Virus record (IMG/VR): IMGVR_UViG_3300026116_000042
Coordinates: 1-61,815 of that record
DNA from: a virus
Length of the DNA: 61,815 nucleotides
Strand: one strand, 5' to 3'
In this document: positions 1-61,815 of the stretch, piece after piece
Layout: every line of letters begins with the position of its first letter
Numbering within the stretch: the first letter of the stretch is position 1
The notes under the pieces: generated by a model
Told to the model about the DNA's origin: nothing
The model's input: the letters and a program-made list of their open reading frames with translations, nothing else
Database searches by the model: none
Position numbers and translations under genes: made by a program

Positions 1-2
1 AG

Positions 3-533
3 TCCGAGGGTGAGAAGTTCAGTCACACTTATCCTGAGCGAATGTGGCCCAAGCACGCTGAAATGCCACCCCCAGAAGTTGGGTCTGGTTTTTTGCCGAC
101 CCAGCATGGGATTCGATTTGACTATGGCGATCTTCAGGATGTGGTAAATCAGCTCGCAGCAACTCCGATGACTCGTCAGGCCTACCTCCCGATCTGGTTT
201 CCAGAGGACACTGGAGTTGTTCATGGTAAGCGGGTTCCCTGCACACTCGGGTATCACTTCATCATCACCCCGAGCGGATATCTCGACATCTCATACTTCA
301 TGCGATCAACTGACCTGCTAAGGCACTTCCAGGATGACGTCTACATGGCAATGCGACTTGCCCAATGGGTTGTCGAGCGCATCCAGCAGGTGTGGGATGG
401 TCGAGATTCTGGGTCCCCTATCGCTGAGCTCAAGGTTGGCAAGCTGATCTTCCACACTGCCAACATGCATATCTTCGAGGGCGACAACGCGTTGATCGAT
501 TTCTGGAAGACTCAAGATCGGTTGTGGTACTAA
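3..533 (+). CDS. ThyA-family pyrimidine C5-transferase, probable dCMP hydroxymethylase (C-terminal part)
   Basis: The reading frame is open from base 3 and lacks its start; the missing N-terminal part lies at 61519-61815. Seen: FSHTYPERMWPK near the start, the nucleophile Cys in RVPC (codon 240-242), the phosphate-binding RSTD (303-314), and a late HTANMHIF block. These are ThyA-superfamily landmarks. Known: in thymidylate synthase an Asn eleven residues after the Arg of RSxD selects dUMP; T4 dCMP hydroxymethylase has Asp there. Here that codon (336-338) is Asp. I infer hydroxymethylation (or methylation) of dCMP using methylene-tetrahydrofolate, in the cytoplasm, to make a modified precursor for DNA. 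The stop overlaps the start of the dCMP deaminase gene (TAATG). A diverged thymidylate synthase remains possible, but thyX elsewhere makes that redundant. Confidence 0.8.
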   Translation, partial: SEGEKFSHTYPERMWPKHAEMPPPEVGSGFLPTQHGIRFDYGDLQDVVNQLAATPMTRQAYLPIWFPEDTGVVHGKRVPCTLGYHFIITPSGYLDISYFMRSTDLLRHFQDDVYMAMRLAQWVVERIQQVWDGRDSGSPIAELKVGKLIFHTANMHIFEGDNALIDFWKTQDRLWY

Positions 534-967
534 TGGAGCGAATTAGTCGATCAGATATGCTGATGGAGATGGCCTTTACTGCCGCCAAGAGGGGCACATG
601 CAGTAGATTACAGGTCGGGGCAATCATCAGTAAGGATGGTCGAGTTATCTCAACAGGTTACAATGGTGTACCTGCTGGATTGCCCCATTGTGTTCACAAC
701 CACCTCATGCTCGAGAGTGCTGAGATGGGTTGTACTCAGGCTGAACATGCTGAGCGAAACGCCATTTACTATGCGGCTCGGTATGGAACTGCGCTCGAGG
801 GGTCAGTCATCCATACTACCCATGCTCCCTGCGAAAACTGCGCGAGAGCCATTATCAACGCTGGTATTCGACAGGTGACCTACACCATTCCCTATCGCAA
901 GACAGAAGGAATTGACCTTCTCAGGCAGGCGGGGATTGATGTCATCGAAGTGTCAATACATAAGTGA
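533..967 (+). CDS. dCMP/cytidine deaminase family protein
   Basis: Zinc-dependent deaminase of 144 residues, probably converting dCMP to dUMP, the substrate of ThyX. Seen: zinc and catalytic motif HAE at residues 72-74, PCENC at 99-103, and the dCMP-deaminase-like N-terminal TCSRLQVGAII and GYNG blocks. I chose ATG 533 because it forms TAATG with the preceding stop; GTG 524 is possible. It sits directly between the dCMP hydroxymethylase-like gene and the DNA polymerase, so it competes for the same dCMP pool. Length is normal for the family. Confidence 0.88.
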   Translation: MERISRSDMLMEMAFTAAKRGTCSRLQVGAIISKDGRVISTGYNGVPAGLPHCVHNHLMLESAEMGCTQAEHAERNAIYYAARYGTALEGSVIHTTHAPCENCARAIINAGIRQVTYTIPYRKTEGIDLLRQAGIDVIEVSIHK

Positions 968-973
968 TATGAT
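968..973 (+). promoter_or_regulatory. Extended -10 promoter of the polymerase gene
   Basis: TATGAT preceded by TGa (965-967) makes an extended -10. Exactly six bases separate it from ATG 980, so the transcript would begin at or next to the start codon (leaderless). No good -35 is visible. The element overlaps the stop of the dCMP deaminase gene. Confidence 0.5.
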
Positions 974-979
974 GGATAC

Positions 980-3511
980 ATGCCGGTAATCGTTCAATGG
1001 TGCCCATACTGCAATGAGCACGAGGTCCAGTCATTCGCCAAGGGTGCGCTCGACGCTCGTATCGCGGTAGTCACCAATCGTAAGAACTCAGGCAAGTTCC
1101 AGCAGGCCCTTGAACTTGAACTGACCCAAATGGGCCTGGATGTCAATTCCCTGTATTTCACTCCGGTAATCAAGTGTAGTGACTTTGAAACAACTCTCAC
1201 AAACAAGCAACTAAAGGAACATGCGGCAACGCATTTGATTCCCGAGCTTGAGTTACTACCCAATCTCGAACTTGTACTTGCTCTCGGTAATGAGGTACTA
1301 CTTGCCACCACTGGTAAGTCGGGCATTACTAAGTATCGGGCTAAGCCGTTCGATGGACCAAAGGGTTCAACGGTTATCGCCACCATTTCACCGTCAGCTG
1401 TCAATCGTAACCCAGGCCAGAAACCGGGTTACCTTGGTGATCTTCGGTTGTTTGCGAATCGAGCCAAGGGGCAGACATCAGGTATCCCTAAGCCATCATA
1501 CCTGACAGTCGATACCAAAGAGGCATTTCAGAAGATGCTTCGTATCCTCGACATGACTGATGAAATCTACATCGACATCGAGACCAAGGGAGGTGAGTAT
1601 TACGAGGCTGAAAAGGGATCAAAGATGATCTCTCTTGCAGCTACCTGCGTAATCGTCACTCCTCTCGGGGTAAAGAAGCGAACGGTATTCGCTCTACCCC
1701 TTGGCCATGTTCAGTCACCATGGCGCAATCAATGGCAACACATCCTCGAAATCTTCGGTCGCCATTGCAAGAACATTCGTAAGACTGTTGCCCACAATGG
1801 ATCATTCGATCTAAAGTGGCTCATCACCTATGGTGTCCATCTGACTCTAACCTTTGATACAATGCTAGCCATTGCCCTGCTAAACGAGAATGTTCAAAAG
1901 GGCCTCAAGCCTCAGGCAATCGCTCGGCTTGGTGTGGAGCCATGGGGTATCGACACTGGCGACCTGGATAAATACCCAATCAGTGAAGTGCTAGAGTACA
2001 ACGTTCTTGATACTTGGTACATGTACTTCATCAAGCAACAGTTGGTCGAAGAGCTAAAGAAGCAACCTCGTCTTGCTCGGATCATGGCTAAGCTTTGGAT
2101 GCCCGCTCAGAATGAATTGCTCCCATGCGAGATTCGTGGAGCCTGGCTCGATGTTGATCGACTCAAGGAACGCAAGCCAATTGCTCAGCAGAACCTGCTC
2201 GACATCGAACAACGAATTCGAGACGCGGCTGAATTGCCCGACCCCAGTGATCCTGACTGGCCTGCAACGATCAAACATCTGAAGTCTGGTGACAAGCGTA
2301 TTCCCTGGACTGAGAATTTCAATGCCTCGATGTTCGCTCGATGGATGCTGTTCGACTGGTGCGGTCTTCCAGTTGAAGAGCGGGGTAAGGATAAGGAAGA
2401 TGGTCGACCTGGCGATCCAAGTATGCGTGAGGGGTTGCTTGAAGCACTAAAGGGCAAGCATCCAGTTGTTGAACCCATGCTTGAAAGGGTTACAGCTAAC
2501 AAGCACCTAACCTCGTTCTTCAATCCCTATGAGGAGTTGTACGATGAAGATCATCGTATCCACACAACATTCAAGCTGGCGGGCACAGTTACTGGCAGAC
2601 TATCATCCGGGAAGTCCGACCAAGATAAAATCAGTGGTACTCGAGGTAAGATGCGCGGTGTCAACCTGCAGCAAGTACCTCGAGACCCTTTCATTCGAGG
2701 CCTGTTTGGAGCACCTCCGGGTTGGACATTCGTTGAAAGTGACTACAGCCAAATCGAACTTAGGATCGCTGCCTACCTAGCCAACGAAACAACGATGAAG
2801 CACCTGTACTCGATTGGCGAGGACATTCACCTTCAGACTGCTATGCGAGTTACCGGGTTGCCTGCTAGTCAGGTTACCAAGGAGATTCGCAAGAAGGTTG
2901 GTAAGCCGGTTAACTTCGGTTTTCTCTATGGAATGGGCCCAGCAAAGTTCATCGTCACTGCATTTGAGAACTATGGTTCTACCTTCAGCATTGAAGAGGC
3001 CCAGGCTGCTCGCAAGGCCTACTTCGACTTGTATCCCAAATTGCTTCCCTGGCACGCCAAAATGCGTCGCCTCGTCAACGAATATGGGCGCGTCGAAAGT
3101 CCTCTGGGACGCGTCCGGCACCTCCCTGACATCTACTCACCTGATAAGGGGGTGCGCATGGAAGCCGAACGGCAGGCGATCAATAGCCCCGTTCAAGGAT
3201 TCGCTTCTGACCTCGCACTATTGTCGATGATCGTTATCAACCAGCGATTCCGCGAACAGAACATCAAGGGTTACTGCATCGGTCTGGTACATGACGCTCT
3301 CAACTATGAGATTCGTGACGACTACCTGAGTCGGGCTCTCCCGATTATCAAGGATACAATGGAAGACATGGATATTGTCTACAGGAAGTTCGGTACTGTA
3401 GTTGACATCCCGATCATTGCCGACCTCGCCGTGGGTCAACACTGGGGTGACAAGGTCGAGCTTACAGAGGATCAGGTCTACGACTTCAAACTCGAGTATA
3501 AGGGAGCTTAG
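980..3511 (+). CDS. DNA polymerase I family, with UDG-like N-terminal and 3'-5' exonuclease domains
   Basis: Replicative family A polymerase, 843 residues. Seen in order: residues 1-165 resemble the type 4/5 uracil-DNA glycosylase fold (TPVIKC, LALGNEV, a late SPSAVN), but the catalytic GE-PG block is missing, so this domain is probably structural or DNA-binding. The 3'-5' exonuclease carries DIE at 199-201, NGSFD at 273-277 and YNVLDT at 340-345. The polymerase domain has motif A DYSQIELR near 587, motif B RKKVGKPVNFGFLYG near 637-651 and motif C HDA near 770, where most relatives have HDE. Known: SPO1, which has hydroxymethyluracil DNA, also has a UDG-PolA fusion. No 5'-3' exonuclease domain. 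The O-helix aromatic is Phe. Confidence 0.95.
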   Translation: MPVIVQWCPYCNEHEVQSFAKGALDARIAVVTNRKNSGKFQQALELELTQMGLDVNSLYFTPVIKCSDFETTLTNKQLKEHAATHLIPELELLPNLELVLALGNEVLLATTGKSGITKYRAKPFDGPKGSTVIATISPSAVNRNPGQKPGYLGDLRLFANRAKGQTSGIPKPSYLTVDTKEAFQKMLRILDMTDEIYIDIETKGGEYYEAEKGSKMISLAATCVIVTPLGVKKRTVFALPLGHVQSPWRNQWQHILEIFGRHCKNIRKTVAHNGSFDLKWLITYGVHLTLTFDTMLAIALLNENVQKGLKPQAIARLGVEPWGIDTGDLDKYPISEVLEYNVLDTWYMYFIKQQLVEELKKQPRLARIMAKLWMPAQNELLPCEIRGAWLDVDRLKERKPIAQQNLLDIEQRIRDAAELPDPSDPDWPATIKHLKSGDKRIPWTENFNASMFARWMLFDWCGLPVEERGKDKEDGRPGDPSMREGLLEALKGKHPVVEPMLERVTANKHLTSFFNPYEELYDEDHRIHTTFKLAGTVTGRLSSGKSDQDKISGTRGKMRGVNLQQVPRDPFIRGLFGAPPGWTFVESDYSQIELRIAAYLANETTMKHLYSIGEDIHLQTAMRVTGLPASQVTKEIRKKVGKPVNFGFLYGMGPAKFIVTAFENYGSTFSIEEAQAARKAYFDLYPKLLPWHAKMRRLVNEYGRVESPLGRVRHLPDIYSPDKGVRMEAERQAINSPVQGFASDLALLSMIVINQRFREQNIKGYCIGLVHDALNYEIRDDYLSRALPIIKDTMEDMDIVYRKFGTVVDIPIIADLAVGQHWGDKVELTEDQVYDFKLEYKGA

Positions 3512-3535
3512 GGCAGAGCCTAAGAGGTTGATAAA

Positions 3536-3802
3536 ATGATTACAAGGCAGCAAAACTGGTGGCTGCAGACTTGGTACTGCGAAGTCTGTAGGGTCACAAT
3601 CAGGAAGCATCACCGCTCTCGCCATCTTCAAGGTAAGGGTCACCTCGCTCGAAGTATGAGTGAAGGTCCACTTCTTGCTAGTGACCTCGCATTCGCCTCC
3701 TTTCTTGCTACCTTCGATGCTCGGCGATTTGCCGGACTGGAATTGATTATCTATAGGCAACAGAAGGAGTTGATCTACAATGGCCAATCGCAACCGGTGT
3801 AA
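3536..3802 (+). CDS. Small zinc-finger protein
   Basis: Protein of 88 residues. Seen: residues 13-40 read WYCEVCRV then HHRSRHLQGKGH, a CxxC followed by two spaced His, like U1-type or C2H2 fingers that bind RNA or DNA. Weak Shine-Dalgarno (AAGAGG) ten bases before ATG. Lies 24 bp after the polymerase gene and overlaps the next small gene by 23 bp, so it belongs to the same operon. Function unknown. Confidence 0.6.
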   Translation: MITRQQNWWLQTWYCEVCRVTIRKHHRSRHLQGKGHLARSMSEGPLLASDLAFASFLATFDARRFAGLELIIYRQQKELIYNGQSQPV

Positions 3803-3959
3803 CAAGACAGGCAAGATTATCTTCAGCACTGAACTCGATGCCAAAATCGCACTCGCCAGGCGGGTGTGGAAAGATAAAGGCGAACAGCGATACTACCGCT
3901 GCCCAGTCTCAAGTCACTTCCATCTAACATCTGAGCCGGCTCGAAAGGAGGCAGCATGA
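3780..3959 (+). CDS. Small Cys-containing protein (59 aa)
   Basis: A good Shine-Dalgarno (AAGGAG) precedes ATG 3780 and the stop overlaps the next gene's ATG (ATGA). Seen: NRCNKTGKIIF near the start and YRCPVSSHFHLTS near the end. This matches the plan of common small phage proteins whose C-terminal motif is CPxCxxWHLT, here with the second Cys replaced by Ser. Probably a degenerate zinc ribbon. No function known. Confidence 0.6.
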   Translation: MANRNRCNKTGKIIFSTELDAKIALARRVWKDKGEQRYYRCPVSSHFHLTSEPARKEAA

Positions 3960-4369
3960 CCATTTACCTTTACATGGGTCGGCGATTCAATACGTCAGGT
4001 CGACTTCTGCACTTCTACCACAATCCTGAAACTCAAGGGGCCATGGGAATGAGGGGACCCCTTGTACCGGCAGCCAAGATCGGGGCTCAGATCGACATTA
4101 CCTTTGAGGGAGAATCTTTCTTCACTAAGGGAACTAAGGCTCCCAAGATCGTGGGTTACATGGAAGATGAACTTCTGCGATCGGACTGGGAAGCTAAGAG
4201 TATCGCTGATGTGAACATCTATAATCTTCGCCAGCGAGAGAAGAAGATGAATCGTGAGAATCCCACACCTATGGAGCGAGCCATTCGTACCATTCAAATC
4301 TCGCTGATCGACTTGCCTCGAGCTGAGAAGCAAGCTGTAGTGGCATACATTCTCGGTCAACTACTATAG
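3956..4369 (+). CDS. Hypothetical protein (137 aa)
   Basis: Not recognised. Soluble, no membrane segment. The N-terminal half looks like a small beta domain (MTIYLYMGRRF) and the C-terminal 40 residues are helical with charged heptads. Its start overlaps the previous gene, and an AAAGGAGG Shine-Dalgarno lies upstream of ATG 3956. It closes the polymerase operon; a new promoter follows at 4385. Confidence 0.6.
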   Translation: MTIYLYMGRRFNTSGRLLHFYHNPETQGAMGMRGPLVPAAKIGAQIDITFEGESFFTKGTKAPKIVGYMEDELLRSDWEAKSIADVNIYNLRQREKKMNRENPTPMERAIRTIQISLIDLPRAEKQAVVAYILGQLL

Positions 4370-4384
4370 CCGGGAAATGAGTCA

Positions 4385-4413
4385 TTGACTCGCAAATCCG
4401 TCATTGGTAGGAT
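4385..4413 (+). promoter_or_regulatory. Promoter of the nuclease/ATPase operon
   Basis: TTGACT (4385-4390), 17 bp, TAGGAT (4408-4413). A leader of about 27 bases follows, with TAGGAG as Shine-Dalgarno before TTG 4447. Confidence 0.7.
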
Positions 4414-4446
4414 AGGGTAACTATTCTTTTCAACTAGGAGTTATCC

Positions 4447-5565
4447 TTGCCCGCCACAAATATCGGCATGCCGTTGTCGTCATCTCAAGGGTTGTATTGG
4501 GACCCATCGGCAAATGGTGGTGAAGGTGCACGCATCTCCACTCACTCGATGCTCAAGACGTTCCGCAGATGTCCCAAGCAAGCGGAGTTCAAATACGTCC
4601 ATCGACTCAAGCCTAAGAGACTCGGTTCACCGCTGAAGCGAGGTACTTGGGTTCACGCTCTCCTCGAAGCCTATCACAAGGGCGAAGACTGGAAAGCTGT
4701 TCACGCCAAGTACAGTGCCCAGTTCGCCAAGCTCTTCGATGAAGAGAAGGATTACTATGGTGACATGCCGACTGAGATTTATACAATCATGCAGTCGTAC
4801 ATGTGGCACTACAAAAATGATCCTTGGGAATGGATCGACGCCGAGTTCCAGCTCGAGGCCAAGCTACCCGATGGTACTATCTATCGAGGTAAAGTCGATG
4901 CCTTGATCCGCAATCAATTCGGTCTATGGCTGGTCGATAACAAAACCCACAAGACTCTGCCCGACCACAGCTTCCGCCTTCTCGATTCACAGTCTGCCCT
5001 ATATCTATGGGCCGCATGGGAGAATGGCCTCGACGTCCAGGGATTCATCTGGAACTACATTCGATGGAAGGCCCCAGCAGTTCCTGAGCTCGTCGATCGT
5101 AACCGTCGGATCACTGATCGGGCTTCGATCGACACTGACTATCCGACTATGTATCGAACGCTGAAACGATACAAGGAGGAACATCCTGACACCTTTGTGA
5201 TTCGTGACAAGGACCGGGACCGTCTTCGGATGCTGCAGGCTCAGCGGTATGAGTTCGGTAAGCCTCAGACTTCAGAATTCTTCCGCCGCGACGTGCTTGA
5301 GAAGGATGTCGATTTCGTCGAGCGGGTAGTTCAGGGCAACTACACGACTTCGCTGAGGATGCATGACTATGACTTCAGCAACCCCGATTACGTCGAGCGA
5401 GTGACAGAGCGAGGCTGCAGTTTCTCATGCAGTTATCTCGACCTTTGCACCGCAGAACTAATGGGGGCTAACACCAGAAACCTCATTCGCAATAACTACA
5501 CAGTCGGTGACCCTAACGATTACTACAACGATAAGGCCGGCGACTTCGACAAGGAAGAGAAGTAA
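4447..5565 (+). CDS. Cas4/RecB-like PD-(D/E)XK exonuclease with Fe-S cluster cysteines
   Basis: Nuclease of 372 residues, likely a 5'-end resecting exonuclease for recombination or replication. Seen: FRRCPKQ near residue 40, GKVDAL followed by LWLVDNKTHK near 140-160 (the D...D-x-K nuclease core), and a C-terminal CSFSCSYLDLC cluster which, with the early Cys, would hold a 4Fe-4S cluster as in Cas4/AddB proteins. The start is TTG, six bases after TAGGAG; the next ATG is nine codons on. Translationally coupled (TAATG) to the RecA-like ATPase, a usual partner in phage recombination modules. Confidence 0.88.
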   Translation: MPATNIGMPLSSSQGLYWDPSANGGEGARISTHSMLKTFRRCPKQAEFKYVHRLKPKRLGSPLKRGTWVHALLEAYHKGEDWKAVHAKYSAQFAKLFDEEKDYYGDMPTEIYTIMQSYMWHYKNDPWEWIDAEFQLEAKLPDGTIYRGKVDALIRNQFGLWLVDNKTHKTLPDHSFRLLDSQSALYLWAAWENGLDVQGFIWNYIRWKAPAVPELVDRNRRITDRASIDTDYPTMYRTLKRYKEEHPDTFVIRDKDRDRLRMLQAQRYEFGKPQTSEFFRRDVLEKDVDFVERVVQGNYTTSLRMHDYDFSNPDYVERVTERGCSFSCSYLDLCTAELMGANTRNLIRNNYTVGDPNDYYNDKAGDFDKEEK

Positions 5566-6359
5566 TGGCTGCTAAGGACTATGAAGCGATTGCCCGCGCG
5601 AGGATCACCAAACCCTCTTCAATCAAGAAGTGGCCGCGGATCATGATCGTGGCTCGCAACAAGAAAGGCAAATCCACATTCTGCCTCACTGCAGGTGTGG
5701 ACAAGATCCTCATCCTCGATCCCGAACATGGTACAGATGAGATGAAGAAGTCAGATCCTAGTGTCTGGCATATCGAGAAGTGGGAGGACCTCGATGACGT
5801 TTTGAACTATCTTCGATTCTCCACACATCCGTATCAATGGGTTGCGGTCGATGGTCTCACCAAGCTGAGCAACATGGCGCTGAAGTACGTTATGAAGCTT
5901 CAGGAAGAGAAGTCGCTCGATCGCATTCCTGGCATGGTGCAGCAGCGAGACTATGGTAAGGCCGGCGAGCTGATGAAGGACATGCTCACGCGGTTCCATA
6001 ACCTGCAGATGGGGGTTATCTTCACTTCGCAGGAGAGGCAGGACGAGGCGTTCGATTCTGAGGAAGACTCGGATGTTGAAACGCCTGCTTCGATGTACAT
6101 TGCTGATCTGCCTAAGGGTGTTCGAGGCTACGTCAACTCCATCGTCGATGTGATTGGTCGACTCTACATTGTCAAGGAGGATGGCAAAACTGAGCGCCGC
6201 CTCTGGATTGGTGAGTCGCTGAAGTATGACACCGGCTATCGATCCGACTTCACCCTGCCCGACTACATCCGAAGCCCAACAGTGCCCAAGCTTGTGAGGC
6301 TGATGCGCACTGGATCAGATAAGCCGCCTGCCAACCGTGCAGTTGCGACCAAGAAGTAA
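5565..6359 (+). CDS. RecA-like AAA ATPase (Sak4-type recombinase)
   Basis: ATPase of 264 residues, probably a single-strand annealing/exchange partner for the upstream nuclease. Seen: Walker A variant ARNKKGKST near residue 29 (first Gly replaced by Ala), LILDPEHG, and Walker B WVAVDGL near 100. The family (Sak4, phage nucleotide-binding proteins) is RecA-core only, which fits the size. Starts with the overlapping TAATG. Followed by its own transcriptional break and the ssDNA-binding-like gene. Confidence 0.8.
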   Translation: MAAKDYEAIARARITKPSSIKKWPRIMIVARNKKGKSTFCLTAGVDKILILDPEHGTDEMKKSDPSVWHIEKWEDLDDVLNYLRFSTHPYQWVAVDGLTKLSNMALKYVMKLQEEKSLDRIPGMVQQRDYGKAGELMKDMLTRFHNLQMGVIFTSQERQDEAFDSEEDSDVETPASMYIADLPKGVRGYVNSIVDVIGRLYIVKEDGKTERRLWIGESLKYDTGYRSDFTLPDYIRSPTVPKLVRLMRTGSDKPPANRAVATKK

Positions 6360-6370
6360 GAATGGAGACC

Positions 6371-6399
6371 TTGGAATAGTAACTCCCCATTGATAAACT
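6371..6399 (+). promoter_or_regulatory. Promoter of the ssDNA-binding-like gene
   Basis: TTGGAA (6371-6376), 17 bp, TAAACT (6394-6399), about 33 bp before ATG 6432, with AAAGGAAACC as ribosome site. Confidence 0.6.
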
Positions 6400-6431
6400 A
6401 GGTATTACCAGCTCACAAGCAAAGGAAACCA

Positions 6432-7235
6432 ATGGCAACCTCAAGAAATATCGACTTTTCCAACGTCAAGGATGGCGGCGGAAACTTCACCAAGAAGCGG
6501 GTCAAGGAGGGGGACTACCTCGCCAAGATCACCAAGGTCGACGATGCGGAGTCGAAGGAGGACAAGGTGCCCATGTACCTGTTCACCATCGTTCTTCAGA
6601 ACAAGGCGAACGCATCGTACCCCTACTACTGCAAGCTCGCCGAGAACCAGCTCTGGAAGCTCCGCAACCTGTTCATCGCCGGCGGCAAGACCGTCCCGAA
6701 GTCCAAGGTCAAGGTCGATCCCAACCAGCTGGTCGGTAAGCTCATCGGGGTGACCATGGAGGACAGCGAATACGAGAAGGATGGTAAGACGATCGAGCAG
6801 TCCGAGGTCGCAGCTGTCTTCCCGGCCGCTGAGCTCGATGGCTCGGGCGACGACGACTCTGACGGTGCGGTCGAAGACGATGACGAAGACGAGGATGACT
6901 CGCTCGACGACATCGAAGACACCGACGCCGAGGAGGAGATCGAGGAGGAGCCGGAGCCGGTGCTCGATCGTACCGAACTCAAGGCAGCGATCAAGGCACT
7001 CGACCCCACCGCCGTCTTCAAGAAGTCCGAGAGCGACGGCGACCTGCTCGATCGTCTCACCGACCTGCAGGCGGACAACGCCACGGTCGATGACGAAGAG
7101 GAGGAAGATGACGAAGATGAGGTCATCGAGGTCGCTCCTGCCAAGAAGGCCCCCGCCCGCAAGACGGCAGCCAAGAAGCCGGCTGCTGACATCGACGATG
7201 ACGAGCTCGAAGGGCTCGATGTCGACGATCTCTAG
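6432..7235 (+). CDS. Single-stranded-DNA-binding-like protein with acidic tail
   Basis: Protein of 267 residues. Residues 1-120 resemble phage DUF669/SSB-like single-domain proteins; the rest is low-complexity acidic, broken by a Lys/Ala stretch (APAKKAPARKTAAKK), and ends in DDDELEGLDVDDL, comparable to the acidic protein-docking tip of SSB. I infer ssDNA coating during replication/recombination beside the nuclease and RecA-like ATPase. Codons here are much more GC-ending than in its neighbours, like the capsid gene, which suggests very high expression. It has its own promoter and terminator. Confidence 0.65.
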   Translation: MATSRNIDFSNVKDGGGNFTKKRVKEGDYLAKITKVDDAESKEDKVPMYLFTIVLQNKANASYPYYCKLAENQLWKLRNLFIAGGKTVPKSKVKVDPNQLVGKLIGVTMEDSEYEKDGKTIEQSEVAAVFPAAELDGSGDDDSDGAVEDDDEDEDDSLDDIEDTDAEEEIEEEPEPVLDRTELKAAIKALDPTAVFKKSESDGDLLDRLTDLQADNATVDDEEEEDDEDEVIEVAPAKKAPARKTAAKKPAADIDDDELEGLDVDDL

Positions 7236-7261
7236 GATAACGCGCCTGTCCTAGATACACC

Positions 7262-7296
7262 AACCGCCCTGACTCTCCCCCCGAGTTGGGGCGGTT
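7262..7296 (+). terminator. Hairpin terminator after the ssDNA-binding-like gene
   Basis: Perfect 8-bp stem AACCGCCC (7262-7269) / GGGCGGTT (7289-7296), loop 19 bases, GC-rich stem; no long T run, common in actinobacterial phages. Confidence 0.65.
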
Positions 7297-7311
7297 CGGT
7301 GTTTGAAACGG

Positions 7312-7341
7312 TTGACCAATCATAGTGTGGATTGGTAGCAT
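7312..7341 (+). promoter_or_regulatory. Promoter of the VRR-NUC gene
   Basis: TTGACC (7312-7317), 18 bp, TAGCAT (7336-7341), 36 bp before ATG 7378. Confidence 0.65.
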
Positions 7342-7377
7342 TCGATTATCATCCACACCCCAAGAAAGGAGGGGAAC

Positions 7378-7680
7378 ATGAGTCAGCCAGAATCCCGACT
7401 ACAGCGCAAGATTCAGGATGCCCTGAAGCTTGAGGGTTACTTTGTCTTCAAGGTGCACGGCTCGGAGTATATGATGGCGGGTCTGCCCGACCTGATCGTC
7501 TGCGCCCGAGGCCTGTTCATTGGCTTGGAAGTCAAGCTCCCCTCGACTCGAGGCGATGTTTCTCCGCGACAGTCAGTTGTACACAGTCAGATCAACAATG
7601 CTGGCGGCATCGCTCGTGTAGTGTGCTCGCCGCAGGAGGCCCTTGACGTAGTCAGTGGGGCGCTTGCCGCGGTCGTATAA
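7378..7680 (+). CDS. VRR-NUC domain nuclease
   Basis: Protein of 100 residues, the usual size of stand-alone phage VRR-NUC (Holliday-junction-resolvase-like) nucleases. Seen: an N-terminal Glu helix (PESRLQRKIQDAL), KVHGSEYMMAGLPDLIV with the catalytic GxPDL, then GLEVKLPS supplying the E-x-K, and PRQSVVHSQINNAGG. Acts on branched DNA or replication intermediates (inferred from family). Strong Shine-Dalgarno AAAGGAGG before ATG. Confidence 0.85.
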   Translation: MSQPESRLQRKIQDALKLEGYFVFKVHGSEYMMAGLPDLIVCARGLFIGLEVKLPSTRGDVSPRQSVVHSQINNAGGIARVVCSPQEALDVVSGALAAVV

Positions 7681-7681
7681 C

Positions 7682-7924
7682 GTGAGCCTCCTTATGAATC
7701 CCTCAGAAACCGATCAAGCGCGCTTGCAGTGGCGCCGCGCATTGCCTGAGCAAGTTGTCAGGTCGCTTGCTGCGGATTACTTGCGCGGTAAACGGGATCC
7801 GGAATTCATAGATGCTTATGCAGAGTACAAAGCGAGATACGAGCTAACTGACAATCAAGCCGCTGCGGTATCGCCAAATTCCTCCAGGTCCAGGCGGCGA
7901 CGCAATCGACGCAATAGCCAATAG
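7682..7924 (+). CDS. Hypothetical protein with basic tail (80 aa)
   Basis: Not recognised. I start at GTG 7682, directly after the nuclease stop; ATG 7694 and GTG 7655 are alternatives and none has a clear Shine-Dalgarno. The protein is helical and ends in an Arg-rich stretch (RSRRRRNRRNSQ), which suggests nucleic-acid contact. Coding is supported only by the open frame and operon position. Confidence 0.45.
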   Translation: MSLLMNPSETDQARLQWRRALPEQVVRSLAADYLRGKRDPEFIDAYAEYKARYELTDNQAAAVSPNSSRSRRRRNRRNSQ

Positions 7925-8014
7925 GGGCAATCAGTCGATCGCAATATGCGGGGCGATTAGGGAGCAACCTGATGCGCTTACAATTGATCCTCGCAATCAT
8001 GCAATGATGCACGC

Positions 8015-8152
8015 ATGACCGCCTCGAAGAAATCCCAGCCCAAGAACGCCGCCCTCAAAACGACGCTCAAGAAGAAGCAGATGTCGGAGAACATGTCCGA
8101 CAAGATCGCCAAGACGACAAAGCACGCCGGTGCTGGTCGCAAGAAGAAGTAG
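8015..8152 (+). CDS. Lys-rich small basic protein (45 aa)
   Basis: Runs from ATG 8015 to TAG 8152. The 45-residue product is nearly all Lys, Ala, Ser and Thr and ends in GAGRKKK. No Shine-Dalgarno; AATGAT sits six bases before ATG, so it may be leaderless like other genes here. Possibly a histone-tail-like DNA-binding protein. Codons are GC-ending, which favours real coding. Confidence 0.5.
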   Translation: MTASKKSQPKNAALKTTLKKKQMSENMSDKIAKTTKHAGAGRKKK

Positions 8153-8221
8153 CTACACAGCAACCGACCCCCACGTCCGGATCAGGGAACAGAGTGGGGG
8201 CCAGTTGGTGTGTGGGAGGAT

Positions 8222-8950
8222 TTACTCCTCGTCGAGCTCGTCGTCCAGCTCGAGGTCAGCGTCATCGACCTCGTCATCGAGCTCATCGTCTTCGAGCTCC
8301 TCGATCGACTCGACCTCTTCGATGTTCTCGATCGTCTGCGACGACCCCTTCGGGCCGCGCTTCGAACCGCGAGCAGCGTGCGCCGAGCGCCAGGTCTCGA
8401 ACTCCTTCTTGATCTGAGGGATGTCCGACTTCAGGAACTCATAGCGACCCCCCGAGCCGACCGCCTCCGTCGTGCTGGCGCTGGAGCGGAAGAACTGCCG
8501 AAGCGTCTTGGCCTCGGTGCCGAGGATTGTTGCGACCTGCTTTGCAGCATAGGTCTCCTCGCCGGCCGCAGCGTTGATCTTGGCCCGCTCGCTCTGCTTC
8601 TTGGTCGCGGCTGTCTTCGCCTTGACCTTCGGCGCGACTGACTTCTCGGTGATGACCTCGTCCTCCTCCTCGTCGTCGAGGTCGGCTTCGTCGAGCTCTT
8701 CGTCATCCAGCTCTTCGTCGTCGTCCACCACCTCCGAGTCGTCGTCCTCCTCTTCGGGCTCCGGCTCAGGGGCCGGCTTCGCCTTCTTGGAGGTCATGGC
8801 TGCCTGCGCGTCGAGAATGTCCTCGACCACCTGCCGCTTCGTCGGGTTCTCACCGTAGGTGATGCCGAAGGGATCGCGGGCCAGCTGGATCAGCTGAGCA
8901 CCGGGGATCTTCTTGAGGTCCTCTTCGGTGTACTTCTTCGTTTGCGCCAT
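8222..8950 (-). CDS. Acidic DNA-binding-like protein, paralogue of the 17.0 kb and 56.2 kb genes
   Basis: Protein of 242 residues on the minus strand. ATG 8950 is chosen because AAGGAG precedes it; a longer start at 8995 lacks one. Seen: residues 5-50 resemble a SAP/Rho-N-like helical domain (YTEEDLKKIPGAQLIQLARDP); a long Asp/Glu-rich stretch follows; then AAKQVATILGTEAKTLRQFF ... GGRYEF ... IPQIKKEFETW, a domain shared with two other genes here; then another acidic tail. I infer a nucleoid- or chromatin-like role. Own promoter at 8998-9026. Confidence 0.6.
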   Translation of the reverse strand: MAQTKKYTEEDLKKIPGAQLIQLARDPFGITYGENPTKRQVVEDILDAQAAMTSKKAKPAPEPEPEEEDDDSEVVDDDEELDDEELDEADLDDEEEDEVITEKSVAPKVKAKTAATKKQSERAKINAAAGEETYAAKQVATILGTEAKTLRQFFRSSASTTEAVGSGGRYEFLKSDIPQIKKEFETWRSAHAARGSKRGPKGSSQTIENIEEVESIEELEDDELDDEVDDADLELDDELDEE

Positions 8951-8997
8951 ATCAAATTGCTCCTTGTTCGTCGGCCCCATTGGCGGGGCGCTCAATC

Positions 8998-9026
8998 AAC
9001 TTATAGCCTGCTGCATCACAAGTCAA
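8998..9026 (-). promoter_or_regulatory. Minus-strand promoter
   Basis: On the minus strand TTGACT (9021-9026), 17 bp, TAAGTT (8998-9003), upstream of the acidic protein gene at 8950. Confidence 0.55.
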
Positions 9027-9240
9027 GGTTCCCCGTCAAATTGCTTTTACCTGAGCACTCCGTGTAATAGGTAATAGCATTGAGGGGTTCGAGGCAATGC
9101 CAGCAACCCAACAGGCCCTCCTCTCGAGCTATCTCATCCGCACCCTCTCGAGTGTAGGTGTGGAGGATTTCATCGTTATCGGGGTCTACCTCGACCTCAA
9201 TAGGGACATAGGTCATCATGACCCACATGTGATCTGTCAT
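9016..9240 (-). CDS. Hypothetical protein with CxxC (74 aa)
   Basis: Not recognised. Contains GCWHCLEPLN, a possible half zinc site. Its ATG overlaps the stop of the upstream minus-strand gene (TAATG), so the two are co-translated. Its end runs over the promoter of the next minus-strand gene. Confidence 0.55.
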   Translation of the reverse strand: MTDHMWVMMTYVPIEVEVDPDNDEILHTYTREGADEIAREEGLLGCWHCLEPLNAITYYTECSGKSNLTGNLDL

Positions 9241-9809
9241 TAGTAGTACACCTTCGGACGGTTGGAATCCCAGCTTTGAGCCTTCTCAGGCTGCCTTAGA
9301 TTGACGATTGATTCAGAAGCGCCGCAGATGATGCAGCGAATTGCCGGTATAGGTTCGATGATGAACCCCCCCACCGACCTCTTTGCCGGCAGGGCCATCC
9401 TGAAGATTGAAGGTCGTCGACAGTATGGGCACCAGTTGTGGTCAGCCATGTCATAGGTTAGCTGAGGCGTCCACACCCTCGATTTCATCAGTGGCATGAC
9501 CTTGTTGCCAACTTTGACCGTTTTGCCTTTGACCCGAAATGTTCTGATCGGGGGCATGAAGTCTAGTGATGGGCAGTTGATCGCCGCATTACTTATATGC
9601 GGGCGCATTCGCTTGAAACCCTCGAATGCTTCTTGGTAGGTACCAAAACGCTTCGATCGCCACACCGTCTCACCCTGTTTGAGGACAAGTAACTTCCAAG
9701 GCAGGCGCTCCGGGCCATAGTGAGAAGGGAGCGCAGGTGCTTTGAGGAAGTAGGCGCGGTATGTCGGGTCTCTGAGCAATTCATTCATAGAGATGAGCTC
9801 GAGGGACAT
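9240..9809 (-). CDS. Zinc-ribbon hypothetical protein (189 aa)
   Basis: Not recognised as a named family. Seen: CPYC near residue 128 and CIIC near 160, which together make a four-Cys zinc ribbon, after a charged N-terminal half rich in aromatic residues. ATG 9809 is preceded at good distance by AAAGGA; ATG 9815 is too close to it. Transcribed from the promoter at 9843-9871 and coupled to the 74-residue gene after it. Confidence 0.6.
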   Translation of the reverse strand: MSLELISMNELLRDPTYRAYFLKAPALPSHYGPERLPWKLLVLKQGETVWRSKRFGTYQEAFEGFKRMRPHISNAAINCPSLDFMPPIRTFRVKGKTVKVGNKVMPLMKSRVWTPQLTYDMADHNWCPYCRRPSIFRMALPAKRSVGGFIIEPIPAIRCIICGASESIVNLRQPEKAQSWDSNRPKVYY

Positions 9810-9842
9810 CCTCATCCTTTCGTCAATTGAGCTTACCTAGCA

Positions 9843-9871
9843 ATGCTATAGGCATCGTGATTGCGAGTCAA
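9843..9871 (-). promoter_or_regulatory. Minus-strand promoter
   Basis: TTGACT (9866-9871), 17 bp, TAGCAT (9843-9848) on the minus strand; divergent from the plus-strand promoter at 9900. Confidence 0.65.
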
Positions 9872-9899
9872 CCTCAGGGAAGAAAAAGGTATTTGAGTA

Positions 9900-9928
9900 T
9901 TGCGTTCTCTAACTGCACAGCCTATAGT
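9900..9928 (+). promoter_or_regulatory. Promoter of the primase-helicase operon
   Basis: TTGCGT (9900-9905), 17 bp, TATAGT (9923-9928). The leader repeats a short unit (TAATACGCAATACGCAATGC) before the GGAGG ribosome site. Confidence 0.55.
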
Positions 9929-9980
9929 AGGTAATACGCAATACGCAATGCCCAAGACGCAACAGCCACGGAGGAAAATG

Positions 9981-10229
9981 ATGGCCGCTGATCCGGAAAA
10001 GCTGAAGCGATTCTCACTTCTCAACCCCACTGCTAGGGCTCACGTTCAAGATCCTGATTTCTTGCTCTGGCTTCAGGGGGCCGACGAGGGTCGTAAAGAT
10101 ATGAAGCAGGAGGTTCTGACCCTGCTACAGAATCGATTCATGGATCCCAAGATCGACCAAACTTCGCCGGAAGGTCAGGCAATTCTCAAGATTGCCCGAA
10201 CTCTCGCTGAAGAGCTGAAAACAAAGTAA
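9981..10229 (+). CDS. Hypothetical protein (82 aa)
   Basis: Not recognised. All-helical, soluble. ATG 9981 lies at proper distance from ACGGAGG; ATG 9978 just before it is possible. The stop overlaps the next ATG (TAATG at 10227-10231). Being first in the primase-helicase operon, it may be a loader or partner, but nothing in the sequence shows that. Confidence 0.55.
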   Translation: MAADPEKLKRFSLLNPTARAHVQDPDFLLWLQGADEGRKDMKQEVLTLLQNRFMDPKIDQTSPEGQAILKIARTLAEELKTK

Positions 10230-10414
10230 TGCCAGCAACAGCCAAGGTCATCGACTTTGCTGAGCCAAACAAAGCCCTCGTCAGATTCCCCACTGAAGAG
10301 GAGCAAGCCCGGGGGATCGTCGAAGTACCTAGGAAACAAAGGATCAGGGAGTACATTGAACAGGGCGGAAGCAGAGAAGGCACTGAACCTCATCAGCAAG
10401 GCATGGGGTCGTAA
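10229..10414 (+). CDS. Small ORF overlapping the primase start (61 aa)
   Basis: Starts by TAATG coupling and reads MPATAKVIDFAEPNKALVRF, which looks like a genuine protein N-terminus. It overlaps the start of the primase-helicase frame by 59 bp (more if ATG 10257 is used). It is either a small gene, or the true N-terminus of the primase joined by a +1 shift near 10355-10375 (natural frameshift or sequence error). I cannot decide from one sequence. Confidence 0.45.
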   Translation: MPATAKVIDFAEPNKALVRFPTEEEQARGIVEVPRKQRIREYIEQGGSREGTEPHQQGMGS

Positions 10415-12434
10415 GCAATCGGGATATGCCTTCCTTCCATGGATCGATCGTAAGAAGCAGCGCCTGAGTGGTAAACGCCGCGTTGGCTTCGAAGAGGGCC
10501 CGGCATTTGTCTGGCCTCGTGATCGTGAGAAGATGGTTAACCACATTCTCAAGCATGTCAACAATGAGCCTGAGCATGACATGTACTGGTCGGTCAACCT
10601 CTTCGAGTTGCCCATTCGCCGCGAGGATACCGCCATGACTGAGCATGCGCTCTTCGCGGACCTTGACAAGGTCGATCCATCAACTCTCGATGACTACCCA
10701 CCCAGTATTGCGTGGGAAACATCACCGGGAAGCTATCAGGCGCTCTGGCTTGCTCAAAAGGGTGACTTCCTCGGTTCATCATGGCCGGGTAATGAAAACC
10801 AGAAGATGACCTATTTCACCGGCGCGGATGCTGGTGGATGGTTCACAACAAAACTTCTGCGGGTTCCTCTGACGCCCAATCACAAGCCTGCGTATCGAAA
10901 CGAGGATGGCACTTACCCTCAGGGTAAGATTCTCTGGTCTGATGGGCCCCGATACCTACCTGGCGACTTCAGTGAACTGCCTGAGGTAACAGGTACTGTA
11001 TCTGAGGAACTGAATGATGCTCTCATCTCGGATATCGACAACGTCGATCGACTTGCGACCATTGCACGAATCCGACTCAAACTCAATCATCGAGCGAGGG
11101 AGTTGCTCAACGCCAAGGAAGCCTCAGGCGACAAGTCTGACCAACTTTGGTATCTCATTCGCTGCCTTGCGGATGTAGGGCTTTCCACCGCTGAGATTGT
11201 CGCAGTCGTCCGTGAAACAGTGTGGAATAAGTTCCATGATCGCGGCGATGAGATGCGCCGACTCATCATTGAGGCATCTAAGGCAATTGCTAAGCGATCT
11301 GATGAGACAATCGAGAAACTGGAAGCAGAGGATTCAGATGAGCCAGAGCGTCAAGCTCCTCAGAGGTTTGGTTTTCTCCTCAAGAATATCAAGAGACCGA
11401 AGTACCTCGTTCAAAATATTCTCACTGAGGGTGCATGTGGCTTTATTGCGGGCGAACCCAAGAGTTATAAGTCCTGGGTTGCTCTGGATCTTGCCCTTTC
11501 AGTCGCTACCGGAGCTGACTTCCTTGGACACTTTAGGGTACAAAATCCTGGTCCAGTACTCTACATCCAAGAAGAAGATCCTGCGACCACGCTCAAGAAT
11601 CGCTCCGCTAAGATTTGGGTGAACAAGAGTACCGACAAGTTCGAACTTATCCACACCCCTGACGAGGCCGGACTCTATTGGTTGCCTCCTAAGCAAGACG
11701 CAATGTTCGACCCTGAGATAAACGCACTCATCCAAGCAGGGGTGATTCTCTCGAATGAAGCATGGCAGTTGTATCTCGACGATCTGTTAGCTCAGGGGAT
11801 GGATGGCGAACCCTACCGCCTCATGATCGTCGACACACTGATGATGACTGCTGGTGAGGTCGATGAGAACCGCTCTCAAGAGATGACCACCAAGATCTTC
11901 AAGCCATTGAAGACACTATCGAGGAAGCACAATGTCGCAATTATTGTTGTCCATCACATGGGCAAGTCCGAAAAGTCTCGACCAGGTCAGCGAATGCTTG
12001 GAGCAGTTGCGAACCATGCATGGGCTGAAGATTCCATCTACCTTAGTCGTTCTGGGCTCAAGGATATACGAGTTGACCTCGAGTCCAAGACGGTCCCAGC
12101 TGCGACCTACCGACTTAGTGATGTCCACAATCTCTGGTGGACTCCTTCGATCAGCCCATGGCGAGACGACTCTGAAGAGTCCTCAGTCGAATATGTCAAT
12201 ACAGGTCAACAACCCCGTCGTAAGCGATCCTCGGGGTCAAATACAAGACCAAATCCAGCTTTGGAAGCACTCCAGCAATCTCCAACAGGACTCTCGACTT
12301 CTCAGCTGGCTGAATCGCTAAGTGTTAACCGCGCTACGATCCATAAGCAGATGACTCGACTGCTCGATCAAGGTAAGGTGGATCGAGAGATCCTCGAAAA
12401 TGGTTCCAATTTGTGGCGCGTAAAGTCTCGATAA
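10356..12434 (+). CDS. Primase-helicase (RepB-like primase plus RecA-type helicase plus winged helix)
   Basis: Multidomain replication protein of about 692 residues. Seen: a primase-like part with FADLDKVDP and TSPGSYQALW near residues 100-135 and RVPLTPNHKP; a RecA-type ATPase with Walker A GEPKSYKSW near 366 and Walker B LMIVDTL near 490 followed by IIVVHHMGK; and a C-terminal winged helix (STSQLAESLSVNRATIHKQM). Likely primes and unwinds at the fork with the UDG-PolA polymerase. Start uncertain: TTG 10356 after CAGGGA fits; ATG 10257 in the same frame has no ribosome site; a shift from the ORF at 10229 is also possible. Confidence 0.82.
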   Translation: MNRAEAEKALNLISKAWGRKQSGYAFLPWIDRKKQRLSGKRRVGFEEGPAFVWPRDREKMVNHILKHVNNEPEHDMYWSVNLFELPIRREDTAMTEHALFADLDKVDPSTLDDYPPSIAWETSPGSYQALWLAQKGDFLGSSWPGNENQKMTYFTGADAGGWFTTKLLRVPLTPNHKPAYRNEDGTYPQGKILWSDGPRYLPGDFSELPEVTGTVSEELNDALISDIDNVDRLATIARIRLKLNHRARELLNAKEASGDKSDQLWYLIRCLADVGLSTAEIVAVVRETVWNKFHDRGDEMRRLIIEASKAIAKRSDETIEKLEAEDSDEPERQAPQRFGFLLKNIKRPKYLVQNILTEGACGFIAGEPKSYKSWVALDLALSVATGADFLGHFRVQNPGPVLYIQEEDPATTLKNRSAKIWVNKSTDKFELIHTPDEAGLYWLPPKQDAMFDPEINALIQAGVILSNEAWQLYLDDLLAQGMDGEPYRLMIVDTLMMTAGEVDENRSQEMTTKIFKPLKTLSRKHNVAIIVVHHMGKSEKSRPGQRMLGAVANHAWAEDSIYLSRSGLKDIRVDLESKTVPAATYRLSDVHNLWWTPSISPWRDDSEESSVEYVNTGQQPRRKRSSGSNTRPNPALEALQQSPTGLSTSQLAESLSVNRATIHKQMTRLLDQGKVDREILENGSNLWRVKSR

Positions 12435-12546
12435 CGCCCATCGACCAATTTATCGCGCAATGCGTATAGGCGATTTTAGAGATAACCTGAATTGCTAGAA
12501 ATCATGACTCATTCGCGCAATCATCACGCAACGAAAGGAAAAGCAA

Positions 12547-12981
12547 ATGGCAGAGAACATGATTCCGGAGGGAATCTTGAACGAGCGAAGGGATCGACTT
12601 AGGGTCCTCGCAGATGAAGGTGAAGCCGAGGCAAAACGACTTCAAGGATTGCATGGCGGTCAGCCCTTGACACAGGATGAACTGATTGCTAAGATTGAGC
12701 ATCAGTCTGAAGCGGCAGCTTACCGCGAAGCTTACTACATCATGGGAGTCGGAATGCCTCAACCCACCGCAATCTATCCGGTTTGGTTCACCCAGGAACA
12801 AGCCCAAGTTCTCATTGGCTGGTTCGAGAACTATGAGCCCGATTTCATGAGCACTGTTGAAGAAGAGAACAAGAATTTCAACACGTTGAAGGCCATTGTA
12901 ACCAAGCTCAAGGGTGCAGCGGGTAGCAAGGGCACTGAGGATGTTGTTTATCAGGCTTCCCGCAAGGCCCTTGATCGATGA
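12547..12981 (+). CDS. Hypothetical protein (144 aa)
   Basis: Not recognised. Helical; charged N-terminal coiled-coil-like part, then an aromatic patch (IYPVWFTQEQAQVLIGWFENY). AAAGGAAAAGCAA gives a good ribosome site. Opens a run of tightly overlapping small genes up to 15 kb. The 112 bp before it contain GCGCAAT motifs and a weak TCGACC/TATAGG promoter. Confidence 0.55.
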   Translation: MAENMIPEGILNERRDRLRVLADEGEAEAKRLQGLHGGQPLTQDELIAKIEHQSEAAAYREAYYIMGVGMPQPTAIYPVWFTQEQAQVLIGWFENYEPDFMSTVEEENKNFNTLKAIVTKLKGAAGSKGTEDVVYQASRKALDR

Positions 12982-13111
12982 CAAGGCGCTTGCCGACCTG
13001 ATCCGTCCACACCTGCCTGGTGAGACTCACTGGTGTATGGCCTGCAAGCGAAACATCATAGACCCGGCTCAACACATCATCGACATACTGAAGGAGTACT
13101 GCAATGCCTGA
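12971..13111 (+). CDS. Small CxxC protein (46 aa)
   Basis: Frame overlaps the end of the previous gene. I use TTG 12971 after AAGG; GTG 12914 and ATG 12941 would extend it. Seen: HWCMACKRNIIDPAQH, a compact Cys-Cys-His-like zinc site. Function unknown. Confidence 0.45.
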   Translation: MIDDKALADLIRPHLPGETHWCMACKRNIIDPAQHIIDILKEYCNA

Positions 13112-13301
13112 GAATCACACTCCTATGTGGGAGTACCCGACAGACCCGCCCAAGTGTGCAAACTGCGGGGAACACATCACCTGGGTGCCTGCGAGCGAGG
13201 AGCACCTTGGTCGTTGGGAGCATTCTGAAGAACCCGGCGATCACATCCCCGACCTCAACATCGTAAACCCTGATGAAGAGTTGGACACCCATGAGAACTG
13301 A
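13104..13301 (+). CDS. Zinc-ribbon-like protein (65 aa)
   Basis: Good Shine-Dalgarno AAGGAG before ATG 13104. Seen: PPKCANCGEHI followed by EEHLGRWEHSEEPGDH, a CxxC plus His set that could bind one zinc. Overlaps both neighbours by a few bases, so it is part of one operon. Function unknown. Confidence 0.55.
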   Translation: MPENHTPMWEYPTDPPKCANCGEHITWVPASEEHLGRWEHSEEPGDHIPDLNIVNPDEELDTHEN

Positions 13302-13614
13302 GAAAGAAGTTCGAGACTGGCTTGATGACCTCGACACCTATGTGGTGGCTAGCCCTGAGCAGGGTGTGGGAATTCAAGCCACTAAGGGGGTACTTCGCTG
13401 GGTTCTGGGGGAGGATGTCGAAGGCGCAGGTCTTGGTAAGTCTTCCTTTGTTGTCATATATCTTGACGGGGCTAGATATGACATGATGATGCCTTTTGAT
13501 AAGGATCTTAAGGACCTCGATGAAGAACAGATACTCATCATAGGTGGAGTATTTGCCAATGCACTCATCCAGCTGCTGAAACAGAAAAAGGCTGAAGATG
13601 TCGACCCCACTTGA
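13291..13614 (+). CDS. Hypothetical acidic protein (107 aa)
   Basis: Not recognised. ATG 13291 overlaps the previous stop region and follows GAAGAG; ATG 13273 is an alternative. Acidic, with a helical C-terminal third (LIQLLKQKK). Predicted soluble. Confidence 0.5.
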   Translation: MRTEKEVRDWLDDLDTYVVASPEQGVGIQATKGVLRWVLGEDVEGAGLGKSSFVVIYLDGARYDMMMPFDKDLKDLDEEQILIIGGVFANALIQLLKQKKAEDVDPT

Positions 13615-13879
13615 GAAGCTCGACGATGCGGTACATGAGTACCTGGAAAGCCTTGATCTGCAGGAGGGCACCTTTGTAAGGGCTTGGGCTGTAGGTATCG
13701 AGACTGGTCGAATCCAGACTGAGATGCCCGAAGCTCTACCCCTGGCGGATGGGATGCAATACGCGTTCGGCCCTCAGACCTCGATCGTTCAAGTTTCCGG
13801 TCTCGCCAAGTTCCTACAAACCCTGGCTGAGAATCGCATGTACTACGCGCTCAATCACTCGGATGAAACTGATGACTGA
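13598..13879 (+). CDS. Hypothetical protein (93 aa)
   Basis: Not recognised. Starts inside the end of the preceding gene (ATG 13598) and ends in the start of the next. Helical N-terminus (EKLDDAVHEYLESLDL). No motif seen. Confidence 0.5.
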   Translation: MSTPLEKLDDAVHEYLESLDLQEGTFVRAWAVGIETGRIQTEMPEALPLADGMQYAFGPQTSIVQVSGLAKFLQTLAENRMYYALNHSDETDD

Positions 13880-14216
13880 CTCTGCGAACGTACCCATTGA
13901 CCGTCGGGCAGACTTCGAGCGTCGCCTGAGGGAATTGCCCGCGGGTGTATTGACGGACATGTACATGCATCTCCTCGATGAACTGGCCAAGCCGCCCAAT
14001 GGCTGGCAAACCTTCGGCTCGAACCTGGACTGGAAAGGTGACCTTGAGTTCTGGGGCTTGAGCGAGGACGGCCTCCCCATCTGGGAACGAAGACTGCCTG
14101 AGTCTGGGAAGATCAACTGTGCTAGGTGTGGAAGGGACTTTGACACTCACTTCGCCTTCGAGTCCCACAAGAAGTTCCTCCTGGAACGCATAGGTCAATG
14201 GACATGTGGTGACTAA
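13872..14216 (+). CDS. C2H2-like zinc-finger protein (114 aa)
   Basis: Seen near residue 85: CARCGRDFDTHFAFESHK, a CxxC and terminal His as in C2H2 fingers. ATG 13863 (three codons longer) is equally possible. Stop overlaps the next ATG (TAATG). Probably binds nucleic acid; role unknown. Confidence 0.55.
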   Translation: MTDSANVPIDRRADFERRLRELPAGVLTDMYMHLLDELAKPPNGWQTFGSNLDWKGDLEFWGLSEDGLPIWERRLPESGKINCARCGRDFDTHFAFESHKKFLLERIGQWTCGD

Positions 14217-14542
14217 TGGATCTTAGCATTATTGACCTCATGTTGTACCCGAATGAGACAGGCGAGATTCTCTTTGTCTATCACAAGGGTAATCATGGCC
14301 ACTCAACTACGGAGTGCATCATCTGCGGGCGACGCGGGCCAGGTTTTGCGGGTACAGCCGAGCAAATCCGAAAGCAGGTGTGGAGCCGTAATTGGCAACG
14401 ACTCTGCTCGGATCATGAACACACTCACGAATGTGCTTGCGGCAAGTTCTTTCCGGGGTTGCACTCATTGGCTTCACATGTCGCTCAGTGTCGACGACAC
14501 AATATAGAAGGTCATGGCATGATGAGTAAGGTGGGCTGGTGA
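14216..14542 (+). CDS. C2H2-like zinc-finger protein (108 aa)
   Basis: Begins with TAATG coupling. Seen: CIICGRRGPGF near 35 and CACGKFFPGLHSLASHVAQC near 75-95, the latter a good C2H2-type finger. Second finger protein in a row; perhaps a duplicated transcription- or host-interaction factor. Confidence 0.58.
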   Translation: MDLSIIDLMLYPNETGEILFVYHKGNHGHSTTECIICGRRGPGFAGTAEQIRKQVWSRNWQRLCSDHEHTHECACGKFFPGLHSLASHVAQCRRHNIEGHGMMSKVGW

Positions 14543-14676
14543 AGAATCGACGAGTGATGACCTCTCGACTATGTCAGCGTGAGGATGATGGAACCTATTG
14601 GACTCTCCTAGTAGGGTTCATGAATGGCCTTTGTTATATGCAGATCACTGCAAGGATTGAGACGCGACATGTTTAG
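14539..14676 (+). CDS. Hypothetical protein (45 aa)
   Basis: Starts at GTG 14539, overlapping the previous stop (GTGA), and its stop overlaps the ATG of the SLOG gene. The tight overlaps on both sides are the main evidence. Sequence VKNRRVMTSRLCQRE then an aromatic patch; no family recognised. Confidence 0.45.
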   Translation: MKNRRVMTSRLCQREDDGTYWTLLVGFMNGLCYMQITARIETRHV

Positions 14677-15058
14677 AGTCCTGATCACAGGCAGTCGGGA
14701 TTGGGCCGACTATGCACTGATCGAGCACAAATTACAGAAGCTCTCAGAGATGCTTGAGGAGCGACCTGCGACGCTTGTGAGTGGTGCATGCCCAACTGGC
14801 GCTGATCGTATGGCGGAGGCCGCATGGAGCCGATTGTTCGGGCCATGGGTGGCAACACCTCAGCGACTCTTAGAACGTCACCCTGCTGACTGGCGTACCA
14901 ACGGTAAAAGTGCCGGCTTCATTCGGAACAAAGAGATGGTCGACCTCGGGGCCAATCTCTGTATGGCATTTTCAAGGAATGAGTCACGCGGGACTGCACA
15001 CACGATCCAGCTGGCTCAGGCTGCAGGCATCAAGACTCTGATTTATAGGTCACATTGA
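14669..15058 (+). CDS. YspA-type SLOG domain protein
   Basis: Protein of 129 residues. Seen: RVLITGSRDWADY at the start, LVSGACPTGADRMAEAAW in the middle (the glycine-rich nucleotide-binding loop of the cpYpsA-related SLOG family) and NKEMVDLGANLCMAF. Known: SLOG proteins bind or process nucleotide derivatives; phage members have no settled role. I use ATG 14669 overlapping the previous stop; the frame opens upstream at 14624 without a ribosome site. Confidence 0.75.
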   Translation: MFRVLITGSRDWADYALIEHKLQKLSEMLEERPATLVSGACPTGADRMAEAAWSRLFGPWVATPQRLLERHPADWRTNGKSAGFIRNKEMVDLGANLCMAFSRNESRGTAHTIQLAQAAGIKTLIYRSH

Positions 15059-15083
15059 CAGGGGCAGCCGGAAATGATAGCCT
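15055..15083 (+). promoter_or_regulatory. Promoter giving a leaderless mRNA
   Basis: TTGACA (15055-15060), 17 bp, TAGCCT (15078-15083), six bases, ATG 15090. The -35 overlaps the end of the SLOG gene. Confidence 0.65.
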
Positions 15084-15089
15084 CTAGGT

Positions 15090-15188
15090 ATGCTTAGGGC
15101 TGGCTTTAGTGCCTTTACGGGCATGCGCGTTCGCACGCGTCGCATGACATCAAAGATGTCAATGCGTAACGCAATGACGAAATACTAA
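15090..15188 (+). CDS. Leaderless micro-protein (32 aa)
   Basis: ATG 15090 is placed exactly at the expected transcription start of a strong promoter. Product MLRAGFSAFTGMRVRTRR... is very basic with five further Met. It could instead be the start of an untranslated leader for the 15.25 kb gene. Moderate support only. Confidence 0.4.
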   Translation: MLRAGFSAFTGMRVRTRRMTSKMSMRNAMTKY

Positions 15189-15250
15189 AGAGGCAATGCT
15201 ACTGTCAAGTCATAGCTGTTGCGTAAACCAAGGAGAAAGTTAGGACTCGA

Positions 15251-15385
15251 ATGTTTGACTGGTGCTGGATAGTTGGACACAAGTGGATCACTGATCGCCC
15301 TGACTCAATAGGGATGTATTATTGCGGCCGGAAGTGCTGCCGAGGGATAGGGTTTCTGTATGGGCCTTACCCGAAGTCCAAGTGA
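15251..15385 (+). CDS. Cys/Trp-rich small protein (44 aa)
   Basis: ATG 15251 after TTAGGA. Seen: FDWCWIVGHKW and YYCGRKCC, a possible one-zinc mini-domain. Nothing else recognised. Followed by a short hairpin (CAGGCC/GGCCTG near 15401-15420). Confidence 0.45.
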   Translation: MFDWCWIVGHKWITDRPDSIGMYYCGRKCCRGIGFLYGPYPKSK

Positions 15386-15469
15386 GTACATTGCATTGCT
15401 CGGACAGGCCCTTTCAGGCCTGCCTCACAACACAACACACTACTCGGGAGAGCAGGAGAAAGGCTGATC

Positions 15470-15832
15470 ATGTTATGGGTGGATGAGAGAACTAAGAAAC
15501 TTATCGAGGAGTTTAGGTCTTATAAGTGGCCGGAGGACAACCCAGGGGCTGAACCTAGGGCTCAACGGAGGGCTTTACGGATGGCTAGGGAGATGGCTAC
15601 AAGGAGCACTAACATGATCGCACGCTTGAAACTCGAACTGAAACTCTTGATGGTTTATCCTCGAGAAGTTGGGGTGTTCCTGAAGCGATTCCCTCGAGAA
15701 GCGATTCGAGAGGTTGGTGGAAGATGGCGAGTGAACTCATGGGCATTCTTCGCGAGGATTCGAGCTCGACGAATGGATCTTCGTCATGACTATAAAGTCC
15801 AGGTTCGGGCTCGTGAATTGAAGTCCGAGTGA
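15470..15832 (+). CDS. Basic hypothetical protein (120 aa)
   Basis: Not recognised. Arg-rich and helical throughout (about one residue in five is Arg), so nucleic-acid or membrane-surface binding is likely. Ribosome site GAGAAAGG before ATG. Last gene before the putative origin region. Confidence 0.5.
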   Translation: MLWVDERTKKLIEEFRSYKWPEDNPGAEPRAQRRALRMAREMATRSTNMIARLKLELKLLMVYPREVGVFLKRFPREAIREVGGRWRVNSWAFFARIRARRMDLRHDYKVQVRARELKSE

Positions 15833-16117
15833 AATCTAAGTTTGCGCTTATGTCAGGAAAGGGAACTCCAAGTGAATGCCGGATACTACGTTCGGGGACT
15901 CGAACAAATTCACTCTCCAAGAGCGATTCACTTCAGCACTTGAACATGGGAGTTTAAACCCGTTCGAGTTTCTTCTCAATTATTTTGGTCGCACTTCGTC
16001 AGCGGGCAAGATTATTCTCCAAACGGGATGCCGGATCGTGAGTTGACTCGGACTTTTTCGCGTCGTGACTCATCCCGCGCCTATATACATCTAGCAGGAG
16101 TGGGCACTCCGGATTTA

Positions 16118-16177
16118 TTATCAACATGTTGATAACTAGCCCTACAGTTATGCACATGTTGATAACCCTGTGAATAA
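16118..16177. other. Cluster of five DnaA-box-like sites (candidate replication origin)
   Basis: Sites: TTATCAACA (16118-16126), its inverse TGTTGATAA (16127-16135), TTATGCACA (16148-16156), TGTTGATAA (16157-16165) and TGTGAATAA (16169-16177, inverse of TTATTCACA). Two match the TTATNCACA consensus exactly and three differ at one position. They form two head-to-head pairs plus one. An alternative is a pair of 18-bp operators for an unknown repressor. Confidence 0.6.
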
Positions 16178-16241
16178 CTCTGGTGTCAAAACGGGGCGTA
16201 TCGCCCTCAGGATCGCTCCTAAGGAGTCATTTGGAAGGGCG

Positions 16242-16255
16242 GTATGCCAGCATAC
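16242..16255. promoter_or_regulatory. Palindromic operator copy 1
   Basis: GTATGCCAGCATAC, a 14-bp palindrome. CTAAGG lies at 16219-16224, exactly 17 bp upstream. Confidence 0.55.
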
Positions 16256-16362
16256 GGGGCAAACCCCTGCCCCCTTAGGAGGCCATACATACTTCCCGAA
16301 GCGTTTTGTCTCAACCAATCGAAAGTATGTGTCGTCGTTTGAGGGGGTTGAAAACCCGAGAG

Positions 16363-16376
16363 GAATGCTAGCATAC
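16363..16376. promoter_or_regulatory. Palindromic operator copy 2
   Basis: GAATGCTAGCATAC, same palindrome with one change; no exact CTAAGG box upstream (TTGAGG at 16339-16344 is the nearest). Confidence 0.5.
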
Positions 16377-16440
16377 CGCTCTCGACCAAACGCTCCCATA
16401 CACACCACTGAGCGCCCCCATGAGGAGCGCCCAGCAGGAT

Positions 16441-16638
16441 TCAGTTCATCATGGAACTCTTGAGGAACATTCGGGTTATTGCGATTGCCTGAGGCAACTC
16501 GTGAGGCATAAACATGCCATCCTCAGCGAAGTCCTCAATCGTTCCGGGATCGAGATTCTCGATCTCCTCAATGGAATGCCCATCCTCGATGGAATCGATG
16601 ATGAAGGCGATGGCGTTTTGGAGTGTGTCGTTCGTCAT
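16441..16638 (-). CDS. Leaderless acidic small protein (65 aa)
   Basis: Minus strand; ATG 16638 is six bases after TAGATT, which has TTGACA 17 bp upstream (16668-16673), so the mRNA starts at the start codon. Begins ATGACGAAC, the same opening as several plus-strand leaderless genes. Acidic, helical (SIEEIENLDPGTIEDF). Function unknown; it may read the neighbouring operators, but no DNA-binding motif is visible. Confidence 0.6.
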   Translation of the reverse strand: MTNDTLQNAIAFIIDSIEDGHSIEEIENLDPGTIEDFAEDGMFMPHELPQAIAITRMFLKSSMMN

Positions 16639-16644
16639 AAGGCA

Positions 16645-16673
16645 AATCTATATATACGAGGGCACGATGTCAA
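16645..16673 (-). promoter_or_regulatory. Minus-strand leaderless promoter
   Basis: TTGACA (16668-16673), 17 bp, TAGATT (16645-16650) on the minus strand, six bases before ATG 16638. Confidence 0.7.
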
Positions 16674-16719
16674 GGCATTTTTCATAACGATCGGGGGCAA
16701 CATTGTTATGCAAATCGCC

Positions 16720-16749
16720 TTGACTTCTTTGTACCACGTATGGTAAAAT
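16720..16749 (+). promoter_or_regulatory. Rightward promoter facing a leftward promoter
   Basis: TTGACT (16720-16725), 18 bp, TAAAAT (16744-16749). No start codon follows closely, so it may make an RNA rather than a protein. Confidence 0.6.
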
Positions 16750-16793
16750 TGCTTGAAGCGTAAAATAGCAATCGTTGTGATTTACAACTATCG

Positions 16794-16823
16794 CTTATAC
16801 CACCTCGCCTGTAAAAAAGTCAA
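16794..16823 (-). promoter_or_regulatory. Leftward promoter facing the rightward promoter
   Basis: Minus strand TTGACT (16818-16823), 18 bp, TATAAG (16794-16799). Its start point would be near 16788, so its RNA crosses the rightward transcript beginning near 16756. Confidence 0.6.
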
Positions 16824-16955
16824 GGCGAATCGCCCCCCCAGTTCTGGGGGGTAAGAATTTGGGCAAATGACCTTGCATCGATGATGGGGTATGGTAATGT
16901 ATATATATCGAATCAATCGCAACCGCGAACGATCGAATATCAAGGAGATGAAGCA

Positions 16956-17198
16956 ATGACGAACGCCGCAAAAACCCTCAACGTGACCGACCTCGCCGAG
17001 GTGCTGGGAACCGATGCGCGCACCGCGCGGAAGTTCCTGCGCTCGATCACCCCGAAGGATGCCCAACCGGGCAAGGGGTCGCGCTGGGCGATCGAGGGGA
17101 ACGCCGCATCGATCAAGTCGCTCAAGGGCAAGTACGCCGACTTCGAGGCGAAGATGCGCGCGAAGAACGACGACGCCCCCGAGGCGGAGGGCGAATAA
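16956..17198 (+). CDS. Small DNA-binding-like protein, paralogue of the 8.2 kb and 56.2 kb genes
   Basis: Protein of 80 residues. Reads VTDLAEVLGTDARTARKFLR then GSRWAI and a helix; this matches the core of the 8.2 kb acidic protein (VATILGTEAKTLRQFFR...GGRYEF). Looks like a winged or Lsr2-tail-like helical DNA-binding unit without the acidic extensions. Strong ribosome site AAGGAG; GC-ending codons suggest high expression. A promoter TTGCAT/TAATGT lies at 16873-16900. Opens with ATGACGAAC. Confidence 0.65.
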   Translation: MTNAAKTLNVTDLAEVLGTDARTARKFLRSITPKDAQPGKGSRWAIEGNAASIKSLKGKYADFEAKMRAKNDDAPEAEGE

Positions 17199-17215
17199 CC
17201 CTCAACTAATCTGCT

Positions 17216-17231
17216 CCCCGCGAAAGCGGGG
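17216..17231 (+). terminator. GAAA-tetraloop hairpin terminator
   Basis: CCCCGC-GAAA-GCGGGG, a 6-bp stem with a stable tetraloop directly after the small DNA-binding-like gene. Confidence 0.65.
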
Positions 17232-17336
17232 GGTAGGTTGGCGTTTGTCAAGGTTTGTTACATATGTTGCCGCCGGCAACAAATTGCTTCTAGCGGCGCT
17301 CGCAGGATCGATCCTAAGGGCGTAATGCCTATAGGC

Positions 17337-17350
17337 GTATGCCAGCATAC
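17337..17350. promoter_or_regulatory. Palindromic operator copy 3
   Basis: GTATGCCAGCATAC with CTAAGG at 17314-17319, again 17 bp upstream; 63 bp before the -35 of the next promoter. Confidence 0.6.
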
Positions 17351-17412
17351 CACTCCGAAACGCGAAGCGTCAGGCGGTCGCTGAAGGCCGGCAAATTGGT
17401 CGGGCAAAATGG

Positions 17413-17441
17413 TTGACATAGGCGCTCGGATGCGCGATAAT
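17413..17441 (+). promoter_or_regulatory. Leaderless promoter
   Basis: TTGACA (17413-17418), 17 bp, GATAAT (17436-17441), six bases, ATG 17448. Near-consensus. Confidence 0.75.
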
Positions 17442-17447
17442 TGAAGC

Positions 17448-17666
17448 ATGACGAACGATGAGTACGACGAACTGCACCCCAATGGCGATCCGCTATTGAA
17501 GGTGCACGATGACCGGATTGCCAACATCTCGGGTGAACTTGCCCGGGGTGTGATTCAAGCATGCGAGGATGAGGATCAAGAACCCATCCCCGACCACTTC
17601 CAGATCATTGGGTCTGTCATCCAGAACCTGACCCAGTACCTCGTCGACACGGTGGAACCGGAATGA
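17448..17666 (+). CDS. Leaderless hypothetical protein (72 aa)
   Basis: Opens MTND, like the 65-residue minus-strand protein. Acidic, helical C-terminus (FQIIGSVIQNLTQYLVDTV). First gene of a two-gene operon under operator copy 3; ends in ATGA overlap with the next gene. Function unknown. Confidence 0.6.
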   Translation: MTNDEYDELHPNGDPLLKVHDDRIANISGELARGVIQACEDEDQEPIPDHFQIIGSVIQNLTQYLVDTVEPE

Positions 17667-17902
17667 CGAAGCGGAAGGTCATCCAGTTCGAGGCAGTCGA
17701 GGGAGCGGCGGTCAGTGCGAAGATCGCCCAGGTGAAAGGAATGCTGCCGACGGTTCACTTCGAGTTCAAACTTCGAGGGCAGGACGACATCACCATCGAG
17801 ATGGATTTGGTGGAAGCGGGGAAGTTCGTGCAGGAAGGGATCAATGCCATCGAGGCGGCAATCCCGAATATTCCTCGACCTCGCCGCAACCAAGTTTTCT
17901 GA
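17663..17902 (+). CDS. Hypothetical protein (79 aa)
   Basis: Not recognised. ATGA overlap with the preceding gene. Mixed alpha/beta pattern with HFEFKLRGQDDITIEMD in the middle, as in small beta-sheet adaptor proteins. Soluble. Confidence 0.58.
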   Translation: MTKRKVIQFEAVEGAAVSAKIAQVKGMLPTVHFEFKLRGQDDITIEMDLVEAGKFVQEGINAIEAAIPNIPRPRRNQVF

Positions 17903-17907
17903 TCGCC

Positions 17908-17936
17908 TTGACAGGGTACTAGGGATTTGGTAAGGT
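17908..17936 (+). promoter_or_regulatory. Leaderless promoter
   Basis: TTGACA (17908-17913), 17 bp, TAAGGT (17931-17936), six bases, ATG 17943. Confidence 0.72.
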
Positions 17937-17942
17937 AGTCAT

Positions 17943-18062
17943 ATGACGAACAACGATACCGACAACTGCTCGACTCCTTGCGATGGTACGGGATGGACGG
18001 GAAATCCCCGGGTCATCTGCACCACCCACTACGAGTCCAACTCATTGGGGGAGTTCCAATGA
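17943..18062 (+). CDS. Leaderless Cys-containing protein (39 aa)
   Basis: Runs from ATG 17943 to TGA 18062. Opens MTNND; contains CSTPCDGTGW and CTTHY, like half of a DnaJ-type zinc centre. A precise promoter and the overlap with the next gene support it. Confidence 0.55.
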   Translation: MTNNDTDNCSTPCDGTGWTGNPRVICTTHYESNSLGEFQ

Positions 18063-18214
18063 AGAATGACACCGCGACGAAGGCACCTCGCCCGCTCGCT
18101 CGCCCATTGCCCAACAAGGACGACTTCGCGCCGTTCGACTTCACTAAGGTTGACAAGTCCAAGAACCATCGCCGAGGAACTCCCTCCAAGCGGAAGGTTC
18201 GGGTGCACCTCTGA
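18059..18214 (+). CDS. Hypothetical basic protein (51 aa)
   Basis: GGGGGAG ribosome site and ATGA overlap with the previous gene. Pro-rich start and Lys/Arg-rich end (HRRGTPSKRKVRVHL). Not recognised. Confidence 0.5.
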   Translation: MKNDTATKAPRPLARPLPNKDDFAPFDFTKVDKSKNHRRGTPSKRKVRVHL

Positions 18215-18390
18215 TGATTGCTTCGCTGGTCACTGGAATCGACATCCGGAAGGCGCTCCGATCGGCAAACCTCAAACCGTCTGATTTCGATGAGGAAGGT
18301 TTGCTCGACTACTGCCGCGCACAGGACATCACCGATCCCAACAAAATCGTCGAGGTCGCCACGCTTTACTTTTCTTGGGAGAACATGTGA
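18214..18390 (+). CDS. Hypothetical protein (58 aa)
   Basis: TGATG coupling at both ends. Helical (DIRKALRSANLKPSDF). No motif recognised. Confidence 0.5.
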   Translation: MIASLVTGIDIRKALRSANLKPSDFDEEGLLDYCRAQDITDPNKIVEVATLYFSWENM

Positions 18391-18617
18391 TGAAGAGAGT
18401 ACTCCTGCTGATCGCTCTCGGTGCTTGCATCGGACTCTTCCTGCTCTCGCTAATCGGGATGGGTTACAGCATCGGATTCCACAAGGCGGAGACCGCCGAC
18501 ATCACGGTTCTACCTTGCTCTGCCTGGACCGAGACCTCGCACCCGCACATCCCGCCGTTCACCTTCACCGGTGCCTGCGCGCTTCCTGATGGTACTCTCT
18601 CAGTGCCATCACCCTGA
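18390..18617 (+). CDS. Small membrane or secreted protein (75 aa)
   Basis: Begins MKR then a hydrophobic stretch of about 25 residues (signal anchor), followed by an outside-facing part with two Cys (LPCSAW, GACAL) that could form a disulphide. Perhaps a superinfection-exclusion or envelope protein; unproven. Starts by TGATG coupling. Confidence 0.55.
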   Translation: MKRVLLLIALGACIGLFLLSLIGMGYSIGFHKAETADITVLPCSAWTETSHPHIPPFTFTGACALPDGTLSVPSP

Positions 18618-18635
18618 CCTGTTCGTCATAACAAG

Positions 18636-18672
18636 GGCCCGAAGGCCGCCTTCCTCTGGAGGCGGTCTAAGG
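18636..18672 (+). terminator. Hairpin region after the small membrane protein
   Basis: Interleaved GC-rich inverted repeats (GGGCCCGAAGGCC; CCGCC ... GGCGG) before operator copy 4. Likely a terminator. Confidence 0.4.
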
Positions 18673-18689
18673 GTGTCAAGGGGCGCCCG

Positions 18690-18703
18690 GCATGCTAGCA
18701 TAC
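18690..18703. promoter_or_regulatory. Palindromic operator copy 4
   Basis: GCATGCTAGCATAC with CTAAGG at 18667-18672, 17 bp upstream; 62 bp before the next -35, almost the same distance as copy 3. Confidence 0.58.
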
Positions 18704-18765
18704 CAAGTCGACCGATCGCCGCTTAGGGAGTCACCAAATCGCCCAAACTATTTTGCTCGATTGCC

Positions 18766-18794
18766 TTGACTTGTTGGTGTGGAAGGCATAGTAT
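18766..18794 (+). promoter_or_regulatory. Leaderless promoter
   Basis: TTGACT (18766-18771), 17 bp, TAGTAT (18789-18794), six bases, ATG 18801. Confidence 0.72.
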
Positions 18795-18800
18795 TTAGGT

Positions 18801-19001
18801 ATGACGAACAACACCGACACCACCGCTCCGATCAAGGTTGACCTGGTCGAACTCGCAATCGCGCAAGGTCTGCGCGCACTCGCGATGAACCCCAAGGATT
18901 ACGACATCGTTGGAATCCACAACTACATCCGCGACAACATCGAACCGGGCGCCGAGGCAATCGACCTCCGACCGATCGCTCCTCTCTTCAAGGTCGCATG
19001 A
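18801..19001 (+). CDS. Leaderless hypothetical protein (66 aa)
   Basis: Opens MTNNTDTT, again the ATGACGAAC start. Helical, acidic; no known motif. First of a four-gene run of small overlapping genes under operator copy 4. Confidence 0.58.
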   Translation: MTNNTDTTAPIKVDLVELAIAQGLRALAMNPKDYDIVGIHNYIRDNIEPGAEAIDLRPIAPLFKVA

Positions 19002-19108
19002 TGAACTGCAAATCCTGCGGGGCATCTTGCCTCTACGCTTACAACAACCGATGCCACAACTGCGGCGCCGATCCGAAGTCCGAACCGAACACGGAGGTAA
19101 CACTATGA
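18998..19108 (+). CDS. Zinc-ribbon micro-protein (36 aa)
   Basis: Seen: NCKSCGAS and RCHNCGAD, two CxxC knuckles eleven residues apart, a complete zinc ribbon in 36 residues. ATGATG overlap with the previous gene and overlap with the next start. Probably a protein- or nucleic-acid-binding ribbon. Confidence 0.6.
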   Translation: MMNCKSCGASCLYAYNNRCHNCGADPKSEPNTEVTL

Positions 19109-19362
19109 AGTGGCATGACGCTCTCGCGCAGGTCGACCGATCGCGCCAGATCAAGGCCCTGGAGAAGATCCTCAAGAAGACCGCCGATGGCGCTCCGATG
19201 GCGATCCTCCGAGTCGGCTCCGATCAGGAGATGTCCAAATGGACCGCTCAGGGTTGGACGGTTCTCAAGGCCCCGACCGAGAACATCTACGGGGCATCTC
19301 ACCAATGGGTCCTTCAGAAGGCCACCGATCAAGTCCGCTCCGATCTGGAGGCGCTCCGATAA
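19105..19362 (+). CDS. Hypothetical protein (85 aa)
   Basis: Good ribosome site ACGGAGG. Begins MKWHDALAQVDRSRQIKALE; ends with a helix. Alpha/beta pattern, not recognised. Coupled to both neighbours. Confidence 0.58.
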   Translation: MKWHDALAQVDRSRQIKALEKILKKTADGAPMAILRVGSDQEMSKWTAQGWTVLKAPTENIYGASHQWVLQKATDQVRSDLEALR

Positions 19363-19520
19363 TGGACCAGACACCGATCGCCGATCTAGCAGTAATCGCT
19401 GTCATGGTATGGATCCTCTATGCCGGGAGTCTATGGAGGGCTCGCCGAAGGGCCCTAAGTATTGCCCGCAGAGAAGCCATGCAGCGACACCCTGCCGGTC
19501 GCTCTCAGGCCGACCTCTAG
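19362..19520 (+). CDS. Single-pass membrane protein (52 aa)
   Basis: One membrane segment (LAVIAVMVWILYAGSLW) followed by an Arg-rich cytoplasmic tail. TAATG coupling. Function unknown. Confidence 0.5.
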   Translation: MDQTPIADLAVIAVMVWILYAGSLWRARRRALSIARREAMQRHPAGRSQADL

Positions 19521-19543
19521 ACAGCACTCCTGGACAGGCGCCT

Positions 19544-19668
19544 ATATAGGGGGGTATATACAGGGGTCATATAGGCGCCCTATACAGAAGGGTATATAGG
19601 TGCCTCTAGAGGATGCCTATATAGGGGTTCATATAGGAGGGTCATATAGGTGGGGGATATAGGTGCAT
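19544..19668. repeat. Tandem array of ten 12-13 bp units (ATATAGG iterons)
   Basis: Exact ATATAGG at 19544, 19569, 19594, 19619, 19631, 19644 and 19657; degenerate units at 19556 (ATATACAGG), 19582 (ATACAG) and 19607 (TAGAGG). All ten starts are 12 or 13 bp apart, an average of 12.5. The constant part is ATATAGG; the other 5-6 bases are GC-rich and variable. Confidence 0.8.
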
Positions 19669-19694
19669 ACCTATCCATGATGATGCCTATCTAT

Positions 19695-19753
19695 ATCCAT
19701 GCATATCCATCCTCATTGATCGATCATTCATCCATGCATATCTATCCTCATTG
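19695..19753. repeat. Pair of 24-bp direct repeats
   Basis: 19695-19718 and 19730-19753 differ at one base; each contains ATCCATGCATATC and ends CCTCATTG. Start-to-start distance 35 bp. Confidence 0.7.
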
Positions 19754-19933
19754 CATGATGATTCATCTCATCCTTTCCCATTCAATGATGAATGATTCCA
19801 TTCCTTGTTCCTTCCTTGTTGATTGATCGATGATCGATCGCATCCTTTCCCCTTCCTGTTCCTGTTCCACTTCCAGTTTCTTCCTTCCTCCTTCCTATCT
19901 TAGTTTCCTTCCAAAGTCAATCTCATTCTTACA

Positions 19934-19963
19934 TTGACTTTCTCTCTGAACTTGTGGTATGCC
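19934..19963 (+). promoter_or_regulatory. Promoter downstream of the pyrimidine tract
   Basis: TTGACT (19934-19939), 18 bp, TATGCC (19958-19963). No gene begins close behind; it may prime or activate the array region or feed the 20.15 kb operon. Confidence 0.45.
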
Positions 19964-20117
19964 TGAACCCCCCCGGGTCATATCCCGCCAAAAGACGCTG
20001 GGGTGCCGACAGACCAGTCTACGTCACCACTGTAGCCTCTCTCCCAAAAAGTGCCTACCACGTGTGCCTCAACTCGGACTCCAAAGATCCGGGTGCAATC
20101 GGAGTCCCAACGTCGCC

Positions 20118-20146
20118 TTGCAACTCGATGCCTAAGTCGATAGCAT
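20118..20146 (+). promoter_or_regulatory. Leaderless promoter
   Basis: TTGCAA (20118-20123), 17 bp, TAGCAT (20141-20146), six bases, ATG 20153. Confidence 0.68.
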
Positions 20147-20152
20147 GCTTAC

Positions 20153-20554
20153 ATGACTACTGCTGATGACAGGCTCGCCGAAGCGGGCCAAGAGGTCCTC
20201 GATTCGCTGTTTGAGGGTGAACAACTCTGGCTTTCCATCGGGGTGAATCCCGCTCAAACAGGCGCAGAACGCCGCGCTGCCATTTCGCGCGCCACTCAAC
20301 GAATGGGTCTCGTTCAGGGCCTTCTCTTCGCTGCCGAAGTGGCCCAAAATGAGAAGAAGACCTTCAAGGCCACCCGCACCTACCTGGCAATTAGGTCTGC
20401 CCTTCCCAACCCCTTCGACGTACCGATCGACGATGAAATCTCCACACCAGAGCCTCAGCTTCCGAGCGAGCAATGGGTCCCAGATGTCACTGATCCCCAC
20501 CCGACTGAGAAGTTCGAGCTTCGGCCTGATGGCGATGGGGACGGGTGGGGATAA
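20153..20554 (+). CDS. Leaderless hypothetical protein (133 aa)
   Basis: Not recognised. Helical first 80 residues, then a Pro/Asp-rich tail ending DGDGDGWG. First gene of a long run of coupled genes reaching thyX. Confidence 0.6.
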   Translation: MTTADDRLAEAGQEVLDSLFEGEQLWLSIGVNPAQTGAERRAAISRATQRMGLVQGLLFAAEVAQNEKKTFKATRTYLAIRSALPNPFDVPIDDEISTPEPQLPSEQWVPDVTDPHPTEKFELRPDGDGDGWG

Positions 20555-20805
20555 TGGCTGACGCAGATCGCATCTCAGTCTCTACCCAGGGACGCACTTT
20601 CTACTGGGACCTGCCCGCCGGCGGTTCGACCACCGTGCTTCAGGTCCTGGTGCAGTCGCTCGGGCCGGCTCAGGAGGACAATCCTCCGAAGCCGAAGGTC
20701 GAACCAGCCAAGAAGAAGCCCCGCAGCGCTTATGGCGAGCCCGAGTGGGATGTCTCGCCGACCCAGTACGCTCATCGAGGACCCGATGGAGAGGCTCTGA
20801 TCTAA
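20554..20805 (+). CDS. Hypothetical protein (83 aa)
   Basis: TAATG coupling at both ends. Short beta-like N-terminus (DRISVSTQGRTFYWDL), helix, then Pro/Lys-rich linker. Not recognised. Confidence 0.55.
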   Translation: MADADRISVSTQGRTFYWDLPAGGSTTVLQVLVQSLGPAQEDNPPKPKVEPAKKKPRSAYGEPEWDVSPTQYAHRGPDGEALI

Positions 20806-21002
20806 TGCCGCTGTCAAACCGCAAAAAGGCTCGCATGATCCAGGCTGAGCGCCAGAGGAAGGTCAATGCACGCAGCCTGAACGGCAAGGGTTACTTCATG
20901 GACGCAAATGACGAGGACATCGCACGCCGATATCTCGCCAGCGGCGACGAAACCCTGCTGAACAAACTCCCGAACTACCCGCTGCTTCGAGGAGGCCAGT
21001 GA
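20805..21002 (+). CDS. Hypothetical basic protein (65 aa)
   Basis: TAATG start. Basic helix (NRKKARMIQAERQRKVNAR) then an acidic part. Not recognised. Confidence 0.55.
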   Translation: MPLSNRKKARMIQAERQRKVNARSLNGKGYFMDANDEDIARRYLASGDETLLNKLPNYPLLRGGQ

Positions 21003-21154
21003 TGGCTAATCCCCCGGCAAAGGACATTACACAGATCCAGATGGCGATCAATGCAGCCAAGCATCCGCTGTCATGCTCGATCTGGAAGACCAGTATCTGC
21101 TCCTGCGAGGCTCAAGCTCGAGCAGTTCTGAGTCAGCGAGAGAAGGATAACTAA
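21002..21154 (+). CDS. Hypothetical small protein (50 aa)
   Basis: TGATG start and TAATG end couple it to both neighbours, the main evidence. Contains CSIW and CSCEAQ, perhaps a small metal site. Confidence 0.5.
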   Translation: MANPPAKDITQIQMAINAAKHPLSCSIWKTSICSCEAQARAVLSQREKDN

Positions 21155-21378
21155 TGGCACGCACAACTCGAGCCATTCTGGATGAAGCTATCGGTGTGGG
21201 ACACGATATTCGTCAGGTCAACGACGCCATCGACGCGTTTGTAATCGCCTGGCGCAATAAGAACTTGCGTAAAGACAAGTTTGAGGTCTTCGAAGAACCC
21301 ATGTTTCGAGACTTGAGCGCTATTCGTGAGAGTTTTCGAGACAAATTAGTAGCACTAAACAAGGAGTTAAGTTCATGA
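21154..21378 (+). CDS. Hypothetical protein (74 aa)
   Basis: All-helical; coupled at both ends. Not recognised. Confidence 0.55.
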   Translation: MARTTRAILDEAIGVGHDIRQVNDAIDAFVIAWRNKNLRKDKFEVFEEPMFRDLSAIRESFRDKLVALNKELSS

Positions 21379-21641
21379 TCGACCCATTCCAGGCCGCAAA
21401 CCGACCCGGTGTTCCACACAGGCCTACTCGGCTTGAGCGGAAGTATGCAAGACTGAAGGCGGAAGTGGCGCGCTATAAGGCGCAGGTTGAGGCTTATTCA
21501 GATAAGTCCATCGCTGGTGCCATGTTCGGCGACAAGCTCAAGGTCCCAACTCTTACACTGAACTCGCTGGCAATTGCTCAAGGCAAGCTCGCGGCGTTCG
21601 AGTCTCATCACCCGGAGTTCCAGATTGGGGACATGAAATGA
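21375..21641 (+). CDS. Coiled-coil hypothetical protein (88 aa)
   Basis: Long amphipathic helix (LERKYARLKAEVARYKAQVE) typical of a coiled coil; ATGA overlaps at both ends. Lies directly before thyX. Confidence 0.55.
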   Translation: MIDPFQAANRPGVPHRPTRLERKYARLKAEVARYKAQVEAYSDKSIAGAMFGDKLKVPTLTLNSLAIAQGKLAAFESHHPEFQIGDMK

Positions 21642-22333
21642 TGCCAAACTTCCGTTCTGACGTCGTTGTCAAGCTCATTGACTCGATGGCGTCTGACATG
21701 GCTGTCACCAGAGCAGCTCAGGTGTCAGTCAAGGGGGAAAATAACCCTGAAACTGACATGCCAAGGCTCATTCGGTACCTCATGGAGAACCGACATGGCT
21801 CGCCATTCGAGCATTCGGTGTTTACCTTCTTCGTGGAGGCACCAATCTTTGTCTTTCGTGAGTGGCATCGGCATCGGATGTCTTCGATCAACGAAATGAG
21901 CGGGCGATACACCACGCTGAAGCCTGATTTCTACGTACCGGCGGCGAATCGGAAGCTCATGAACATCGGTACAAGCGCTCGCCCCGAGTTCGCGCCTGGT
22001 ACTCCTCAGCTTTCAAGGCTTGTCGAGAGCAATATCGCTGGTGTTTGCAGCGAAGCATGGGTTAGTTACCAGGAAATGCTCGCCGCAGGGGTTGCCAACG
22101 AGGTTGCGAGGCTTGTTTTACCAGTTACGACCTACTCGCAGATGTATTGGACTGTCAACGCACGATCGCTGATGAACTTTCTCTCCCTTCGGATCGATTC
22201 GCCTGACTCGACACACCGTAGTCGACCCCAGTGGGAGATTCAGATGGGCGCTGAACAGATGGAGGCAGAGTTTGCACGCCTCATGCCACACACCCACGAG
22301 GCATTCGTTCAGTCAGGACGGATGGCGCCATGA
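21638..22333 (+). CDS. thyX: Flavin-dependent thymidylate synthase
   Basis: ThyX, 231 residues: makes dTMP from dUMP with FAD, NADPH and methylene-tetrahydrofolate. Seen: the signature RHRX7S (RHRMSSINEMS, residues 78-88) then GRY, plus EVARLVLPVTTY and NARSLMNFLSLR, which bind dUMP and FAD. Its presence means dTMP supply does not depend on the two ThyA-superfamily genes at the window ends, which supports another substrate for them. ATGA overlaps on both sides. Confidence 0.95.
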   Translation: MMPNFRSDVVVKLIDSMASDMAVTRAAQVSVKGENNPETDMPRLIRYLMENRHGSPFEHSVFTFFVEAPIFVFREWHRHRMSSINEMSGRYTTLKPDFYVPAANRKLMNIGTSARPEFAPGTPQLSRLVESNIAGVCSEAWVSYQEMLAAGVANEVARLVLPVTTYSQMYWTVNARSLMNFLSLRIDSPDSTHRSRPQWEIQMGAEQMEAEFARLMPHTHEAFVQSGRMAP

Positions 22334-22590
22334 TCCCGAATCCGAGGACAATTCTCATTAGTTTTCATTGTCAGGACTGCATTTTCAAGTCTGATAGCCT
22401 TACTGAGTCGGTAAATCACATGATGACGACGTTTACCGGTGAGTTGGGCGACATTAAGATGCATGGGCATGACATCAAGCCGGTCGCCACTACTCCACCA
22501 GGCTTCAAACTCGTTGAATCACGTCGCCAAATCCGGAACTACCCATCAGAAGGAGAGAAAGATGCCTCGCACACCTGCTCAGATAGCTGA
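22330..22590 (+). CDS. Hypothetical protein with CxxC (86 aa)
   Basis: ATGA overlap with thyX. Begins with a beta strand and HCQDCIFKSDSL, a zinc-knuckle-like start, then HMM...H. Not recognised. Confidence 0.52.
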   Translation: MIPNPRTILISFHCQDCIFKSDSLTESVNHMMTTFTGELGDIKMHGHDIKPVATTPPGFKLVESRRQIRNYPSEGEKDASHTCSDS

Positions 22591-22975
22591 GCAAGTTGTA
22601 AATACCTCTGGTCATTTGACCTATGAAGAGGCAGCCAAACAAGGTGCCAAGATCATGTTGCAAGAGATTCGGGAAGAACTCCAAGATATGGTCAATGGTT
22701 GGGAACATGAGGGTCAGCCTCTAGCCCATCACATCACAGACGAGGCAGCTACCTTCGTCAAGAAGCTCCAGGATCCTAATCTCCGTCGCATCGACTTCAC
22801 CGAGGTCAACCCCGGCATGAGAATCCGCGGTGTAACAGCCGATGGTACCCATATCGAGGGTAATGTTCGAGAGATTCGAGAAGGTGTTGCATGGCTTGGG
22901 CACCCGCCGTCAGGTCAGCGAGGCTTCGCTCTCGGCCCTAAGACGCCTGAGCTCTATGAGGTGACTTTGCCATGA
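22562..22975 (+). CDS. Hypothetical protein (137 aa)
   Basis: ATG 22562 follows AAGGAGAG; the frame opens earlier but without a ribosome site. Helical first half, small beta domain at the end (MRIRGVTADGTHIEGNV). Not recognised. Confidence 0.58.
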   Translation: MPRTPAQIAEQVVNTSGHLTYEEAAKQGAKIMLQEIREELQDMVNGWEHEGQPLAHHITDEAATFVKKLQDPNLRRIDFTEVNPGMRIRGVTADGTHIEGNVREIREGVAWLGHPPSGQRGFALGPKTPELYEVTLP

Positions 22976-23262
22976 TGGCTCAAGAGCTTACTTCAGAACA
23001 TCTGGGTAAGAAAATCCAGTTCCAGCATGGTCGCGCAGAGGCTTTGACCACTTACACTGATGTTTTGGTGGGGGTGAAGCATCATCAGAATGAGTTGGGG
23101 CCATTCTCAACTGCTCAGGACATTCTCTCGTTCCGTAATCACACTCGAATCTGGCTCAAGAACACTCAGTGGCGTACTCAAGGCTTGCTGAGTGGAATGA
23201 GTGAAGATAGGGGTCTTGAAGTGGCTAGTGACCTCGAAATCACGATCATCGATGACAAGTAA
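22972..23262 (+). CDS. Hypothetical protein (96 aa)
   Basis: ATGATG start overlapping the previous stop. Beta-rich pattern with a C-terminal LEVASDLEITIIDDK. Its small-domain beta pattern resembles that of the gene before it. Function unknown. Confidence 0.55.
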   Translation: MMAQELTSEHLGKKIQFQHGRAEALTTYTDVLVGVKHHQNELGPFSTAQDILSFRNHTRIWLKNTQWRTQGLLSGMSEDRGLEVASDLEITIIDDK

Positions 23263-23509
23263 TAAGGGCATAGCCTCAGGTATCCTGCAGGCGTATGCAG
23301 GCGCCAATCGTATCGAGGTCGAGCGAATGCTCGTTCAGGCTGCAGGCGCCGCACGGAGCGATCAGAGAGCTAAGACGCTAAAGATCATGATGGCACACAA
23401 GAAACTCCTTCGTGAGGCCTATGATTCCACACCCCGAGCTGACAAGATGGGTAGGTTCAAGATCGCCCGTAGCATAAAGACGATTGACGCCCTACTCGAG
23501 ATGCTATAG
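23252..23509 (+). CDS. Hypothetical protein (85 aa)
   Basis: ATG 23252 inside the end of the previous gene. All-helical, basic. Its last codons carry the next gene's promoter. Confidence 0.52.
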   Translation: MTSNKGIASGILQAYAGANRIEVERMLVQAAGAARSDQRAKTLKIMMAHKKLLREAYDSTPRADKMGRFKIARSIKTIDALLEML

Positions 23510-23512
23510 GAT
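23484..23512 (+). promoter_or_regulatory. Leaderless promoter inside a coding end
   Basis: TTGACG (23484-23489), 17 bp, TAGGAT (23507-23512), six bases, ATG 23519. Confidence 0.65.
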
Positions 23513-23518
23513 GTAAGC

Positions 23519-23719
23519 ATGATCGATAGAAAAGCAGCTTGGGCCATTAGGATCTCCTACCTCTTCATAGCAATTGGGTTTGAGGGTGGTACCATTTGGC
23601 TCATCATCATCACAAAGTTGCCTTGGTGGGCTGCTGGCTTTATGGAACTCCTAATTGGAGGCATGTTTGGGTTAGTTGGTTCCCTGATTTGGGCCATAAC
23701 AAAGAGGAGAAGTTGGTAA
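23519..23719 (+). CDS. Leaderless two-helix membrane protein (66 aa)
   Basis: Two membrane segments (about residues 9-30 and 36-60) with a short turn, ending KRRSW; the hairpin shape is seen in small holins and in superinfection-exclusion proteins. Its place far from the endolysin and its own promoter argue for exclusion or host-envelope change rather than lysis. Unproven. Confidence 0.58.
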   Translation: MIDRKAAWAIRISYLFIAIGFEGGTIWLIIITKLPWWAAGFMELLIGGMFGLVGSLIWAITKRRSW

Positions 23720-23982
23720 TGCCATTCCTTCTATACCAAGGTCCTGATATAGGTGACCTGAGAGCCTCAGTCTGGACAGTGATTGGTACTCCCAATGCCA
23801 ACACCGTTAAGTCGCTCCTTGAACTTGTTTTGGACAATCATCCGACGGCCAAACCTGAGATGTTCACCATTAGTGATGAAGATCTGGGTGAGGGTCCGAC
23901 CAAGCAATTCAACTGCTGCGTAGTGGAACTGGGTCGATTCGCACCGAACCATGTCCGATTTCGCAGTTCCAACCGTACCTGA
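23719..23982 (+). CDS. Hypothetical protein (87 aa)
   Basis: TAATG coupling to the membrane protein. Alpha/beta pattern, FNCCVVEL in the middle. Not recognised. Confidence 0.52.
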   Translation: MPFLLYQGPDIGDLRASVWTVIGTPNANTVKSLLELVLDNHPTAKPEMFTISDEDLGEGPTKQFNCCVVELGRFAPNHVRFRSSNRT

Positions 23983-24247
23983 GCCTATCTGGATAATTCG
24001 GGGGAATCGCGTACAGTGTGCTTACTGCGGTTTGAAGCTCAAGACCACGCAAAAGTACATCTCTCACTTCCTTCGACGTCACATGAACGACGATGGGACA
24101 TGGAGACCGGCTGAGCACAAGTTTGCTGCGATCGCAGACCCCTCACCGGAGGAACTCGAGGCTCTCGAAGCCGCTGATCTAGGTGTGGAGGGCAGGAATA
24201 GCTATGGTCGCAAACATAAACCTCGTGATAATTGGTGGGAACTTTAG
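23951..24247 (+). CDS. C2H2 zinc-finger protein (98 aa)
   Basis: Seen: VQCAYCGLKLKTTQKYISH followed by FLRRHM: CxxC-N12-H plus a late His, a clear C2H2 finger near residues 22-45. Overlaps the preceding gene by 32 bp. Possibly a DNA-binding regulator. Confidence 0.58.
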   Translation: MSDFAVPTVPEPIWIIRGNRVQCAYCGLKLKTTQKYISHFLRRHMNDDGTWRPAEHKFAAIADPSPEELEALEAADLGVEGRNSYGRKHKPRDNWWEL

Positions 24248-24259
24248 GGCATCCCGGCC

Positions 24260-24288
24260 TTGGGTCCAGCCGCTAATGTCGATAGCAT
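24260..24288 (+). promoter_or_regulatory. Promoter of the surface-protein gene
   Basis: TTGGGT (24260-24265), 17 bp, TAGCAT (24283-24288), then a 36-base leader with AAAAAGGAGAG. Confidence 0.68.
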
Positions 24289-24330
24289 TATGACGAGGCA
24301 AACGCCCCTATCCACGCAAAAAGGAGAGAA

Positions 24331-25872
24331 ATGAAAAAGCTGCTCGGTGCGGCTGGCGCTCTGATTCTCGCTCTCGGCCTCACAGTCGGAGTCGGAATCG
24401 GTGCTGCTCAAGCACACAATCTCGGGCTGGACGGTACTGCCGTCTGTCAGTCCGATGGAACCTACACGATCACCTGGACGGGGACGACTACCAACGTTCC
24501 CGATGGTGACACCGGGGTCGCGACGATCAAGTCGCACACCCCACCCAGCTCGACCCTTTCGTCCAATACCGTGCCAGGGATTGTGGGCAACACCACCTTC
24601 ACTTTCACGCAGTCGGGCATCCCGGGCAACACCAACCAGGCGAACGTCAACCTCGACATCGCATGGACCGGAGTCGACACCTACAAGCAGAACGACGTCA
24701 CCGGGCACAAGAAGCTCGATGGCGACTGCAAGCCGCCTGTAGTCGGTAGGGATGTGCCGATCATCCCGGCGGTCTTCCACCCGGCAACTTGCACCGTCGG
24801 ATCGACGTTCGACACCTTCGCTCAGGACCCTGACGTGAAGTACACGGTCGACAGCCCGCCGGTGGGTGTGGGTCAGGCGCTCGCTCCTGGGGTCTCGGTC
24901 ACGATCACCGCGCATGTGAAGGCGGAAGACCTGGTCGCCAACGGTGGGACTGACAATCCTGGCAGTTACACGGTCACTTTCACCGGACAGCCGCTCATTC
25001 ACAACGCCAGTTGTGCTGACGCGGTTGTTTGCCATGCTCTGGGTACGCCTTACCACGAGAGCGACGACAACGAGGGCGTATTGTTCGCCGATGGCTGGCA
25101 CCTCTTCGTGCCGGACCCGAAGAACGGCAAGGCGACTGACGTCATCTTCCCGGCTGAGGGTAACCTGCAGGGGCTGACCAGCTTCACCTGGAACTCGACG
25201 GGGTTCACCGGCAATGGCATCTTCATCCGGTTCATCGTCGATCTGACTGCCGATGGTGGGGGCGGGTACAACTCACTCTCCATCACCGATGGTACGGTGA
25301 CTCAGGCCTCGATCGCCAACGTTGGGTCGAAGGCTCTCTTCCTGGGGAAGACGATCGCTCAGATCGCTGACCTCTACCCCCATGCGGTATACCACGCGAT
25401 CAGTTTCCAGACAGGGTCGGCTTACGATGCCGGCAATGGCGCGGTGCTGACCGGGTTCTCCGGGGGTGACTGCGCTGCGAACTTCGTTGCGCCGCCGCTG
25501 CCCGAGACCAAGGTGACCTACACCGACTGGGAGGATGGAGACTACGCCTGCGGTGATACCACCGTGACGCAGACCCGCACCAAGGAGACGACGACGTACT
25601 CGTACACCGCCGACTTCCAGGTGACCTCGACGGTGACCGATGAGCAGCAGACCCAGACTCGCGACCTCACGGCCGATGAGATCCTGGCTCTCAACTGCCC
25701 AACGCAGACACCCACTCCGACGCCTACGCCGACGAGTGACCTGCCGACGCCGCCCCTCGCCACAACTGGGGTGGATGCCTCGATGCCCTTCGGTATCGGA
25801 ATCGCTGCGCTCGGAAGCGGGGTAATCATCGCTCTGCTGGTGACGCTCTACCGCCGGCGCCAGCACAACTAG
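24331..25872 (+). CDS. Secreted, sortase-anchored cell-surface protein
   Basis: Protein of 513 residues. Seen: MKK plus a hydrophobic core ending GAAQA at about 28 (signal peptide); a large Thr/Gly/Asp-rich, beta-like body with about eight Cys that could pair outside the cell; a PTPTPTPT spacer; LATTG near 476-480; a membrane segment; and the tail YRRRQHN. This is the full layout of an LPXTG-type cell-wall-anchored protein; LATTG-like motifs are usual in Microbacteriaceae. It would be displayed on the infected host, perhaps blocking adsorption of other phages. Own promoter, strong ribosome site and higher GC than neighbours suggest a moron of host origin. Confidence 0.82.
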   Translation: MKKLLGAAGALILALGLTVGVGIGAAQAHNLGLDGTAVCQSDGTYTITWTGTTTNVPDGDTGVATIKSHTPPSSTLSSNTVPGIVGNTTFTFTQSGIPGNTNQANVNLDIAWTGVDTYKQNDVTGHKKLDGDCKPPVVGRDVPIIPAVFHPATCTVGSTFDTFAQDPDVKYTVDSPPVGVGQALAPGVSVTITAHVKAEDLVANGGTDNPGSYTVTFTGQPLIHNASCADAVVCHALGTPYHESDDNEGVLFADGWHLFVPDPKNGKATDVIFPAEGNLQGLTSFTWNSTGFTGNGIFIRFIVDLTADGGGGYNSLSITDGTVTQASIANVGSKALFLGKTIAQIADLYPHAVYHAISFQTGSAYDAGNGAVLTGFSGGDCAANFVAPPLPETKVTYTDWEDGDYACGDTTVTQTRTKETTTYSYTADFQVTSTVTDEQQTQTRDLTADEILALNCPTQTPTPTPTPTSDLPTPPLATTGVDASMPFGIGIAALGSGVIIALLVTLYRRRQHN

Positions 25873-25879
25873 CAACAGG

Positions 25880-25926
25880 GCCTGACGCGCAGTAGGCGCG
25901 CCTAGCGGGAATCGATGCCCGGTCAG
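25880..25926 (+). terminator. Candidate terminator after the surface-protein gene
   Basis: CCTGAC pairs with GTCAGG about 40 bp later, enclosing the perfect 10-bp palindrome AGGCGCGCCT. Plausible but long-looped. Confidence 0.4.
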
Positions 25927-25965
25927 GTACTCTCAGCACACCCCCTTCAAGAAAGCGAGAGAACA

Positions 25966-26100
25966 ATGGCAGTTTTTCAGACGCCCAAAGCATCACGACA
26001 TCGCATGCTCGATATGGATGCGCTGAGAAAGCGCAGGAAGCGCAATAAGGCTGCCGCGAAGCAGCGCCGCATGAATGCACGCAAAGCGAGGGGCAAATGA
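25966..26100 (+). CDS. Small basic protein (44 aa)
   Basis: Very Arg/Lys-rich (RKRRKRNKAAAKQRRMNARK). ATG 25966 after GAGAG; ATGA overlap with the next gene. Likely a nucleic-acid-binding peptide. Confidence 0.52.
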   Translation: MAVFQTPKASRHRMLDMDALRKRRKRNKAAAKQRRMNARKARGK

Positions 26101-26363
26101 CTAGGGATCAACACCCAGCATTTGGGAAAGGCCCTCGCCTCGCGAGCAATCTATGGCAAGAGCCTGACATCATCGGCAAGGTGAATAAGGCTCTTGAGAA
26201 GTATCGCAAGCGGCAATCAGCTTTCTGGAAGCAGATGGAGCGATACTTGCCCGCGGCCTACATGGAACGACTATTCCGCCAGGCATGGATAGGCGGTTAT
26301 GCAGCCAAAGCGAGGGAGGTAGCAGATGAAGCGGCTAATCGCGGTGGGGAGAAAGTACAGTGA
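26097..26363 (+). CDS. Hypothetical protein (88 aa)
   Basis: Helical, basic; coupled to the preceding gene and overlapping the next by 38 bp. Not recognised. Confidence 0.55.
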   Translation: MTRDQHPAFGKGPRLASNLWQEPDIIGKVNKALEKYRKRQSAFWKQMERYLPAAYMERLFRQAWIGGYAAKAREVADEAANRGGEKVQ

Positions 26364-26550
26364 ATTCCACACCCAGTACGTCACCTTCGCTTCGAGGGAT
26401 CCTGAGTGGCATCCGACACCAGATCCAAACGCGGATGCTCGAGATTTCGACTCTGAGAGCAAGGCGATTCGAGAGTCTGGCGACGAGGCCGGCGCGCCAC
26501 AAGGTTTTGTGGACCTTTTCGAGGGTAAGGCAAGATTCGGACGATCGTAA
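26326..26550 (+). CDS. Hypothetical acidic protein (74 aa)
   Basis: ATG 26326 after GAGGTAGCAG. Asp/Glu-rich C-terminal half. Not recognised. Confidence 0.5.
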   Translation: MKRLIAVGRKYSEFHTQYVTFASRDPEWHPTPDPNADARDFDSESKAIRESGDEAGAPQGFVDLFEGKARFGRS

Positions 26551-26610
26551 CGTCACCACCAACCCCAAACATTCACGATTCAACACCTACTGGTTCTTAG
26601 GAGACAACAA

Positions 26611-27108
26611 ATGAGCAGCAATCTGATCGACCATGCCAACCGCGAACTCGACCTCCTGGGGTGGCCACAGCTCACCCGCGAGCAGATGCGAGGCAAGTTC
26701 CCGATTCAGTCTGATGATGACTACGATCGGATGCTTCGGAAGGCGATCTTGCAGTTGGTGACTGACTTCGCAGGTCAGAACCACTCAGGCCATTCTGCGG
26801 CAATGGTCATCTCGATCACTCACAAGTTGCTTCAGTTCCAGAATCTCTCGCCCATCACTGACAACCCCGATGAGTGGATCCAGCAGAGAGAGCTGGTAGG
26901 TTTCGAAGTCTGGCAGAACCGTCGCAACAGTACGTTGTTCTCAAGTGATGGCGGTAAGACCTACTACGGTCTCGATGATCCGATGCCGGCATGGGCCAAG
27001 TGGGTCAAGAAGAACATCCCCATCGCCATCCGATCGCGGGTGTGGAAGAAGCGCAACCCGATCCACTTCCTCGAACTGAAGCGATCTGCTCATGTTGATG
27101 CAGAGTAA
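26611..27108 (+). CDS. Hypothetical protein (165 aa)
   Basis: Good ribosome site TAGGAG. Begins with a helical region resembling small host-interaction phage proteins, ends in a basic Trp-rich part (AWAKWVKKNIPIAIRSRVWK). Not recognised. More GC-ending codons than neighbours. Confidence 0.58.
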   Translation: MSSNLIDHANRELDLLGWPQLTREQMRGKFPIQSDDDYDRMLRKAILQLVTDFAGQNHSGHSAAMVISITHKLLQFQNLSPITDNPDEWIQQRELVGFEVWQNRRNSTLFSSDGGKTYYGLDDPMPAWAKWVKKNIPIAIRSRVWKKRNPIHFLELKRSAHVDAE

Positions 27109-27190
27109 GTGGCATCGATTCTGGGCAGTCGTTCGCGAGGAATGGCACGCCATGAAGCACCGATGGGGTTTTGATGACCTGGAGCGGTAG
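27092..27190 (+). CDS. Trp-rich micro-protein (32 aa)
   Basis: Contains four Trp (KWHRFWAVVREEWHAMKHRW) on an amphipathic helix. Starts inside the previous gene; ATG 27098 is an alternative. Overlaps the J-domain gene by 17 bp. Confidence 0.45.
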   Translation: MLMQSKWHRFWAVVREEWHAMKHRWGFDDLER

Positions 27191-27485
27191 CGAATTCCAA
27201 CATGTAGATTGGGATGTGGTTTTTGGTAACCTGAACCGCGCTTTTGCTTCTAGTACCAGTTCTACTCGGAATTTCTTCTTTCTTGTGTCACCGCTTTATC
27301 TGCCCGATACTCAAAGTCCTCTGGAGCGGCTATGCGAGCTTGCGGGCATGCCCTTTAGCGAAGGGGTGGATCAGCGCAGGGTTTACAGAAAGGCGCTTAG
27401 GGTATGCCACCCTGATAGCGGCGGCTCGCATGAAGCATTCGTGGAGCTGCAGGATATTGCACGGAAGCTAGGCATAATCAAATAG
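27174..27485 (+). CDS. J-domain (DnaJ-like) protein
   Basis: Protein of 103 residues. The C-terminal 50 residues form a short J-domain: RRVYRKALRVCHPDSGGSHEAFVEL with the invariant HPD that stimulates DnaK, then helix IV. The N-terminal half is unrelated, possibly a targeting part. I infer recruitment of host DnaK for replication or head/tail assembly. ATG 27174; TTG 27171 is also possible. Confidence 0.72.
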   Translation: MTWSGSEFQHVDWDVVFGNLNRAFASSTSSTRNFFFLVSPLYLPDTQSPLERLCELAGMPFSEGVDQRRVYRKALRVCHPDSGGSHEAFVELQDIARKLGIIK

Positions 27486-27496
27486 CTCGAGATGCC

Positions 27497-27526
27497 TTGA
27501 CTGAGAAGCGCGGGCGGCATTAGCAT
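27497..27526 (+). promoter_or_regulatory. Leaderless promoter
   Basis: TTGACT (27497-27502), 18 bp, TAGCAT (27521-27526), six bases, ATG 27533. Confidence 0.68.
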
Positions 27527-27532
27527 CATTAC

Positions 27533-27721
27533 ATGGCTGCTGAAGGCATCGATAAAGGGAACTACCCTCGATACGCCCTCTTCACCTCGTTTGGGAAGAA
27601 AAAGAAGGTCCGCATCTTGTACTATGAGGATGGCAAGTTTCGCATCCTTGAAGGTGATGATACACAACGATCGGTCACTCGTGACCAATTGATCTTCCTC
27701 AAGCCCAAGAAAACTTCATAG
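27533..27721 (+). CDS. Leaderless hypothetical protein (62 aa)
   Basis: Beta-rich, basic (KKKKVRILYYEDGKFRIL), like a small SH3- or KOW-type RNA-binding fold. It heads the transcript that runs into the tRNA block, so a role in RNA is possible. The bases AAACTTCATAGAG at its stop recur at 28530. Confidence 0.55.
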   Translation: MAAEGIDKGNYPRYALFTSFGKKKKVRILYYEDGKFRILEGDDTQRSVTRDQLIFLKPKKTS

Positions 27722-28021
27722 AGTTGGTCTGCCGAGGATAGAGTCAGATGCCATAGTCTGACTTTCGGTGGGGGTCTGAAGCTCCATTGCCTGGCGGTGA
27801 TGCAAGCGGATGAGGTAGGCAGATCATTAGATGCAACGGCTATCGGGTCACCGGGTAGTCGACAGCAGGCACGACCTCCTGCAGGGGTACGTAAAAGATG
27901 AGCATGGTGTGCACCTTGGATCATCCGCTGGGCGTTCGGATCTGGTGATATGGGGTCCCATGGGGGGCCTCGGTGGTAAGTAAATCTGCCGGGGCCTCTC
28001 GATCCTACATAACTGAACATT

Positions 28022-28095
28022 GATCCCTTAGCTCAGTTGGTGAGAGCATCCGACTCTTAATCGGAGGGTCCTCGGTTCGAACCCGAGAGGGATCA
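28022..28095 (+). tRNA. tRNA-Lys (anticodon CTT)
   Basis: Full cloverleaf: acceptor GATCCCT (28022-28028) pairs with AGGGATC (28088-28094), discriminator A 28095, and CCA is encoded (28096-28098). Anticodon loop CTCTTAA gives CTT, reading AAG, a very common codon in this genome. T-arm CTCGGTTCGAACCCGAG. Confidence 0.95.
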
Positions 28096-28098
28096 CCA

Positions 28099-28189
28099 GG
28101 GTTTGACTGCACGTTCGCGGCGATAACCGCGGCAGTCCCTCTGACCGAAGGCGAAATGGACTAAATACCCTCGGTTAGGCAGTCAACCC
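28099..28189 (+). ncRNA. Candidate structured RNA between the tRNAs
   Basis: Begins one base after the encoded CCA. An 11-bp closing stem (28099-28110 with 28179-28189) encloses two smaller stems (CGCGG/CCGCG and CTGACCGA/TCGGTTAG), a three-way-junction layout. Not a tRNA: no T-loop. No family recognised. Confidence 0.45.
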
Positions 28190-28356
28190 GTCCATTGTCC
28201 TCTCTAAAAGACAAGAGAGGCCAGGACCTCCTAAACCGATCAGCGGGAAAACGCGAGGGCGGGGTCCAACAATTGAATAGGTGGGGGCCTATCCTGTAGA
28301 GAACAGGGAGGCCGATTAGTTACAGGATGCTTAACCCCGCTCCCGGCCTCCACCAT

Positions 28357-28430
28357 CCCCGACTAGCTCAACTGGCAGAGCAGCACGCTGTTAACGTGAA
28401 GGTTTCCTGGTTCGATTCCAGGGTCGGGGG
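28357..28430 (+). tRNA. tRNA-Asn (anticodon GTT)
   Basis: Acceptor CCCCGAC (28357-28363) pairs with GTCGGGG (28423-28429), discriminator G 28430; CCA not encoded. Anticodon loop CTGTTAA gives GTT (Asn). T-arm CCTGGTTCGATTCCAGG. The outer anticodon-stem pair is a mismatch. Confidence 0.92.
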
Positions 28431-28754
28431 CGCTGTCCCCCTAGACCGTTCGCGGGGATAGGTCAAAATGGCCAGGTGGTACCGTATACTGATGACGGGA
28501 TATAAATAAACGGTGGCGCGACCTGGTCCTAAACTTCATAGAGCTGTCGGGTATGATGCAGACCGACTGTTGGTGGGAAGGGTAATACTGACCTCCACGA
28601 CCACACCCCCCGAGTCTATGGTTCTAGGGAGTAACCTGTGACTACCGGTTGGCTGAACACCACCAACGGGGTTTTATACTCCTAGAGGGGGTCGGGTTAC
28701 TTGTTCAGAAGGCCCGGCCCTCTCGGATCCACTATAGCCGAAAGGATAGTTGAC

Positions 28755-29156
28755 ATGGGTGACAAGAAGAAGTCCACACCCGAAGCAAAACAGGCAAATA
28801 AGGCCGCGGCATCTGGCGACGCAAAACGCGCTCGCACCGAGGCTCGCAAAGAGAAGAACCGACTCGCGAATGAGGCTCGCTATCGTGCGAATCTCGAGAA
28901 GGCCCAGATGAGAGGTCTCGAGCCGATCAAGGTCCCGGTGACCAAAGTCAAGACCATCAAGAAGGGGAAGAAGATCATCAAGCGGGTCGAGACTACTCCC
29001 CGCACTCTTTCGCCGGCCGAACTTCTGCGTCGAGATGATCGACTCCGCCGGCAACGTGAACGTGAGGCCCGAGAGGCTCTCGAGCAGGAAGCTCAGGATT
29101 CGCTTCTCAACGACATCGAACAGCGGCTCTTGACCGCAGACCTCGAAGTGCTCTGA
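28755..29156 (+). CDS. Basic coiled-coil protein (133 aa)
   Basis: Highly charged: Lys/Arg/Ala-rich N-terminus, then KVPVTKVKTIKKGKKIIKRV, then a long Arg/Glu helix. Ribosome site AAAGGA. Stop overlaps the next ATG. Likely nucleic-acid binding; not recognised. Confidence 0.58.
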   Translation: MGDKKKSTPEAKQANKAAASGDAKRARTEARKEKNRLANEARYRANLEKAQMRGLEPIKVPVTKVKTIKKGKKIIKRVETTPRTLSPAELLRRDDRLRRQREREAREALEQEAQDSLLNDIEQRLLTADLEVL

Positions 29157-29665
29157 TGGATCAGCCGGAGTGGTTTTTCTCTGATGCTCTCCTGAGCTCA
29201 GATGAGAAGTATCGATACACCCTCGAGCGCAAGTGGGATCGTAGTAGTTGGTCACTCCCCATCGTAATGCTCAACCCGAGCACAGCTGACGCGTCAATCG
29301 ATGATCCCACAATCAAGTCGTGCATGAGAGTGGCTCGAGCCAATGGGTGGGGGGGCATCTTTGTGATGAATCTCTACGCATATCGTACGACCTACCCATA
29401 CATGCTTGAACAGGAAGGGTACCCTGAGGGCCCTAACAACGATAAGCATCTCGAAGCCATGCTGGAAACCTGTCGAGAACAGGGTGTTTCAATCATGGTC
29501 GCTTGGGGTAAGCATGCTCAAAAAGACCGAGTCAACAAGTTCGTGCAACAGGCAGCAGGTGTGGATTTGCTTTGCTGGAAGCAGAACCTTGATGGCTCCC
29601 CTCGACACCCGCTTTACGCCCCTGGGCATGCACGTCTGATCGATTTCAACCTAGATATGGTATGA
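29156..29665 (+). CDS. DUF1643 family protein
   Basis: Protein of 169 residues. Seen: VMLNPSTADASIDDPTI, MNLYAYRTTYP, MVAWGKHA and DGSPRHPLY, the ordered conserved blocks of DUF1643. Known: widespread in phages and bacteria, function not established. TGATG-type coupling with the gene before. Confidence 0.85.
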   Translation: MDQPEWFFSDALLSSDEKYRYTLERKWDRSSWSLPIVMLNPSTADASIDDPTIKSCMRVARANGWGGIFVMNLYAYRTTYPYMLEQEGYPEGPNNDKHLEAMLETCREQGVSIMVAWGKHAQKDRVNKFVQQAAGVDLLCWKQNLDGSPRHPLYAPGHARLIDFNLDMV

Positions 29666-29666
29666 T
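29661..29666 (+). promoter_or_regulatory. Extended -10 promoter
   Basis: TATGAT preceded by TGG, overlapping the end of the DUF1643 gene; 30-base leader with AAGGAG to ATG 29697. Confidence 0.5.
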
Positions 29667-29696
29667 TGCAGTAGTTGAATAACAAGGAGAAATCTG

Positions 29697-30227
29697 ATGT
29701 TGATCTTAGCGCTCATTGCTCTCGGTCTTGCCGGGATAGGCCTACTTGCTGCGTCAGTCTATGGCGTGATAGAGCTAATCTGGTACATTCAAGCCCGAAT
29801 GGTCTTCTCAAGACTTTGGGATGAAGCCCACACCGAGCATGCTCTCTATGAACGGTTGAACAAACTTCTCTATCTCAAGCCGAAGCCGAACTACCGCCAC
29901 AACATCCATTGTCCATCCTGCGGACGATTCGCTAAGCGAGTCTGGGGGATGGACACAGTCGTAGAATGCCATGTTCACGCGGTGCAATTCCGCGAATGGG
30001 ATGTCGCAGTTGACTGGGCAACAGTGCCCCTTGCTCCCGGAGTAACTTTGGTGACGGACCCGATCATACTCAAGCCCTCGGTAATCGAACCTGAGCTGGA
30101 ACTTGAGGAACTAGAAGAAGTAGAACAGGTTTATCGGGAGCTTGAGCTAGCCCCTGAAGTTTCTTATCCAACTGGGGCCATCCCGATCATCTTGCCGGCG
30201 AAGGAATTTGCAGCAATCGGCACATGA
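29697..30227 (+). CDS. Membrane-anchored zinc-ribbon protein (176 aa)
   Basis: N-terminal membrane segment (residues 2-30), then a cytoplasmic part with IHCPSCGRFAKR and ECHVH (a Cys/His metal site near 73-98), then an acidic Glu-rich linker. Ribosome site AAGGAG. Function unknown. Confidence 0.58.
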   Translation: MLILALIALGLAGIGLLAASVYGVIELIWYIQARMVFSRLWDEAHTEHALYERLNKLLYLKPKPNYRHNIHCPSCGRFAKRVWGMDTVVECHVHAVQFREWDVAVDWATVPLAPGVTLVTDPIILKPSVIEPELELEELEEVEQVYRELELAPEVSYPTGAIPIILPAKEFAAIGT

Positions 30228-30332
30228 TGAGATGCATTTGGGTCATCTCTGAAGGCACCTAGAAATCGCCAATATGGCTGAATCGAGTGATTGATCGGTC
30301 GGCATAATGAGTTTGCTCATCGACTCCTCACC

Positions 30333-30362
30333 TTGACTTCAATTCCCGGACTTTGATAAGGT
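30333..30362 (+). promoter_or_regulatory. Promoter of the packaging/structural region
   Basis: TTGACT (30333-30338), 18 bp, TAAGGT (30357-30362), 25 bp before ATG 30388. Confidence 0.68.
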
Positions 30363-30387
30363 CAGCCTGTAAGTAAGGGAGGCCTCG

Positions 30388-30672
30388 ATGGACTGGCTCA
30401 TTTTGGGTGTGGGAGTAGCGAATCTCATTTTGCTGCTTTGGGTTCTTGAGCGGCAGCGACGAGCTGAAGATCAGGTACGCAAGATCAATATCTTGATGCG
30501 TGTTCGCAGTGGTCGAGTTGCTATGAAGAGCTCTACCACCCGAGTGCCACAAGTCGACTCTCGAGCTCGCACGACCAAGAGAGATACGCCTGACATTCCC
30601 GCCCGAGGTGGTCGAATGAGTCAGGCCGTACCGAGAAAGACTAGGGATGCCCGCCTCACCACTGACGATTGA
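30388..30672 (+). CDS. Single-pass membrane protein (94 aa)
   Basis: One N-terminal membrane helix (LILGVGVANLILLLWVL) and a basic cytoplasmic tail. Ribosome site GGGAGG. Overlaps the next gene by 26 bp. Function unknown. Confidence 0.55.
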   Translation: MDWLILGVGVANLILLLWVLERQRRAEDQVRKINILMRVRSGRVAMKSSTTRVPQVDSRARTTKRDTPDIPARGGRMSQAVPRKTRDARLTTDD

Positions 30673-31324
30673 CTTTTCACTCGGCCCCGACCTTGTGCAA
30701 CACAAGAGTGGCGTTTCCGGAGAAAAAGTCAAGCCCATGACTGCTGAAGGTAAACTTCTGACACCTAAGCAGATTCGAGCTCGAGCTCGCCGTAAGCGTA
30801 AGCGAGGTGTTCATCTAACCGAGCAAGAAAAGCTAGTACTCTATCGTAAGCCCATCGAAGAATGGGACCTCGAAGAGCTCGCGCATGGACGTCCACGCAA
30901 TAGCAAGGGGTCGTTCAGCGGACCCAATCCTCAGTGGATCGATCGAGCGGTGCATGAGAAGTCAATGGAGATGTACACTGCGGTTGTTCGATCCCGCATT
31001 CGAGGGACGACAGTGACTGCGTTGGATGTTCTCACTGAACTGATGACTGATACCTCAGTTGATGAGAAGGGTAAGCCTTTCGTCCCTGCCTCTACTAAGG
31101 CTGACCTTGCCAAGTGGCTTGTTGAACACACTATCGGTAAGCCTACGCAGCGAATCGAATCTGATGTTTCGGTCAAGCTTCAGGGTATTCTTGGTCAAGT
31201 CATGGTAAATCCCACACAAGATGGTGGGTATGCCCCAGCACACTTCCCTGGCATTACAATGGCAATGGCAGATGGACCTGCCGATTACGAAGAAGAGGAT
31301 GATGGCGATGAGTCCGAGGGATAA
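30647..31324 (+). CDS. Putative small terminase subunit
   Basis: Protein of 225 residues. Seen: a basic stretch (RARARRKRKRG), ELAHGRPRNSKGSFSGPNPQWI, then a helical core with a late HTIGKPTQRIESDVSVKLQGIL, and an acidic tail. The GRP-N-GSF / GKP-Q-E pattern is what I associate with small terminase subunits or DNA-binding packaging proteins of actinophages. Placed 4.4 kb before the large subunit with lysis genes between. Start 30647 is uncertain; 30737 is possible. Confidence 0.5.
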   Translation: MPASPLTIDFSLGPDLVQHKSGVSGEKVKPMTAEGKLLTPKQIRARARRKRKRGVHLTEQEKLVLYRKPIEEWDLEELAHGRPRNSKGSFSGPNPQWIDRAVHEKSMEMYTAVVRSRIRGTTVTALDVLTELMTDTSVDEKGKPFVPASTKADLAKWLVEHTIGKPTQRIESDVSVKLQGILGQVMVNPTQDGGYAPAHFPGITMAMADGPADYEEEDDGDESEG

Positions 31325-31469
31325 GAGACATCTCGAGATTCTCCTTCAGCAGGAGAAGAGAAACTGGATGACACCCACTGAGGTATTCCAAAAGCTGATC
31401 AACTACCGGCTCTGGGACAATGAGAACCCGACGGGAGTTGTTCGCCATGGCCGCAAACGTCGCCGTTGA
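31308..31469 (+). CDS. Hypothetical basic protein (53 aa)
   Basis: ATG 31308 follows AGAGGA. MSPRDKRHLEILLQQEKRNW then MTPTEVFQKLINYRLWD; ends RHGRKRRR. Not recognised. Confidence 0.5.
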   Translation: MSPRDKRHLEILLQQEKRNWMTPTEVFQKLINYRLWDNENPTGVVRHGRKRRR

Positions 31470-31809
31470 TCCTGATGAGCCTTGTGCTGTCTGCGGCACC
31501 AAGAGGGATGAACATGGGGATAAGCACCATCAGTTCAGCCGCGATGGCCAGCTTATTCCAATTAAGCCTGGGGATCCGCCTAAGAACACGCCGCCTGCTG
31601 CTCGGGGGTCAGGCGAGTCGAAGCCGAACAACCCCCTCAAGAACGATCCCACTGCTCACGCCTTTGTTCGTCTTGTTGAGGTACTAAGCGGCAAAGGTTT
31701 GCTTAGCGTGGCTGAACATGGTTATATCTTCGGAGGTTTCTATGCATCTGATCCTGGACAACCTCAAGAAGGAACTTCTGAAGGTAGTACTCCTTCGAGC
31801 CCCCAATGA
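31447..31809 (+). CDS. Zinc-knuckle protein (120 aa)
   Basis: ATG 31447 after GGGAG. Seen: EPCAVCGTKRDEHGDKHHQF, a Cys2-His2-like small zinc site, then a Pro-rich linker and a helical end. Overlaps the JAMM gene by 68 bp. Confidence 0.55.
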   Translation: MAANVAVDPDEPCAVCGTKRDEHGDKHHQFSRDGQLIPIKPGDPPKNTPPAARGSGESKPNNPLKNDPTAHAFVRLVEVLSGKGLLSVAEHGYIFGGFYASDPGQPQEGTSEGSTPSSPQ

Positions 31810-32074
31810 GGCTGCTGGTGTTATTCTAAAAGATGGCACCGTAGTTGAGCTCCAAAACCTCTCAGATCATCCAGAGGATAGTTTCCTACTCGATCGCGCT
31901 GAGCTGGTGAAGTTGCTCCAATTCGAGAATGAACCCGAAGAAGTGACTTTGTGGCATTCTCATCCCAGCGGAGGTGTGGGACCAAGTCGAATTGACATGC
32001 AACAGAAGACCCCATTGAAATACCATCTAGTACTTTCTCTCGTGGAGGGAGATATTACTCCGACATGGTATTGA
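31742..32074 (+). CDS. JAMM/MPN metalloprotease-like protein
   Basis: Protein of 110 residues. Seen: the JAMM zinc motif HSHPSGGVGPSRID (His-x-His-Pro ... Asp, near residues 74-86) and a Glu (NEAAGVI) in the N-terminal helix as the general base. Known: JAMM domains cut isopeptide or peptide bonds; lambda tail protein K fuses one to an NlpC domain. Here it stands alone before the lysis genes. I infer a virion maturation or host-targeting protease. Ribosome site GGAGG. Confidence 0.75.
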   Translation: MHLILDNLKKELLKVVLLRAPNEAAGVILKDGTVVELQNLSDHPEDSFLLDRAELVKLLQFENEPEEVTLWHSHPSGGVGPSRIDMQQKTPLKYHLVLSLVEGDITPTWY

Positions 32075-32142
32075 GCTTCCTCGAAACCTGATATTATGGG
32101 TTCAGACTGGGATTCGCTTCCACACCAAGTTAGGTTAGTACA

Positions 32143-32625
32143 TTGCAGATCATTCGGGCAGTAACTAAGCTGTACGGCTTGAGCGTGTTCTCCCCTCTTG
32201 ACCCTGAGAAGGATCACCACCCCAATGAGACTTTGGCGGTTCTTTTCCATCGCACTGCGGCGACCTTGTATTTTCTCTACGCGATCTGGGGTTTGACTAC
32301 TACTTGGAGTGGAATCCCCACTCTCATCGAAGCCAATGGCGATATATGGCAGTTCTTCTTCAGTTTTGGGGTCTTCCTCATTTGCGTACCTGCTTGTATT
32401 GGGGCCACTTTCTTCCCTCATACTGCTCGGCTTGAGCTGTTCACCGGTAGCGGGTTCATTGCAGCCATAATCGTCTTCATGGCTTTTCAACTTAGCAGTG
32501 CTTTCCAGGACATTGCTCACTTCGGGGGTTTTGCTCTTCTTGCCACTATCCTGGTTGTTCCTCTGTCTCGGGGGATCATGATCTACCGTACGCTCATCAA
32601 GCAGGCGAAGGATAATGAAGAATAA
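32143..32625 (+). CDS. Four-helix membrane protein (160 aa)
   Basis: Four hydrophobic segments (about residues 35-58, 65-85, 98-118 and 125-148). I start at TTG 32143; no ATG is near. TAATG coupling to the next gene. Adjacent to the endolysin, so part of the lysis set or a host-membrane modifier. Confidence 0.55.
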   Translation: MQIIRAVTKLYGLSVFSPLDPEKDHHPNETLAVLFHRTAATLYFLYAIWGLTTTWSGIPTLIEANGDIWQFFFSFGVFLICVPACIGATFFPHTARLELFTGSGFIAAIIVFMAFQLSSAFQDIAHFGGFALLATILVVPLSRGIMIYRTLIKQAKDNEE

Positions 32626-33071
32626 TGGGGACTCTTCAGATAGTATTTACCATACTAGGGCTTGTTGGAACGTTTACCGGGCCTGCCGGTATTATCCTTT
32701 GGCTTCTTGGTAGAAAAGGGGCTAACAAGAAGCTAGACCTCGATGAACGAGGCACCAATCTTTCAGAATTTGAGGCTCTCAAGGTCGCATATAGAGAACA
32801 GGCTGACGAGGCTAAACAATCAGCAAAGGATGCTCAAACTGCAGCAGAGAAGGCCCAGAAAGCAGCCGAACAAGCTCAGGCTACCGCAACTACAGCCGCA
32901 AGAGACCTCAATGTAACTAACCAGAAGCTTGAGAGTCTTCGGAAACTCTTCCAGAGCATAGTCAAGCGATCCAACATCATCCTTAGTCCTGAGGAACAAG
33001 AGATTTTCGATAACACCGCTCCGATTATCCGCAAAGCTCGTCGAGTTTCATCCAGCCCCCAAACCTCCTGA
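32625..33071 (+). CDS. Membrane-anchored coiled-coil protein (148 aa)
   Basis: One N-terminal membrane helix (residues 5-28), then 75 residues of Ala/Gln/Lys heptads forming a coiled coil. The shape is like small spanin- or holin-associated proteins. Immediately upstream of the endolysin. Function inferred only from place. Confidence 0.55.
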   Translation: MGTLQIVFTILGLVGTFTGPAGIILWLLGRKGANKKLDLDERGTNLSEFEALKVAYREQADEAKQSAKDAQTAAEKAQKAAEQAQATATTAARDLNVTNQKLESLRKLFQSIVKRSNIILSPEEQEIFDNTAPIIRKARRVSSSPQTS

Positions 33072-33100
33072 GAGATTCAGGATAACAAAGGAGATAAAGA

Positions 33101-34102
33101 ATGACACTTCAAGGGATTGACATCAGTGGGTGGCAGAAGGGTATCAACCTTGCTGCTGTTCCTGCTGACTTCGTCATCATGAAGGCCACCGGAGGTAAGA
33201 GCGTCGTTGTCGGAGACTGCGACCGCCAGTACCAGCAGGCCAAGGCCGCCGGCAAGCTTCGTGGTGTTTACCACTTCGCCAAGGATGGTGGTCCCGCGAA
33301 TTCGGCAACTGTCGAGGCGGATCACTTCGTTCAGGCGACAAAGGGCTACCAGGATGGTGAAACTCTGTTGGTTCTCGACTTCGAGGCCGACGCAGTTTCT
33401 CTGGGTGCTGGGTGGGCTCATGAATGGCTCGCTCGAGTCTTGGCTCAGACCGGTATTCGGCCCCTGATCTACATGAGTGGATCGCTTGCCGGGCAAACTC
33501 AGTGGGATCCGGTGGTCAAGGACAGCTTCGGTCTCTGGGTGGCCAACTGGGGTTCCAATCCGGTAACTGGTCACGTCGCTGCTCCCGCTGTGAGCTCCGG
33601 TCGATGGCCGTTCGAGATCATGCGTCAGTACTCCAGCAACGGCACGCTGCCCGGTTATGGCGGACGACTTGACATGGACGTCTTCTACGGCGACCATTCG
33701 GTGTGGATGAAGTACGCCGCCAAGAACGGCCAGGTCGTCACTACTCCGCCCAGCACGCCGACCACTCCGGAACCGCCCGCTCCGCCGGCCAATGACATCG
33801 ACACGATCGCTCGCCAGGTCATCGCAGGTCAATGGGGTAATGGCAACGACCGCAAGGCTCGCCTGACTGCCGCCGGTTACGACTACGCGGCCGTTCAGGC
33901 TCATGTCAACATCCTTCTCGGAGTTCACGCTCCGGCACCCATGCACCAGACTTACACGGTGCAGCGAGGTGACACCCTCTCGGGAATCGCATCCCGTCTC
34001 CACATCGCCGGCGGATGGAACGCTCTCTACCAGGCGAACAAGGGTATCATCGGAAGCAATCCGAGTCTGATCAAGCCCGGTCAGAAACTGATTCTTCCGT
34101 AG
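33101..34102 (+). CDS. Endolysin: GH25 muramidase, CW_7 and LysM
   Basis: Peptidoglycan hydrolase of 333 residues for host lysis. Seen: GH25 muramidase domain 1-205 with GIDISGWQ at the start and the catalytic DFE (LVLDFEAD, near 93-95); a Pro/Thr linker; a CW_7 repeat 233-275 (ARQVIAGQWGNGNDRKARL); a C-terminal LysM 286-333 (YTVQRGDTLSGIA). Two different wall-binding modules in one enzyme. No signal peptide, so export needs the holin. GC-ending codons. Confidence 0.95.
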   Translation: MTLQGIDISGWQKGINLAAVPADFVIMKATGGKSVVVGDCDRQYQQAKAAGKLRGVYHFAKDGGPANSATVEADHFVQATKGYQDGETLLVLDFEADAVSLGAGWAHEWLARVLAQTGIRPLIYMSGSLAGQTQWDPVVKDSFGLWVANWGSNPVTGHVAAPAVSSGRWPFEIMRQYSSNGTLPGYGGRLDMDVFYGDHSVWMKYAAKNGQVVTTPPSTPTTPEPPAPPANDIDTIARQVIAGQWGNGNDRKARLTAAGYDYAAVQAHVNILLGVHAPAPMHQTYTVQRGDTLSGIASRLHIAGGWNALYQANKGIIGSNPSLIKPGQKLILP

Positions 34103-34124
34103 AGCCGCACAAGGAAGGAAACAC

Positions 34125-34556
34125 ATGAAGATCATCGAGATGGTCTCGCACGGCGGAGTCTTCGTCGATGCGGGCAATACGCTCACCACACAGCCGGCAT
34201 TCCCCCAGATCGTGAACACGATCACCTGGGTGGCTGTGCTGCAGATCATCGTCCTACCGATCCTGATCCCGGTGGCCACTGGCCTCTTGGCAAAGGCTCA
34301 TTGGTCGACGTTGGTCAAGCGACTCATCACGGGTGGCTTGGCTCTTGTCACCTCGGTCGGATCGGCGATCGTGGGAGCGGTCAGTACCAACACTCCGCTG
34401 GACATTGGAAGTATCATCTTCCAATGGGCACTCACATGGGGGGTGGCTGAGCTGGTGTACTACAAGCTCTACACCATTCCTGTGACGTCACAGACTGACC
34501 CGGATGGCAACAAGGCGACCATCGCTTCCATCCTGGCTGCCAAGGGCAACTCGTGA
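34125..34556 (+). CDS. Holin (candidate)
   Basis: Protein of 143 residues directly after the endolysin, with about three membrane segments (residues 30-55, 68-87, 95-115) and a charged tail. This is the plan of actinophage holins, which form the hole that frees the endolysin. Ribosome site AAGGAAGG. Confidence 0.7.
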   Translation: MKIIEMVSHGGVFVDAGNTLTTQPAFPQIVNTITWVAVLQIIVLPILIPVATGLLAKAHWSTLVKRLITGGLALVTSVGSAIVGAVSTNTPLDIGSIIFQWALTWGVAELVYYKLYTIPVTSQTDPDGNKATIASILAAKGNS

Positions 34557-34633
34557 ATGAGGTCGACTCAGTGGGCGGTTATGCCGTCCCCGTCGATCCC
34601 ATGGACGATTTGCAGTGTGACAGCTGCCAGTAG
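34553..34633 (+). CDS. Micro-protein (26 aa)
   Basis: GTG 34553 overlaps the holin stop. Sequence VNEVDSVGGYAVPVDPMDD then CDSCQ. The coupled start and the CxxC end are the only evidence. Confidence 0.42.
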   Translation: MNEVDSVGGYAVPVDPMDDLQCDSCQ

Positions 34634-34646
34634 GAGGTGATCCTCA

Positions 34647-34708
34647 TCTACCAACGGGGGCCCGAACGCTTGAACCTACTCCCAGGCGCTCGGGCCCTCA
34701 GCGGTAGA
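34647..34708 (+). terminator. Large hairpin terminator after the lysis genes
   Basis: Outer stem TCTACC/GGTAGA (34647/34703) and inner stem GGGCCCGA/TCGGGCCC (34658/34690). Followed by a fresh ribosome site. Confidence 0.68.
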
Positions 34709-34725
34709 CCAACATAAGGAATACA

Positions 34726-35001
34726 ATGTTAGTTGCACTTCGCATGCCAGGTAGTAGCACAATGGTGGACGATGAAGCGGTTGGCAACTTGTTCAATGAC
34801 CAGAGCACAAGTGGTCGTCAGATCAAGATCATCGACTTTGCTCGGGATGAAGAAGGTCTTGCCCTCTACCCAAGCAATGGTAACTCCGATGAGCCTCAGT
34901 ATGAGGCAGAAGTTACCAAACACAACAACAGCAACCTCATTGGTCGCCATTCAACAGTGAAGGCCTCCACACTCGAAAAGAGCTACCTCCCAAATGAGTA
35001 A
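34726..35001 (+). CDS. Hypothetical protein (91 aa)
   Basis: AAGGAATACA ribosome site. Beta-like N-terminus, then Asn/Ser-rich linker. Not recognised. Confidence 0.52.
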   Translation: MLVALRMPGSSTMVDDEAVGNLFNDQSTSGRQIKIIDFARDEEGLALYPSNGNSDEPQYEAEVTKHNNSNLIGRHSTVKASTLEKSYLPNE

Positions 35002-35290
35002 TGGCAAGCCTGGTGATGTCATCGTCAACGAGGGCGGAACACTTTGGGCATTCTGGTGCCCTGGGTGTGCAACTGCCCACGGAATCGATGTCAAGCCGGG
35101 TGGATGGACTTTTGATGGTAATACCAAGAGGCCAACGATTGGTGGTTCGATCCTTGTGCTGGGACCCAAACGCTGTCATTCAATTGTGACTGATGGTGTG
35201 ATAGATTTCCTCGTCGACACCGACGGGATGATGGCAAACACCCAAATGGAGTTGCCAGAGTGGCCATTCCTGAGAAAGAAGGACTTCTGA
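34994..35290 (+). CDS. DUF6527-like protein
   Basis: Protein of 98 residues. Seen: FWCPGCATAHGI, WTFDGNTKRPTIGGSI, CHSIV and a C-terminal aromatic/acidic end: the blocks of the phage DUF6527 family, probably a zinc-containing beta domain. Function not established. Overlaps the genes before and after. Confidence 0.65.
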   Translation: MSNGKPGDVIVNEGGTLWAFWCPGCATAHGIDVKPGGWTFDGNTKRPTIGGSILVLGPKRCHSIVTDGVIDFLVDTDGMMANTQMELPEWPFLRKKDF

Positions 35291-35583
35291 TGGCTGGTGT
35301 GGAGGATCGTGGCGAATACAATGGTGGCGGCCCGATGCCGAACACCGTTTTTCCAAAGGGGAACGATGCCCTAACTCCATCGGATAAACTTCGACTTCAG
35401 TCCATCACTGGACAGGAAGAGGATTCTCGAGCTCCCGTTGATCCCTATTTCTGGCAGGGCGGTACTCTCGAGAAGATGGATGATTACAAGCGGCAAGCGA
35501 TCGCAGACTCGAGGGCAAGGGAGTCGGCAGAACAAGCTCGATCGCGAGCAGAAGTGGACCGCTATAAAGAGACTCAATATTGA
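35290..35583 (+). CDS. Hypothetical protein (97 aa)
   Basis: TGATG coupling, ribosome site AAGGA. Disordered Gly/Pro-rich first half, then a charged helix (KRQAIADSRARESAEQARSR). Not recognised; just before the terminase promoter. Confidence 0.52.
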   Translation: MAGVEDRGEYNGGGPMPNTVFPKGNDALTPSDKLRLQSITGQEEDSRAPVDPYFWQGGTLEKMDDYKRQAIADSRARESAEQARSRAEVDRYKETQY

Positions 35584-35609
35584 GGTCGCGCGCAATCATC
35601 GATTAGCAT
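35580..35609 (+). promoter_or_regulatory. Promoter of the terminase/head operon
   Basis: TTGAGG (35580-35585), 18 bp, TAGCAT (35604-35609); leader of about 80 bases with AAAGGAG. A GCGCAATCAT motif lies in the spacer. Confidence 0.6.
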
Positions 35610-35691
35610 GACCTCAGGAGTCTCAGTTTGCTCCTAAATCGCTCAGCACAATCGTGACGGGCATTTACTCGATCATGCGAAAGGAGTTGTC

Positions 35692-37086
35692 ATGGCGCTT
35701 CCAGAGCTCAATGGCAAGGTCTTTCGCAAGGACAAATACTTCGAGCTGACGGGCTATCATCCACACGATGCTCAGAAGCTAGCGCACTACGATTCCACTC
35801 GCCATCGTGTCCTTAGTAATGGTCGACGATGGGGTAAGACCATGTTCGGTGGCAAAGAGATGGAAACGCTCGGGTTCTTGAAGAACTGGCGCGGTGAGCC
35901 GATGCGTGGCTGGATCATTGGCCCCGAATATACTGACGCTGAGAAGGAATTCCGCGTCATCTACGACTCATTCAAGAAACTCGGTATTGACCAGGTATCT
36001 AACAAGTTCCTGAACAATACTGAGAATGGCAACATGCACATCCAGACCAACTGGGGATTTGACCTTGAGTGTCGATCTGCTCGACACCCGGAAAGCCTCG
36101 TTGGTGAAGGTCTTGACTTTGTGCTATTAGCTGAGGCTGGTCGCCATCGTCGACGAACCTTTACAGAGTATGTGCGACCTGCTCTCTCTGACAAGCGCGG
36201 TATCTCCATGATGACCGGAGTGCCTGAAGATGCTAGCGAGATGTCACTGCTTTACTGGGGCTACTATCGAGGTCAGGATGAAAACTTCCCTCTTTGGAAG
36301 TCTTGGCAGATGCCCTCATGGACAAACACAATCGTTTTCCCTGGTGGTCGTAACGATCCGGAAATTCTCGAGGCCGAGTCTGACCTGACCGAAGACGAGT
36401 TCCGTCGGCAGTATGGTGGTGAGTTCATTCTCAAGCGCGGTCGCGTTATGAAGGAGTGGGATGACGACCTTCACATTGGCGATTACAAGTACAATGTTGA
36501 CTGGCCTCTCTTTGCTGCAGTTGACTACGGGTATCGCAACGACTGGGTTTGGCTCTGGATTCAGCTTGACCCCATGACTAAAGAAGTTTACGTCATTGGT
36601 GAGCATAGGTGGAGAGAAACTGACACCGAGATGGTTGCTCAACAGATGAAGGATCATTACTGGATGAGCAAGTTGCTTGCTATCTATGTCGACCCTTCTT
36701 CACCGGATGACGCGGCAATTCTTCGTCGCCACCTCGGGGTTCAGACCCGAAACAACACTGGTGGGGAAATCAACGCTCGTCTGCAGTTGATCCGAGCAGC
36801 ACTGAAGTTGAGACCGGAATATTTGCCTGACGATCACCCAGAGAAGCACCCGGGCCTGGTCGTAGATCGAACTTGCACGAAGCTCATTTGGGAAATGCGA
36901 GAAGGCTATCGTTGGCCTGAAAATCATAACGATATGAAGAACAATAGTGAGATTCCGATGGATTCGGATAACCATGGACCAGAAGCACTAGGACGGTTCT
37001 TCAAGGGGCACATGGAGCAGTTTTCAACTTCTGGTGCACGCACCAGTAGACAAAGTCGAATTACAGCGAGGAGACGAGCAGCATAA
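35692..37086 (+). CDS. terL: Large terminase subunit
   Basis: DNA packaging motor, 464 residues. Seen: ATPase with Walker A GRRWGKT (near 44-50) and Walker B LDFVLLAEAG (near 141-150); nuclease domain with AAVDYGYRND (near 274) and YVDPSSPDDA (near 332), which carry the metal-binding Asp residues. Acts at the portal to cut and pump DNA. TAATG coupling to the portal gene. Confidence 0.93.
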   Translation: MALPELNGKVFRKDKYFELTGYHPHDAQKLAHYDSTRHRVLSNGRRWGKTMFGGKEMETLGFLKNWRGEPMRGWIIGPEYTDAEKEFRVIYDSFKKLGIDQVSNKFLNNTENGNMHIQTNWGFDLECRSARHPESLVGEGLDFVLLAEAGRHRRRTFTEYVRPALSDKRGISMMTGVPEDASEMSLLYWGYYRGQDENFPLWKSWQMPSWTNTIVFPGGRNDPEILEAESDLTEDEFRRQYGGEFILKRGRVMKEWDDDLHIGDYKYNVDWPLFAAVDYGYRNDWVWLWIQLDPMTKEVYVIGEHRWRETDTEMVAQQMKDHYWMSKLLAIYVDPSSPDDAAILRRHLGVQTRNNTGGEINARLQLIRAALKLRPEYLPDDHPEKHPGLVVDRTCTKLIWEMREGYRWPENHNDMKNNSEIPMDSDNHGPEALGRFFKGHMEQFSTSGARTSRQSRITARRRAA

Positions 37087-38660
37087 TGGCTGACTGGAAT
37101 CAGTGGTCCTCGATCAAGAGCATTGGTGGTAGCATGCCCGGGATGGGCTGGATGCCGGCGGATGACCAGGATCGAGTACTGGCATACATCAAGTACGACC
37201 AGATGTACTGGAATGATCCGCGGCAATACAGCCTGCGTGTCCTCGACGGCGAGCAGCCCCTGTACATCCCGAATGCGCGCACAGTGGTCGATACGACCGC
37301 TCACTACCTTCTCAAGGGTCTTACCCTTACCGCGGAGAATGCCTCGGATAAGAAGCAGCTCGATGACTTCTTGAAGCGAGAGGCTTTCTACTCCCGTTTT
37401 GCGGCCGCTAAGGTAACTGGAGTCGCTCGAGGTGACTTTGTCTTCCACATGACTGCGAATCCGAAGAAGCAATCTGGCAGTCGAATTTCGCTCAACTCGG
37501 TAGAACCCGGATCGGTATTTCCGATTTGGGACCCTGATATGCCAAGCACGATGATCGGCTGTCACCTCGCTACTCTCTGGGAGAACCCAGATGATCCGTA
37601 CGCGACTTATATGCGCCGGTTGACGTATCGGATCGATGAATCGACAGGTCAGCGACGGATCAGTCGAGTCGAGGTCATCATCAAGATCGACAACAACCAG
37701 TGGACGCCTAAGGCAGAGATTGTCAAGACAACACTGCCATTCGGTTTCCTCGATCCACGCATCGATCAGATTCCCATCTTCTGGTTCCAGAACCGGCACT
37801 GGGATGGTGAAGACTTCGGTTCAAGTGATCTTCGTGGTCTTGAGGCCATTATGATGACGGTCAGCCAGGGAGCTACTGATGTCACGGCCTCACTTGCCCT
37901 GGAAGGCTTGGGCGTCTACGCAACTGATGGCGGTCGCCCCGTCATCCAGAATGCCGATGGTACTACCAGCGAGACTGACTGGGAGGTTGCCCCCGGCCGA
38001 GTCATGGAAGTTCCTAGTGGCGCTTACTTCAGGCGAGTAGAGGGTGTGGGATCTATTACGCCTGCGGTCGACCAGATCACTTACCTCGAAGATAAGATCC
38101 ATGAAGCCACTGGACTTGGTCAGGTTGCCTTGGGTACCCTTGACCCGGTGAGTGCTGCATCTGGTATTGCTCTCTCGATCAAGTTCTTGCCGACCCTTGC
38201 AAAGATTGAGACTCGAGACCAGCAAGGTATCGACATTCTCACTCAATTGTTCTACAACTGGAAGACGTGGATGGCCGTTTTCGAGCAAGTAACAATTTCG
38301 GGTGATATTGTTCCCTCAATCGGGGATAAACTCCCGACCGATAGGGTTGCGAAGCTCAATGAGTTGAACAACATGAAGGACCGCAACGTTATCTCGGCAG
38401 AATTCTACCGTCAGGAGATGGAGAAGCTGGGGTACAAATTCCCGTCCGACATTGCAACTCAGATTCAAGCTGACATCGACGCGGAGACCGCGGCGAAGAA
38501 GGCAGCACAACCTGATCCGGCACCACAACAGAATTCCCCCGGCGACGTGACGTCGACCGATGGGAGTACGCTCCCGGTAAAGAACGAGAGCAACAATGCT
38601 AAGAAGCCGAACGAAAGCTCGGGGACTGAGGCAGTCAACAAAAAGACGCGGGATGCGTAG
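37086..38660 (+). CDS. Portal protein
   Basis: Protein of 524 residues, SPP1-gp6/Phage_prot_Gp6 type: dodecameric ring at the head vertex. Seen: long helical stem region (VDQITYLEDKIHEATGLGQVAL then a leucine-rich helix) and a low-complexity Ala/Lys/Pro tail. Size, place between terminase and scaffold, and pattern all fit. Confidence 0.9.
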   Translation: MADWNQWSSIKSIGGSMPGMGWMPADDQDRVLAYIKYDQMYWNDPRQYSLRVLDGEQPLYIPNARTVVDTTAHYLLKGLTLTAENASDKKQLDDFLKREAFYSRFAAAKVTGVARGDFVFHMTANPKKQSGSRISLNSVEPGSVFPIWDPDMPSTMIGCHLATLWENPDDPYATYMRRLTYRIDESTGQRRISRVEVIIKIDNNQWTPKAEIVKTTLPFGFLDPRIDQIPIFWFQNRHWDGEDFGSSDLRGLEAIMMTVSQGATDVTASLALEGLGVYATDGGRPVIQNADGTTSETDWEVAPGRVMEVPSGAYFRRVEGVGSITPAVDQITYLEDKIHEATGLGQVALGTLDPVSAASGIALSIKFLPTLAKIETRDQQGIDILTQLFYNWKTWMAVFEQVTISGDIVPSIGDKLPTDRVAKLNELNNMKDRNVISAEFYRQEMEKLGYKFPSDIATQIQADIDAETAAKKAAQPDPAPQQNSPGDVTSTDGSTLPVKNESNNAKKPNESSGTEAVNKKTRDA

Positions 38661-38672
38661 GAAGGTTACACA

Positions 38673-39371
38673 ATGGACATCACCGAACGCTGCACGTACC
38701 TCGACAAGTTTCCGGTTCTAATCTTCGGTCACGAAGACCCACCGAAGCCTGCCGATCCGAAGCCCAAGCCGAAGGAAGAGGAAGTCCCTCCGAAGGAGGA
38801 TGACGACCCCGACGAAGACGAGGACGAGGATGATGACGAGGATGAGCACGATGACAAAGACGACCCGAAGACAAAGGGTCTGAGGTCAGCCCTCGCCAAA
38901 GAGCGCGCCGCAGCAAAGGCGAATGCTCGAGAACTGAAGAAGCTCCAGAAGGAAAAGGCTGAGCGGGAGCTCGCTGGAAAGTCCGAGTCGGAGCAGGAGA
39001 AGGCCAAGCGCGAAGCCGCAGAAAGTAAGCTGACGAAGCTTGCTGAAGGGTTCAAGCGCACTGCGGTCACCTCCGCCATCGAGAAAGCTGCCGCGAAGGC
39101 TGGCTTCATCGACACCCAAGATGCCGTCGACGCTCTGATCAACTCCGATGACCTCGGTGTGGAACAGGATGAAGACGACCCCTCGGATGTGACGATCGAT
39201 CCCAAGTCCATCGAGAAGGCTGTCAAGGCACTCGCCACCAAGAAGCCGCACTTCCTGAAGTCCGGTACCGAAGATGGTGAACCGACCGGTGGTCAGTTCG
39301 GTGGGTCCAAGCAGAAGAAGCCCACGGGTGACGAGGAAATCCTCGCCAAGTACCCCTCGCTTCGTCGGTAA
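38673..39371 (+). CDS. Scaffolding-like protein
   Basis: Protein of 232 residues: a Pro/Lys then Asp/Glu-rich N-terminal third, a long charged helix (about residues 70-125) and a C-terminal folded part ending ILAKYPSLRR. Typical capsid-assembly scaffold, directly before decoration and capsid genes. Ribosome site AAGG. Confidence 0.78.
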   Translation: MDITERCTYLDKFPVLIFGHEDPPKPADPKPKPKEEEVPPKEDDDPDEDEDEDDDEDEHDDKDDPKTKGLRSALAKERAAAKANARELKKLQKEKAERELAGKSESEQEKAKREAAESKLTKLAEGFKRTAVTSAIEKAAAKAGFIDTQDAVDALINSDDLGVEQDEDDPSDVTIDPKSIEKAVKALATKKPHFLKSGTEDGEPTGGQFGGSKQKKPTGDEEILAKYPSLRR

Positions 39372-39410
39372 CCACCAAGCCAAACAACCATCACTCAAGA
39401 AGGGCAAGAA

Positions 39411-39872
39411 ATGGCCAGGTACGATAAGTACGATCCCATCTCTGGTGGCTTCCGCGCACGTCTCAACGCCGCGCTGACGCTCACCAACGGGAGCTTCATG
39501 GGTGGCGTTTCCCTCAACGCCAGCGGCCGAGTGGTCGTGGGCAGCGCAGGTCAGTCCGGTCCGGTCGGTCTTCTCGTGAAGAACGTCGCCCGCGGTCCGG
39601 TCGGCCAGTGGGGCACGGCACTCAACGGCGGCACTCCCAACCAGAATGCACCGATTGGTGCTCGGGTGGGCGACGTTGTCGACATCATGACCAGCGGCGA
39701 GATCGTCGACCTGGATCCCGCGGTGTTCGTCGCGGGTTCGAAGGTCTGGGCGAAGGCCGATGGCACTCTCGAGGTCGGCGCGGGTTCTGCCGGCAGCTTC
39801 CAGGTCGGCTGGACGGTCGAGGCGGGACGCCTGATCGTGCGAATTGCGGCAGCGACCGCGGTTCACGCGTAA
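39411..39872 (+). CDS. Capsid decoration-like protein
   Basis: Protein of 153 residues, beta-rich and Gly/Ala/Val-rich, with repeated VxxGS/GxVGD patterns as in DUF2190-like head proteins. High GC-ending codons like the capsid gene, so made in large amounts. Placed just before the major capsid gene. Confidence 0.6.
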   Translation: MARYDKYDPISGGFRARLNAALTLTNGSFMGGVSLNASGRVVVGSAGQSGPVGLLVKNVARGPVGQWGTALNGGTPNQNAPIGARVGDVVDIMTSGEIVDLDPAVFVAGSKVWAKADGTLEVGAGSAGSFQVGWTVEAGRLIVRIAAATAVHA

Positions 39873-39915
39873 CCGGCAACTCCCACACCCACCAACAATC
39901 AAGAAAGGCACTCTG

Positions 39916-41100
39916 ATGACGCAGGCAATTCCTGCCGACAAGCTCATCTCGTGGCTTCTCGAGGAGTCCCCGATCAGTCTCGAAGCCTATGGCGCCGAGC
40001 AGGGGTTCAACGAGCGAGCCGACGTCGTAGTCGCTGCCGATGGCACCGATCTGAACGACTTCTGGGATGAAGTTCAGGCAACCATCCGCATCCGCAACGC
40101 GCATCGAGACGATATCATCTCGGCCCTGACCTTCCGCGTCGATGACGTGAGCGAAGAGGTTCAGGTCCCGAGCGAGGTCGACTTCGAACGCGCCTCCGAG
40201 TACGGTCAGCCGGTCGGTATCCGCGGGACGGGCACTCGCCTCTTCCGTGGCTACGACTTCGACTTCTACGACCTGGCGATCCGGTACACCTGGATGGCCA
40301 TCGCGGAGATGGATGCGAAGCAGCTCCAGAACAACAACAACCTCGCGCTCGAGGCGGACACCAAGCTGCAGTTCTACAAGATCATGCAGCGCCTCTTCAA
40401 CCCGGTCAACGGCTCCGGCTTCACCGACAAGAACGAGGCGGTCACGGTCTTCGCGGCCTACAACGCTGATGGCGAGGTTCCTCCGAAGTACAAGGTGAAC
40501 ACGTTCGACGGGACTCACAACCACTACGTCATCTCGGGTAACACCGCGATCACGAGTGCCAACGTCGACACGCTCGCCAACCTGCTCGAGGAGCACGGCT
40601 ACACCATCCAGCTCGGTTACAAGCTGGTTCTCTGGGTCGCCAAGGCCGAGGCCGACATCATCAAGCAGTTCCGGGTCACCACCGGTGCGAAGTTCGACTT
40701 CGTCATCAACCCGAGCTACTACGATGGCAAGGTCTGGGTTCCTGACAATGGCCACTACGTCGGTGGTCCGGTCGGAACGGTTCCGGGCGAGGTGGGCACC
40801 TACGGCCCCTTCCACATCGTGCAGGAGGACTACATCCCGACGGGATACGCAGTCGCCATCGCCACGGGTGGTCAGGACCAGCTGGGCAACCCCATCGGTT
40901 TCCGCGAGCACAGCAACCCCGCCTACAAGGGGCTGAAGGTGATCCCGGGTCAGCGATCTGACTACCCGCTCATCGACAGCTTCTACCGCCGAGGCATGGG
41001 CACTGGTATCCGCCACCGCGGTGCCATCGCCATCATGCAGGTCAAGGCCAGCGGCAACTACGCCGTGCCTTCGATGTACGACCCGGCGCTGAAGTACTAG
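39916..41100 (+). CDS. Major capsid protein
   Basis: Protein of 394 residues with an HK97-type order: N-terminal arm, then a long spine helix near QLQNNNNLALEADTKLQFYKIM, and a C-terminal beta part. ATG 39916 has AAAGG at the right distance; the frame opens upstream at 39844. Strongly GC-ending codons and a terminator directly behind are usual for capsid genes. Confidence 0.9.
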   Translation: MTQAIPADKLISWLLEESPISLEAYGAEQGFNERADVVVAADGTDLNDFWDEVQATIRIRNAHRDDIISALTFRVDDVSEEVQVPSEVDFERASEYGQPVGIRGTGTRLFRGYDFDFYDLAIRYTWMAIAEMDAKQLQNNNNLALEADTKLQFYKIMQRLFNPVNGSGFTDKNEAVTVFAAYNADGEVPPKYKVNTFDGTHNHYVISGNTAITSANVDTLANLLEEHGYTIQLGYKLVLWVAKAEADIIKQFRVTTGAKFDFVINPSYYDGKVWVPDNGHYVGGPVGTVPGEVGTYGPFHIVQEDYIPTGYAVAIATGGQDQLGNPIGFREHSNPAYKGLKVIPGQRSDYPLIDSFYRRGMGTGIRHRGAIAIMQVKASGNYAVPSMYDPALKY

Positions 41101-41122
41101 TTCCACCGCAACACCATCGAGC

Positions 41123-41154
41123 GGGGCCCTGTTCAGATAGCGGGGCAGGGCCCC
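41123..41154 (+). terminator. Strong hairpin after the capsid gene
   Basis: Perfect 9-bp stem GGGGCCCTG (41123-41131) / CAGGGCCCC (41146-41154). Likely lowers downstream expression relative to capsid. Confidence 0.75.
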
Positions 41155-41187
41155 CTCTAACATCCTTCCTCTACAAAGGAGAAACAA

Positions 41188-41604
41188 ATGGCCAATCGGC
41201 TTCCCGTGGTCTTCGAGGACTCACAGGGCAACATCATCAGCAACGACCCCATCTACATGGCTCAGAAGACTCTCTTCGAGGCCGGCCAGGGTGAAGACCC
41301 CGACATCGCCATCCGTGCAGCTCAGAAGGCCTCCGGCAAGAAGTCGGCCAAGGCCGCTCCGGCTGCGACCCCCGAGCCCGAGGAATCGGACGACGACGAG
41401 GTCATCGACAACGGCTCCGAGGACGAAGAGCCGGCCGAGGACTACAAGTCGTACAAGGGTCAGGCCCTCACGGATCTCGCCAAGGAGCGGGGTGTGGAGC
41501 TCACCAAGGGCATCACAGCCGGGGAGGTTCGCGCCGCTCTGATCGCTCAGGACTCGGAGACGTCGGATTCCGACGACGAGTCCGAAGACGACACCCAGGA
41601 GTAG
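41188..41604 (+). CDS. Acidic head-region protein with Rho-N/SAP-like domain
   Basis: Protein of 138 residues. N-terminal conserved part, acidic linker, then YKGQALTDLAKERGVELTKG...VRAALIAQD, a LEM/SAP/Rho-N-like helix pair, and an acidic tail. Ribosome site AAAGGAG. Such proteins follow capsid genes in many phages; exact job unknown. Confidence 0.6.
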   Translation: MANRLPVVFEDSQGNIISNDPIYMAQKTLFEAGQGEDPDIAIRAAQKASGKKSAKAAPAATPEPEESDDDEVIDNGSEDEEPAEDYKSYKGQALTDLAKERGVELTKGITAGEVRAALIAQDSETSDSDDESEDDTQE

Positions 41605-41610
41605 TTCATC

Positions 41611-41937
41611 ATGGCCACCCCGGACCAGATCACTGAGCTGCGGGCTGCCATCGGCGAAATCATCCCTACGGATGGTACCGAAGATGACACCATGTTCAGT
41701 GACGACCTGATCGGTGGTTGGATCGACGCAACTAGCTCGCTCGATGCGGCGGCACTCATCGGATGGAAGCGTAAGAAGGCCGAATGGGCTGGACTCGTCA
41801 ACGTTACCGATGGTGCCGCCTCTCGGGCGTTCAGCGACCTGCTCGGTCACGCCAACTCCATGATCGCTGACCTCGAAGATACTCTCGCAGGACCAACTTT
41901 TGGTCGCACCCGGATCGGAAAGATCGTTCGCTCATGA
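41611..41937 (+). CDS. Head-tail connector (adaptor, gp6-like)
   Basis: Helical protein of 108 residues in the first connector position after the capsid. MATPDQITELRAAIGEI and a long helix fit portal-adaptor proteins. Inferred by position and size. Confidence 0.68.
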   Translation: MATPDQITELRAAIGEIIPTDGTEDDTMFSDDLIGGWIDATSSLDAAALIGWKRKKAEWAGLVNVTDGAASRAFSDLLGHANSMIADLEDTLAGPTFGRTRIGKIVRS

Positions 41938-42323
41938 ACCACGCTGAGCTCGTGATGAGACGGCGGAACGTGCGTGCATTCATTGACGCCGACCCCGTAC
42001 TCATCGCGGTCTCGCGTAAGGGTGAACCGATCAAGAATGAGGCAACTGGGGGTACACTGCCCGGGGTTCCTGAAGTTCTTGAAGACCAAGTAGCTCGAAT
42101 TGTTCTAAACAAACGACGCTACAACAATGGCATTGTGAACGCAGAAGCTGGTCAGATCCCCCACACCGACTATCTGCTGGTCGCTATGCCTGACAAAGAC
42201 TTCCAAGTCAACGATGAGTTCAAGTGGCTTGGTATCAACTATCGCATCACTGGTCGCTTCGAAAGCCGCCAGGAATCCATCCTCTGCTCGATCGACCTGT
42301 TGGGAGCCGACAATGCCGGTTAA
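41934..42323 (+). CDS. Head-closure/stopper-like protein
   Basis: Protein of 129 residues, beta-rich, ATGA overlap with the adaptor gene. Second connector position. Inferred mainly from order. Confidence 0.6.
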   Translation: MNHAELVMRRRNVRAFIDADPVLIAVSRKGEPIKNEATGGTLPGVPEVLEDQVARIVLNKRRYNNGIVNAEAGQIPHTDYLLVAMPDKDFQVNDEFKWLGINYRITGRFESRQESILCSIDLLGADNAG

Positions 42324-42693
42324 CAATGGTGGGATGATTATCCTCGATGGTGTTCTTCCCTGGTATGACGGCCCTGAGTGGAACGACATCGTTGCCGACG
42401 TGTTTAGCAAAGCCGCCCCAGAGGTCGAGGATCGGGCTAAGGCTGATGCACCCTGGGAAGATCGTACCGGGGCTGCTCGAGAAGGTTTGAATGCTTCAGT
42501 CAATGAAGTTGGCGACGAGGAAGTCGCGCTCATCCTTGCTCATACCGTGGAATATGGGTATTGGCTTGAGGTTATCCAGAATGGTGCGTTTGCCATCATC
42601 ATGCCTACGCTAGAGCGAGAGGCTCCAAAGATTTACGCAGATGTCGCCAAAGCTGTTGCCAATGCACGTCATGGGGTGAATTACTCACTATGA
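42313..42693 (+). CDS. Tail-completion protein, HK97 gp10-like
   Basis: Protein of 126 residues. ADAPWEDRTGAAREGLNASV and HTVEYGYWLEVIQNGAFAIIMPTL match the HK97-gp10/minor tail pattern (GxAR-L and Y-xxLE). ATG 42313 overlaps the previous gene. Confidence 0.75.
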   Translation: MPVNNGGMIILDGVLPWYDGPEWNDIVADVFSKAAPEVEDRAKADAPWEDRTGAAREGLNASVNEVGDEEVALILAHTVEYGYWLEVIQNGAFAIIMPTLEREAPKIYADVAKAVANARHGVNYSL

Positions 42694-43118
42694 CCGCTAG
42701 ACACTTTACCTATGGTCGGTTGACATCGTTTGCTCCCCTTACCGACTTGATCGGTGGTTCTGAAGCTCCTCGGGTGTTCTCAAAGAAGTCAATGACGTCC
42801 TCTGTTGAAACCTGTCCTTACATTGTTTACAAACTGGGGAACGCCACAGTTATCAATCTTTCTGAAGACTCTGATGGTACGTACTACACTCAGTTCCTTC
42901 AAATCTTCGTACATGACTTCACGAATGAAGAAGTCGCAGATTACGACCAGATCGACGCGGTAATTAAACAAGTCAAAGCCGCGTTCAAGCTTCAGGTGTC
43001 CCCTGGAGATGGAGTCATCTCATGTCAATATCTCGAGACGAGTCAAGACCTGAATGACGATACCCTCAACACCGTATTCAAGTATGTACGGTTTCAATTG
43101 ATAACAAAGGAGCTGTAA
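42690..43118 (+). CDS. Tail terminator-like protein
   Basis: Protein of 142 residues in the tail-terminator position: VFSKKSMTSSVETCPYIVYKL, FLQIFVHDF and a late FKYVRFQLITK, as in tail-completion/terminator proteins that cap the tail tube. Inferred by order. Confidence 0.65.
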   Translation: MTARHFTYGRLTSFAPLTDLIGGSEAPRVFSKKSMTSSVETCPYIVYKLGNATVINLSEDSDGTYYTQFLQIFVHDFTNEEVADYDQIDAVIKQVKAAFKLQVSPGDGVISCQYLETSQDLNDDTLNTVFKYVRFQLITKEL

Positions 43119-43119
43119 A

Positions 43120-43428
43120 ATGGCCTCAGCCAAGAAGGCAGTGATCTACAACGGTCCTGCTGACATCCGTCGCCTCGGCAAGGAAGACTTCGCCAAGGCT
43201 GGTGTGGAGCTGGACAAGACGATCGACTTCCGTTTGGGACATCCGTTCCAGGTGCCGGCCGATCTTCACAAGGCTCTGCTCGCTGACCCCGACCTGTTCG
43301 GCAACTTCAGTGATGCGGATGCCGCAGATGCGGTCGATGACGACGAGGAGATCCTCGACGCCACCGGAAGTGCTTCTTCGACCGACACGAACATCGCCGG
43401 TTCGAGCAGCACGGTCACCAAGCAATAA
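43120..43428 (+). CDS. Hypothetical tail-region protein (102 aa)
   Basis: Folded first 65 residues, then an acidic Ser/Thr-rich tail. Translated right after the terminator gene. Not recognised; common in this position. Confidence 0.58.
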   Translation: MASAKKAVIYNGPADIRRLGKEDFAKAGVELDKTIDFRLGHPFQVPADLHKALLADPDLFGNFSDADAADAVDDDEEILDATGSASSTDTNIAGSSSTVTKQ

Positions 43429-43552
43429 TCGCAATCGAATTCAATCAGAGTTGCGTCAGGGAATCGCGAGGATACGCTTCTAAGCGACTTTCACGCGCAC
43501 GATGATAAATTACTCGATGACGGAATAGGGATTCTGAGGGGATCTCAGATCA

Positions 43553-43756
43553 ATGACAGTAGAACTTCGATGCTCAGGCAATGAACTCTATGGAGTCGCT
43601 TCAGACGATGCCCAGGGTTCTATCGAAGTTCGCTGTCGACGACGAGGCTGCGGTTACCAGCCTGGAGTAATCATTCTCCACACCCTGTCATTAGAGACTG
43701 GTGCAACACTCAAAACTCAGAGGTTCTCAGAACCTCACCCTCAGAAAGGAACCTAA
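43553..43756 (+). CDS. Com-like zinc-ribbon protein
   Basis: Protein of 67 residues. VELRCSGNELYGVAS, IEVRCRRRGCGY and a late ETGATLKT: two paired Cys knuckles as in Mu Com and related small phage zinc ribbons. Mu Com is a translational activator; here a similar RNA-binding role next to the highly expressed tail-tube gene is possible but unproven. A 124-bp gap with a weak promoter (TTGCGT) lies before it. Confidence 0.65.
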   Translation: MTVELRCSGNELYGVASDDAQGSIEVRCRRRGCGYQPGVIILHTLSLETGATLKTQRFSEPHPQKGT

Positions 43757-43758
43757 GC

Positions 43759-44316
43759 ATGGCTGCTTCAACGCTTGGGACGGTTCTTCCCTTCGGTCTC
43801 CGACAGGTCAAGATCATTCCCCTGGATAACACCGGCGCTACGGTGCCGGCAAGTTCGCTGCTTCTTCCCGCATCTCGAACCTTCAGCTTCAAGGAGACCG
43901 AGGACTTCACCACGCTCGAGGGTGACGATCACACCGTCGCTTCTCATGGTGCTGGCCCCGTGGTCGAATGGGACCTCGAAGGTGGTGGTATCGACCTGAA
44001 GCTCTGGAAGCTCCTCTCGGGCGGAACGATCGTCGAGGCCGGAACCACTCCGAACCAGATCCGGACCTACACGAAGCTCACGAGCGATGCTCGCCCGTAC
44101 TTCCAGGTCGAGGGTCGATCGATCAGCGACTCGGGTGGTGACTACCACCAGGTCGTCTACCGTTGCAAGGCCGATGGTGACCTCGAAGCCGATCAGTCCA
44201 ACGGCGACTTCCTGCTCACCAAGTGCTCGGGTCACGGCTTCGGCAACCTCACCGATGGCAAGCTGTACGACTTCGTGCAGAACGAGTCTGCGGTCGCCCT
44301 GGTCGCTGGGTCGTAA
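43759..44316 (+). CDS. Major tail protein
   Basis: Tail-tube subunit, 185 residues, beta-rich. High GC-ending codons, own terminator, and place before the frameshifted chaperones identify it. Ribosome site AAAGGAA. Confidence 0.88.
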   Translation: MAASTLGTVLPFGLRQVKIIPLDNTGATVPASSLLLPASRTFSFKETEDFTTLEGDDHTVASHGAGPVVEWDLEGGGIDLKLWKLLSGGTIVEAGTTPNQIRTYTKLTSDARPYFQVEGRSISDSGGDYHQVVYRCKADGDLEADQSNGDFLLTKCSGHGFGNLTDGKLYDFVQNESAVALVAGS

Positions 44317-44321
44317 CATCA

Positions 44322-44393
44322 TTCTTGCGGGGCGGAGTTTGTCGCTGCGGTGATGGGGGCATCTTCGGGAATCGGCCCTCCGCCTCGCAAGAA
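44322..44393 (+). terminator. Long stem-loop after the major tail gene
   Basis: TTCTTGCG-GGGCGGAG pairs with CTCCGCC-TCGCAAGAA (44378-44393), about 15 of 16 positions paired, around a smaller inner hairpin. Terminator or mRNA-stabilising element. Confidence 0.65.
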
Positions 44394-44539
44394 CATGACA
44401 CGGCATCGGGGTTATTGCGGGATGTGATTCACGCATCATACCCTTGAGGGGTATTGCGTGACATCGCAACGTGCAATGCCATGATGACTTGCTCATCAGA
44501 CAAACTAAACATCCAACAGACCTCATGGAAGGCATGGAA

Positions 44540-45151
44540 ATGGGAACTGGAAATACCCCCAGCAGTAAAGACATCAAGCAGGCCGAGCAGCGACGCATCT
44601 CGCAGATCGGTGATTTCAAGGCACGCATTGGCGGCCTTCTCGACCTGCCATCTGGCGCCACCGTGCGGGTTCACAATCCCGGTGGTATGCAGGCCTTCAT
44701 GGACTCCAAGGCCATTCCCAACTCGCTCATGCCCATCATTCAGAAGGCACTCAAGTCCGGTCAGCCCATGACTGCTGCTGAGGTCGTGAGTGAAGATGGC
44801 AATCTCGACCCCGCGCTTCTCGAAGACATGATGAAGCTCATGGATGGCATCATCCTCAAGACGGTGGTCGAACCCCGAGTTCACAAGGCACTGACCGAGG
44901 CAGACCTCGAGAAGTGGAATGCCGATCCCGCCCACGCTGACGATCAGCTCGATGACATTGAAGAGCTGCGATCAGCTCTCGATGAAATTGATCCCAAGCT
45001 CTACGTGGATGAATTCCCCCTCGACGACAAGCAGTTTATCTTCCAGTGGGTTGCCGGAGGTACCCGCGACCTCGAGGAGTTTCTGCAGGAGCAACGAGAA
45101 AATGTGGGCGCTGTTTCTGCAATCACGGGGAACAAATCTTCCACCAAGTAG
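44540..45151 (+). CDS. Tail assembly chaperone (upstream frame)
   Basis: Protein of about 203 residues, helical and acidic, just before the tape measure. ATG 44540 follows GGAAGG; ATG 44525 and 44534 are possible. Known: siphophages make this protein and a longer fusion by ribosomal frameshifting. The stop TAG is at 45149-45151. Confidence 0.8.
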   Translation: MGTGNTPSSKDIKQAEQRRISQIGDFKARIGGLLDLPSGATVRVHNPGGMQAFMDSKAIPNSLMPIIQKALKSGQPMTAAEVVSEDGNLDPALLEDMMKLMDGIILKTVVEPRVHKALTEADLEKWNADPAHADDQLDDIEELRSALDEIDPKLYVDEFPLDDKQFIFQWVAGGTRDLEEFLQEQRENVGAVSAITGNKSSTK

Positions 45152-45386
45152 TATTTTTGGCCTCACCGCGGGAAGCTATGAGGCATACTGTTTCGACCAA
45201 GCGATCTGGTACTTCGGTTCCACGATCGAGGCTGAGATGGAAAAAGCTTCAATGCCTAAGCGCCGCGGTAAGGGTTCATCAGATGACACCGAACTCAAGC
45301 GAAGGCAAGTCCTGAATAAGTACATGAAGGGGCCTGACGCTCCGGGTCAGTACGCTGATCCCGCGGCTTTCTTCAAAGGGTTCTGA
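45113..45386 (+). CDS. Tail assembly chaperone, frameshifted C-terminal part
   Basis: Second frame, +1 relative to the upstream chaperone. After the overlap it reads LPPSSIFGLTAGSYEAYCFDQAIWYF and ends FFKGF; the SIFGL/AYC-DQA pattern is typical of the second chaperone part. No good start of its own, so it should be made only as a fusion. A slip could occur in the overlap, e.g. near CACGGGGAACAAA (45124-45136). Confidence 0.72.
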
Positions 45387-45396
45387 GGAGAGGTGA

Positions 45397-48300
45397 ATGT
45401 CTGATACGCTTGGTACGATCAAGGGCCAGTTGGTCCTCGACGTCAAGCAGGCGTTGAATGCATACACCACTGCCCGCCAGGCCCACATCTCGACGGTTAC
45501 CGCCCTACAGACTGGTGCTGGTGCCGCGATTGGTGCAGGAGTCGTCCTCGCTGGTGTAGGAACGGCTATCGCTGGCGGATTCCTTGCCGCGGTCAATGCT
45601 GCCGCCCAGTTCGACAAGACGATGGCATTCGCGGCTGCCATCTCGGACTATACGGCGGATCAGCTCAAGGCAGTCAAGGCTGAGGCAATCGACCTCGGTA
45701 ACAAGACTGTTTACTCGAACCAGCAAGTCGCAGACAGCTTTGTTGAGCTTGCTAAGGCTGGTGTTTCTGCTGAAGACATCGTCAATGGTGTTGGTCAAGC
45801 TGTAGTTTACCTGGGTGCGGCTTCCGATCTACCTCTCGATACTGCAGCAAACATCATGACTGCTGCACTTGCTACCTTCGGGTTGGGCGCGGATCATGCA
45901 GTTGATGTGGCGAATAAGCTCCAGGGTGCCGCCAACGCATCGACGATCGATGTTCAGGACTTGGGTACCTCACTCAAGTATGCTGGTGGAACTGCTGCAG
46001 CTTTGGGTGTCCCGTTCGATCAATTGAACGTTACTCTGGCTGAACTGGGTAAAGCCGGTATTCGAGGGTCAACTGCTGGTACTTCACTTCGACAGATCCT
46101 TGTCTCCCTTGGTGGTTCTAGTGACAAGGCTAAGGAATCGCTCAGGCAGCTCGGTATTATCACTGCGGATGGTACCAACCGATTCTTCGATGCTCAGGGT
46201 GCGCTGAAGCCTCTTCCTCAGGTGTTCGACATCCTCAAGCAGTCGGTTGCCGGACTCAACAAGGAACAACAGCTTTCTGCGCTGCGATCCATCTTCCAGC
46301 AGCGGTCGTTGAGCTCGGTCTTCACCCTGCTCAATGGTGGTTCTGAACTCTACAACCAGTTCGCAGATGCCATTGGCAACACTACTGCAATCGATATCGC
46401 CAACAAGCGACTCGACAACCTTTCCGGATCGATTGAGATTCTCAAGGGTAACTTCGAATCTGCTCAGGTTGTGATCGGTGAGAACTTCCAGGGTATTGCC
46501 ACTATGGTCGTTCGAGCGGTAACCGCAATGCTTCAGGCCTTCGTGGCTCTGCCCGGTCCCGTTCAAGTTGTACTTACCGCACTCAGCGGCTTCATGGGCC
46601 TCCTGCTCATCCTGGTGGGTGTGGGAGGTATTTTCGCGGGATCAGTTCTGAATATCATAGCGTTGTATCTTCGGTTGAAAGATGCTGCGATTGTTCTCAC
46701 TGGTATCACGAACGCACTTTCTCGAGCTCAAGCGGCACTCAACTTCATCATGGCTGCCAACCCATTTGCCAAGGTCATTGCGATCATTGGTATTCTAGTA
46801 GCCGCGTTTGCCATTCTTTACAATACCAATAAGCAATTCCATGATGCAGTTCAGTCATTGTTTGCTCAGCTTGGTCCACTCATCCAGCAGGTAGTTCCCT
46901 TTGTTCAGGGACTTCTCAACGCCTTTGTTGGATTTGCTCAGCAGGGTCTTGGGGCAGTTGTCGGAGTTCTGCCGACTGTGCTTGGATTTTTGTCGCAGCT
47001 TGTGAGCGTACTTGGGGGAGCCCTGGGGAGCGTTCTAAGCGCCGTACTTCCGCCGATCTTGCAGTTGGTCGGTATTCTTGTGGCGGGATTCATGCCGGTT
47101 CTTCAGGCCATCATCCCTCTTATCTCGACTGTTGGTCAGATTATCTCTGCGGCCTTCGGTGGAAACATCGCCGCCCTGCCTGGACTCATCTCGACATTCA
47201 TCCAGCAGTTTACTGCGGTCATCGGAGCAATTGCCACCTCATTGATCCCGGCTATCATTCAGGTCATTACTCAGGTTCTGGTGGCATTGATTGGTATCTT
47301 GCCGGCAGTTATTACTGCGGGGATCCAGTTGTTTACTGGGTTGGTGACTGCGGTTTCTCAGGTACTTCCCCAGATCGTTGGTGCAATTTCCACACTGGTG
47401 GGACAGTTGATTGCCACTCTGATTGGCATGATTCCGACACTGATTACCACCTTCATTGGTCTTATCACTGGGATCATTAGCGCCCTGACAACTTTGCTTC
47501 CAGTCCTTATTCAGGCTGGTATCCAATTGTTTACTGGGCTCATCACTGCGGTTGTCACGATCATCCCTCAGTTGATCACCGCAGTTGTTCAATTGATTCC
47601 GGTACTTATCCAGGCAATTGTCTCGTTGATTCCTCTACTGATTACTGCGGCTATCCAGCTGTTCTTGGGACTCTTGACTGGTCTTCTGCAGGCTTTGCCC
47701 CAGTTGATTACAGCAGTTGTCAATGGCTTGGTACAGATTTTAACCGCCATTGTCAATGCGATCCCTCAGTTGATCCAGGCTGCGATCCAGTTGTTCTTGG
47801 GATTGTTGATTGGTCTCGTTCAGGCGATTCCTCAGGTCATCGTGGCACTGGTGAATGCCATACCTCAGATCATTACTGCGCTCGTAAGTGCGTTGCCTCA
47901 GTTGATCAGTGGAGCCATTCAGCTGTTCCTTGGTATCCTTACCGGTCTCATCAGCGCAATCCCTCAGATCATCGACGCGCTAATCAAGGCAGGACCCCAG
48001 ATTGTCAATGCTCTTATTGCTGCTGGACCTCAATTCGTCGACGCTGGTAAGCAGCTAATCAAGGGTCTGATCAACGGCTTCGGAGCTATGGGTGGTGCTC
48101 TCCTTGACGCAGTCAAGAAGCTGGCTAACTCGGCTATCGATGGGTTCAAGAAGCTCTTCGGTATCCATTCTCCGTCAACAGTTTTTGCTGCCATGGGTAT
48201 CAACCTTGTGCAAGGTCTTGTCAACGGGATCAGGGGTATGCAACGTCAGGCTGTACAAAGTGTTACTGCTCTAGCCAATGCGGTCAATGGGGTGCCACTG

Positions 48301-48558
48301 ACTCTTGCTCCTTTGACTGGGTCTGTTAGCGCAGCATCTGACCTGCAGTCTCAACTTGCCAACGCCCAATCGGCTGCCGCTCAGATCGGTGTGGAATCGG
48401 CTACTACCATTTCGCTTGAGAACCTTCGAGATGTTATCGATGAGATTCAGCCGAACGTTACTAACATCGATGTTGATGTCCATAACCCCGTGGCAGAACC
48501 CGCCTCGGCTTCGCTCCCTGGTGCAATTCGCCAGGCCGTCTTCATTGCAGGTGACTGA
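45397..48558 (+). CDS. Tape measure protein
   Basis: 1,053 residues, the longest frame but one in the window. Long helical and hydrophobic repeats (LITAVVQLIPVLIQAIVSLI and many variants between residues 560 and 880), N-terminal TP901-type part, and a C-terminal HSPSTVFAAMG block. Sets tail length (roughly 0.15 nm per residue in related phages) and enters the host membrane. Stop overlaps the distal tail gene. Confidence 0.95.
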   Translation: MSDTLGTIKGQLVLDVKQALNAYTTARQAHISTVTALQTGAGAAIGAGVVLAGVGTAIAGGFLAAVNAAAQFDKTMAFAAAISDYTADQLKAVKAEAIDLGNKTVYSNQQVADSFVELAKAGVSAEDIVNGVGQAVVYLGAASDLPLDTAANIMTAALATFGLGADHAVDVANKLQGAANASTIDVQDLGTSLKYAGGTAAALGVPFDQLNVTLAELGKAGIRGSTAGTSLRQILVSLGGSSDKAKESLRQLGIITADGTNRFFDAQGALKPLPQVFDILKQSVAGLNKEQQLSALRSIFQQRSLSSVFTLLNGGSELYNQFADAIGNTTAIDIANKRLDNLSGSIEILKGNFESAQVVIGENFQGIATMVVRAVTAMLQAFVALPGPVQVVLTALSGFMGLLLILVGVGGIFAGSVLNIIALYLRLKDAAIVLTGITNALSRAQAALNFIMAANPFAKVIAIIGILVAAFAILYNTNKQFHDAVQSLFAQLGPLIQQVVPFVQGLLNAFVGFAQQGLGAVVGVLPTVLGFLSQLVSVLGGALGSVLSAVLPPILQLVGILVAGFMPVLQAIIPLISTVGQIISAAFGGNIAALPGLISTFIQQFTAVIGAIATSLIPAIIQVITQVLVALIGILPAVITAGIQLFTGLVTAVSQVLPQIVGAISTLVGQLIATLIGMIPTLITTFIGLITGIISALTTLLPVLIQAGIQLFTGLITAVVTIIPQLITAVVQLIPVLIQAIVSLIPLLITAAIQLFLGLLTGLLQALPQLITAVVNGLVQILTAIVNAIPQLIQAAIQLFLGLLIGLVQAIPQVIVALVNAIPQIITALVSALPQLISGAIQLFLGILTGLISAIPQIIDALIKAGPQIVNALIAAGPQFVDAGKQLIKGLINGFGAMGGALLDAVKKLANSAIDGFKKLFGIHSPSTVFAAMGINLVQGLVNGIRGMQRQAVQSVTALANAVNGVPLTLAPLTGSVSAASDLQSQLANAQSAAAQIGVESATTISLENLRDVIDEIQPNVTNIDVDVHNPVAEPASASLPGAIRQAVFIAGD

Positions 48559-49385
48559 TGACTAACACTACTGACACCTATTGGGATGTCGATGGAGTGA
48601 GTCTTCAAACATTCGCTCAGAACATCGAGACGTTGGGTAGTCGTGATGTTCCGCCTAAGTATCGGGGCGACGACATTACTATCCCTTACATGGAAGGTCA
48701 GCTTTGGGTTCCAAAAGTACCCGATAGCCGAATCATTCCGCTTGGGATGTGGGTTAGAGGGGCAAACTCTGACGACTCTGTCGATCGTGATGCTCGACGT
48801 ATCTACGATGACAACTGGCGAAATCTTCAGCGACTGTTGTTTACTCCTGGCCGACAGTTTACACTGACAAAACGGTTCTGGTATAACGGTACCCTCCACA
48901 CCGCAAGTGCAAAGGCCGAGTTCAACGATGGCTTGGATCCCACCATGAGTGGTCGTACTCTGAGCAAGTTCACAGTGAGTTTGAAACTGGCCGATCCCTG
49001 GTTCTATGAAACGACGCTACAGACAGTGACGCTGGTGAATGGTGACCAGAATGTCACGGTTGCGGGAGACGTTCCTACTAGGAATATCATTGCCTCTATC
49101 AACGGCGTACGCACCAATCCGCGAATCTTGAACCGGACTACTGGGGCTCAGTTCACATTTGCAGGTAGTTTGCTTGCTGGTGATACTTTTTCCGCAGATG
49201 TCAAGGCATACCGGGCCACTAAGACTCCAAGTGGTGGTTCTGCTGGGAAGGTCAATGGATCAATGATCCACTCTGGTGATCCTCAGTGGTTGAATTTGAT
49301 CCCAGGAGTCAATGTCATGAACCTGAGCTCTGACGGAACTGAGCTTGGGATTACCCAGCTTCAAATCCGAGGAGCATACCTCTAA
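48558..49385 (+). CDS. Distal tail protein (Dit-like)
   Basis: Protein of 275 residues following the tape measure; N-terminal belt domain (GVSLQTFAQNIETL...PPKYRGDDITIPYMEG) and a beta-rich C-terminal half. Forms the ring joining tube and tip. Coupled at both ends (ATGA, TAATG). Confidence 0.85.
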   Translation: MTNTTDTYWDVDGVSLQTFAQNIETLGSRDVPPKYRGDDITIPYMEGQLWVPKVPDSRIIPLGMWVRGANSDDSVDRDARRIYDDNWRNLQRLLFTPGRQFTLTKRFWYNGTLHTASAKAEFNDGLDPTMSGRTLSKFTVSLKLADPWFYETTLQTVTLVNGDQNVTVAGDVPTRNIIASINGVRTNPRILNRTTGAQFTFAGSLLAGDTFSADVKAYRATKTPSGGSAGKVNGSMIHSGDPQWLNLIPGVNVMNLSSDGTELGITQLQIRGAYL

Positions 49386-52300
49386 TGGCAAACGAAGGCA
49401 TCGAACTCGAGGTCTACGGACATGATGATCCGTTCACCAAGCTCGACACCCTGCGTGGTCGTCAGAAGCCCACCTTCCTCGATGAAATCGGAGGTAATGG
49501 TGGTGGTAACTTCCTTCTCTCGAAGAGGGACCCGCAGTATGCTGAAGATCCAACTCTCGTCGACTACCGCAACTCGATTCTCTACAAGGTTAATGGTCTT
49601 CCGGTTGGCCGGATCATCATCACCAAGCAGGATGACACCATCATCGGTGAAGGTGAGAGTAAAGATGAGGCCGTCCAGGTCACCGGAGAAGGACCCCTTG
49701 TTTGGTTCGAAGATGCTGCAGTCCAGCCCTATGGCGGCTTGAAACTTCATAGTCCAGACAACCGAGTGTTCAGCTTCGCGAGTGAACGCGGTGATTGGTA
49801 CACTCCTCATGAGGCTGACTGGATCAACCCTTATGACTGGGGTGTCATTCACTCCTGGCCAGTTCTGGGTGATAGCCCGAGTGGGTGGCCTCAGCAGGCA
49901 GACAACACTGATGTTCCTGCTCACTGGATTTGGGGCGTCCCGGTTGTCGACCCCGCGCCGGCAGGTAATTGCTACTTCCGGTATGAGTTCACGACAACTG
50001 TCGAAGCGACATATATTTTCTATGCTGCTGGCGACAATGCTCTCTTTTTGTACGTCGATGGTGCTCAGGTAGCTCAAACTCAAACGGGTAAGAGTGCCTA
50101 TGATTCTACCACCAAGGTGACCATGATTCTGCCTCCTGGCGACCATGTCGTTGCTGCGATGGTTGAGAATTATGAGCAGGCTGCAAACAACCCGGCTGGC
50201 TTGGTACTGGCAGCATTCACCACCGATGGTAGTACCGAGACCCTGCAGTTCAAGACTGGCGATGCAGGCTGGAAAGTCAATGCCTACCCCAGTTACCAGC
50301 TCGGATGGAACCCCGGCGAGGTCATTCTTACTCTGCTTGCTGAAGCCGAAGATCGCGGAGTTCGATTCCCGACCTGGTTGACTCCTACGTTCACAACTAC
50401 TCACGACAGCAATGGGAACACTTGGGATCAGGTCTATGAGTGGTCGTTCGGCATTGGTGAAGGTTACGACTCGGTCATCAGCAAGATGGGTGACATCACA
50501 CTGGAAATCTGGGTTGAACCAGATACCCTGAACTTGAACATCGCCCCTGCTCGTGGTGAAGATCGCACAGTTGACCCCGGTGCCGTTGTCTTTGAGCGAG
50601 GCAAGAACTTGCTCAGCGCCAAGTCGGCTGGTGTGGGAAAGGTTAAGAACGCGCTTGTCTTCAAGACTGCTGATGGATACCTTCTTGAAGATAACACCGA
50701 CGATGCCTCGATCACTGTTTACGGTACTCTCGAGGGTGCGGTTTCTGCCGATGTTCCTCAAGCAAATGCCGAGGCACTCGCGACTGTGATCTTCAGTCAC
50801 AAAGCAACTCCTGAAGAAGCAGCAACTTACACGATCGTTGATACTGACGATACTCCTTGGGATTCTTTTGGCCCGGGTGACATGGTGCTTGCTCCAGATA
50901 AGAAACTGCTCTCGGTTGACCGACGAGTCATGTCCATCTCATTGAGCGAGGCAGATGGCAATGGTAAGCCATTGTACGCTCTCGAGTTCGATACAATTTT
51001 CCAAAGCAACGACATCATCCTGAACAAGATTCTTCAGAAGACTAGCGGTGGATCAACTGGGGCAACCCTTGCTTCAACCGATAATCTTTCATCTTCTGGT
51101 GCTCCGATTGTCATCGGTGGGAGTGGCAATACTCGAAAGATTCCAAAGTTCCCAACTGGGCTCAACGCCAGTTCCGCGGGGTATTGGACTGCTGATGGTG
51201 TTACCCCCTATGCACAAGTGCACCTGACCTGGGATGCAGTCACTCAGAACACCGACTTGACTGCAACTGTGCCCGCCTTCTATGAGGTGTGGGGTCGACC
51301 TACCGCCAATGCCGACGATGCTTACCAGTTGTTTAGCCAGGTGACTTCAAACGAAGTATACATCCAGCCTTTCCAGCCCGCTTCAGAGTGGACTTTTGAG
51401 GTCCGGGCTATGAATGACGCAGATACTCCTTCAGCATTCTCAGCTACTGTCGATCACACGATGGCGGGCCCAACCGCTGCAATGGATGCTCCTGACACCC
51501 CCACGCTTAGTAGTAGTCTTGGACTTCTAACTGTCACATGGGATGGTAAACTCAATGGAAACGATCCTCCGCCGCAGTTCCGTTACGTCTACGCACAAGT
51601 CAAGCCGCATTCCTCGGGGACTTACCAAAGGATGGGCCCTGCTCTTACTCGTGATGGGCGTAACATCACTATTGCTGGCCTCGTTATTGGTACTTCCTAC
51701 GATGTCAAGCTGGTAGCAGTCGACGGCTCCGGAATCGCCTCAGCCGCTTCCACAAGTGCGACCATATCAATCATCGGAATTGATCTGGGAGACCTCGACG
51801 CAGCCGTTACGGATGCAATCGATGCGGCTCATGATGCAGCTATCGACGCAAAGCAATCGACCAATCTTCTCTTTGACGGGTCGTTCGAGGATTCCCCCCT
51901 CATCTACTGGGCTCTCAGTGCTGGTACAGTTCAAGAAACAGCTCACCCTCGGTCTGGTACTCACAATCTGAAACTTACGACCAATGGCACAGTACGTGAA
52001 GCTGCAACTTACGCTGAGTCCATCCCCTGCCAGCCCGGCGACCAGTTTTACTTTGGTATCTATGTCAAGCCGGCATCAGCAACCTGGAGTAACCAAAACA
52101 TTGGATTCCTTGTTCATCGAGGGGACGATGCTACGGTTAGCGATGGGACTGACACTGTATCCCTTTCTCTTCAGTTGGACCCTAGTAACTACCTGATCTT
52201 CGAGTCATCTTGGGTAGCACCTGCGGATACTTACTACTTCAAGCCTGAGCTTGAGTTGATCGATGTTACAAGTCCAAGTGGAACAATTTACTACGTCGAT

Positions 52301-52903
52301 GATGTTCGTATTCTTCTGATGGTGGGAGAAACGCTCATCATTGACGGCTCCATTGTTACCAACAAGCTTGCTGCAGACTCAGTTACCGCTGGTAAGGTTG
52401 CTGCAGATGCGATCGCGGCCGAAAACATCCAGGCTGGAGCTATCGTTGCCGGCAAGCTCGCAGTTGGAGCAGTAACAGCTGCAACAGTTGCGGCAGGAGC
52501 CATTTCGACCAATGCCCTGGCTGCCGGTTCTGTAACCGTCGATAAGATTGCCGCGGGTGTGGGAGGACAACTTGACCTCACCGGTAACTCAATCATTCTG
52601 GAGGTTACTTCAGATATCGATGGTGTGGCAAGTGACCTCGATGCAACCGCAGGTAATCTAGCTGACATGCAAACCTACTACTCGTTCAGCCCAAGTGGTG
52701 CGGTAATTTCCACACCGAGTTCGCCATTCGCGGTCTCTATCCAGAATGATAAGATCGCCATGCTCGAGAATGGCAACGTGGTTTCTTACTGGAACTCAGG
52801 CACAATGTACGTCAATCAGTTGGTGGCGACAATCCTTAACCTTGGTAATCACCAGGTGGAAAAGTACGGAACAACCGATAGTGTAGTGAAGGCGCTCTCC
52901 TAA
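49385..52903 (+). CDS. Tail tip/minor tail protein with PA14-like and FN3-like domains
   Basis: 1,172 residues, the longest frame. N-terminal Tal/tip-like part; a PA14/sugar-binding-like beta domain near 190-285 (FYAAGDNALFLYVDGAQVAQ); FN3-like repeats near 590-790; and a C-terminal region rich in Ala/Gly/Val repeats (AGKVAADAIAAENIQAGAIV) typical of trimeric fibre shafts. Likely host-contact hub. Confidence 0.85.
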   Translation: MANEGIELEVYGHDDPFTKLDTLRGRQKPTFLDEIGGNGGGNFLLSKRDPQYAEDPTLVDYRNSILYKVNGLPVGRIIITKQDDTIIGEGESKDEAVQVTGEGPLVWFEDAAVQPYGGLKLHSPDNRVFSFASERGDWYTPHEADWINPYDWGVIHSWPVLGDSPSGWPQQADNTDVPAHWIWGVPVVDPAPAGNCYFRYEFTTTVEATYIFYAAGDNALFLYVDGAQVAQTQTGKSAYDSTTKVTMILPPGDHVVAAMVENYEQAANNPAGLVLAAFTTDGSTETLQFKTGDAGWKVNAYPSYQLGWNPGEVILTLLAEAEDRGVRFPTWLTPTFTTTHDSNGNTWDQVYEWSFGIGEGYDSVISKMGDITLEIWVEPDTLNLNIAPARGEDRTVDPGAVVFERGKNLLSAKSAGVGKVKNALVFKTADGYLLEDNTDDASITVYGTLEGAVSADVPQANAEALATVIFSHKATPEEAATYTIVDTDDTPWDSFGPGDMVLAPDKKLLSVDRRVMSISLSEADGNGKPLYALEFDTIFQSNDIILNKILQKTSGGSTGATLASTDNLSSSGAPIVIGGSGNTRKIPKFPTGLNASSAGYWTADGVTPYAQVHLTWDAVTQNTDLTATVPAFYEVWGRPTANADDAYQLFSQVTSNEVYIQPFQPASEWTFEVRAMNDADTPSAFSATVDHTMAGPTAAMDAPDTPTLSSSLGLLTVTWDGKLNGNDPPPQFRYVYAQVKPHSSGTYQRMGPALTRDGRNITIAGLVIGTSYDVKLVAVDGSGIASAASTSATISIIGIDLGDLDAAVTDAIDAAHDAAIDAKQSTNLLFDGSFEDSPLIYWALSAGTVQETAHPRSGTHNLKLTTNGTVREAATYAESIPCQPGDQFYFGIYVKPASATWSNQNIGFLVHRGDDATVSDGTDTVSLSLQLDPSNYLIFESSWVAPADTYYFKPELELIDVTSPSGTIYYVDDVRILLMVGETLIIDGSIVTNKLAADSVTAGKVAADAIAAENIQAGAIVAGKLAVGAVTAATVAAGAISTNALAAGSVTVDKIAAGVGGQLDLTGNSIILEVTSDIDGVASDLDATAGNLADMQTYYSFSPSGAVISTPSSPFAVSIQNDKIAMLENGNVVSYWNSGTMYVNQLVATILNLGNHQVEKYGTTDSVVKALS

Positions 52904-55797
52904 TGGCTACTGACCGGCTCGTAGTAGGAACCTCGAGTCCTACAACCTCGATCTACCTCCAGGCAGACGAGATTGCAATCGACGTTCCCAATAACCGGTC
53001 GTTGGTGAGAGCTTACTTCCGTCAAACTACTGCTGCTACCAGTTACTATAACTGGCATGATGCAAGTGTCTCGGGATCAACCGAAGGTACTGGCTATGGT
53101 TTTTCTGGGGCCAGCGCCGACTTTAGCTCAGGTGGTAGTGGTTGGGGTACTGTTGGCCCTTACGATGTTTGGGTTACTCACAATTCCGATGGTACTAAGA
53201 GTACTGCGCTTGGGCTTTCGGCCAACTACCCTCACGCTTCGGGCCATGGGGGTTCCGCTAGTACTTCACTTGGTCTTTCGACCATTCCTCGAGCTTCTAC
53301 CCCGACGTTCTCTCCGAATCCTTGTGATGCGGGTACTCTGGTCACGATCACTACAAACCGTGCAGATTCTTCGTTCACTCATGATCTGACCTATTCCATT
53401 GGGGCAATTTCAGGGGCCGCTCTGGCAACTGGAGTCGGAGCAAGTACCACCTGGACCATTCCGCTCTCACTGCTGAATCAAATCCCAAACAGCCTTACTG
53501 GTGCAATTACCATCCACACCGTAACCAAGGACGGGTCTGGGAATGTTATCGGTTCAACCGATACTACCTTGACGATGAGCGTTCCGACTTCGGTTGTGCC
53601 TACGCTAACTGGTATCACCAATGTCGATTCTGTCTCGGCAGTGGCTACCGCAGTTGGTAAATATGTCCAGTCACTGAGCAAGCCGACACTTACTATCGTT
53701 GGTGCTGCCGGGGCATATTCATCGACTATCACTGGATATGCAGTCACGATGGGGGGACAGTCCCTCAGCGGCTCCTCAGCATCCTTGGGCACTCTCCCTG
53801 CAGCATTGGCAGTATCGGGTGGCAGTATTCCGATCGTTGCTACGGTTACCGACAGTCGAGGTCGAACCGCTTCTTTGACGGTCAATGTTGTTGTACTGGC
53901 TTATGCTCCTCCAGCAATCACTGCCATTACTGGACAACGCGCTCTTTCTTCGGGTACTGCCGATGACAATGGAACTTACATCCGCGCGAACATCAACGCA
54001 GCAGTTTCTTCGCTCATCAATGGTACCGAGAAAAATGATCTGACCTACAAGATCTGGACTCGAGACCACAATGTCGGTGGCGCATTCACGCTAAAGACTA
54101 CCGTCGACACTCATGGAATTACCTTCAACAGCTATGGTTTGGTAAGTCCTTACGCGGTTACCAACTCGTGGGATGTTTTGGTCGAGGTTATTGACCTCTT
54201 CAGTACTTCGGCGGTTCAATTCACCATAACCACTGCTTCCATCTTTATGCATTGGAACAGCTCAACAGGTGTGGGAATTGGTAAATACCGCGAGCATGGT
54301 ATGCTCGATGTTCTCGGGAAAATCTTCCACAACAACGGGCAAGAGCTTGGTATTCCGGCTACTAATGCTGAAATTGCTACGGGAACCGATAACATCAAGG
54401 TTGTAACCCCCGCTGGCTTGGCAAGTACAGTTGAGACTTTTACAGGGGTTGTAAGTTCAAGTTGGAGTAATGGTAAGCCTTCAGTAACTCTTGACGCAGG
54501 ACAGACTGCAAGCGGTTCTGTAACTCCCTTCCTGCCTCCTAGGGGTGCTGATATTCAGCCTGGCGACAATGTTATTCTTAGCCGTATTGGTACTCTTTGG
54601 TACATTGAGCGTGCCTACGCATCGCAACCAGACTACATGCGCAAGGTTACACTGACCCTCCAGAACAGTTGGTATATCTACTCGGATGCCATGCCTGGTG
54701 ACCAGTCTCAGGCATTCGGAGATGGTAGTGCTCCACAAGGGGGCACTGGAGTCACCGCGGCAAGCACCGGTGTAGTCTATGCCACTAAGACGAGCACCCA
54801 CATCGTTCACGTTGAGGGGCTTCTGCAGCGCGCCTCTACTCCAGCAGCAGGTTCTGTCATTACCCAGCTTCCCGTTGGGTTCCGGCCCACTAGGAAGCAG
54901 CTATTTACAGTTATCTCTAATGGTAATGCTTGGGGTACTGTAGAGGTAACTCCAGATGGAAACATTCGCTTTATCGGTGTGAGCAGCAGCACTGGGTTCT
55001 TCTCACTCAACAACATTCGGTTCAGGGCATCGACTAGTCCCTACACGTTCGTACCATTCGTGTTCACTGGTTTCCCCTGGGCTGAGGCGACTGCTCAGCT
55101 CTACGCTGGGGAGCCAGCCACTTACTACGGAAGCGCCGGTGTCGCCACCCCTGGATACACAATGGATGAAGAAGGCGTTGTGCTATTCGAGGGTGTTGTC
55201 ACTCCGACATCTAACCAGGCAGCTAACTCCAACATCACACAGCTCACAGTGTTCCCAGCTCTTCTCACAACTCACAATCAACAGTGGGCTAGTGCGCGGC
55301 AGACTTTCACAAGATATGGAGCATCTGCCGGTGCTGCTGGTTCTGGCAACTATGTCAACTGCGGGATTGCTACCAACACGGGCGAGTTCGTTGGTCTGAG
55401 TCAAATGGTCGTCGTGATGCCAAGCGGTACTACTGGCGTGACCCAGCCGATCAATTTCCCGAACCCCACCGCATTCTTCAACTCGTGGGCCGCTTATGCG
55501 TCAACTTACCAGCAGCCCGGATTCGGACGCAGCAAAGATGGGGTTGTCTATGCTCGCGGTCTATGGAATGGTGGAACAATTGCAGCATCTATGAGTGAGC
55601 TGCCCCGAAACTGGCGACCGCGATACCAGGCGCTCTTCGCAACCGTGTCGAATGCAGCTATCGCTCGAATCGACATCGGCGCTGCACTTGTCAATAATGG
55701 TGGTCTGTCAGGGGCTGTCCTTCCGGCCTCTGGTTCTAATCTATGGTACTCACTAGACGGCGTATCCTGGCCAGCTGATCTTCAGGCGGTGAACTAG
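52903..55797 (+). CDS. Receptor-binding/minor tail protein, DUF859-like
   Basis: 964 residues. N-terminal part resembles DUF859 phage tail proteins (RAYFRQTTAATSYYNWHDAS, HNSDGTKS-ALGLSA); Ig-like repeats in the middle; three related C-terminal modules, each with GVV...G... LP/FRP...LF...: best candidates for receptor binding. TAATG coupled to the tip gene. Confidence 0.78.
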   Translation: MATDRLVVGTSSPTTSIYLQADEIAIDVPNNRSLVRAYFRQTTAATSYYNWHDASVSGSTEGTGYGFSGASADFSSGGSGWGTVGPYDVWVTHNSDGTKSTALGLSANYPHASGHGGSASTSLGLSTIPRASTPTFSPNPCDAGTLVTITTNRADSSFTHDLTYSIGAISGAALATGVGASTTWTIPLSLLNQIPNSLTGAITIHTVTKDGSGNVIGSTDTTLTMSVPTSVVPTLTGITNVDSVSAVATAVGKYVQSLSKPTLTIVGAAGAYSSTITGYAVTMGGQSLSGSSASLGTLPAALAVSGGSIPIVATVTDSRGRTASLTVNVVVLAYAPPAITAITGQRALSSGTADDNGTYIRANINAAVSSLINGTEKNDLTYKIWTRDHNVGGAFTLKTTVDTHGITFNSYGLVSPYAVTNSWDVLVEVIDLFSTSAVQFTITTASIFMHWNSSTGVGIGKYREHGMLDVLGKIFHNNGQELGIPATNAEIATGTDNIKVVTPAGLASTVETFTGVVSSSWSNGKPSVTLDAGQTASGSVTPFLPPRGADIQPGDNVILSRIGTLWYIERAYASQPDYMRKVTLTLQNSWYIYSDAMPGDQSQAFGDGSAPQGGTGVTAASTGVVYATKTSTHIVHVEGLLQRASTPAAGSVITQLPVGFRPTRKQLFTVISNGNAWGTVEVTPDGNIRFIGVSSSTGFFSLNNIRFRASTSPYTFVPFVFTGFPWAEATAQLYAGEPATYYGSAGVATPGYTMDEEGVVLFEGVVTPTSNQAANSNITQLTVFPALLTTHNQQWASARQTFTRYGASAGAAGSGNYVNCGIATNTGEFVGLSQMVVVMPSGTTGVTQPINFPNPTAFFNSWAAYASTYQQPGFGRSKDGVVYARGLWNGGTIAASMSELPRNWRPRYQALFATVSNAAIARIDIGAALVNNGGLSGAVLPASGSNLWYSLDGVSWPADLQAVN

Positions 55798-56001
55798 ATG
55801 GTAATCAGAAAAACTCACCAAGTTCAAGACCAGGACCCGCCTTTGGGGATGGTTGTACAAAATGCTGACGCTTTCACCGTAGACGACATCGTAATACAGC
55901 CAGGTGATGTACCCATGAAGCAAGTGAGTAACAGTAATGGAATCATTGTTGCAATCTTGTCTGAAGAGGACTTTGATAGCCAATTCATCACTGGGCCATA
56001 A
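55798..56001 (+). CDS. Hypothetical protein (67 aa)
   Basis: Begins on the base after the fibre stop, so coupled to it. Small beta-like protein; could be a fibre chaperone or end-cap. Not recognised. Confidence 0.5.
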   Translation: MVIRKTHQVQDQDPPLGMVVQNADAFTVDDIVIQPGDVPMKQVSNSNGIIVAILSEEDFDSQFITGP

Positions 56002-56106
56002 TCGAATGAGTCATGCCGTCAGTGCGCCTTCAGAGAGCTCCGTAATCGCTCAATAGGGGCATGCTCGACTGATTGCTCAATCGCGTTATTGGGCGATACA
56101 CAACAA

Positions 56107-56152
56107 CTCACCCCCGGTAGGCCAATTAACTTCAGCCTGTGCCGGGGGTGAG
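56107..56152. terminator. Bidirectional terminator between convergent genes
   Basis: Perfect 11-bp stem CTCACCCCCGG (56107-56117) / CCGGGGGTGAG (56142-56152), between the rightward tail operon and the leftward gene at 56171. Confidence 0.8.
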
Positions 56153-56170
56153 AAGTGTTAGGTCGGCGAC

Positions 56171-56620
56171 TTACTCGTCGTCGTCCGAGTCGTCCTCGTC
56201 GTCTTCGATGACCTCGTCATCGTCCTCGTCGGACTCCTCGGCTTCGGCCTCCTTCTTGGCGGCGCGGTCGGCAGCCTTCTTCGCCTTCAGCGCGTCGAGC
56301 TTCTCCTTCTTGTCCGCGTCGAGCTCGCCGGCGTTGTAGGCCTCGATGATCGCCTCGACCTCGGGGTCCTCCGGGCCTTCGAAGACCCAGCGGTCGCGGT
56401 TGCCGGCGACGATCTCGCGGTCGAGTCGGCCGTCACGGGCCATCTTGCGGAGGAGAACTCGCAGGTCACGCGGCTTGACGACCTTACCGGTCTCGACCTT
56501 GATGAGCTCCGCGACATCGGCGACACCGAAGACGGACTCGGCCTCCGTGGCCTCGACCTTGGGTGCCGGCTTCGCAGCGGGCTTGGCGGCCTTCTTGGCC
56601 GCGGGCTTGGTGGTTGCCAT
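56171..56620 (-). CDS. Histone-tail-like DNA-binding protein, third paralogue
   Basis: 149 residues. N-terminal Ala/Lys/Pro repeats (KPAAKKAAKPAAKPAPK) like histone H1, a helical core (VADVAELIKVETGKVVKPRD then LLRKMARDGRL and RWVFEG) similar to the 8.2 kb and 17.0 kb proteins, and an Asp/Glu tail. Minus strand with its own promoter and ribosome site AGAGG; GC-ending codons. I infer a chromatin-like DNA binder. Confidence 0.62.
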   Translation of the reverse strand: MATTKPAAKKAAKPAAKPAPKVEATEAESVFGVADVAELIKVETGKVVKPRDLRVLLRKMARDGRLDREIVAGNRDRWVFEGPEDPEVEAIIEAYNAGELDADKKEKLDALKAKKAADRAAKKEAEAEESDEDDDEVIEDDEDDSDDDE

Positions 56621-56681
56621 CTCGGCTACCTCTTTCTCGTAGTTGTTTTCACTTCGGTTGCTCGGTGAGCATGCAAGACCT

Positions 56682-56711
56682 ACCTTATAAGCCCTCAGGT
56701 ATGCTTGTCAA
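56682..56711 (-). promoter_or_regulatory. Minus-strand promoter
   Basis: TTGACA (56706-56711), 18 bp, TAAGGT (56682-56687) on the minus strand, upstream of the histone-tail-like gene. Confidence 0.7.
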
Positions 56712-56724
56712 GGCATATAGGTAT

Positions 56725-56753
56725 TTGCCCCGGTGCCCGCGTTGATATATGAT
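56725..56753 (+). promoter_or_regulatory. Promoter of the right-end operon
   Basis: TTGCCC (56725-56730), 17 bp, TATGAT (56748-56753); leader with AAGGAG to ATG 56791. Divergent from the minus-strand promoter 14 bp away. Confidence 0.6.
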
Positions 56754-56790
56754 TGAGGTATCTAATCACACGACATTCTCAAGGAGTTTC

Positions 56791-57165
56791 ATGGGCGGCC
56801 GATATCTTCTCATCGAGTTCGATGATGAAGCCTCTGCATCTCGCTTGCGCGCACAAATTGATAGCGCCACTCTAAAGGGTCGTCCGTTCCGAGTAGTAGG
56901 TCTATTCGCCAAGCCCGGCCCCCGATTCTGCAGGTGTGGAACATGGACCACTTCACGAGGTCAAGTTTCTACCTTGAAGTTCGGGGCTAAGTTTGGATGG
57001 CAGGTATGTACAACCTGTAAACGCCCCGCACCCATCATCAGTTTCTTGAGGAATTTGCTGAAGCCCGAAGACGTGATCCAGCCTCAGACTCATGACACTC
57101 TTGATGGTAAGATGAAGTTGCAATTCTTCCCCCTCGGCCTAAGTGCCCCTACTCGGAGAGTCTAG
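56791..57165 (+). CDS. Zinc-site hypothetical protein (124 aa)
   Basis: ATG 56791 has AAGGAG at the right distance; an earlier ATG at 56749 overlaps the promoter. RFCRCGTW and VCTTCKRPAP form a four-Cys site. Coupled to the next gene (TAGTG). Not recognised. Confidence 0.6.
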   Translation: MGGRYLLIEFDDEASASRLRAQIDSATLKGRPFRVVGLFAKPGPRFCRCGTWTTSRGQVSTLKFGAKFGWQVCTTCKRPAPIISFLRNLLKPEDVIQPQTHDTLDGKMKLQFFPLGLSAPTRRV

Positions 57166-57617
57166 TGCAAACTTTCTTGCCCTACAAGTCTTTCGTTTCA
57201 TCGGCGAAAGTTCTTGATCGACAACGACTTGGTAAACAACGAGTCGAATGCCTGCAAATCATGACCGCTCTGGTCGATAAGACAGGCTGGGTAAATCACC
57301 CTGCGACCAACATGTGGCGAGGGTATGAATGGGCACTCCTCAGTTATGCCATGGTTATCATTGAGGAATGGATCCGGAGAGGGTACAAGGATAATTGCGC
57401 CGATCGAATCCAAGAAGTCTACGATCGCGGCGTTCGAGAAGGCATCATCATTTCCACACCCCGAGTTCCGCCTTGGTTAGGTCTCAAGAAGTTCCATTCA
57501 GCACATCGTGCCAACCTCCTTCGCAAGGACTGGATTTGGTATCACAAGTTCCATTGGAAGGAGAAGGCTGCATCTGTCGATGACGGATACTGGTGGCCAA
57601 CACATCATGGGTATTGA
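57165..57617 (+). CDS. MSMEG_6728-type protein, pyrimidine-dimer DNA glycosylase-like
   Basis: 150 residues, GTG start overlapping the previous stop. MQTFLPYKSFVSSAKVLDRQ...RVECLQIM and HPATNMWRGYEWALLSY...EEWIRRG are the conserved blocks of the MSMEG_6728/PF03013 family, annotated as related to pyrimidine-dimer glycosylase (T4 endonuclease V). Would fit repair or base surveillance in modified DNA. Activity not proven for this branch. Confidence 0.7.
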   Translation: MQTFLPYKSFVSSAKVLDRQRLGKQRVECLQIMTALVDKTGWVNHPATNMWRGYEWALLSYAMVIIEEWIRRGYKDNCADRIQEVYDRGVREGIIISTPRVPPWLGLKKFHSAHRANLLRKDWIWYHKFHWKEKAASVDDGYWWPTHHGY

Positions 57618-57903
57618 TCCAACTGATCCTGAGGGCTGGCACCAATGCCATTTCTGCGGTCAAGATGTTGACAAGGATGGGTATGAAGATTCTGCCCATA
57701 CTAAGCGTCACTTCCTAAGCGATTGCCGACCCGACTTGGTCGAGCATGAGATTGGTCCGATCTGTACGTGGCCTCTCATCACCGAACCCGGGTATGAATA
57801 CCTCAACGAGGAGCTTGGTCGACCCAACTGCTACGCTTACCAAGATTCGGATGGTAAGTGGACTGAAGAACACATTCACTTCTACCCCGATGGACCGATG
57901 TGA
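57607..57903 (+). CDS. Zinc-finger-like protein (98 aa)
   Basis: ATG 57607 overlaps the end of the glycosylase-like gene. WHQCHFCGQDVDKDG...HTKRHFLSDC: a Cys/His metal site. Stop overlaps the helicase GTG. Confidence 0.55.
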   Translation: MGIDPTDPEGWHQCHFCGQDVDKDGYEDSAHTKRHFLSDCRPDLVEHEIGPICTWPLITEPGYEYLNEELGRPNCYAYQDSDGKWTEEHIHFYPDGPM

Positions 57904-59420
57904 CGTACTATAAGTTCAAGAAGAAACCATACAAGCACCAGGTCGCTGCCCTCAAAGACCTACTTGCTAGAGGTTGGGGTGGTGCCCTCCTTATGGAACC
58001 TCGAACAGGTAAGACCAAGGTAGTTTGCGATTACATTGGCGTGTTGCATCTCGCCAAGGGAGTCAATCGGGTCTTGCTCATCATGCCGGTCGTTGCTATC
58101 GAGGTGTGGAAGAGGGAACTGAGAGAAAACCTCCCATTCAAGTTTCGGATGACAGTTTGGGATAAGACTGGACGTAAGGAAGTTGATCTTCCTAAGTTTG
58201 GGTCTGACATCCTAGACATCGTAATCGTGAACTACGACGCCTTCGCTCAGCCTGGTACCATGATTACCAATCGCAAGGGTGAGCGAGTTCGATCGAAGAG
58301 TCGTGGTGGACGATTCGACATGAAGAAGAAGTTCAGGCTCTGGCAACCTCAGTTGATTGTCCTCGACGAGTCACACCGTATCAAGTCGCCTTCCGCAAAG
58401 AAATCCACTGCCATGCATTCACTGGCAAAACTTCCTGAATACAAAGTCATCATGACTGGTACAGTGGTAACAAAGAGTAAAAAGCTCTACGATGTGTACA
58501 GCCAGTGGTTGTTCCTCAATCCTGAGCGTTTCAAGGGTATGACCTTCGCCCAGTTCAAATCTCGCTATGGTCGCTGGGTTGAGATGAATCACTACGCTTT
58601 GTGGAAAGGCTCACGTAATACTGAAGAGCTGCATACGCTCATGCACATGGATTCCTTCAGCATCACTCGGGAAGAGTGCTATGATCTACCAAAGATGACG
58701 CCCCAGATCATCCCAGTTGCTTTGGAATACAACGAATCTGGTCGTATCTACGATGAGATGGCTGAGGATATGGTCGCTCGAATTGAGTCTGGTGAGATTA
58801 CTGAGGCTACAATTAGATTGGTCCAGGGCCTTCGACTTCGACAGATTACTTCTGGTATCACCAAAACTAGCCCCACACCTGAGTATCCTAAGGGTCGACT
58901 CATGGTAATCGGGAGCGAGAAGTTGCGGGCGATTGAGGAACGACTTGAGGACCTCATGGAAGCTGATGAGAAGGTAGTCATTGGTGCACTCTGGCGAGGG
59001 GACATTGCTCGTCTTGAGGCTGTCGGCAAGAAACTCAAGGTCCCCACCTTTAGTATTCATGGTGGTGTCAAGCAACGCGATCGTGGTAGGATTCCAGAAG
59101 AGTTCAAGAAAGTCTCTGGTGGAGCTATTGTCATCGGTCAACCTCAGGCGGCAAGTGAGGCAATCGACCTATCAGCTGCATCCATCATGCAGTGGTACAG
59201 TTTGCCTCAATCATGGGTTCAATTCAAACAGATGTCGGACCGCATCGCTCTAAGCGACAAACCCACGTTCCATGAGTTTTATCTAGCCCAAGGTACCATC
59301 GACTTCATGGCCTATCAAACGCTAATGGAGGATGGGGACATTGGAAAGAAGATGATTCAATCCCCAGAACGACTTCTTAGGTTGGGGCAGTCATTCGACG
59401 ACGCGGATGATTGGGATTGA
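57900..59420 (+). CDS. SNF2-type DNA helicase
   Basis: 506 residues. Seen: KPYKHQVAALKDLL at the start, Walker A EPRTGKTK near 34-41, LLIMPV (motif Ia), DESH box VLDESHRIKS near 152, MTGT (motif III), and a C-terminal half ending in QASEAIDL-type and QMSDR (motif VI-like) blocks. Superfamily 2, SNF2/RapA-like. Translocates on double-stranded DNA in replication or repair. GTG start, overlapping stop TGA. Confidence 0.88.
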   Translation: MTYYKFKKKPYKHQVAALKDLLARGWGGALLMEPRTGKTKVVCDYIGVLHLAKGVNRVLLIMPVVAIEVWKRELRENLPFKFRMTVWDKTGRKEVDLPKFGSDILDIVIVNYDAFAQPGTMITNRKGERVRSKSRGGRFDMKKKFRLWQPQLIVLDESHRIKSPSAKKSTAMHSLAKLPEYKVIMTGTVVTKSKKLYDVYSQWLFLNPERFKGMTFAQFKSRYGRWVEMNHYALWKGSRNTEELHTLMHMDSFSITREECYDLPKMTPQIIPVALEYNESGRIYDEMAEDMVARIESGEITEATIRLVQGLRLRQITSGITKTSPTPEYPKGRLMVIGSEKLRAIEERLEDLMEADEKVVIGALWRGDIARLEAVGKKLKVPTFSIHGGVKQRDRGRIPEEFKKVSGGAIVIGQPQAASEAIDLSAASIMQWYSLPQSWVQFKQMSDRIALSDKPTFHEFYLAQGTIDFMAYQTLMEDGDIGKKMIQSPERLLRLGQSFDDADDWD

Positions 59421-59425
59421 GTTCA

Positions 59426-59455
59426 TTGACGCCCGAACGCGGCATCATATATAGT
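59426..59455 (+). promoter_or_regulatory. Promoter of the nucleotide-modification operon
   Basis: TTGACG (59426-59431) and TATAGT (59450-59455), spacing 18; ribosome site AAAGGG before ATG 59487. Confidence 0.62.
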
Positions 59456-59486
59456 CAAATGACAAACCTCAATTGAAAGGGCTTAG

Positions 59487-60014
59487 ATGCTCATCGTAGA
59501 AGGACCGGATGGTGCCGGTAAAACAACGCTGATTCAGGCTCTGCAACATGAGCTCGGGCTTCCCATTGCACCGCGAGTGGTCAGCAAGGATGCTGAAGCC
59601 ATGGTGGATTTGCCCGCATGGGTTGAAATGAACCTCTCTGAGGGCTTTCAGCATAGGATCTTCGATCGACACCGGCTAATCAGCGAGCCTGTCTATGGCC
59701 CAATCCTTCGTCACGATCAAGAAGCCGGCTTTGACGACATCGAGACGATGCAGAGGTGGATGTTCAAGTTCTACAACTTGCAGCCAATCATCATCTACTG
59801 CATTCCGCCGCTGGATACCGTACTGAAGAACATCGCGGGCGACATCGAAAATCAGGTGGTGTGGGATCACATTCGGGGTATCTACTCTGCATATGTGGCT
59901 CGAGCTGCGATCGACTGCCGCGCTGGTCGTAATGTCTTCATCTACGACTACACCCAAGACAACACCCATAACCTCATCTCAATCGTGAAAGGTATCCTGA
60001 ACCGTGTCATCTAA
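59487..60014 (+). CDS. Deoxynucleoside monophosphate kinase
   Basis: 175 residues, thymidylate-kinase-like P-loop kinase. Seen: P-loop EGPDGAGKTT (residues 5-14), and FDRHRLISEPVYG with the DR-H/E substrate motif near 67-79. I infer phosphorylation of a normal or modified dNMP to dNDP; T4 gp1 does this for hydroxymethyl-dCMP. Its place with MazG and the two ThyA-like genes supports the modified substrate. Stop overlaps the MazG GTG region by 11 bp. Confidence 0.82.
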   Translation: MLIVEGPDGAGKTTLIQALQHELGLPIAPRVVSKDAEAMVDLPAWVEMNLSEGFQHRIFDRHRLISEPVYGPILRHDQEAGFDDIETMQRWMFKFYNLQPIIIYCIPPLDTVLKNIAGDIENQVVWDHIRGIYSAYVARAAIDCRAGRNVFIYDYTQDNTHNLISIVKGILNRVI

Positions 60015-60426
60015 CTTCGACGATGTCGGTGAATTCCACCGCAAGTTTGGGCTACCTCGAGTCAAGCCATTCGAGATGCCTCATCCAACAAATCTTCACA
60101 TGGACCCCGCAGTAATGGACTTCAGGTTCAAGTTCCTGCAGGAGGAACTCAAGGAATTCAAAGAAGGCATGGAAGCTGAGGACATCGTCGGAATGGCTGA
60201 TGCTCTCATCGATCTGGTCTATGTGGCCATGGGTACAGCTCACATGTTGGGCTTGCCCTGGCAGGAGCTCTGGGACGATGTTCAACGGGCCAACATGTCT
60301 AAGGAACGGGCTGCCGAAGATGGAAGCAACAGCAAGCGGGGATCAGGTCTGGATGTAATCAAGCCTGAGGGTTGGCGGGGACCTCACGGTGCTTCGATTC
60401 TTAAGCGTCATGGATTTGACATATGA
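60004..60426 (+). CDS. MazG-like nucleotide pyrophosphohydrolase
   Basis: 140 residues, GTG start. Seen: EELKEF near 41-46 and ADALIDLVYVAMG near 64-76, the EExxE and DxxxD metal motifs of the all-alpha NTP-PPase family, then the KPEGWRGP end seen in phage members. Known: T4 dCTPase (gp56) has this fold and breaks dCTP to dCMP, keeping plain C out of DNA and feeding hydroxymethylation. I infer a similar dCTPase/dUTPase job. Confidence 0.85.
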   Translation: MSSNFDDVGEFHRKFGLPRVKPFEMPHPTNLHMDPAVMDFRFKFLQEELKEFKEGMEAEDIVGMADALIDLVYVAMGTAHMLGLPWQELWDDVQRANMSKERAAEDGSNSKRGSGLDVIKPEGWRGPHGASILKRHGFDI

Positions 60427-61457
60427 GACACTACACAGCACCAACAATGACTCAGCTCTATGATGACTTGACTACAAGTCTTATGGAGGGCACCGAAGAC
60501 GAGCTCGACATCATCTCCTCGGTCGATGTGCAGATTCATGACATCGTTGCCGAAGCAGACTCAATGGATTGGGACTTCGACTTCAAATCAGCATGGCTCA
60601 CGAAGTCTCGTTGGTCAATGATGGTACGTCAGTACATAGACCCAGAAGACTTGGAAGCATGGATCGGGCAAGTCACTAAGAAGATCGGGGTCAAGAACCG
60701 TGGAATTGCAGTCCTCAGAACAAAGCTCGTCAAGCCAAGAGGAGGTGCTGCTACAGGTCACACGAACAAGCAAACTCGGACCTGGGGAGCTTGCATGCTT
60801 AACATCAGCTATAAAGCCCTCCCTGTACCTCAAATTACGCTCTACTCTCGTACCAGTTATCTCGGGTACATCGGAGCCCTCGACCTCAGTGTAGCTTGGA
60901 TGGTCGGGAAGTACCTTGCCAAGGAACTTGGCATGGATGTCAAGGACTTCAAGTTTGTCTGGGTCAACCAGGCGATCCAGTGGCACAACTTCAAGTCGCT
61001 AGCGTTCATGTTGAATCACACCGACAAGGCAAAGCGGAAAGCGTATCGCCGACTCCTCATGGAGCCATCGAAGGAACTTCGTGTGGATGAGAAACGTCGC
61101 ATTCTCAACTCGCCGGCGATCAAGCTTTCACGTAAGTGGCTTCAGAAGATCATTCGAGAAGATGCAACTGGTCGTACCTATGGCGATCTGACTTATAACA
61201 CATTCCGACGAATCATCCGACGATTCCACACCGAAGTCTTTGGGCTGGAGCACGCCAAGACATTCGAGGGTTGGTCTTATTACAAGACTGGGGATAAGGT
61301 TGGGCAGCAGAAGGAATATTTCAAGGCCTATGGTTTGCTCCCCAGCGTAAAGGTGGATACCCTTGATTTGTCGCCGATTGGTATGCCCATGAATCGTAAG
61401 TACGGTGAGGCATTCGTCGGGGGCGACGATGACGACTCCGATGACGATGACGAGTAA
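60423..61457 (+). CDS. Second ThyA-superfamily protein, function unknown
   Basis: 344 residues. Seen: TRTWGACMLN (possible nucleophile Cys), LYSRTSYLGYIGALDLSVAW, and WVNQAIQWHNFKS, laid out like the Cys, RSxD...N/D and H-Y blocks of ThyA. The residue eleven after the Arg (60849) is Asp (60882), as in the next gene. Extra C-terminal 120 residues end in an acidic tail. ATGA overlap with MazG. Could be a second nucleotide C5-transferase, an inactive partner subunit, or an enzyme that further alters the hydroxymethyl group. The superfamily assignment is by motif reading only. Confidence 0.6.
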   Translation: MRHYTAPTMTQLYDDLTTSLMEGTEDELDIISSVDVQIHDIVAEADSMDWDFDFKSAWLTKSRWSMMVRQYIDPEDLEAWIGQVTKKIGVKNRGIAVLRTKLVKPRGGAATGHTNKQTRTWGACMLNISYKALPVPQITLYSRTSYLGYIGALDLSVAWMVGKYLAKELGMDVKDFKFVWVNQAIQWHNFKSLAFMLNHTDKAKRKAYRRLLMEPSKELRVDEKRRILNSPAIKLSRKWLQKIIREDATGRTYGDLTYNTFRRIIRRFHTEVFGLEHAKTFEGWSYYKTGDKVGQQKEYFKAYGLLPSVKVDTLDLSPIGMPMNRKYGEAFVGGDDDDSDDDDE

Positions 61458-61518
61458 TCGATCGAGTATCGAGTATTGGCAATCTTAGAGAAGCACTGAA
61501 TCGATTAGGAGATAGACT

Positions 61519-61815
61519 TTGAAGTATTACGCGAATGTGCAGGATTTCCGCGACCTCTTTCGGCTGATGCGAGATGAGTTGTACAATACCCCTGCGATCG
61601 CACGAGGGGAGTGGCAATCGATCCATGATCCGAATGTTCCGAAGGTTCGGGAGATGCTCCATGTCGCCTTCGAGTATCAGATGCCTCGACGAGCCGACGA
61701 TGCAGCATTCCTCACAGGTGCTCGGATGCCCTGGGCTGAAGATCACTTCCAGGAACGAGTAAGCGGGTTGCCCCTCAATCCTGCTCCCAGTGAGGCCTGG
61801 TGGCCATTTGCTTCC
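61519..61815 (+). CDS. ThyA-family, probable dCMP hydroxymethylase (N-terminal part)
   Basis: 99 codons to the window edge, starting at TTG 61519 after AGGAG. Seen: RGEWQSI, PWAEDHFQERVSGLPLNP and a late WWPFAS: the usual N-terminal blocks of phage ThyA-family proteins, which in relatives run into FSHTYPERMW, present at bases 24-53. So this is the front of the gene that opens the window. The two halves are one frame apart as given; one missing base (or 3n+1) would join them into a protein of about 276 residues. Confidence 0.8.
   Translation, partial: MKYYANVQDFRDLFRLMRDELYNTPAIARGEWQSIHDPNVPKVREMLHVAFEYQMPRRADDAAFLTGARMPWAEDHFQERVSGLPLNPAPSEAWWPFAS

Follow-up and report, generated by a model that had tools for sequence, protein, structure and literature searches.

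A conserved phage gene cassette with two thymidylate synthase-fold proteins as a candidate pathway for C5 modification of deoxycytidylate

In the thymidylate synthase (TS) superfamily, an Asp at position 177 selects cytosine (PMC6400193; PMC8670742), and in T4 gp42 the equivalent residue sets cytosine specificity (PMC6400193). The signature proposed for T4-type hydroxymethylases consists of an acid three residues before the catalytic Cys and a Ser/Thr-x-Tyr motif, and D145N by itself abolishes hydroxymethylation in the T4 enzyme (PMC6400193). RB69-type 5-hydroxy-dCMP synthases have also been described (PMC13390438); phages of this type additionally encode putative arabinosyl transferases, and a known 5-hydroxycytosine phage (RB69/NP type) glycosylates its base (PMC13390438). 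According to PMC8670742, positions 177 (Asp) and 147 rank highest in association with cytosine-modified phage contigs, and Asp177 TS, PF01503 and PF00383 are independently associated with such contigs. The 5-hydroxy-dCMP synthases and dCMP hydroxylases include AfhB (9iqu, 9iqc), RB69 ORF048c and probably Thanatos TH1_062.

Here we analysed a complete IMG/VR virus entry of 61,815 bases (IMGVR_UViG_3300026116_000042), a soil phage sequence that is referred to in its entirety as the window. An earlier note on this DNA had proposed a modified-cytosine pathway operating by T4-like 5-hydroxymethylation. Modification of deoxycytidylate remains the best reading, on the strength of the gene set, the Asp177 change, a separate source of dTMP and conservation across unrelated phages; the T4-like chemistry is not supported. 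Gene content, the Asp177 change, tandem TS-fold proteins and wide conservation are all established by sequence and fold. We put the probability that the cassette yields some C5 modification of dC nucleotides at roughly 0.8, with the largest part of that figure assigned to 5-hydroxy, a smaller part to 5-hydroxymethyl and the smallest to methyl or other groups. Two names are coined here: TS-D for the split TS-superfamily protein carrying Asp177, and Q344 for a 344-aa TS-fold protein (phrog_13667). The genes are listed in Table 1.

Table 1. Positions of the cassette genes and of ThyX in the window, with the supporting matches.
Feature	Position	Strand	Evidence
P-loop (d)NMP kinase	59487..60014	+	phrog_761 thymidylate kinase E 3e-20; weak dNK/AAA_33 in Pfam
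MazG/PRA-PH-type nucleotide pyrophosphohydrolase	60004..60426	+	PF01503 E 3.7e-14; phrog_671 E 2.2e-27
Q344, 344-aa TS-fold protein (phrog_13667)	60423..61457	+	predicted fold and hhalign register
TS-D, N-terminal part	61519..61815	+	TTG start after AGGAG; 59.6% identity to Huwbert gp67 residues 16-105
TS-D, C-terminal part	3..533	+	PF00303 E 1.2e-5; phrog_160 E 2.2e-29; 65% identity to Huwbert gp67
dCMP deaminase	524..967	+	PF00383 E 1.6e-23; phrog_174 E 3e-53
Family A DNA polymerase, 3'-5' exonuclease and N-terminal UDG-like domain	980..3511	+	PF00476 E 3.7e-70; PF01612; PF03167 E 2e-5
ThyX	21638..22333	+	PF02511 E 4.1e-50; TIGR02170 E 9.8e-55

The TS-D gene spans both window ends, with its first 99 codons at 61519-61815 and its last 176 codons at 3-530. 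Both halves align to the same orthologue (gp76 of Curtobacterium phage Shrew; gp66 and gp67 of the Microbacterium phages Triscuit and Huwbert, respectively). The record thus resembles a circularly permuted genome in which a short stretch is missing at the cut; by orthologue alignment, TS-D lacks about ten residues there (31 nt, 1 mod 3). A single ThyA-superfamily gene is thus split at this point, as the earlier note had read it, and a reading of the two ends as parts of separate genes is rejected. The TS-D core scores 25.0 bits against PF00303 (cut-off 24.3) and falls far under the NCBIfam cut-offs of curated ThyA models (e.g. 19 of 327 bits). Over 7,392 bases, the IMG/VR contig 3300005577_000058, which comes from a different sample, matches the window exactly; it terminates at window base 61814, within the TS-D gene, so that both assemblies break at this place. 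The missing 31 nt could not be bridged with other contigs, this being the only one found to carry that end.

Codon 336-338 of TS-D is GAC (Asp) and aligns to E. coli TS Asn177. An equivalent Asp occurs in 92 of 92 TS-D members taken from IMG/VR and from named phages, so this substitution is not chance; Asn occupies the position in E. coli ThyA and in the true ThyA proteins of Triscuit and Huwbert. The earlier note had taken the Asp as the mark of a hydroxymethylase, but RB69-type 5-hydroxy-dCMP synthases carry it too, and what it marks is cytosine specificity. The catalytic Cys (codon 240-242) and Arg are invariant in the family, the second phosphate Arg is replaced by Gln, and position 147 is Thr, as in T4, or in some members Ser.

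These features bear directly on whether TS-D could be a dCMP hydroxymethylase that uses folate, with 5-hydroxymethyl-dC in the phage DNA, either plain or decorated by an unrecognised enzyme. Asp177 with Thr after the Cys, the retention of Asp169 and a gene set the same as that of T4 all agree with a gp42-like enzyme. Other residues disagree with it. Three positions before the catalytic Cys, where T4 has Asp145 and ThyA has Leu, all 92 TS-D members have Arg (codon 231-233 in the window), and this is the site at which D145N abolishes hydroxymethylation in T4 (PMC6400193). The Ser/Thr-x-Tyr motif (T4 Ser94, Tyr96) is absent from the sequences compared, neither candidate tyrosine having Ser/Thr at -2; in the window these tyrosines lie in His-Thr-Tyr (FSHTYPER) and Phe-Asp-Tyr (GIRFDYGD), and the choice between them depends on the alignment. 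At the position of the T4 ELxW Glu (Glu60), which is Phe in RB69-type synthases, alignment places an invariant His in TS-D. An invariant Glu follows three residues later, out of register by alignment but displaced by only one helical turn from where the catalytic Glu is expected, a placement that would suit a hydroxymethylase.

Profile comparison gave TS-D a score of 89.2 against the RB69-type 5-hydroxy-dCMP synthases over 234 columns (its whole length), versus 74.6 against the T4-type over 124 columns and 63.1 against ThyA. The top PDB fold match is the AfhB dCMP hydroxylase with dCMP and FAD (9iqc, E 1.9e-12; 9iqu, TM 0.73 by target), ahead of MilA (E 2.3e-12) and T4 dCH (E 1.2e-11) by a small margin; the presence of T4 dCH among the matches fits a hydroxymethylase as well. 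In the phylogenetic tree, TS-D groups with the 5-hydroxy synthases (support 98/92, with a long-branch warning), and the AU test does not reject a tree pairing TS-D with the T4-type, again on long branches (p 0.051 and 0.089), which also leaves room for hydroxymethylation. When an archaeal TS is added, TS-D joins it with weak support (81/54) in the same larger group, and its pairing with the 5-hydroxy group alone is lost. The trees lean towards the 5-hydroxy synthases without deciding.

By profile and fold, TS-D is placed nearer to the dCMP C5-hydroxylases than to T4 gp42. As the T4 signature residues are missing and the 5-hydroxy profile matches better, T4-like hydroxymethylation is not favoured, and we consider 5-hydroxymethyl-dC in this phage unlikely. 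Points against a 5-hydroxy reading were found as well, namely Arg instead of Glu at -3, Asp169 instead of Asn, and Gln for the second phosphate Arg. Because TS-D is without features of the T4-type and of the 5-hydroxy group alike, we call it a separate branch, most likely one working on dCMP. Regarding its chemistry, C5-hydroxylation is our leading guess and 5-hydroxymethylation the second.

For Q344, the second TS-fold protein, Pfam and NCBIfam gave no match; it belongs to a family of unknown function (phrog_13667), and a sequence search of the PDB returned only chance xylanase matches. Its AF2 model (pLDDT 92.3, built with 55 homologues) found AfhB dCMP hydroxylase as the best Foldseek match (9iqu E 1e-7, and 9iqc), followed by MilA, T4 dCH and TS, each with probability 1.00 and with TM by target only ~0.4-0.57. 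On the predicted fold, Q344 is a second ThyA-superfamily protein, in line with the pair of such proteins claimed earlier. Residues Cys124 (60792-60794), Arg143 (60849-60851) and Asp154 (60882-60884) align with Cys146, Arg166 and Asn177 of E. coli TS (hhalign versus TS-D and ThyA; weak E ~0.01). Y71, C124 and R143 are invariant across 55 Q344 sequences, and the position-177 equivalent is Asp in 61 of 63 members (97%) and Glu in the other two. By this register, Q344 and TS-D each bear an Asp where the base is selected.

Phages that infect Microbacterium, Curtobacterium and Streptomyces keep the order kinase, MazG, Q344, TS-D, dCMP deaminase, PolA; those of Gordonia and Mycobacterium, Muddy among them, keep it nearly intact, some with one or two additional genes in between, and it is also present in Serratia and Pseudomonas phages. 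Shrew, Triscuit, Huwbert, Muddy, Zuko, Cozz, Serbin and PMBT14 all have this neighbourhood, and so do dozens of contigs in IMG/VR. Q344 is encoded by at least 85 genomes of isolated phages (68 Gordonia, 10 mycobacterial, 4 Streptomyces, 2 Microbacterium and 1 Curtobacterium). TS-D counts equal Q344 counts in Gordonia, Mycobacterium, Streptomyces and Microbacterium phages, and TS-D is present in every complete Q344-centred neighbourhood in IMG/VR. Conversely, 37 of 80 IMG/VR TS-D loci have no Q344 within reach and have other neighbours; no modification enzyme was recognised among the neighbours of TS-D in phages without Q344. A pattern scan of bacterial and archaeal genomes recovered TS-D on seven MAG contigs only. 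The bins concerned are labelled Lokiarchaeota, Pacearchaeota, Acidobacteria and others (loci L124-L130), and the contigs are possibly binned phage DNA. Q344 is annotated as hypothetical in the records listed and TS-D as thymidylate synthase in nearly all records seen; in Cozz, the TS-D annotation bears the note ThyX. A different cassette is found in Microbacterium phage Carostasia (locus L119), where a T4-like TS with Asp177 and an acid at -3 (NDFIC) lies near a kinase, MazG and a glycosyltransferase related to beta-glucosyl-HMC-alpha-glucosyltransferase; among Microbacterium phages, this cassette is a good candidate for making genuine 5hmC.

Scanning of the window ORFs gave no recognised glycosyltransferase, consistent with the earlier reading, and GT2 is absent from the whole record. 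Among 45 cassette genomes, neither DHFR nor carbamoyltransferase was found, and GT2 occurs in one (Zuko), distant from the cassette. Carbamoyltransferase and, save in Zuko, GT2 were therefore rejected as decorating enzymes, and a methylase with phage-encoded folate recycling lost support for want of DHFR. The papers searched contained no DNA chemistry for Muddy or any other phage with the cassette. Given that the RB69/NP-type phage glycosylates its base, the occurrence of GT2 in 1 of 45 genomes counts against the 5-hydroxy version.

The same scarcity of known decorating enzymes fits another C5 chemistry on dCMP, either methylation or the joint synthesis of a new group by TS-D and Q344. The TS-D active-site set differs from that of either characterised dCMP enzyme, Q344 never occurs without TS-D in complete neighbourhoods, and Asn to Asp alone makes thymidylate synthase a dCMP methylase (cited in PMC8670742). 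Methylation, however, yields dihydrofolate, for which no DHFR was found in the 45 genomes (the host has one), and nothing positive indicates any particular group; we regard these chemistries, taken together, as quite improbable. A broader proposal is that TS-D and Q344 are new TS-fold enzymes that, in sequence or as one complex, add an undescribed C5 group to dCMP without a separate DNA-decorating enzyme. We hold this to be rather unlikely; if true, many actinobacterial phages, Muddy among them, would carry modified cytosine throughout their DNA.

The remaining genes of the set named in the earlier note, a kinase, MazG, dCMP deaminase and a UDG-like/PolA polymerase, are each matched by Pfam or PHROG profiles. 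The kinase occupies the equivalent position in related phages, and its substrate is presumed to be modified dCMP; the reaction predicted for MazG, dCTP to dCMP, is likewise presumed. A UDG-like start is present in 63 of 68 long polymerase ORFs of cassette loci. The family-4 glycosylase motifs of this domain look degenerate in the window (980-1500, +) and in related actinophages, with no GExPG and with TISPS where an HPS/HPA-type motif is expected; the polymerases of Serratia and Pseudomonas phages retain HPA. Such degeneracy suggests that the domain may be base-sensing rather than cutting. Just upstream of the cassette lies a pyrimidine-dimer DNA glycosylase (57165-57617, +; PF03013 E 3.7e-26), labelled endonuclease or hypothetical in relatives. 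Elsewhere, the window encodes a counter-defence gene for a Tad3-like Thoeris inhibitor (26611-27108, +; PF25185 E 2.7e-30), a DUF1643 protein (29156-29665, +; PF07799 E 1.7e-34) and a YspA/SLOG-like protein (14624-15058, +; PF10686 E 8.4e-12).

ThyX provides the separate dTMP source that had been noted earlier. Besides TS-D, ThyX is encoded in 15 of 50 cassette genomes and a true ThyA in 3 more, so TS-D need not produce dTMP there. TS-D adjoins a canonical ThyA in Triscuit (L002, 15432-17137) and Huwbert (L003, 13457-15102), where both genes are annotated thymidylate synthase. Ordinary phage dTTP supply also employs MazG, kinase and dCMP deaminase, which favours a reading without DNA modification, in which TS-D and Q344 would be odd nucleotide enzymes that only raise dTMP or that bind and remove dCMP. 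This fits the 32 of 50 cassette genomes (some of them fragments) in which no other dTMP synthase was recognised, but it is hard to square with Asp for Asn177 in all TS-D members, with the invariant catalytic Cys and Arg, and with the presence of true ThyA beside TS-D in Triscuit and Huwbert and of ThyX in the window, and we give it little credence.

Within the favoured reading, modification of dC nucleotides at C5, we tentatively propose at somewhat less than even odds a 5-hydroxy group of the flavin type, with the cassette acting before DNA synthesis. MazG would cleave host dCTP to dCMP, and TS-D would then work at C5 of dCMP, adding most probably a hydroxyl to give 5-hydroxy-dCMP and not a folate-derived hydroxymethyl. 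Q344, found only with TS-D, may act alongside it or on its product. The phage kinase and host NDP kinase would produce the modified triphosphate, which phage PolA could insert. Leftover dCMP would be converted to dTMP by dCMP deaminase and ThyX, holding plain dCTP low.

If the cassette modifies cytosine, its carriers, including the patient-used Muddy, have altered DNA, which would bear on restriction, CRISPR sensitivity and phage engineering, and a second TS-fold partner enzyme would be added to the known cytosine-modification pathways. Cassette-bearing phages are available in culture, making the product directly testable.

Compared with known systems, TS-D shares with canonical ThyA the superfamily and the core catalytic Cys146, Arg166, Asp169 and His207, and differs by Asn177 to Asp, Leu143 to Arg, His147 to Thr and loss of the C-terminal tail. 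The cytosine-modification networks of MetaGPA resemble the window in combining an Asp177 TS homologue with PF01503 and dCMP deaminase; these networks pair the Asp177 TS with a 5hmC carbamoyltransferase, which the window cassette lacks, and the available part of that source describes no Q344 counterpart (PMC8670742). T4 and the window both co-encode a dCTP hydrolase (putative in the window), a kinase and a deaminase, and gp42 shares with TS-D the TS fold, Asp177, Thr147 and Asp169, whereas Asp145 is replaced by Arg, Ser94-x-Tyr is absent, the catalytic Glu is out of register by alignment and the profile score is lower. Regarding the 5-hydroxy-dCMP synthases, six aligned homologues have Glu three before the Cys and Asn169 where TS-D has Arg and Asp, and no counterpart of the putative arabinosyl transferases of RB69-type phages is recognised beside the window cassette. 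These synthases and TS-D nevertheless have in common the TS fold, Asp177, Pro-Cys-Thr and the lack of a C-terminal TS tail, and the RB69 synthase further shares with TS-D the AED...SG stretch that replaces the folate Glu helix, in which some homologues differ.

Follow-up and report, generated by a model that had tools for sequence, protein, structure and literature searches.

Gene content of the locus and linkage of X and T

The analysis concerned a 344-residue protein (designated X) encoded near the end of a 61,815-nt stretch of viral DNA from an IMG/VR virus record, the whole of which is referred to here as the window. Gene X belongs to a cassette with the order helicase, kinase, MazG/dUTPase, X, T, dCMP deaminase and UDG-PolA, where T denotes the adjoining downstream homologue of dCMP-type thymidylate synthase (TS). 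The relevant features, in the order of the cassette, are as follows.

57900..59420, + strand: SNF2-like helicase, first gene of the cassette (PF00176, E 1.5e-14)
59487..60014, + strand: P-loop dNMP kinase ("thymidylate kinase"; phrog_761, E 3e-20)
60004..60426, + strand: MazG/PRA-PH-like nucleotide pyrophosphohydrolase (PF01503, E 3.7e-14)
60423..61457, + strand: gene X, ATG start, 344 aa (phrog_13667, function unknown, E 2.6e-113)
60792..60794, + strand: codon of C124, the putative C6 nucleophile (equivalent to TS Cys146), 87/87 in the X alignment and in the TS Cys column when the gut-type relatives are aligned with T
60849..60851, + strand: codon of R143, equivalent to TS Arg166 (phosphate), 87/87
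60882..60884, + strand: codon of D154, equivalent to TS position 177 (dCMP-type Asp), 87/87
61026..61454, + strand: helical domain added at the C terminus of X (about residues 202-344), with an acidic tail; the AfhB alignment stops at model residue 201
61519..61815, + strand: gene T, 5′ part (99 aa), dCMP-type TS homologue interrupted at the window end, aligned with intact relatives
3..533, + strand: gene T, 3′ part (176 aa, including Cys, Arg and Asp177), interrupted at the window start (PF00303, E 1.2e-5; phrog_160)
524..967, + strand: dCMP deaminase (PF00383, E 1.6e-23)
980..3511, + strand: UDG-family A DNA polymerase fusion, adjoining the dCMP deaminase (PF00476, E 3.7e-70; PF03167, E 2e-5)
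21638..22333, + strand: ThyX, flavin-dependent thymidylate synthase (PF02511, E 4.1e-50)

The start of T (position 61519) lies 61 bases downstream of X. The two halves of T can be joined in frame only if missing bases are supplied, and approximately a dozen residues are absent in comparison with gp76 of Curtobacterium phage Shrew. Since window positions 61815 and 1 interrupt this one gene, with about a dozen codons missing, the genome is probably circular or permuted and the record slightly short. The initial annotation had described two ThyA-superfamily genes in tandem; because the second of them, T, is split by the ends of the window and is not intact there, this arrangement was deduced from relatives, in which the two genes are contiguous.

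Of 88 loci examined (the window, L089, included), 87 have T downstream of X; the exception (L010) is a sequence that ends inside X. In the 84 loci for which the X-T gap was determined its median was 97 nt; it did not exceed 60 nt in 37/84 and lay within 300 nt in 68, the longest being 1100 nt. These data support the view that X and T form an old, strictly kept tandem. When proteins of the window were used as queries against 85 loci, PolA was found in 83, the deaminase in 84, and the kinase and the helicase in 81 each. The MazG gene was detected by single-sequence search in only 7/85, probably because many loci carry a dUTPase-like protein in its place.

Two further genes of the window may be mentioned. 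The protein encoded at positions 26611-27108 matches the type I Thoeris inhibitor Tad3 (PF25185, E 2.7e-30), which makes this a likely counter-defence gene, and positions 29156-29665 encode a DUF1643 protein (PF07799, E 1.7e-34); a protein with the same domain appears in the gene table of phage AXL3 (PMC7504290).

Conservation and predicted fold of X

No Pfam family matched X at E≤1, and its only PHROG match, phrog_13667, is the X family itself, with no stated function. Searches of X against PDB sequences (phmmer and profile) returned only chance matches, e.g. xylanase and ribosomal proteins, and this was likewise the case for the profile of the gut-type sister family described below. X is carried by 85 phage records of the INPHARED set (hosts: 68 Gordonia, 9 Mycobacterium, 4 Streptomyces, 2 Microbacterium, 1 Curtobacterium and 1 Mycobacteroides) and by 80 loci in IMG/VR. 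In the regions opened, the actinophage proteins are named "hypothetical protein", and our literature search found nothing on X. A scan of bacterial and archaeal genomes yielded only two loci, both on MAG contigs that are probably of phage origin, and X is therefore essentially a virus family.

The residues C124, R143-T144-S145 and H188 of X occur in ThyA order, and C124, R143 and D154 agree in order and spacing with Cys146, Arg166 and residue 177 of TS. D154 follows R143 by eleven residues, an offset that is identical in T (RSTDLLRHFQDD, window 3-533). Taken by itself this spacing is weak evidence: the pattern C-x17-21-R-x10-D was present in 496/20000 shuffles of X, and the argument therefore rests on conservation and fold. 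Each of the three residues is retained in 87/87 sequences of the X family, 44/44 of the gut-type and 7/7 of the proteobacterial sister family, a degree of conservation that, at the level of sequence, makes the evidence strong. The invariant positions of the 87-sequence X alignment are R63, Y71, G122, C124, P136, S142, R143, Y146, D154, F178, W180, Q186, R263 and R267, with the reservation that the 87 rows of X contain database duplicates and close relatives and are not independent; duplicates (e.g. Muddy twice) also occur among the 89 rows of T. H188 is conserved in 83/87.

Two features of the alignment bear on the type of chemistry. The Asn177 of uracil-type enzymes is not present in X, and an Asp occupies the matching place in 87/87. 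No Glu is conserved at ≥90% over the 87 sequences, so that the Glu which activates methylene-folate is seemingly absent; the best candidate, E271 (77/87), lies within the added domain, and D35, which is Asp or Glu in 87/87, is located in a strand of the AlphaFold2 model. As the folate-activating Glu appears to have been lost, folate-dependent one-carbon transfer by X is unlikely.

The AlphaFold2 model of X, built from 15 homologues, had a mean pLDDT of 87.5 and a pTM of 0.84, and was weak at residues 105-109, 114-122 and in the tail. Foldseek comparison with the PDB gave 128 matches at E≤0.001, headed by the phage dCMP hydroxylase AfhB (9iqu, 2.7e-7) and the CMP hydroxymethylase MilA (8.3e-7), which were followed by T4 dCMP hydroxymethylase and thymidylate synthases. 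In VIA-align the model was superimposed on AfhB with Z 15.9 (187 residues, 3.8 A), on MilA with Z 15.5 (180 residues, 3.6 A) and on dUMP-type TS with Z≤12.6. At the level of the predicted structure, the TS fold of X is thus confirmed. AfhB covers only residues 1-201 of the model; residues 202-279 form helices, and the added domain contains R263 and R267, both invariant (87/87). A separate model of the gut-type sister (pLDDT 91.8) gave 13 Foldseek matches at E≤1e-3, all 13 of them to cytidylate enzymes (AfhB, MilA and T4 dCMP hydroxymethylase), and Z up to 10.2 against TS chains.

The features read in the initial annotation from the sequence (Cys, Arg-Thr-Ser and His blocks in ThyA order, an Asp at the same eleven-residue offset as in the next gene, strong divergence within the ThyA superfamily and an extra C-terminal domain) were all borne out. 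The structural check proposed there returned a predicted ThyA fold, and the Cys, Arg and Asp fall in TS active-site columns in the gut-type relatives.

Comparison with characterized enzymes delimits what is peculiar to X. AfhB of phage HY126 (PDB 9iqu, 9iqc), on which our literature search found no publication, is the closest solved fold to both X and the gut-type sister (rank 1 for both models) and shares with X the order of Cys, Arg and Asp177; it differs in that its sequence aligns better with T than with X, in the lack of the C-terminal helical domain and in the retention of Glu58-like and Tyr94-like motifs (printed alignment read by eye). MilA (PDB 5jnh, 5b6d, 5b6e) shares with X the TS fold, a cytosine-type Asp (Asp186) and a helical C-terminal region, but it uses a catalytic Glu68 and His216/Tyr218 (PMC5175136), whereas X, aligned by eye, has Q186/H188 there and no comparably conserved Glu. 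In T4 gp42 dCMP hydroxymethylase (PDB 1b5d, 6a9a) the equivalents of C124 and D154 of X are Cys148 and Asp179, and methylene-folate is activated by Glu60 (PMC6400193), for which X appears, from the aligned position, to have no counterpart. With ThyA (PF00303) X shares the TS fold (TS chains, Z up to 12.6), but not the Pfam or profile match or Asn177.

Sister families, the partner T and its neighbours

When viral models were searched with X by Foldseek, Pseudomonas phage PMBT14 came up with an uncharacterised protein, encoded in the gene order kinase, pyrophosphohydrolase, X-like, TS, dCMP deaminase, PolA, i.e. in the same slot as X. This proteobacterial type comprises 18 records. In all of six further records that were opened the X-like gene precedes TS, in five of them directly; in Desulfofustis phage LS06 two small ORFs lie between the two, and in Pseudomonas phage Lebethron the TS was recognised through the T profile. 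Two records of this type (PP693299 and MW202455) carry the label "pyrimidine hmase synthase", which already places the sister proteins of X in the TS/hydroxymethylase superfamily. A third, gut type was found in gut and environmental phages, likewise in the slot of X and with T adjoining in 32/34 IMG/VR loci; the two loci without a visible T are L183 and L201, the latter having <200 bases after the gene.

Profile comparison (hhalign) linked the three families with each other (X-gut 1.1e-11, X-proteobacterial 5.5e-7, gut-proteobacterial 1.8e-22). The actinophage X profile compared directly with T gave probabilities of 0.3-2.7%, i.e. no link, and the family relationship of X with TS therefore rests on the fold and on the gut type as a bridge. 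When the latter is aligned with T (E 0.0097), the Cys, the Arg, the Glu/Asp three residues on and the Asp share columns, as do Cys, Arg and Asp when it is aligned with AfhB (E 7.2e-4; X-AfhB 0.042).

The number of X-type genes per locus is not constant. One locus (L050, 7953-9883) has the order X-X-T, and two X-type genes precede T in several gut-type loci (L204, L205, L208, L172-L174), so that the ratio of X to T genes is not fixed. A different arrangement was seen in Microbacterium phage Huwbert (L025, 8400-10045), which has three consecutive TS-type genes: X lies immediately upstream of T (Asp177), and T is followed by a canonical TS (Asn177).

In the T sequences with data, Cys146 and Arg166 are each conserved in 87/87 and Asp177 in 86/87, the single Asn177 belonging to the extra canonical TS of Huwbert. 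A T profile made without canonical TS had MilA as its best match (6.6e-7), followed by an Asp mutant of TS and by AfhB, and T and the AfhB family are related with an hhalign E of 1.4e-14. T, too, is variable at the position that corresponds to the folate-activating Glu, and for this reason T is treated below as a presumed hydroxymethylase.

The search for relatives of T retained the best 80 of 438. Among these best 80 loci, 61 had an X-type gene (59 with X in the flank, detected by the actinophage profile, one with X elsewhere in the record and one of the gut type), and in 19 none was found. Conversely, X without T was not found among the loci examined. To the phages with T alone belongs AXL3. 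Its gp29 (L234, 2236-3216), a 327-residue protein with a long extra C-terminal part that adjoins TS in the place of X, is labelled thymidylate kinase in the AXL3 paper (PMC7504290). It was considered as a candidate X and rejected, as it begins with a P-loop (by inspection) and matches none of the X, gut-type or proteobacterial profiles; AXL3 was classified as a T-without-X phage on this basis.

The neighbourhoods of T with and without X were compared over 13 T-only loci (91 proteins scanned within approximately 5 kb, short and some other ORFs omitted; L157 was removed because it holds a gut-type X) and 14 X+T loci (87 of 125 ORFs, short and most polymerase ORFs omitted). The 91 T-only neighbours included FkbM methyltransferases (7), Methyltransf_24 (6), DegT aminotransferases (4), glutamine synthetase (4), CmcI (3), glycosyltransferase families 2 and 34 (3 and 2, respectively) and sugar dehydrogenases (3), whereas none of these families was found among the 87 proteins beside X+T. 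This contrast serves as a pointer, being confounded by the different lineages of the two sets and the large size of many T-only genomes. In the window, a Pfam scan that covered the ORFs other than the tail genes and several short ones found no glycosyltransferase or carbamoyltransferase, and none of the genes was recognised as a source of a tailoring co-substrate for X. In two T-only loci of large phages, T is followed by a glycosyltransferase-34/FkbM protein (L154, 6732-8270) or an FkbM methyltransferase (L143, 6725-7651), which are candidate cytosine-tailoring enzymes.

Possible role of X in cytosine modification

Several observations point to cytosine as the base concerned. In the MetaGPA study, viral contigs with modified cytosine were found to carry Asp177-type TS together with PRA-PH and dCMP deaminase (PMC8670742), and these are the same partner domains as T, MazG and the deaminase of the present cassette. 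That study highlights carbamoyltransferases as the next enzyme, unlike the X-T cassette; its main text contains neither "unknown function" nor "MazG", and X has no Pfam model by which it could be counted (PMC8670742). The DNA of AXL3 resisted 35/37 restriction enzymes and was cleaved only at sites composed of A/T (PMC7504290); as this phage has T and no X, the modification does not need X. A literature search found no base analysis of any X-carrying phage.

Both the fold of X and the kind of pathway to which it belongs are known, X being a new branch of that fold. It probably contributes to the synthesis of a chemically altered cytosine for phage DNA, probably as a second cytosine-nucleotide-modifying enzyme that acts after T. 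The explanation that we favour, tentatively and with slightly less than an even chance of being correct, is that X is an active enzyme of the TS/pyrimidine-hydroxymethylase fold working on a cytosine nucleotide, with T modifying C5 of dCMP first and X making a second change at C5. The analysis established the fold of X, its invariant residues, its linkage with T and the gene content of the cassette; the hydroxymethylase activity of T, the place of X after T, and the substrate, cofactor and product of X are inferred in the following way. T would act first on C5 of dCMP, the most likely product being 5-hydroxymethyl-dCMP. X would bind this product, with R143 on the phosphate, D154 on the N3/N4 edge of the cytosine and C124 adding to C6, and would then alter C5 once more with the aid of a non-folate cofactor; substitution or oxidation at 5-CH2OH via the C6 adduct would be fitting chemistry. 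The kinase would raise the product towards the triphosphate, the MazG/dUTPase-type protein would clear dCTP or dUTP, and UDG-PolA would incorporate the modified nucleotide into DNA. The roles of the kinase, the pyrophosphohydrolase and UDG-PolA in this scheme are those of their counterparts in T4-like systems, and in T4 itself a MazG-type dCTPase and a dNMP kinase accompany gp42. The next step in T4 is carried out by glucosyltransferases (PMC8670742), none of which was seen near X-T.

Two steps, a heteromer or a new base modification had all been suggested for the pair in the initial annotation. Two steps leading to a modified cytosine fit best, given that X was not found without T, that T occurs without X, and that T-only loci are rich in sugar- and methyl-transfer genes absent beside X-T; a new base is possible and unproved, and the heteromer received no support from co-evolution. 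In its explicit form the last proposal, which we consider unlikely, holds that X and T pair up in a mixed TS-type dimer and contribute arginines to each other's active sites, X providing specificity or channelling and no separate step. TS-fold dimers do take phosphate arginines from the other protomer, as in T4 dCMP hydroxymethylase (PMC6400193), and the genes lie side by side, often with the short gaps (≤60 nt) given above. However, X retains a Cys, Arg and Asp of its own in 87/87 sequences, and the varying copy number, with X-X-T in one locus and T preceded by a pair of X-like genes in several loci of the gut type, also speaks against a fixed dimer. Furthermore, the distance correlation between X and T over 78 loci (0.646) was lower than that of X with the helicase (0.846) or the polymerase (0.797), and the X-T partial correlation was 0.09, so that no co-evolution above the genome background was found and a tight heteromer is disfavoured.

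It is also rather improbable that X is a stand-alone hydroxylase (AfhB-like) or hydroxymethylase (MilA-like) of plain dCMP, with T performing another step or only draining dCMP. AfhB is indeed the closest fold for the models of both X and the gut type, but by sequence it is nearer to T than to X (hhalign 1.4e-14 vs 0.042), and it has the small-domain Glu and Tyr-Gly motifs (alignment read by eye), for which X offers no comparably conserved Glu; two enzymes modifying the same C5 of one nucleotide would, moreover, be expected to compete.

We regard as quite unlikely the proposal that X is a TS-fold tailoring enzyme acting after replication on 5hmC in DNA by means of a basic helix of its C-terminal domain. 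The invariant R263 and R267 of that domain would suit such a role, as would the group-transfer enzymes near T in T-only relatives, some of which may be expected to act on DNA, but every solved fold neighbour of X acts on mononucleotides, the added domain ends in an acidic tail, and any DNA-binding fold in it would be hypothetical.

Least plausible is ordinary thymidylate supply, with dTMP made by T and X as a relic or accessory, as most annotations imply and as the cassette of Gordonia phage Azira has been described (thymine synthesis; PMC10353413): both X and T carry Asp, not Asn, at position 177, the separate ThyX of the window renders both dispensable for dTMP, in Huwbert an additional TS, of the Asn type, adjoins the pair, and a relic would not retain 14 invariant residues over 87 sequences.

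To return to the favoured reading of X acting after T, its wider form would be that two TS-fold enzymes in series produce an undescribed cytosine modification at the nucleotide stage without sugar or methyl transferases, that a common cassette is used by phages whose hosts are Actinobacteria, Proteobacteria and gut bacteria (mycobacteriophage Muddy included), and that X performs, without folate, new chemistry on the C6-cysteine adduct. As a whole, this is a conceivable but doubtful proposition.

X, mostly "hypothetical" in public records, is an old, separate branch of the TS fold tied to cytosine-type TS in at least three phage groups. If the proposed role is true, many well-studied phages (85 + 18 records) would have a modified cytosine that apparently has never been looked for, with consequences for restriction, CRISPR cutting, sequencing and phage therapy. 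The last of these would be affected because Muddy, which has been used in phage therapy, belongs to the X+T set.
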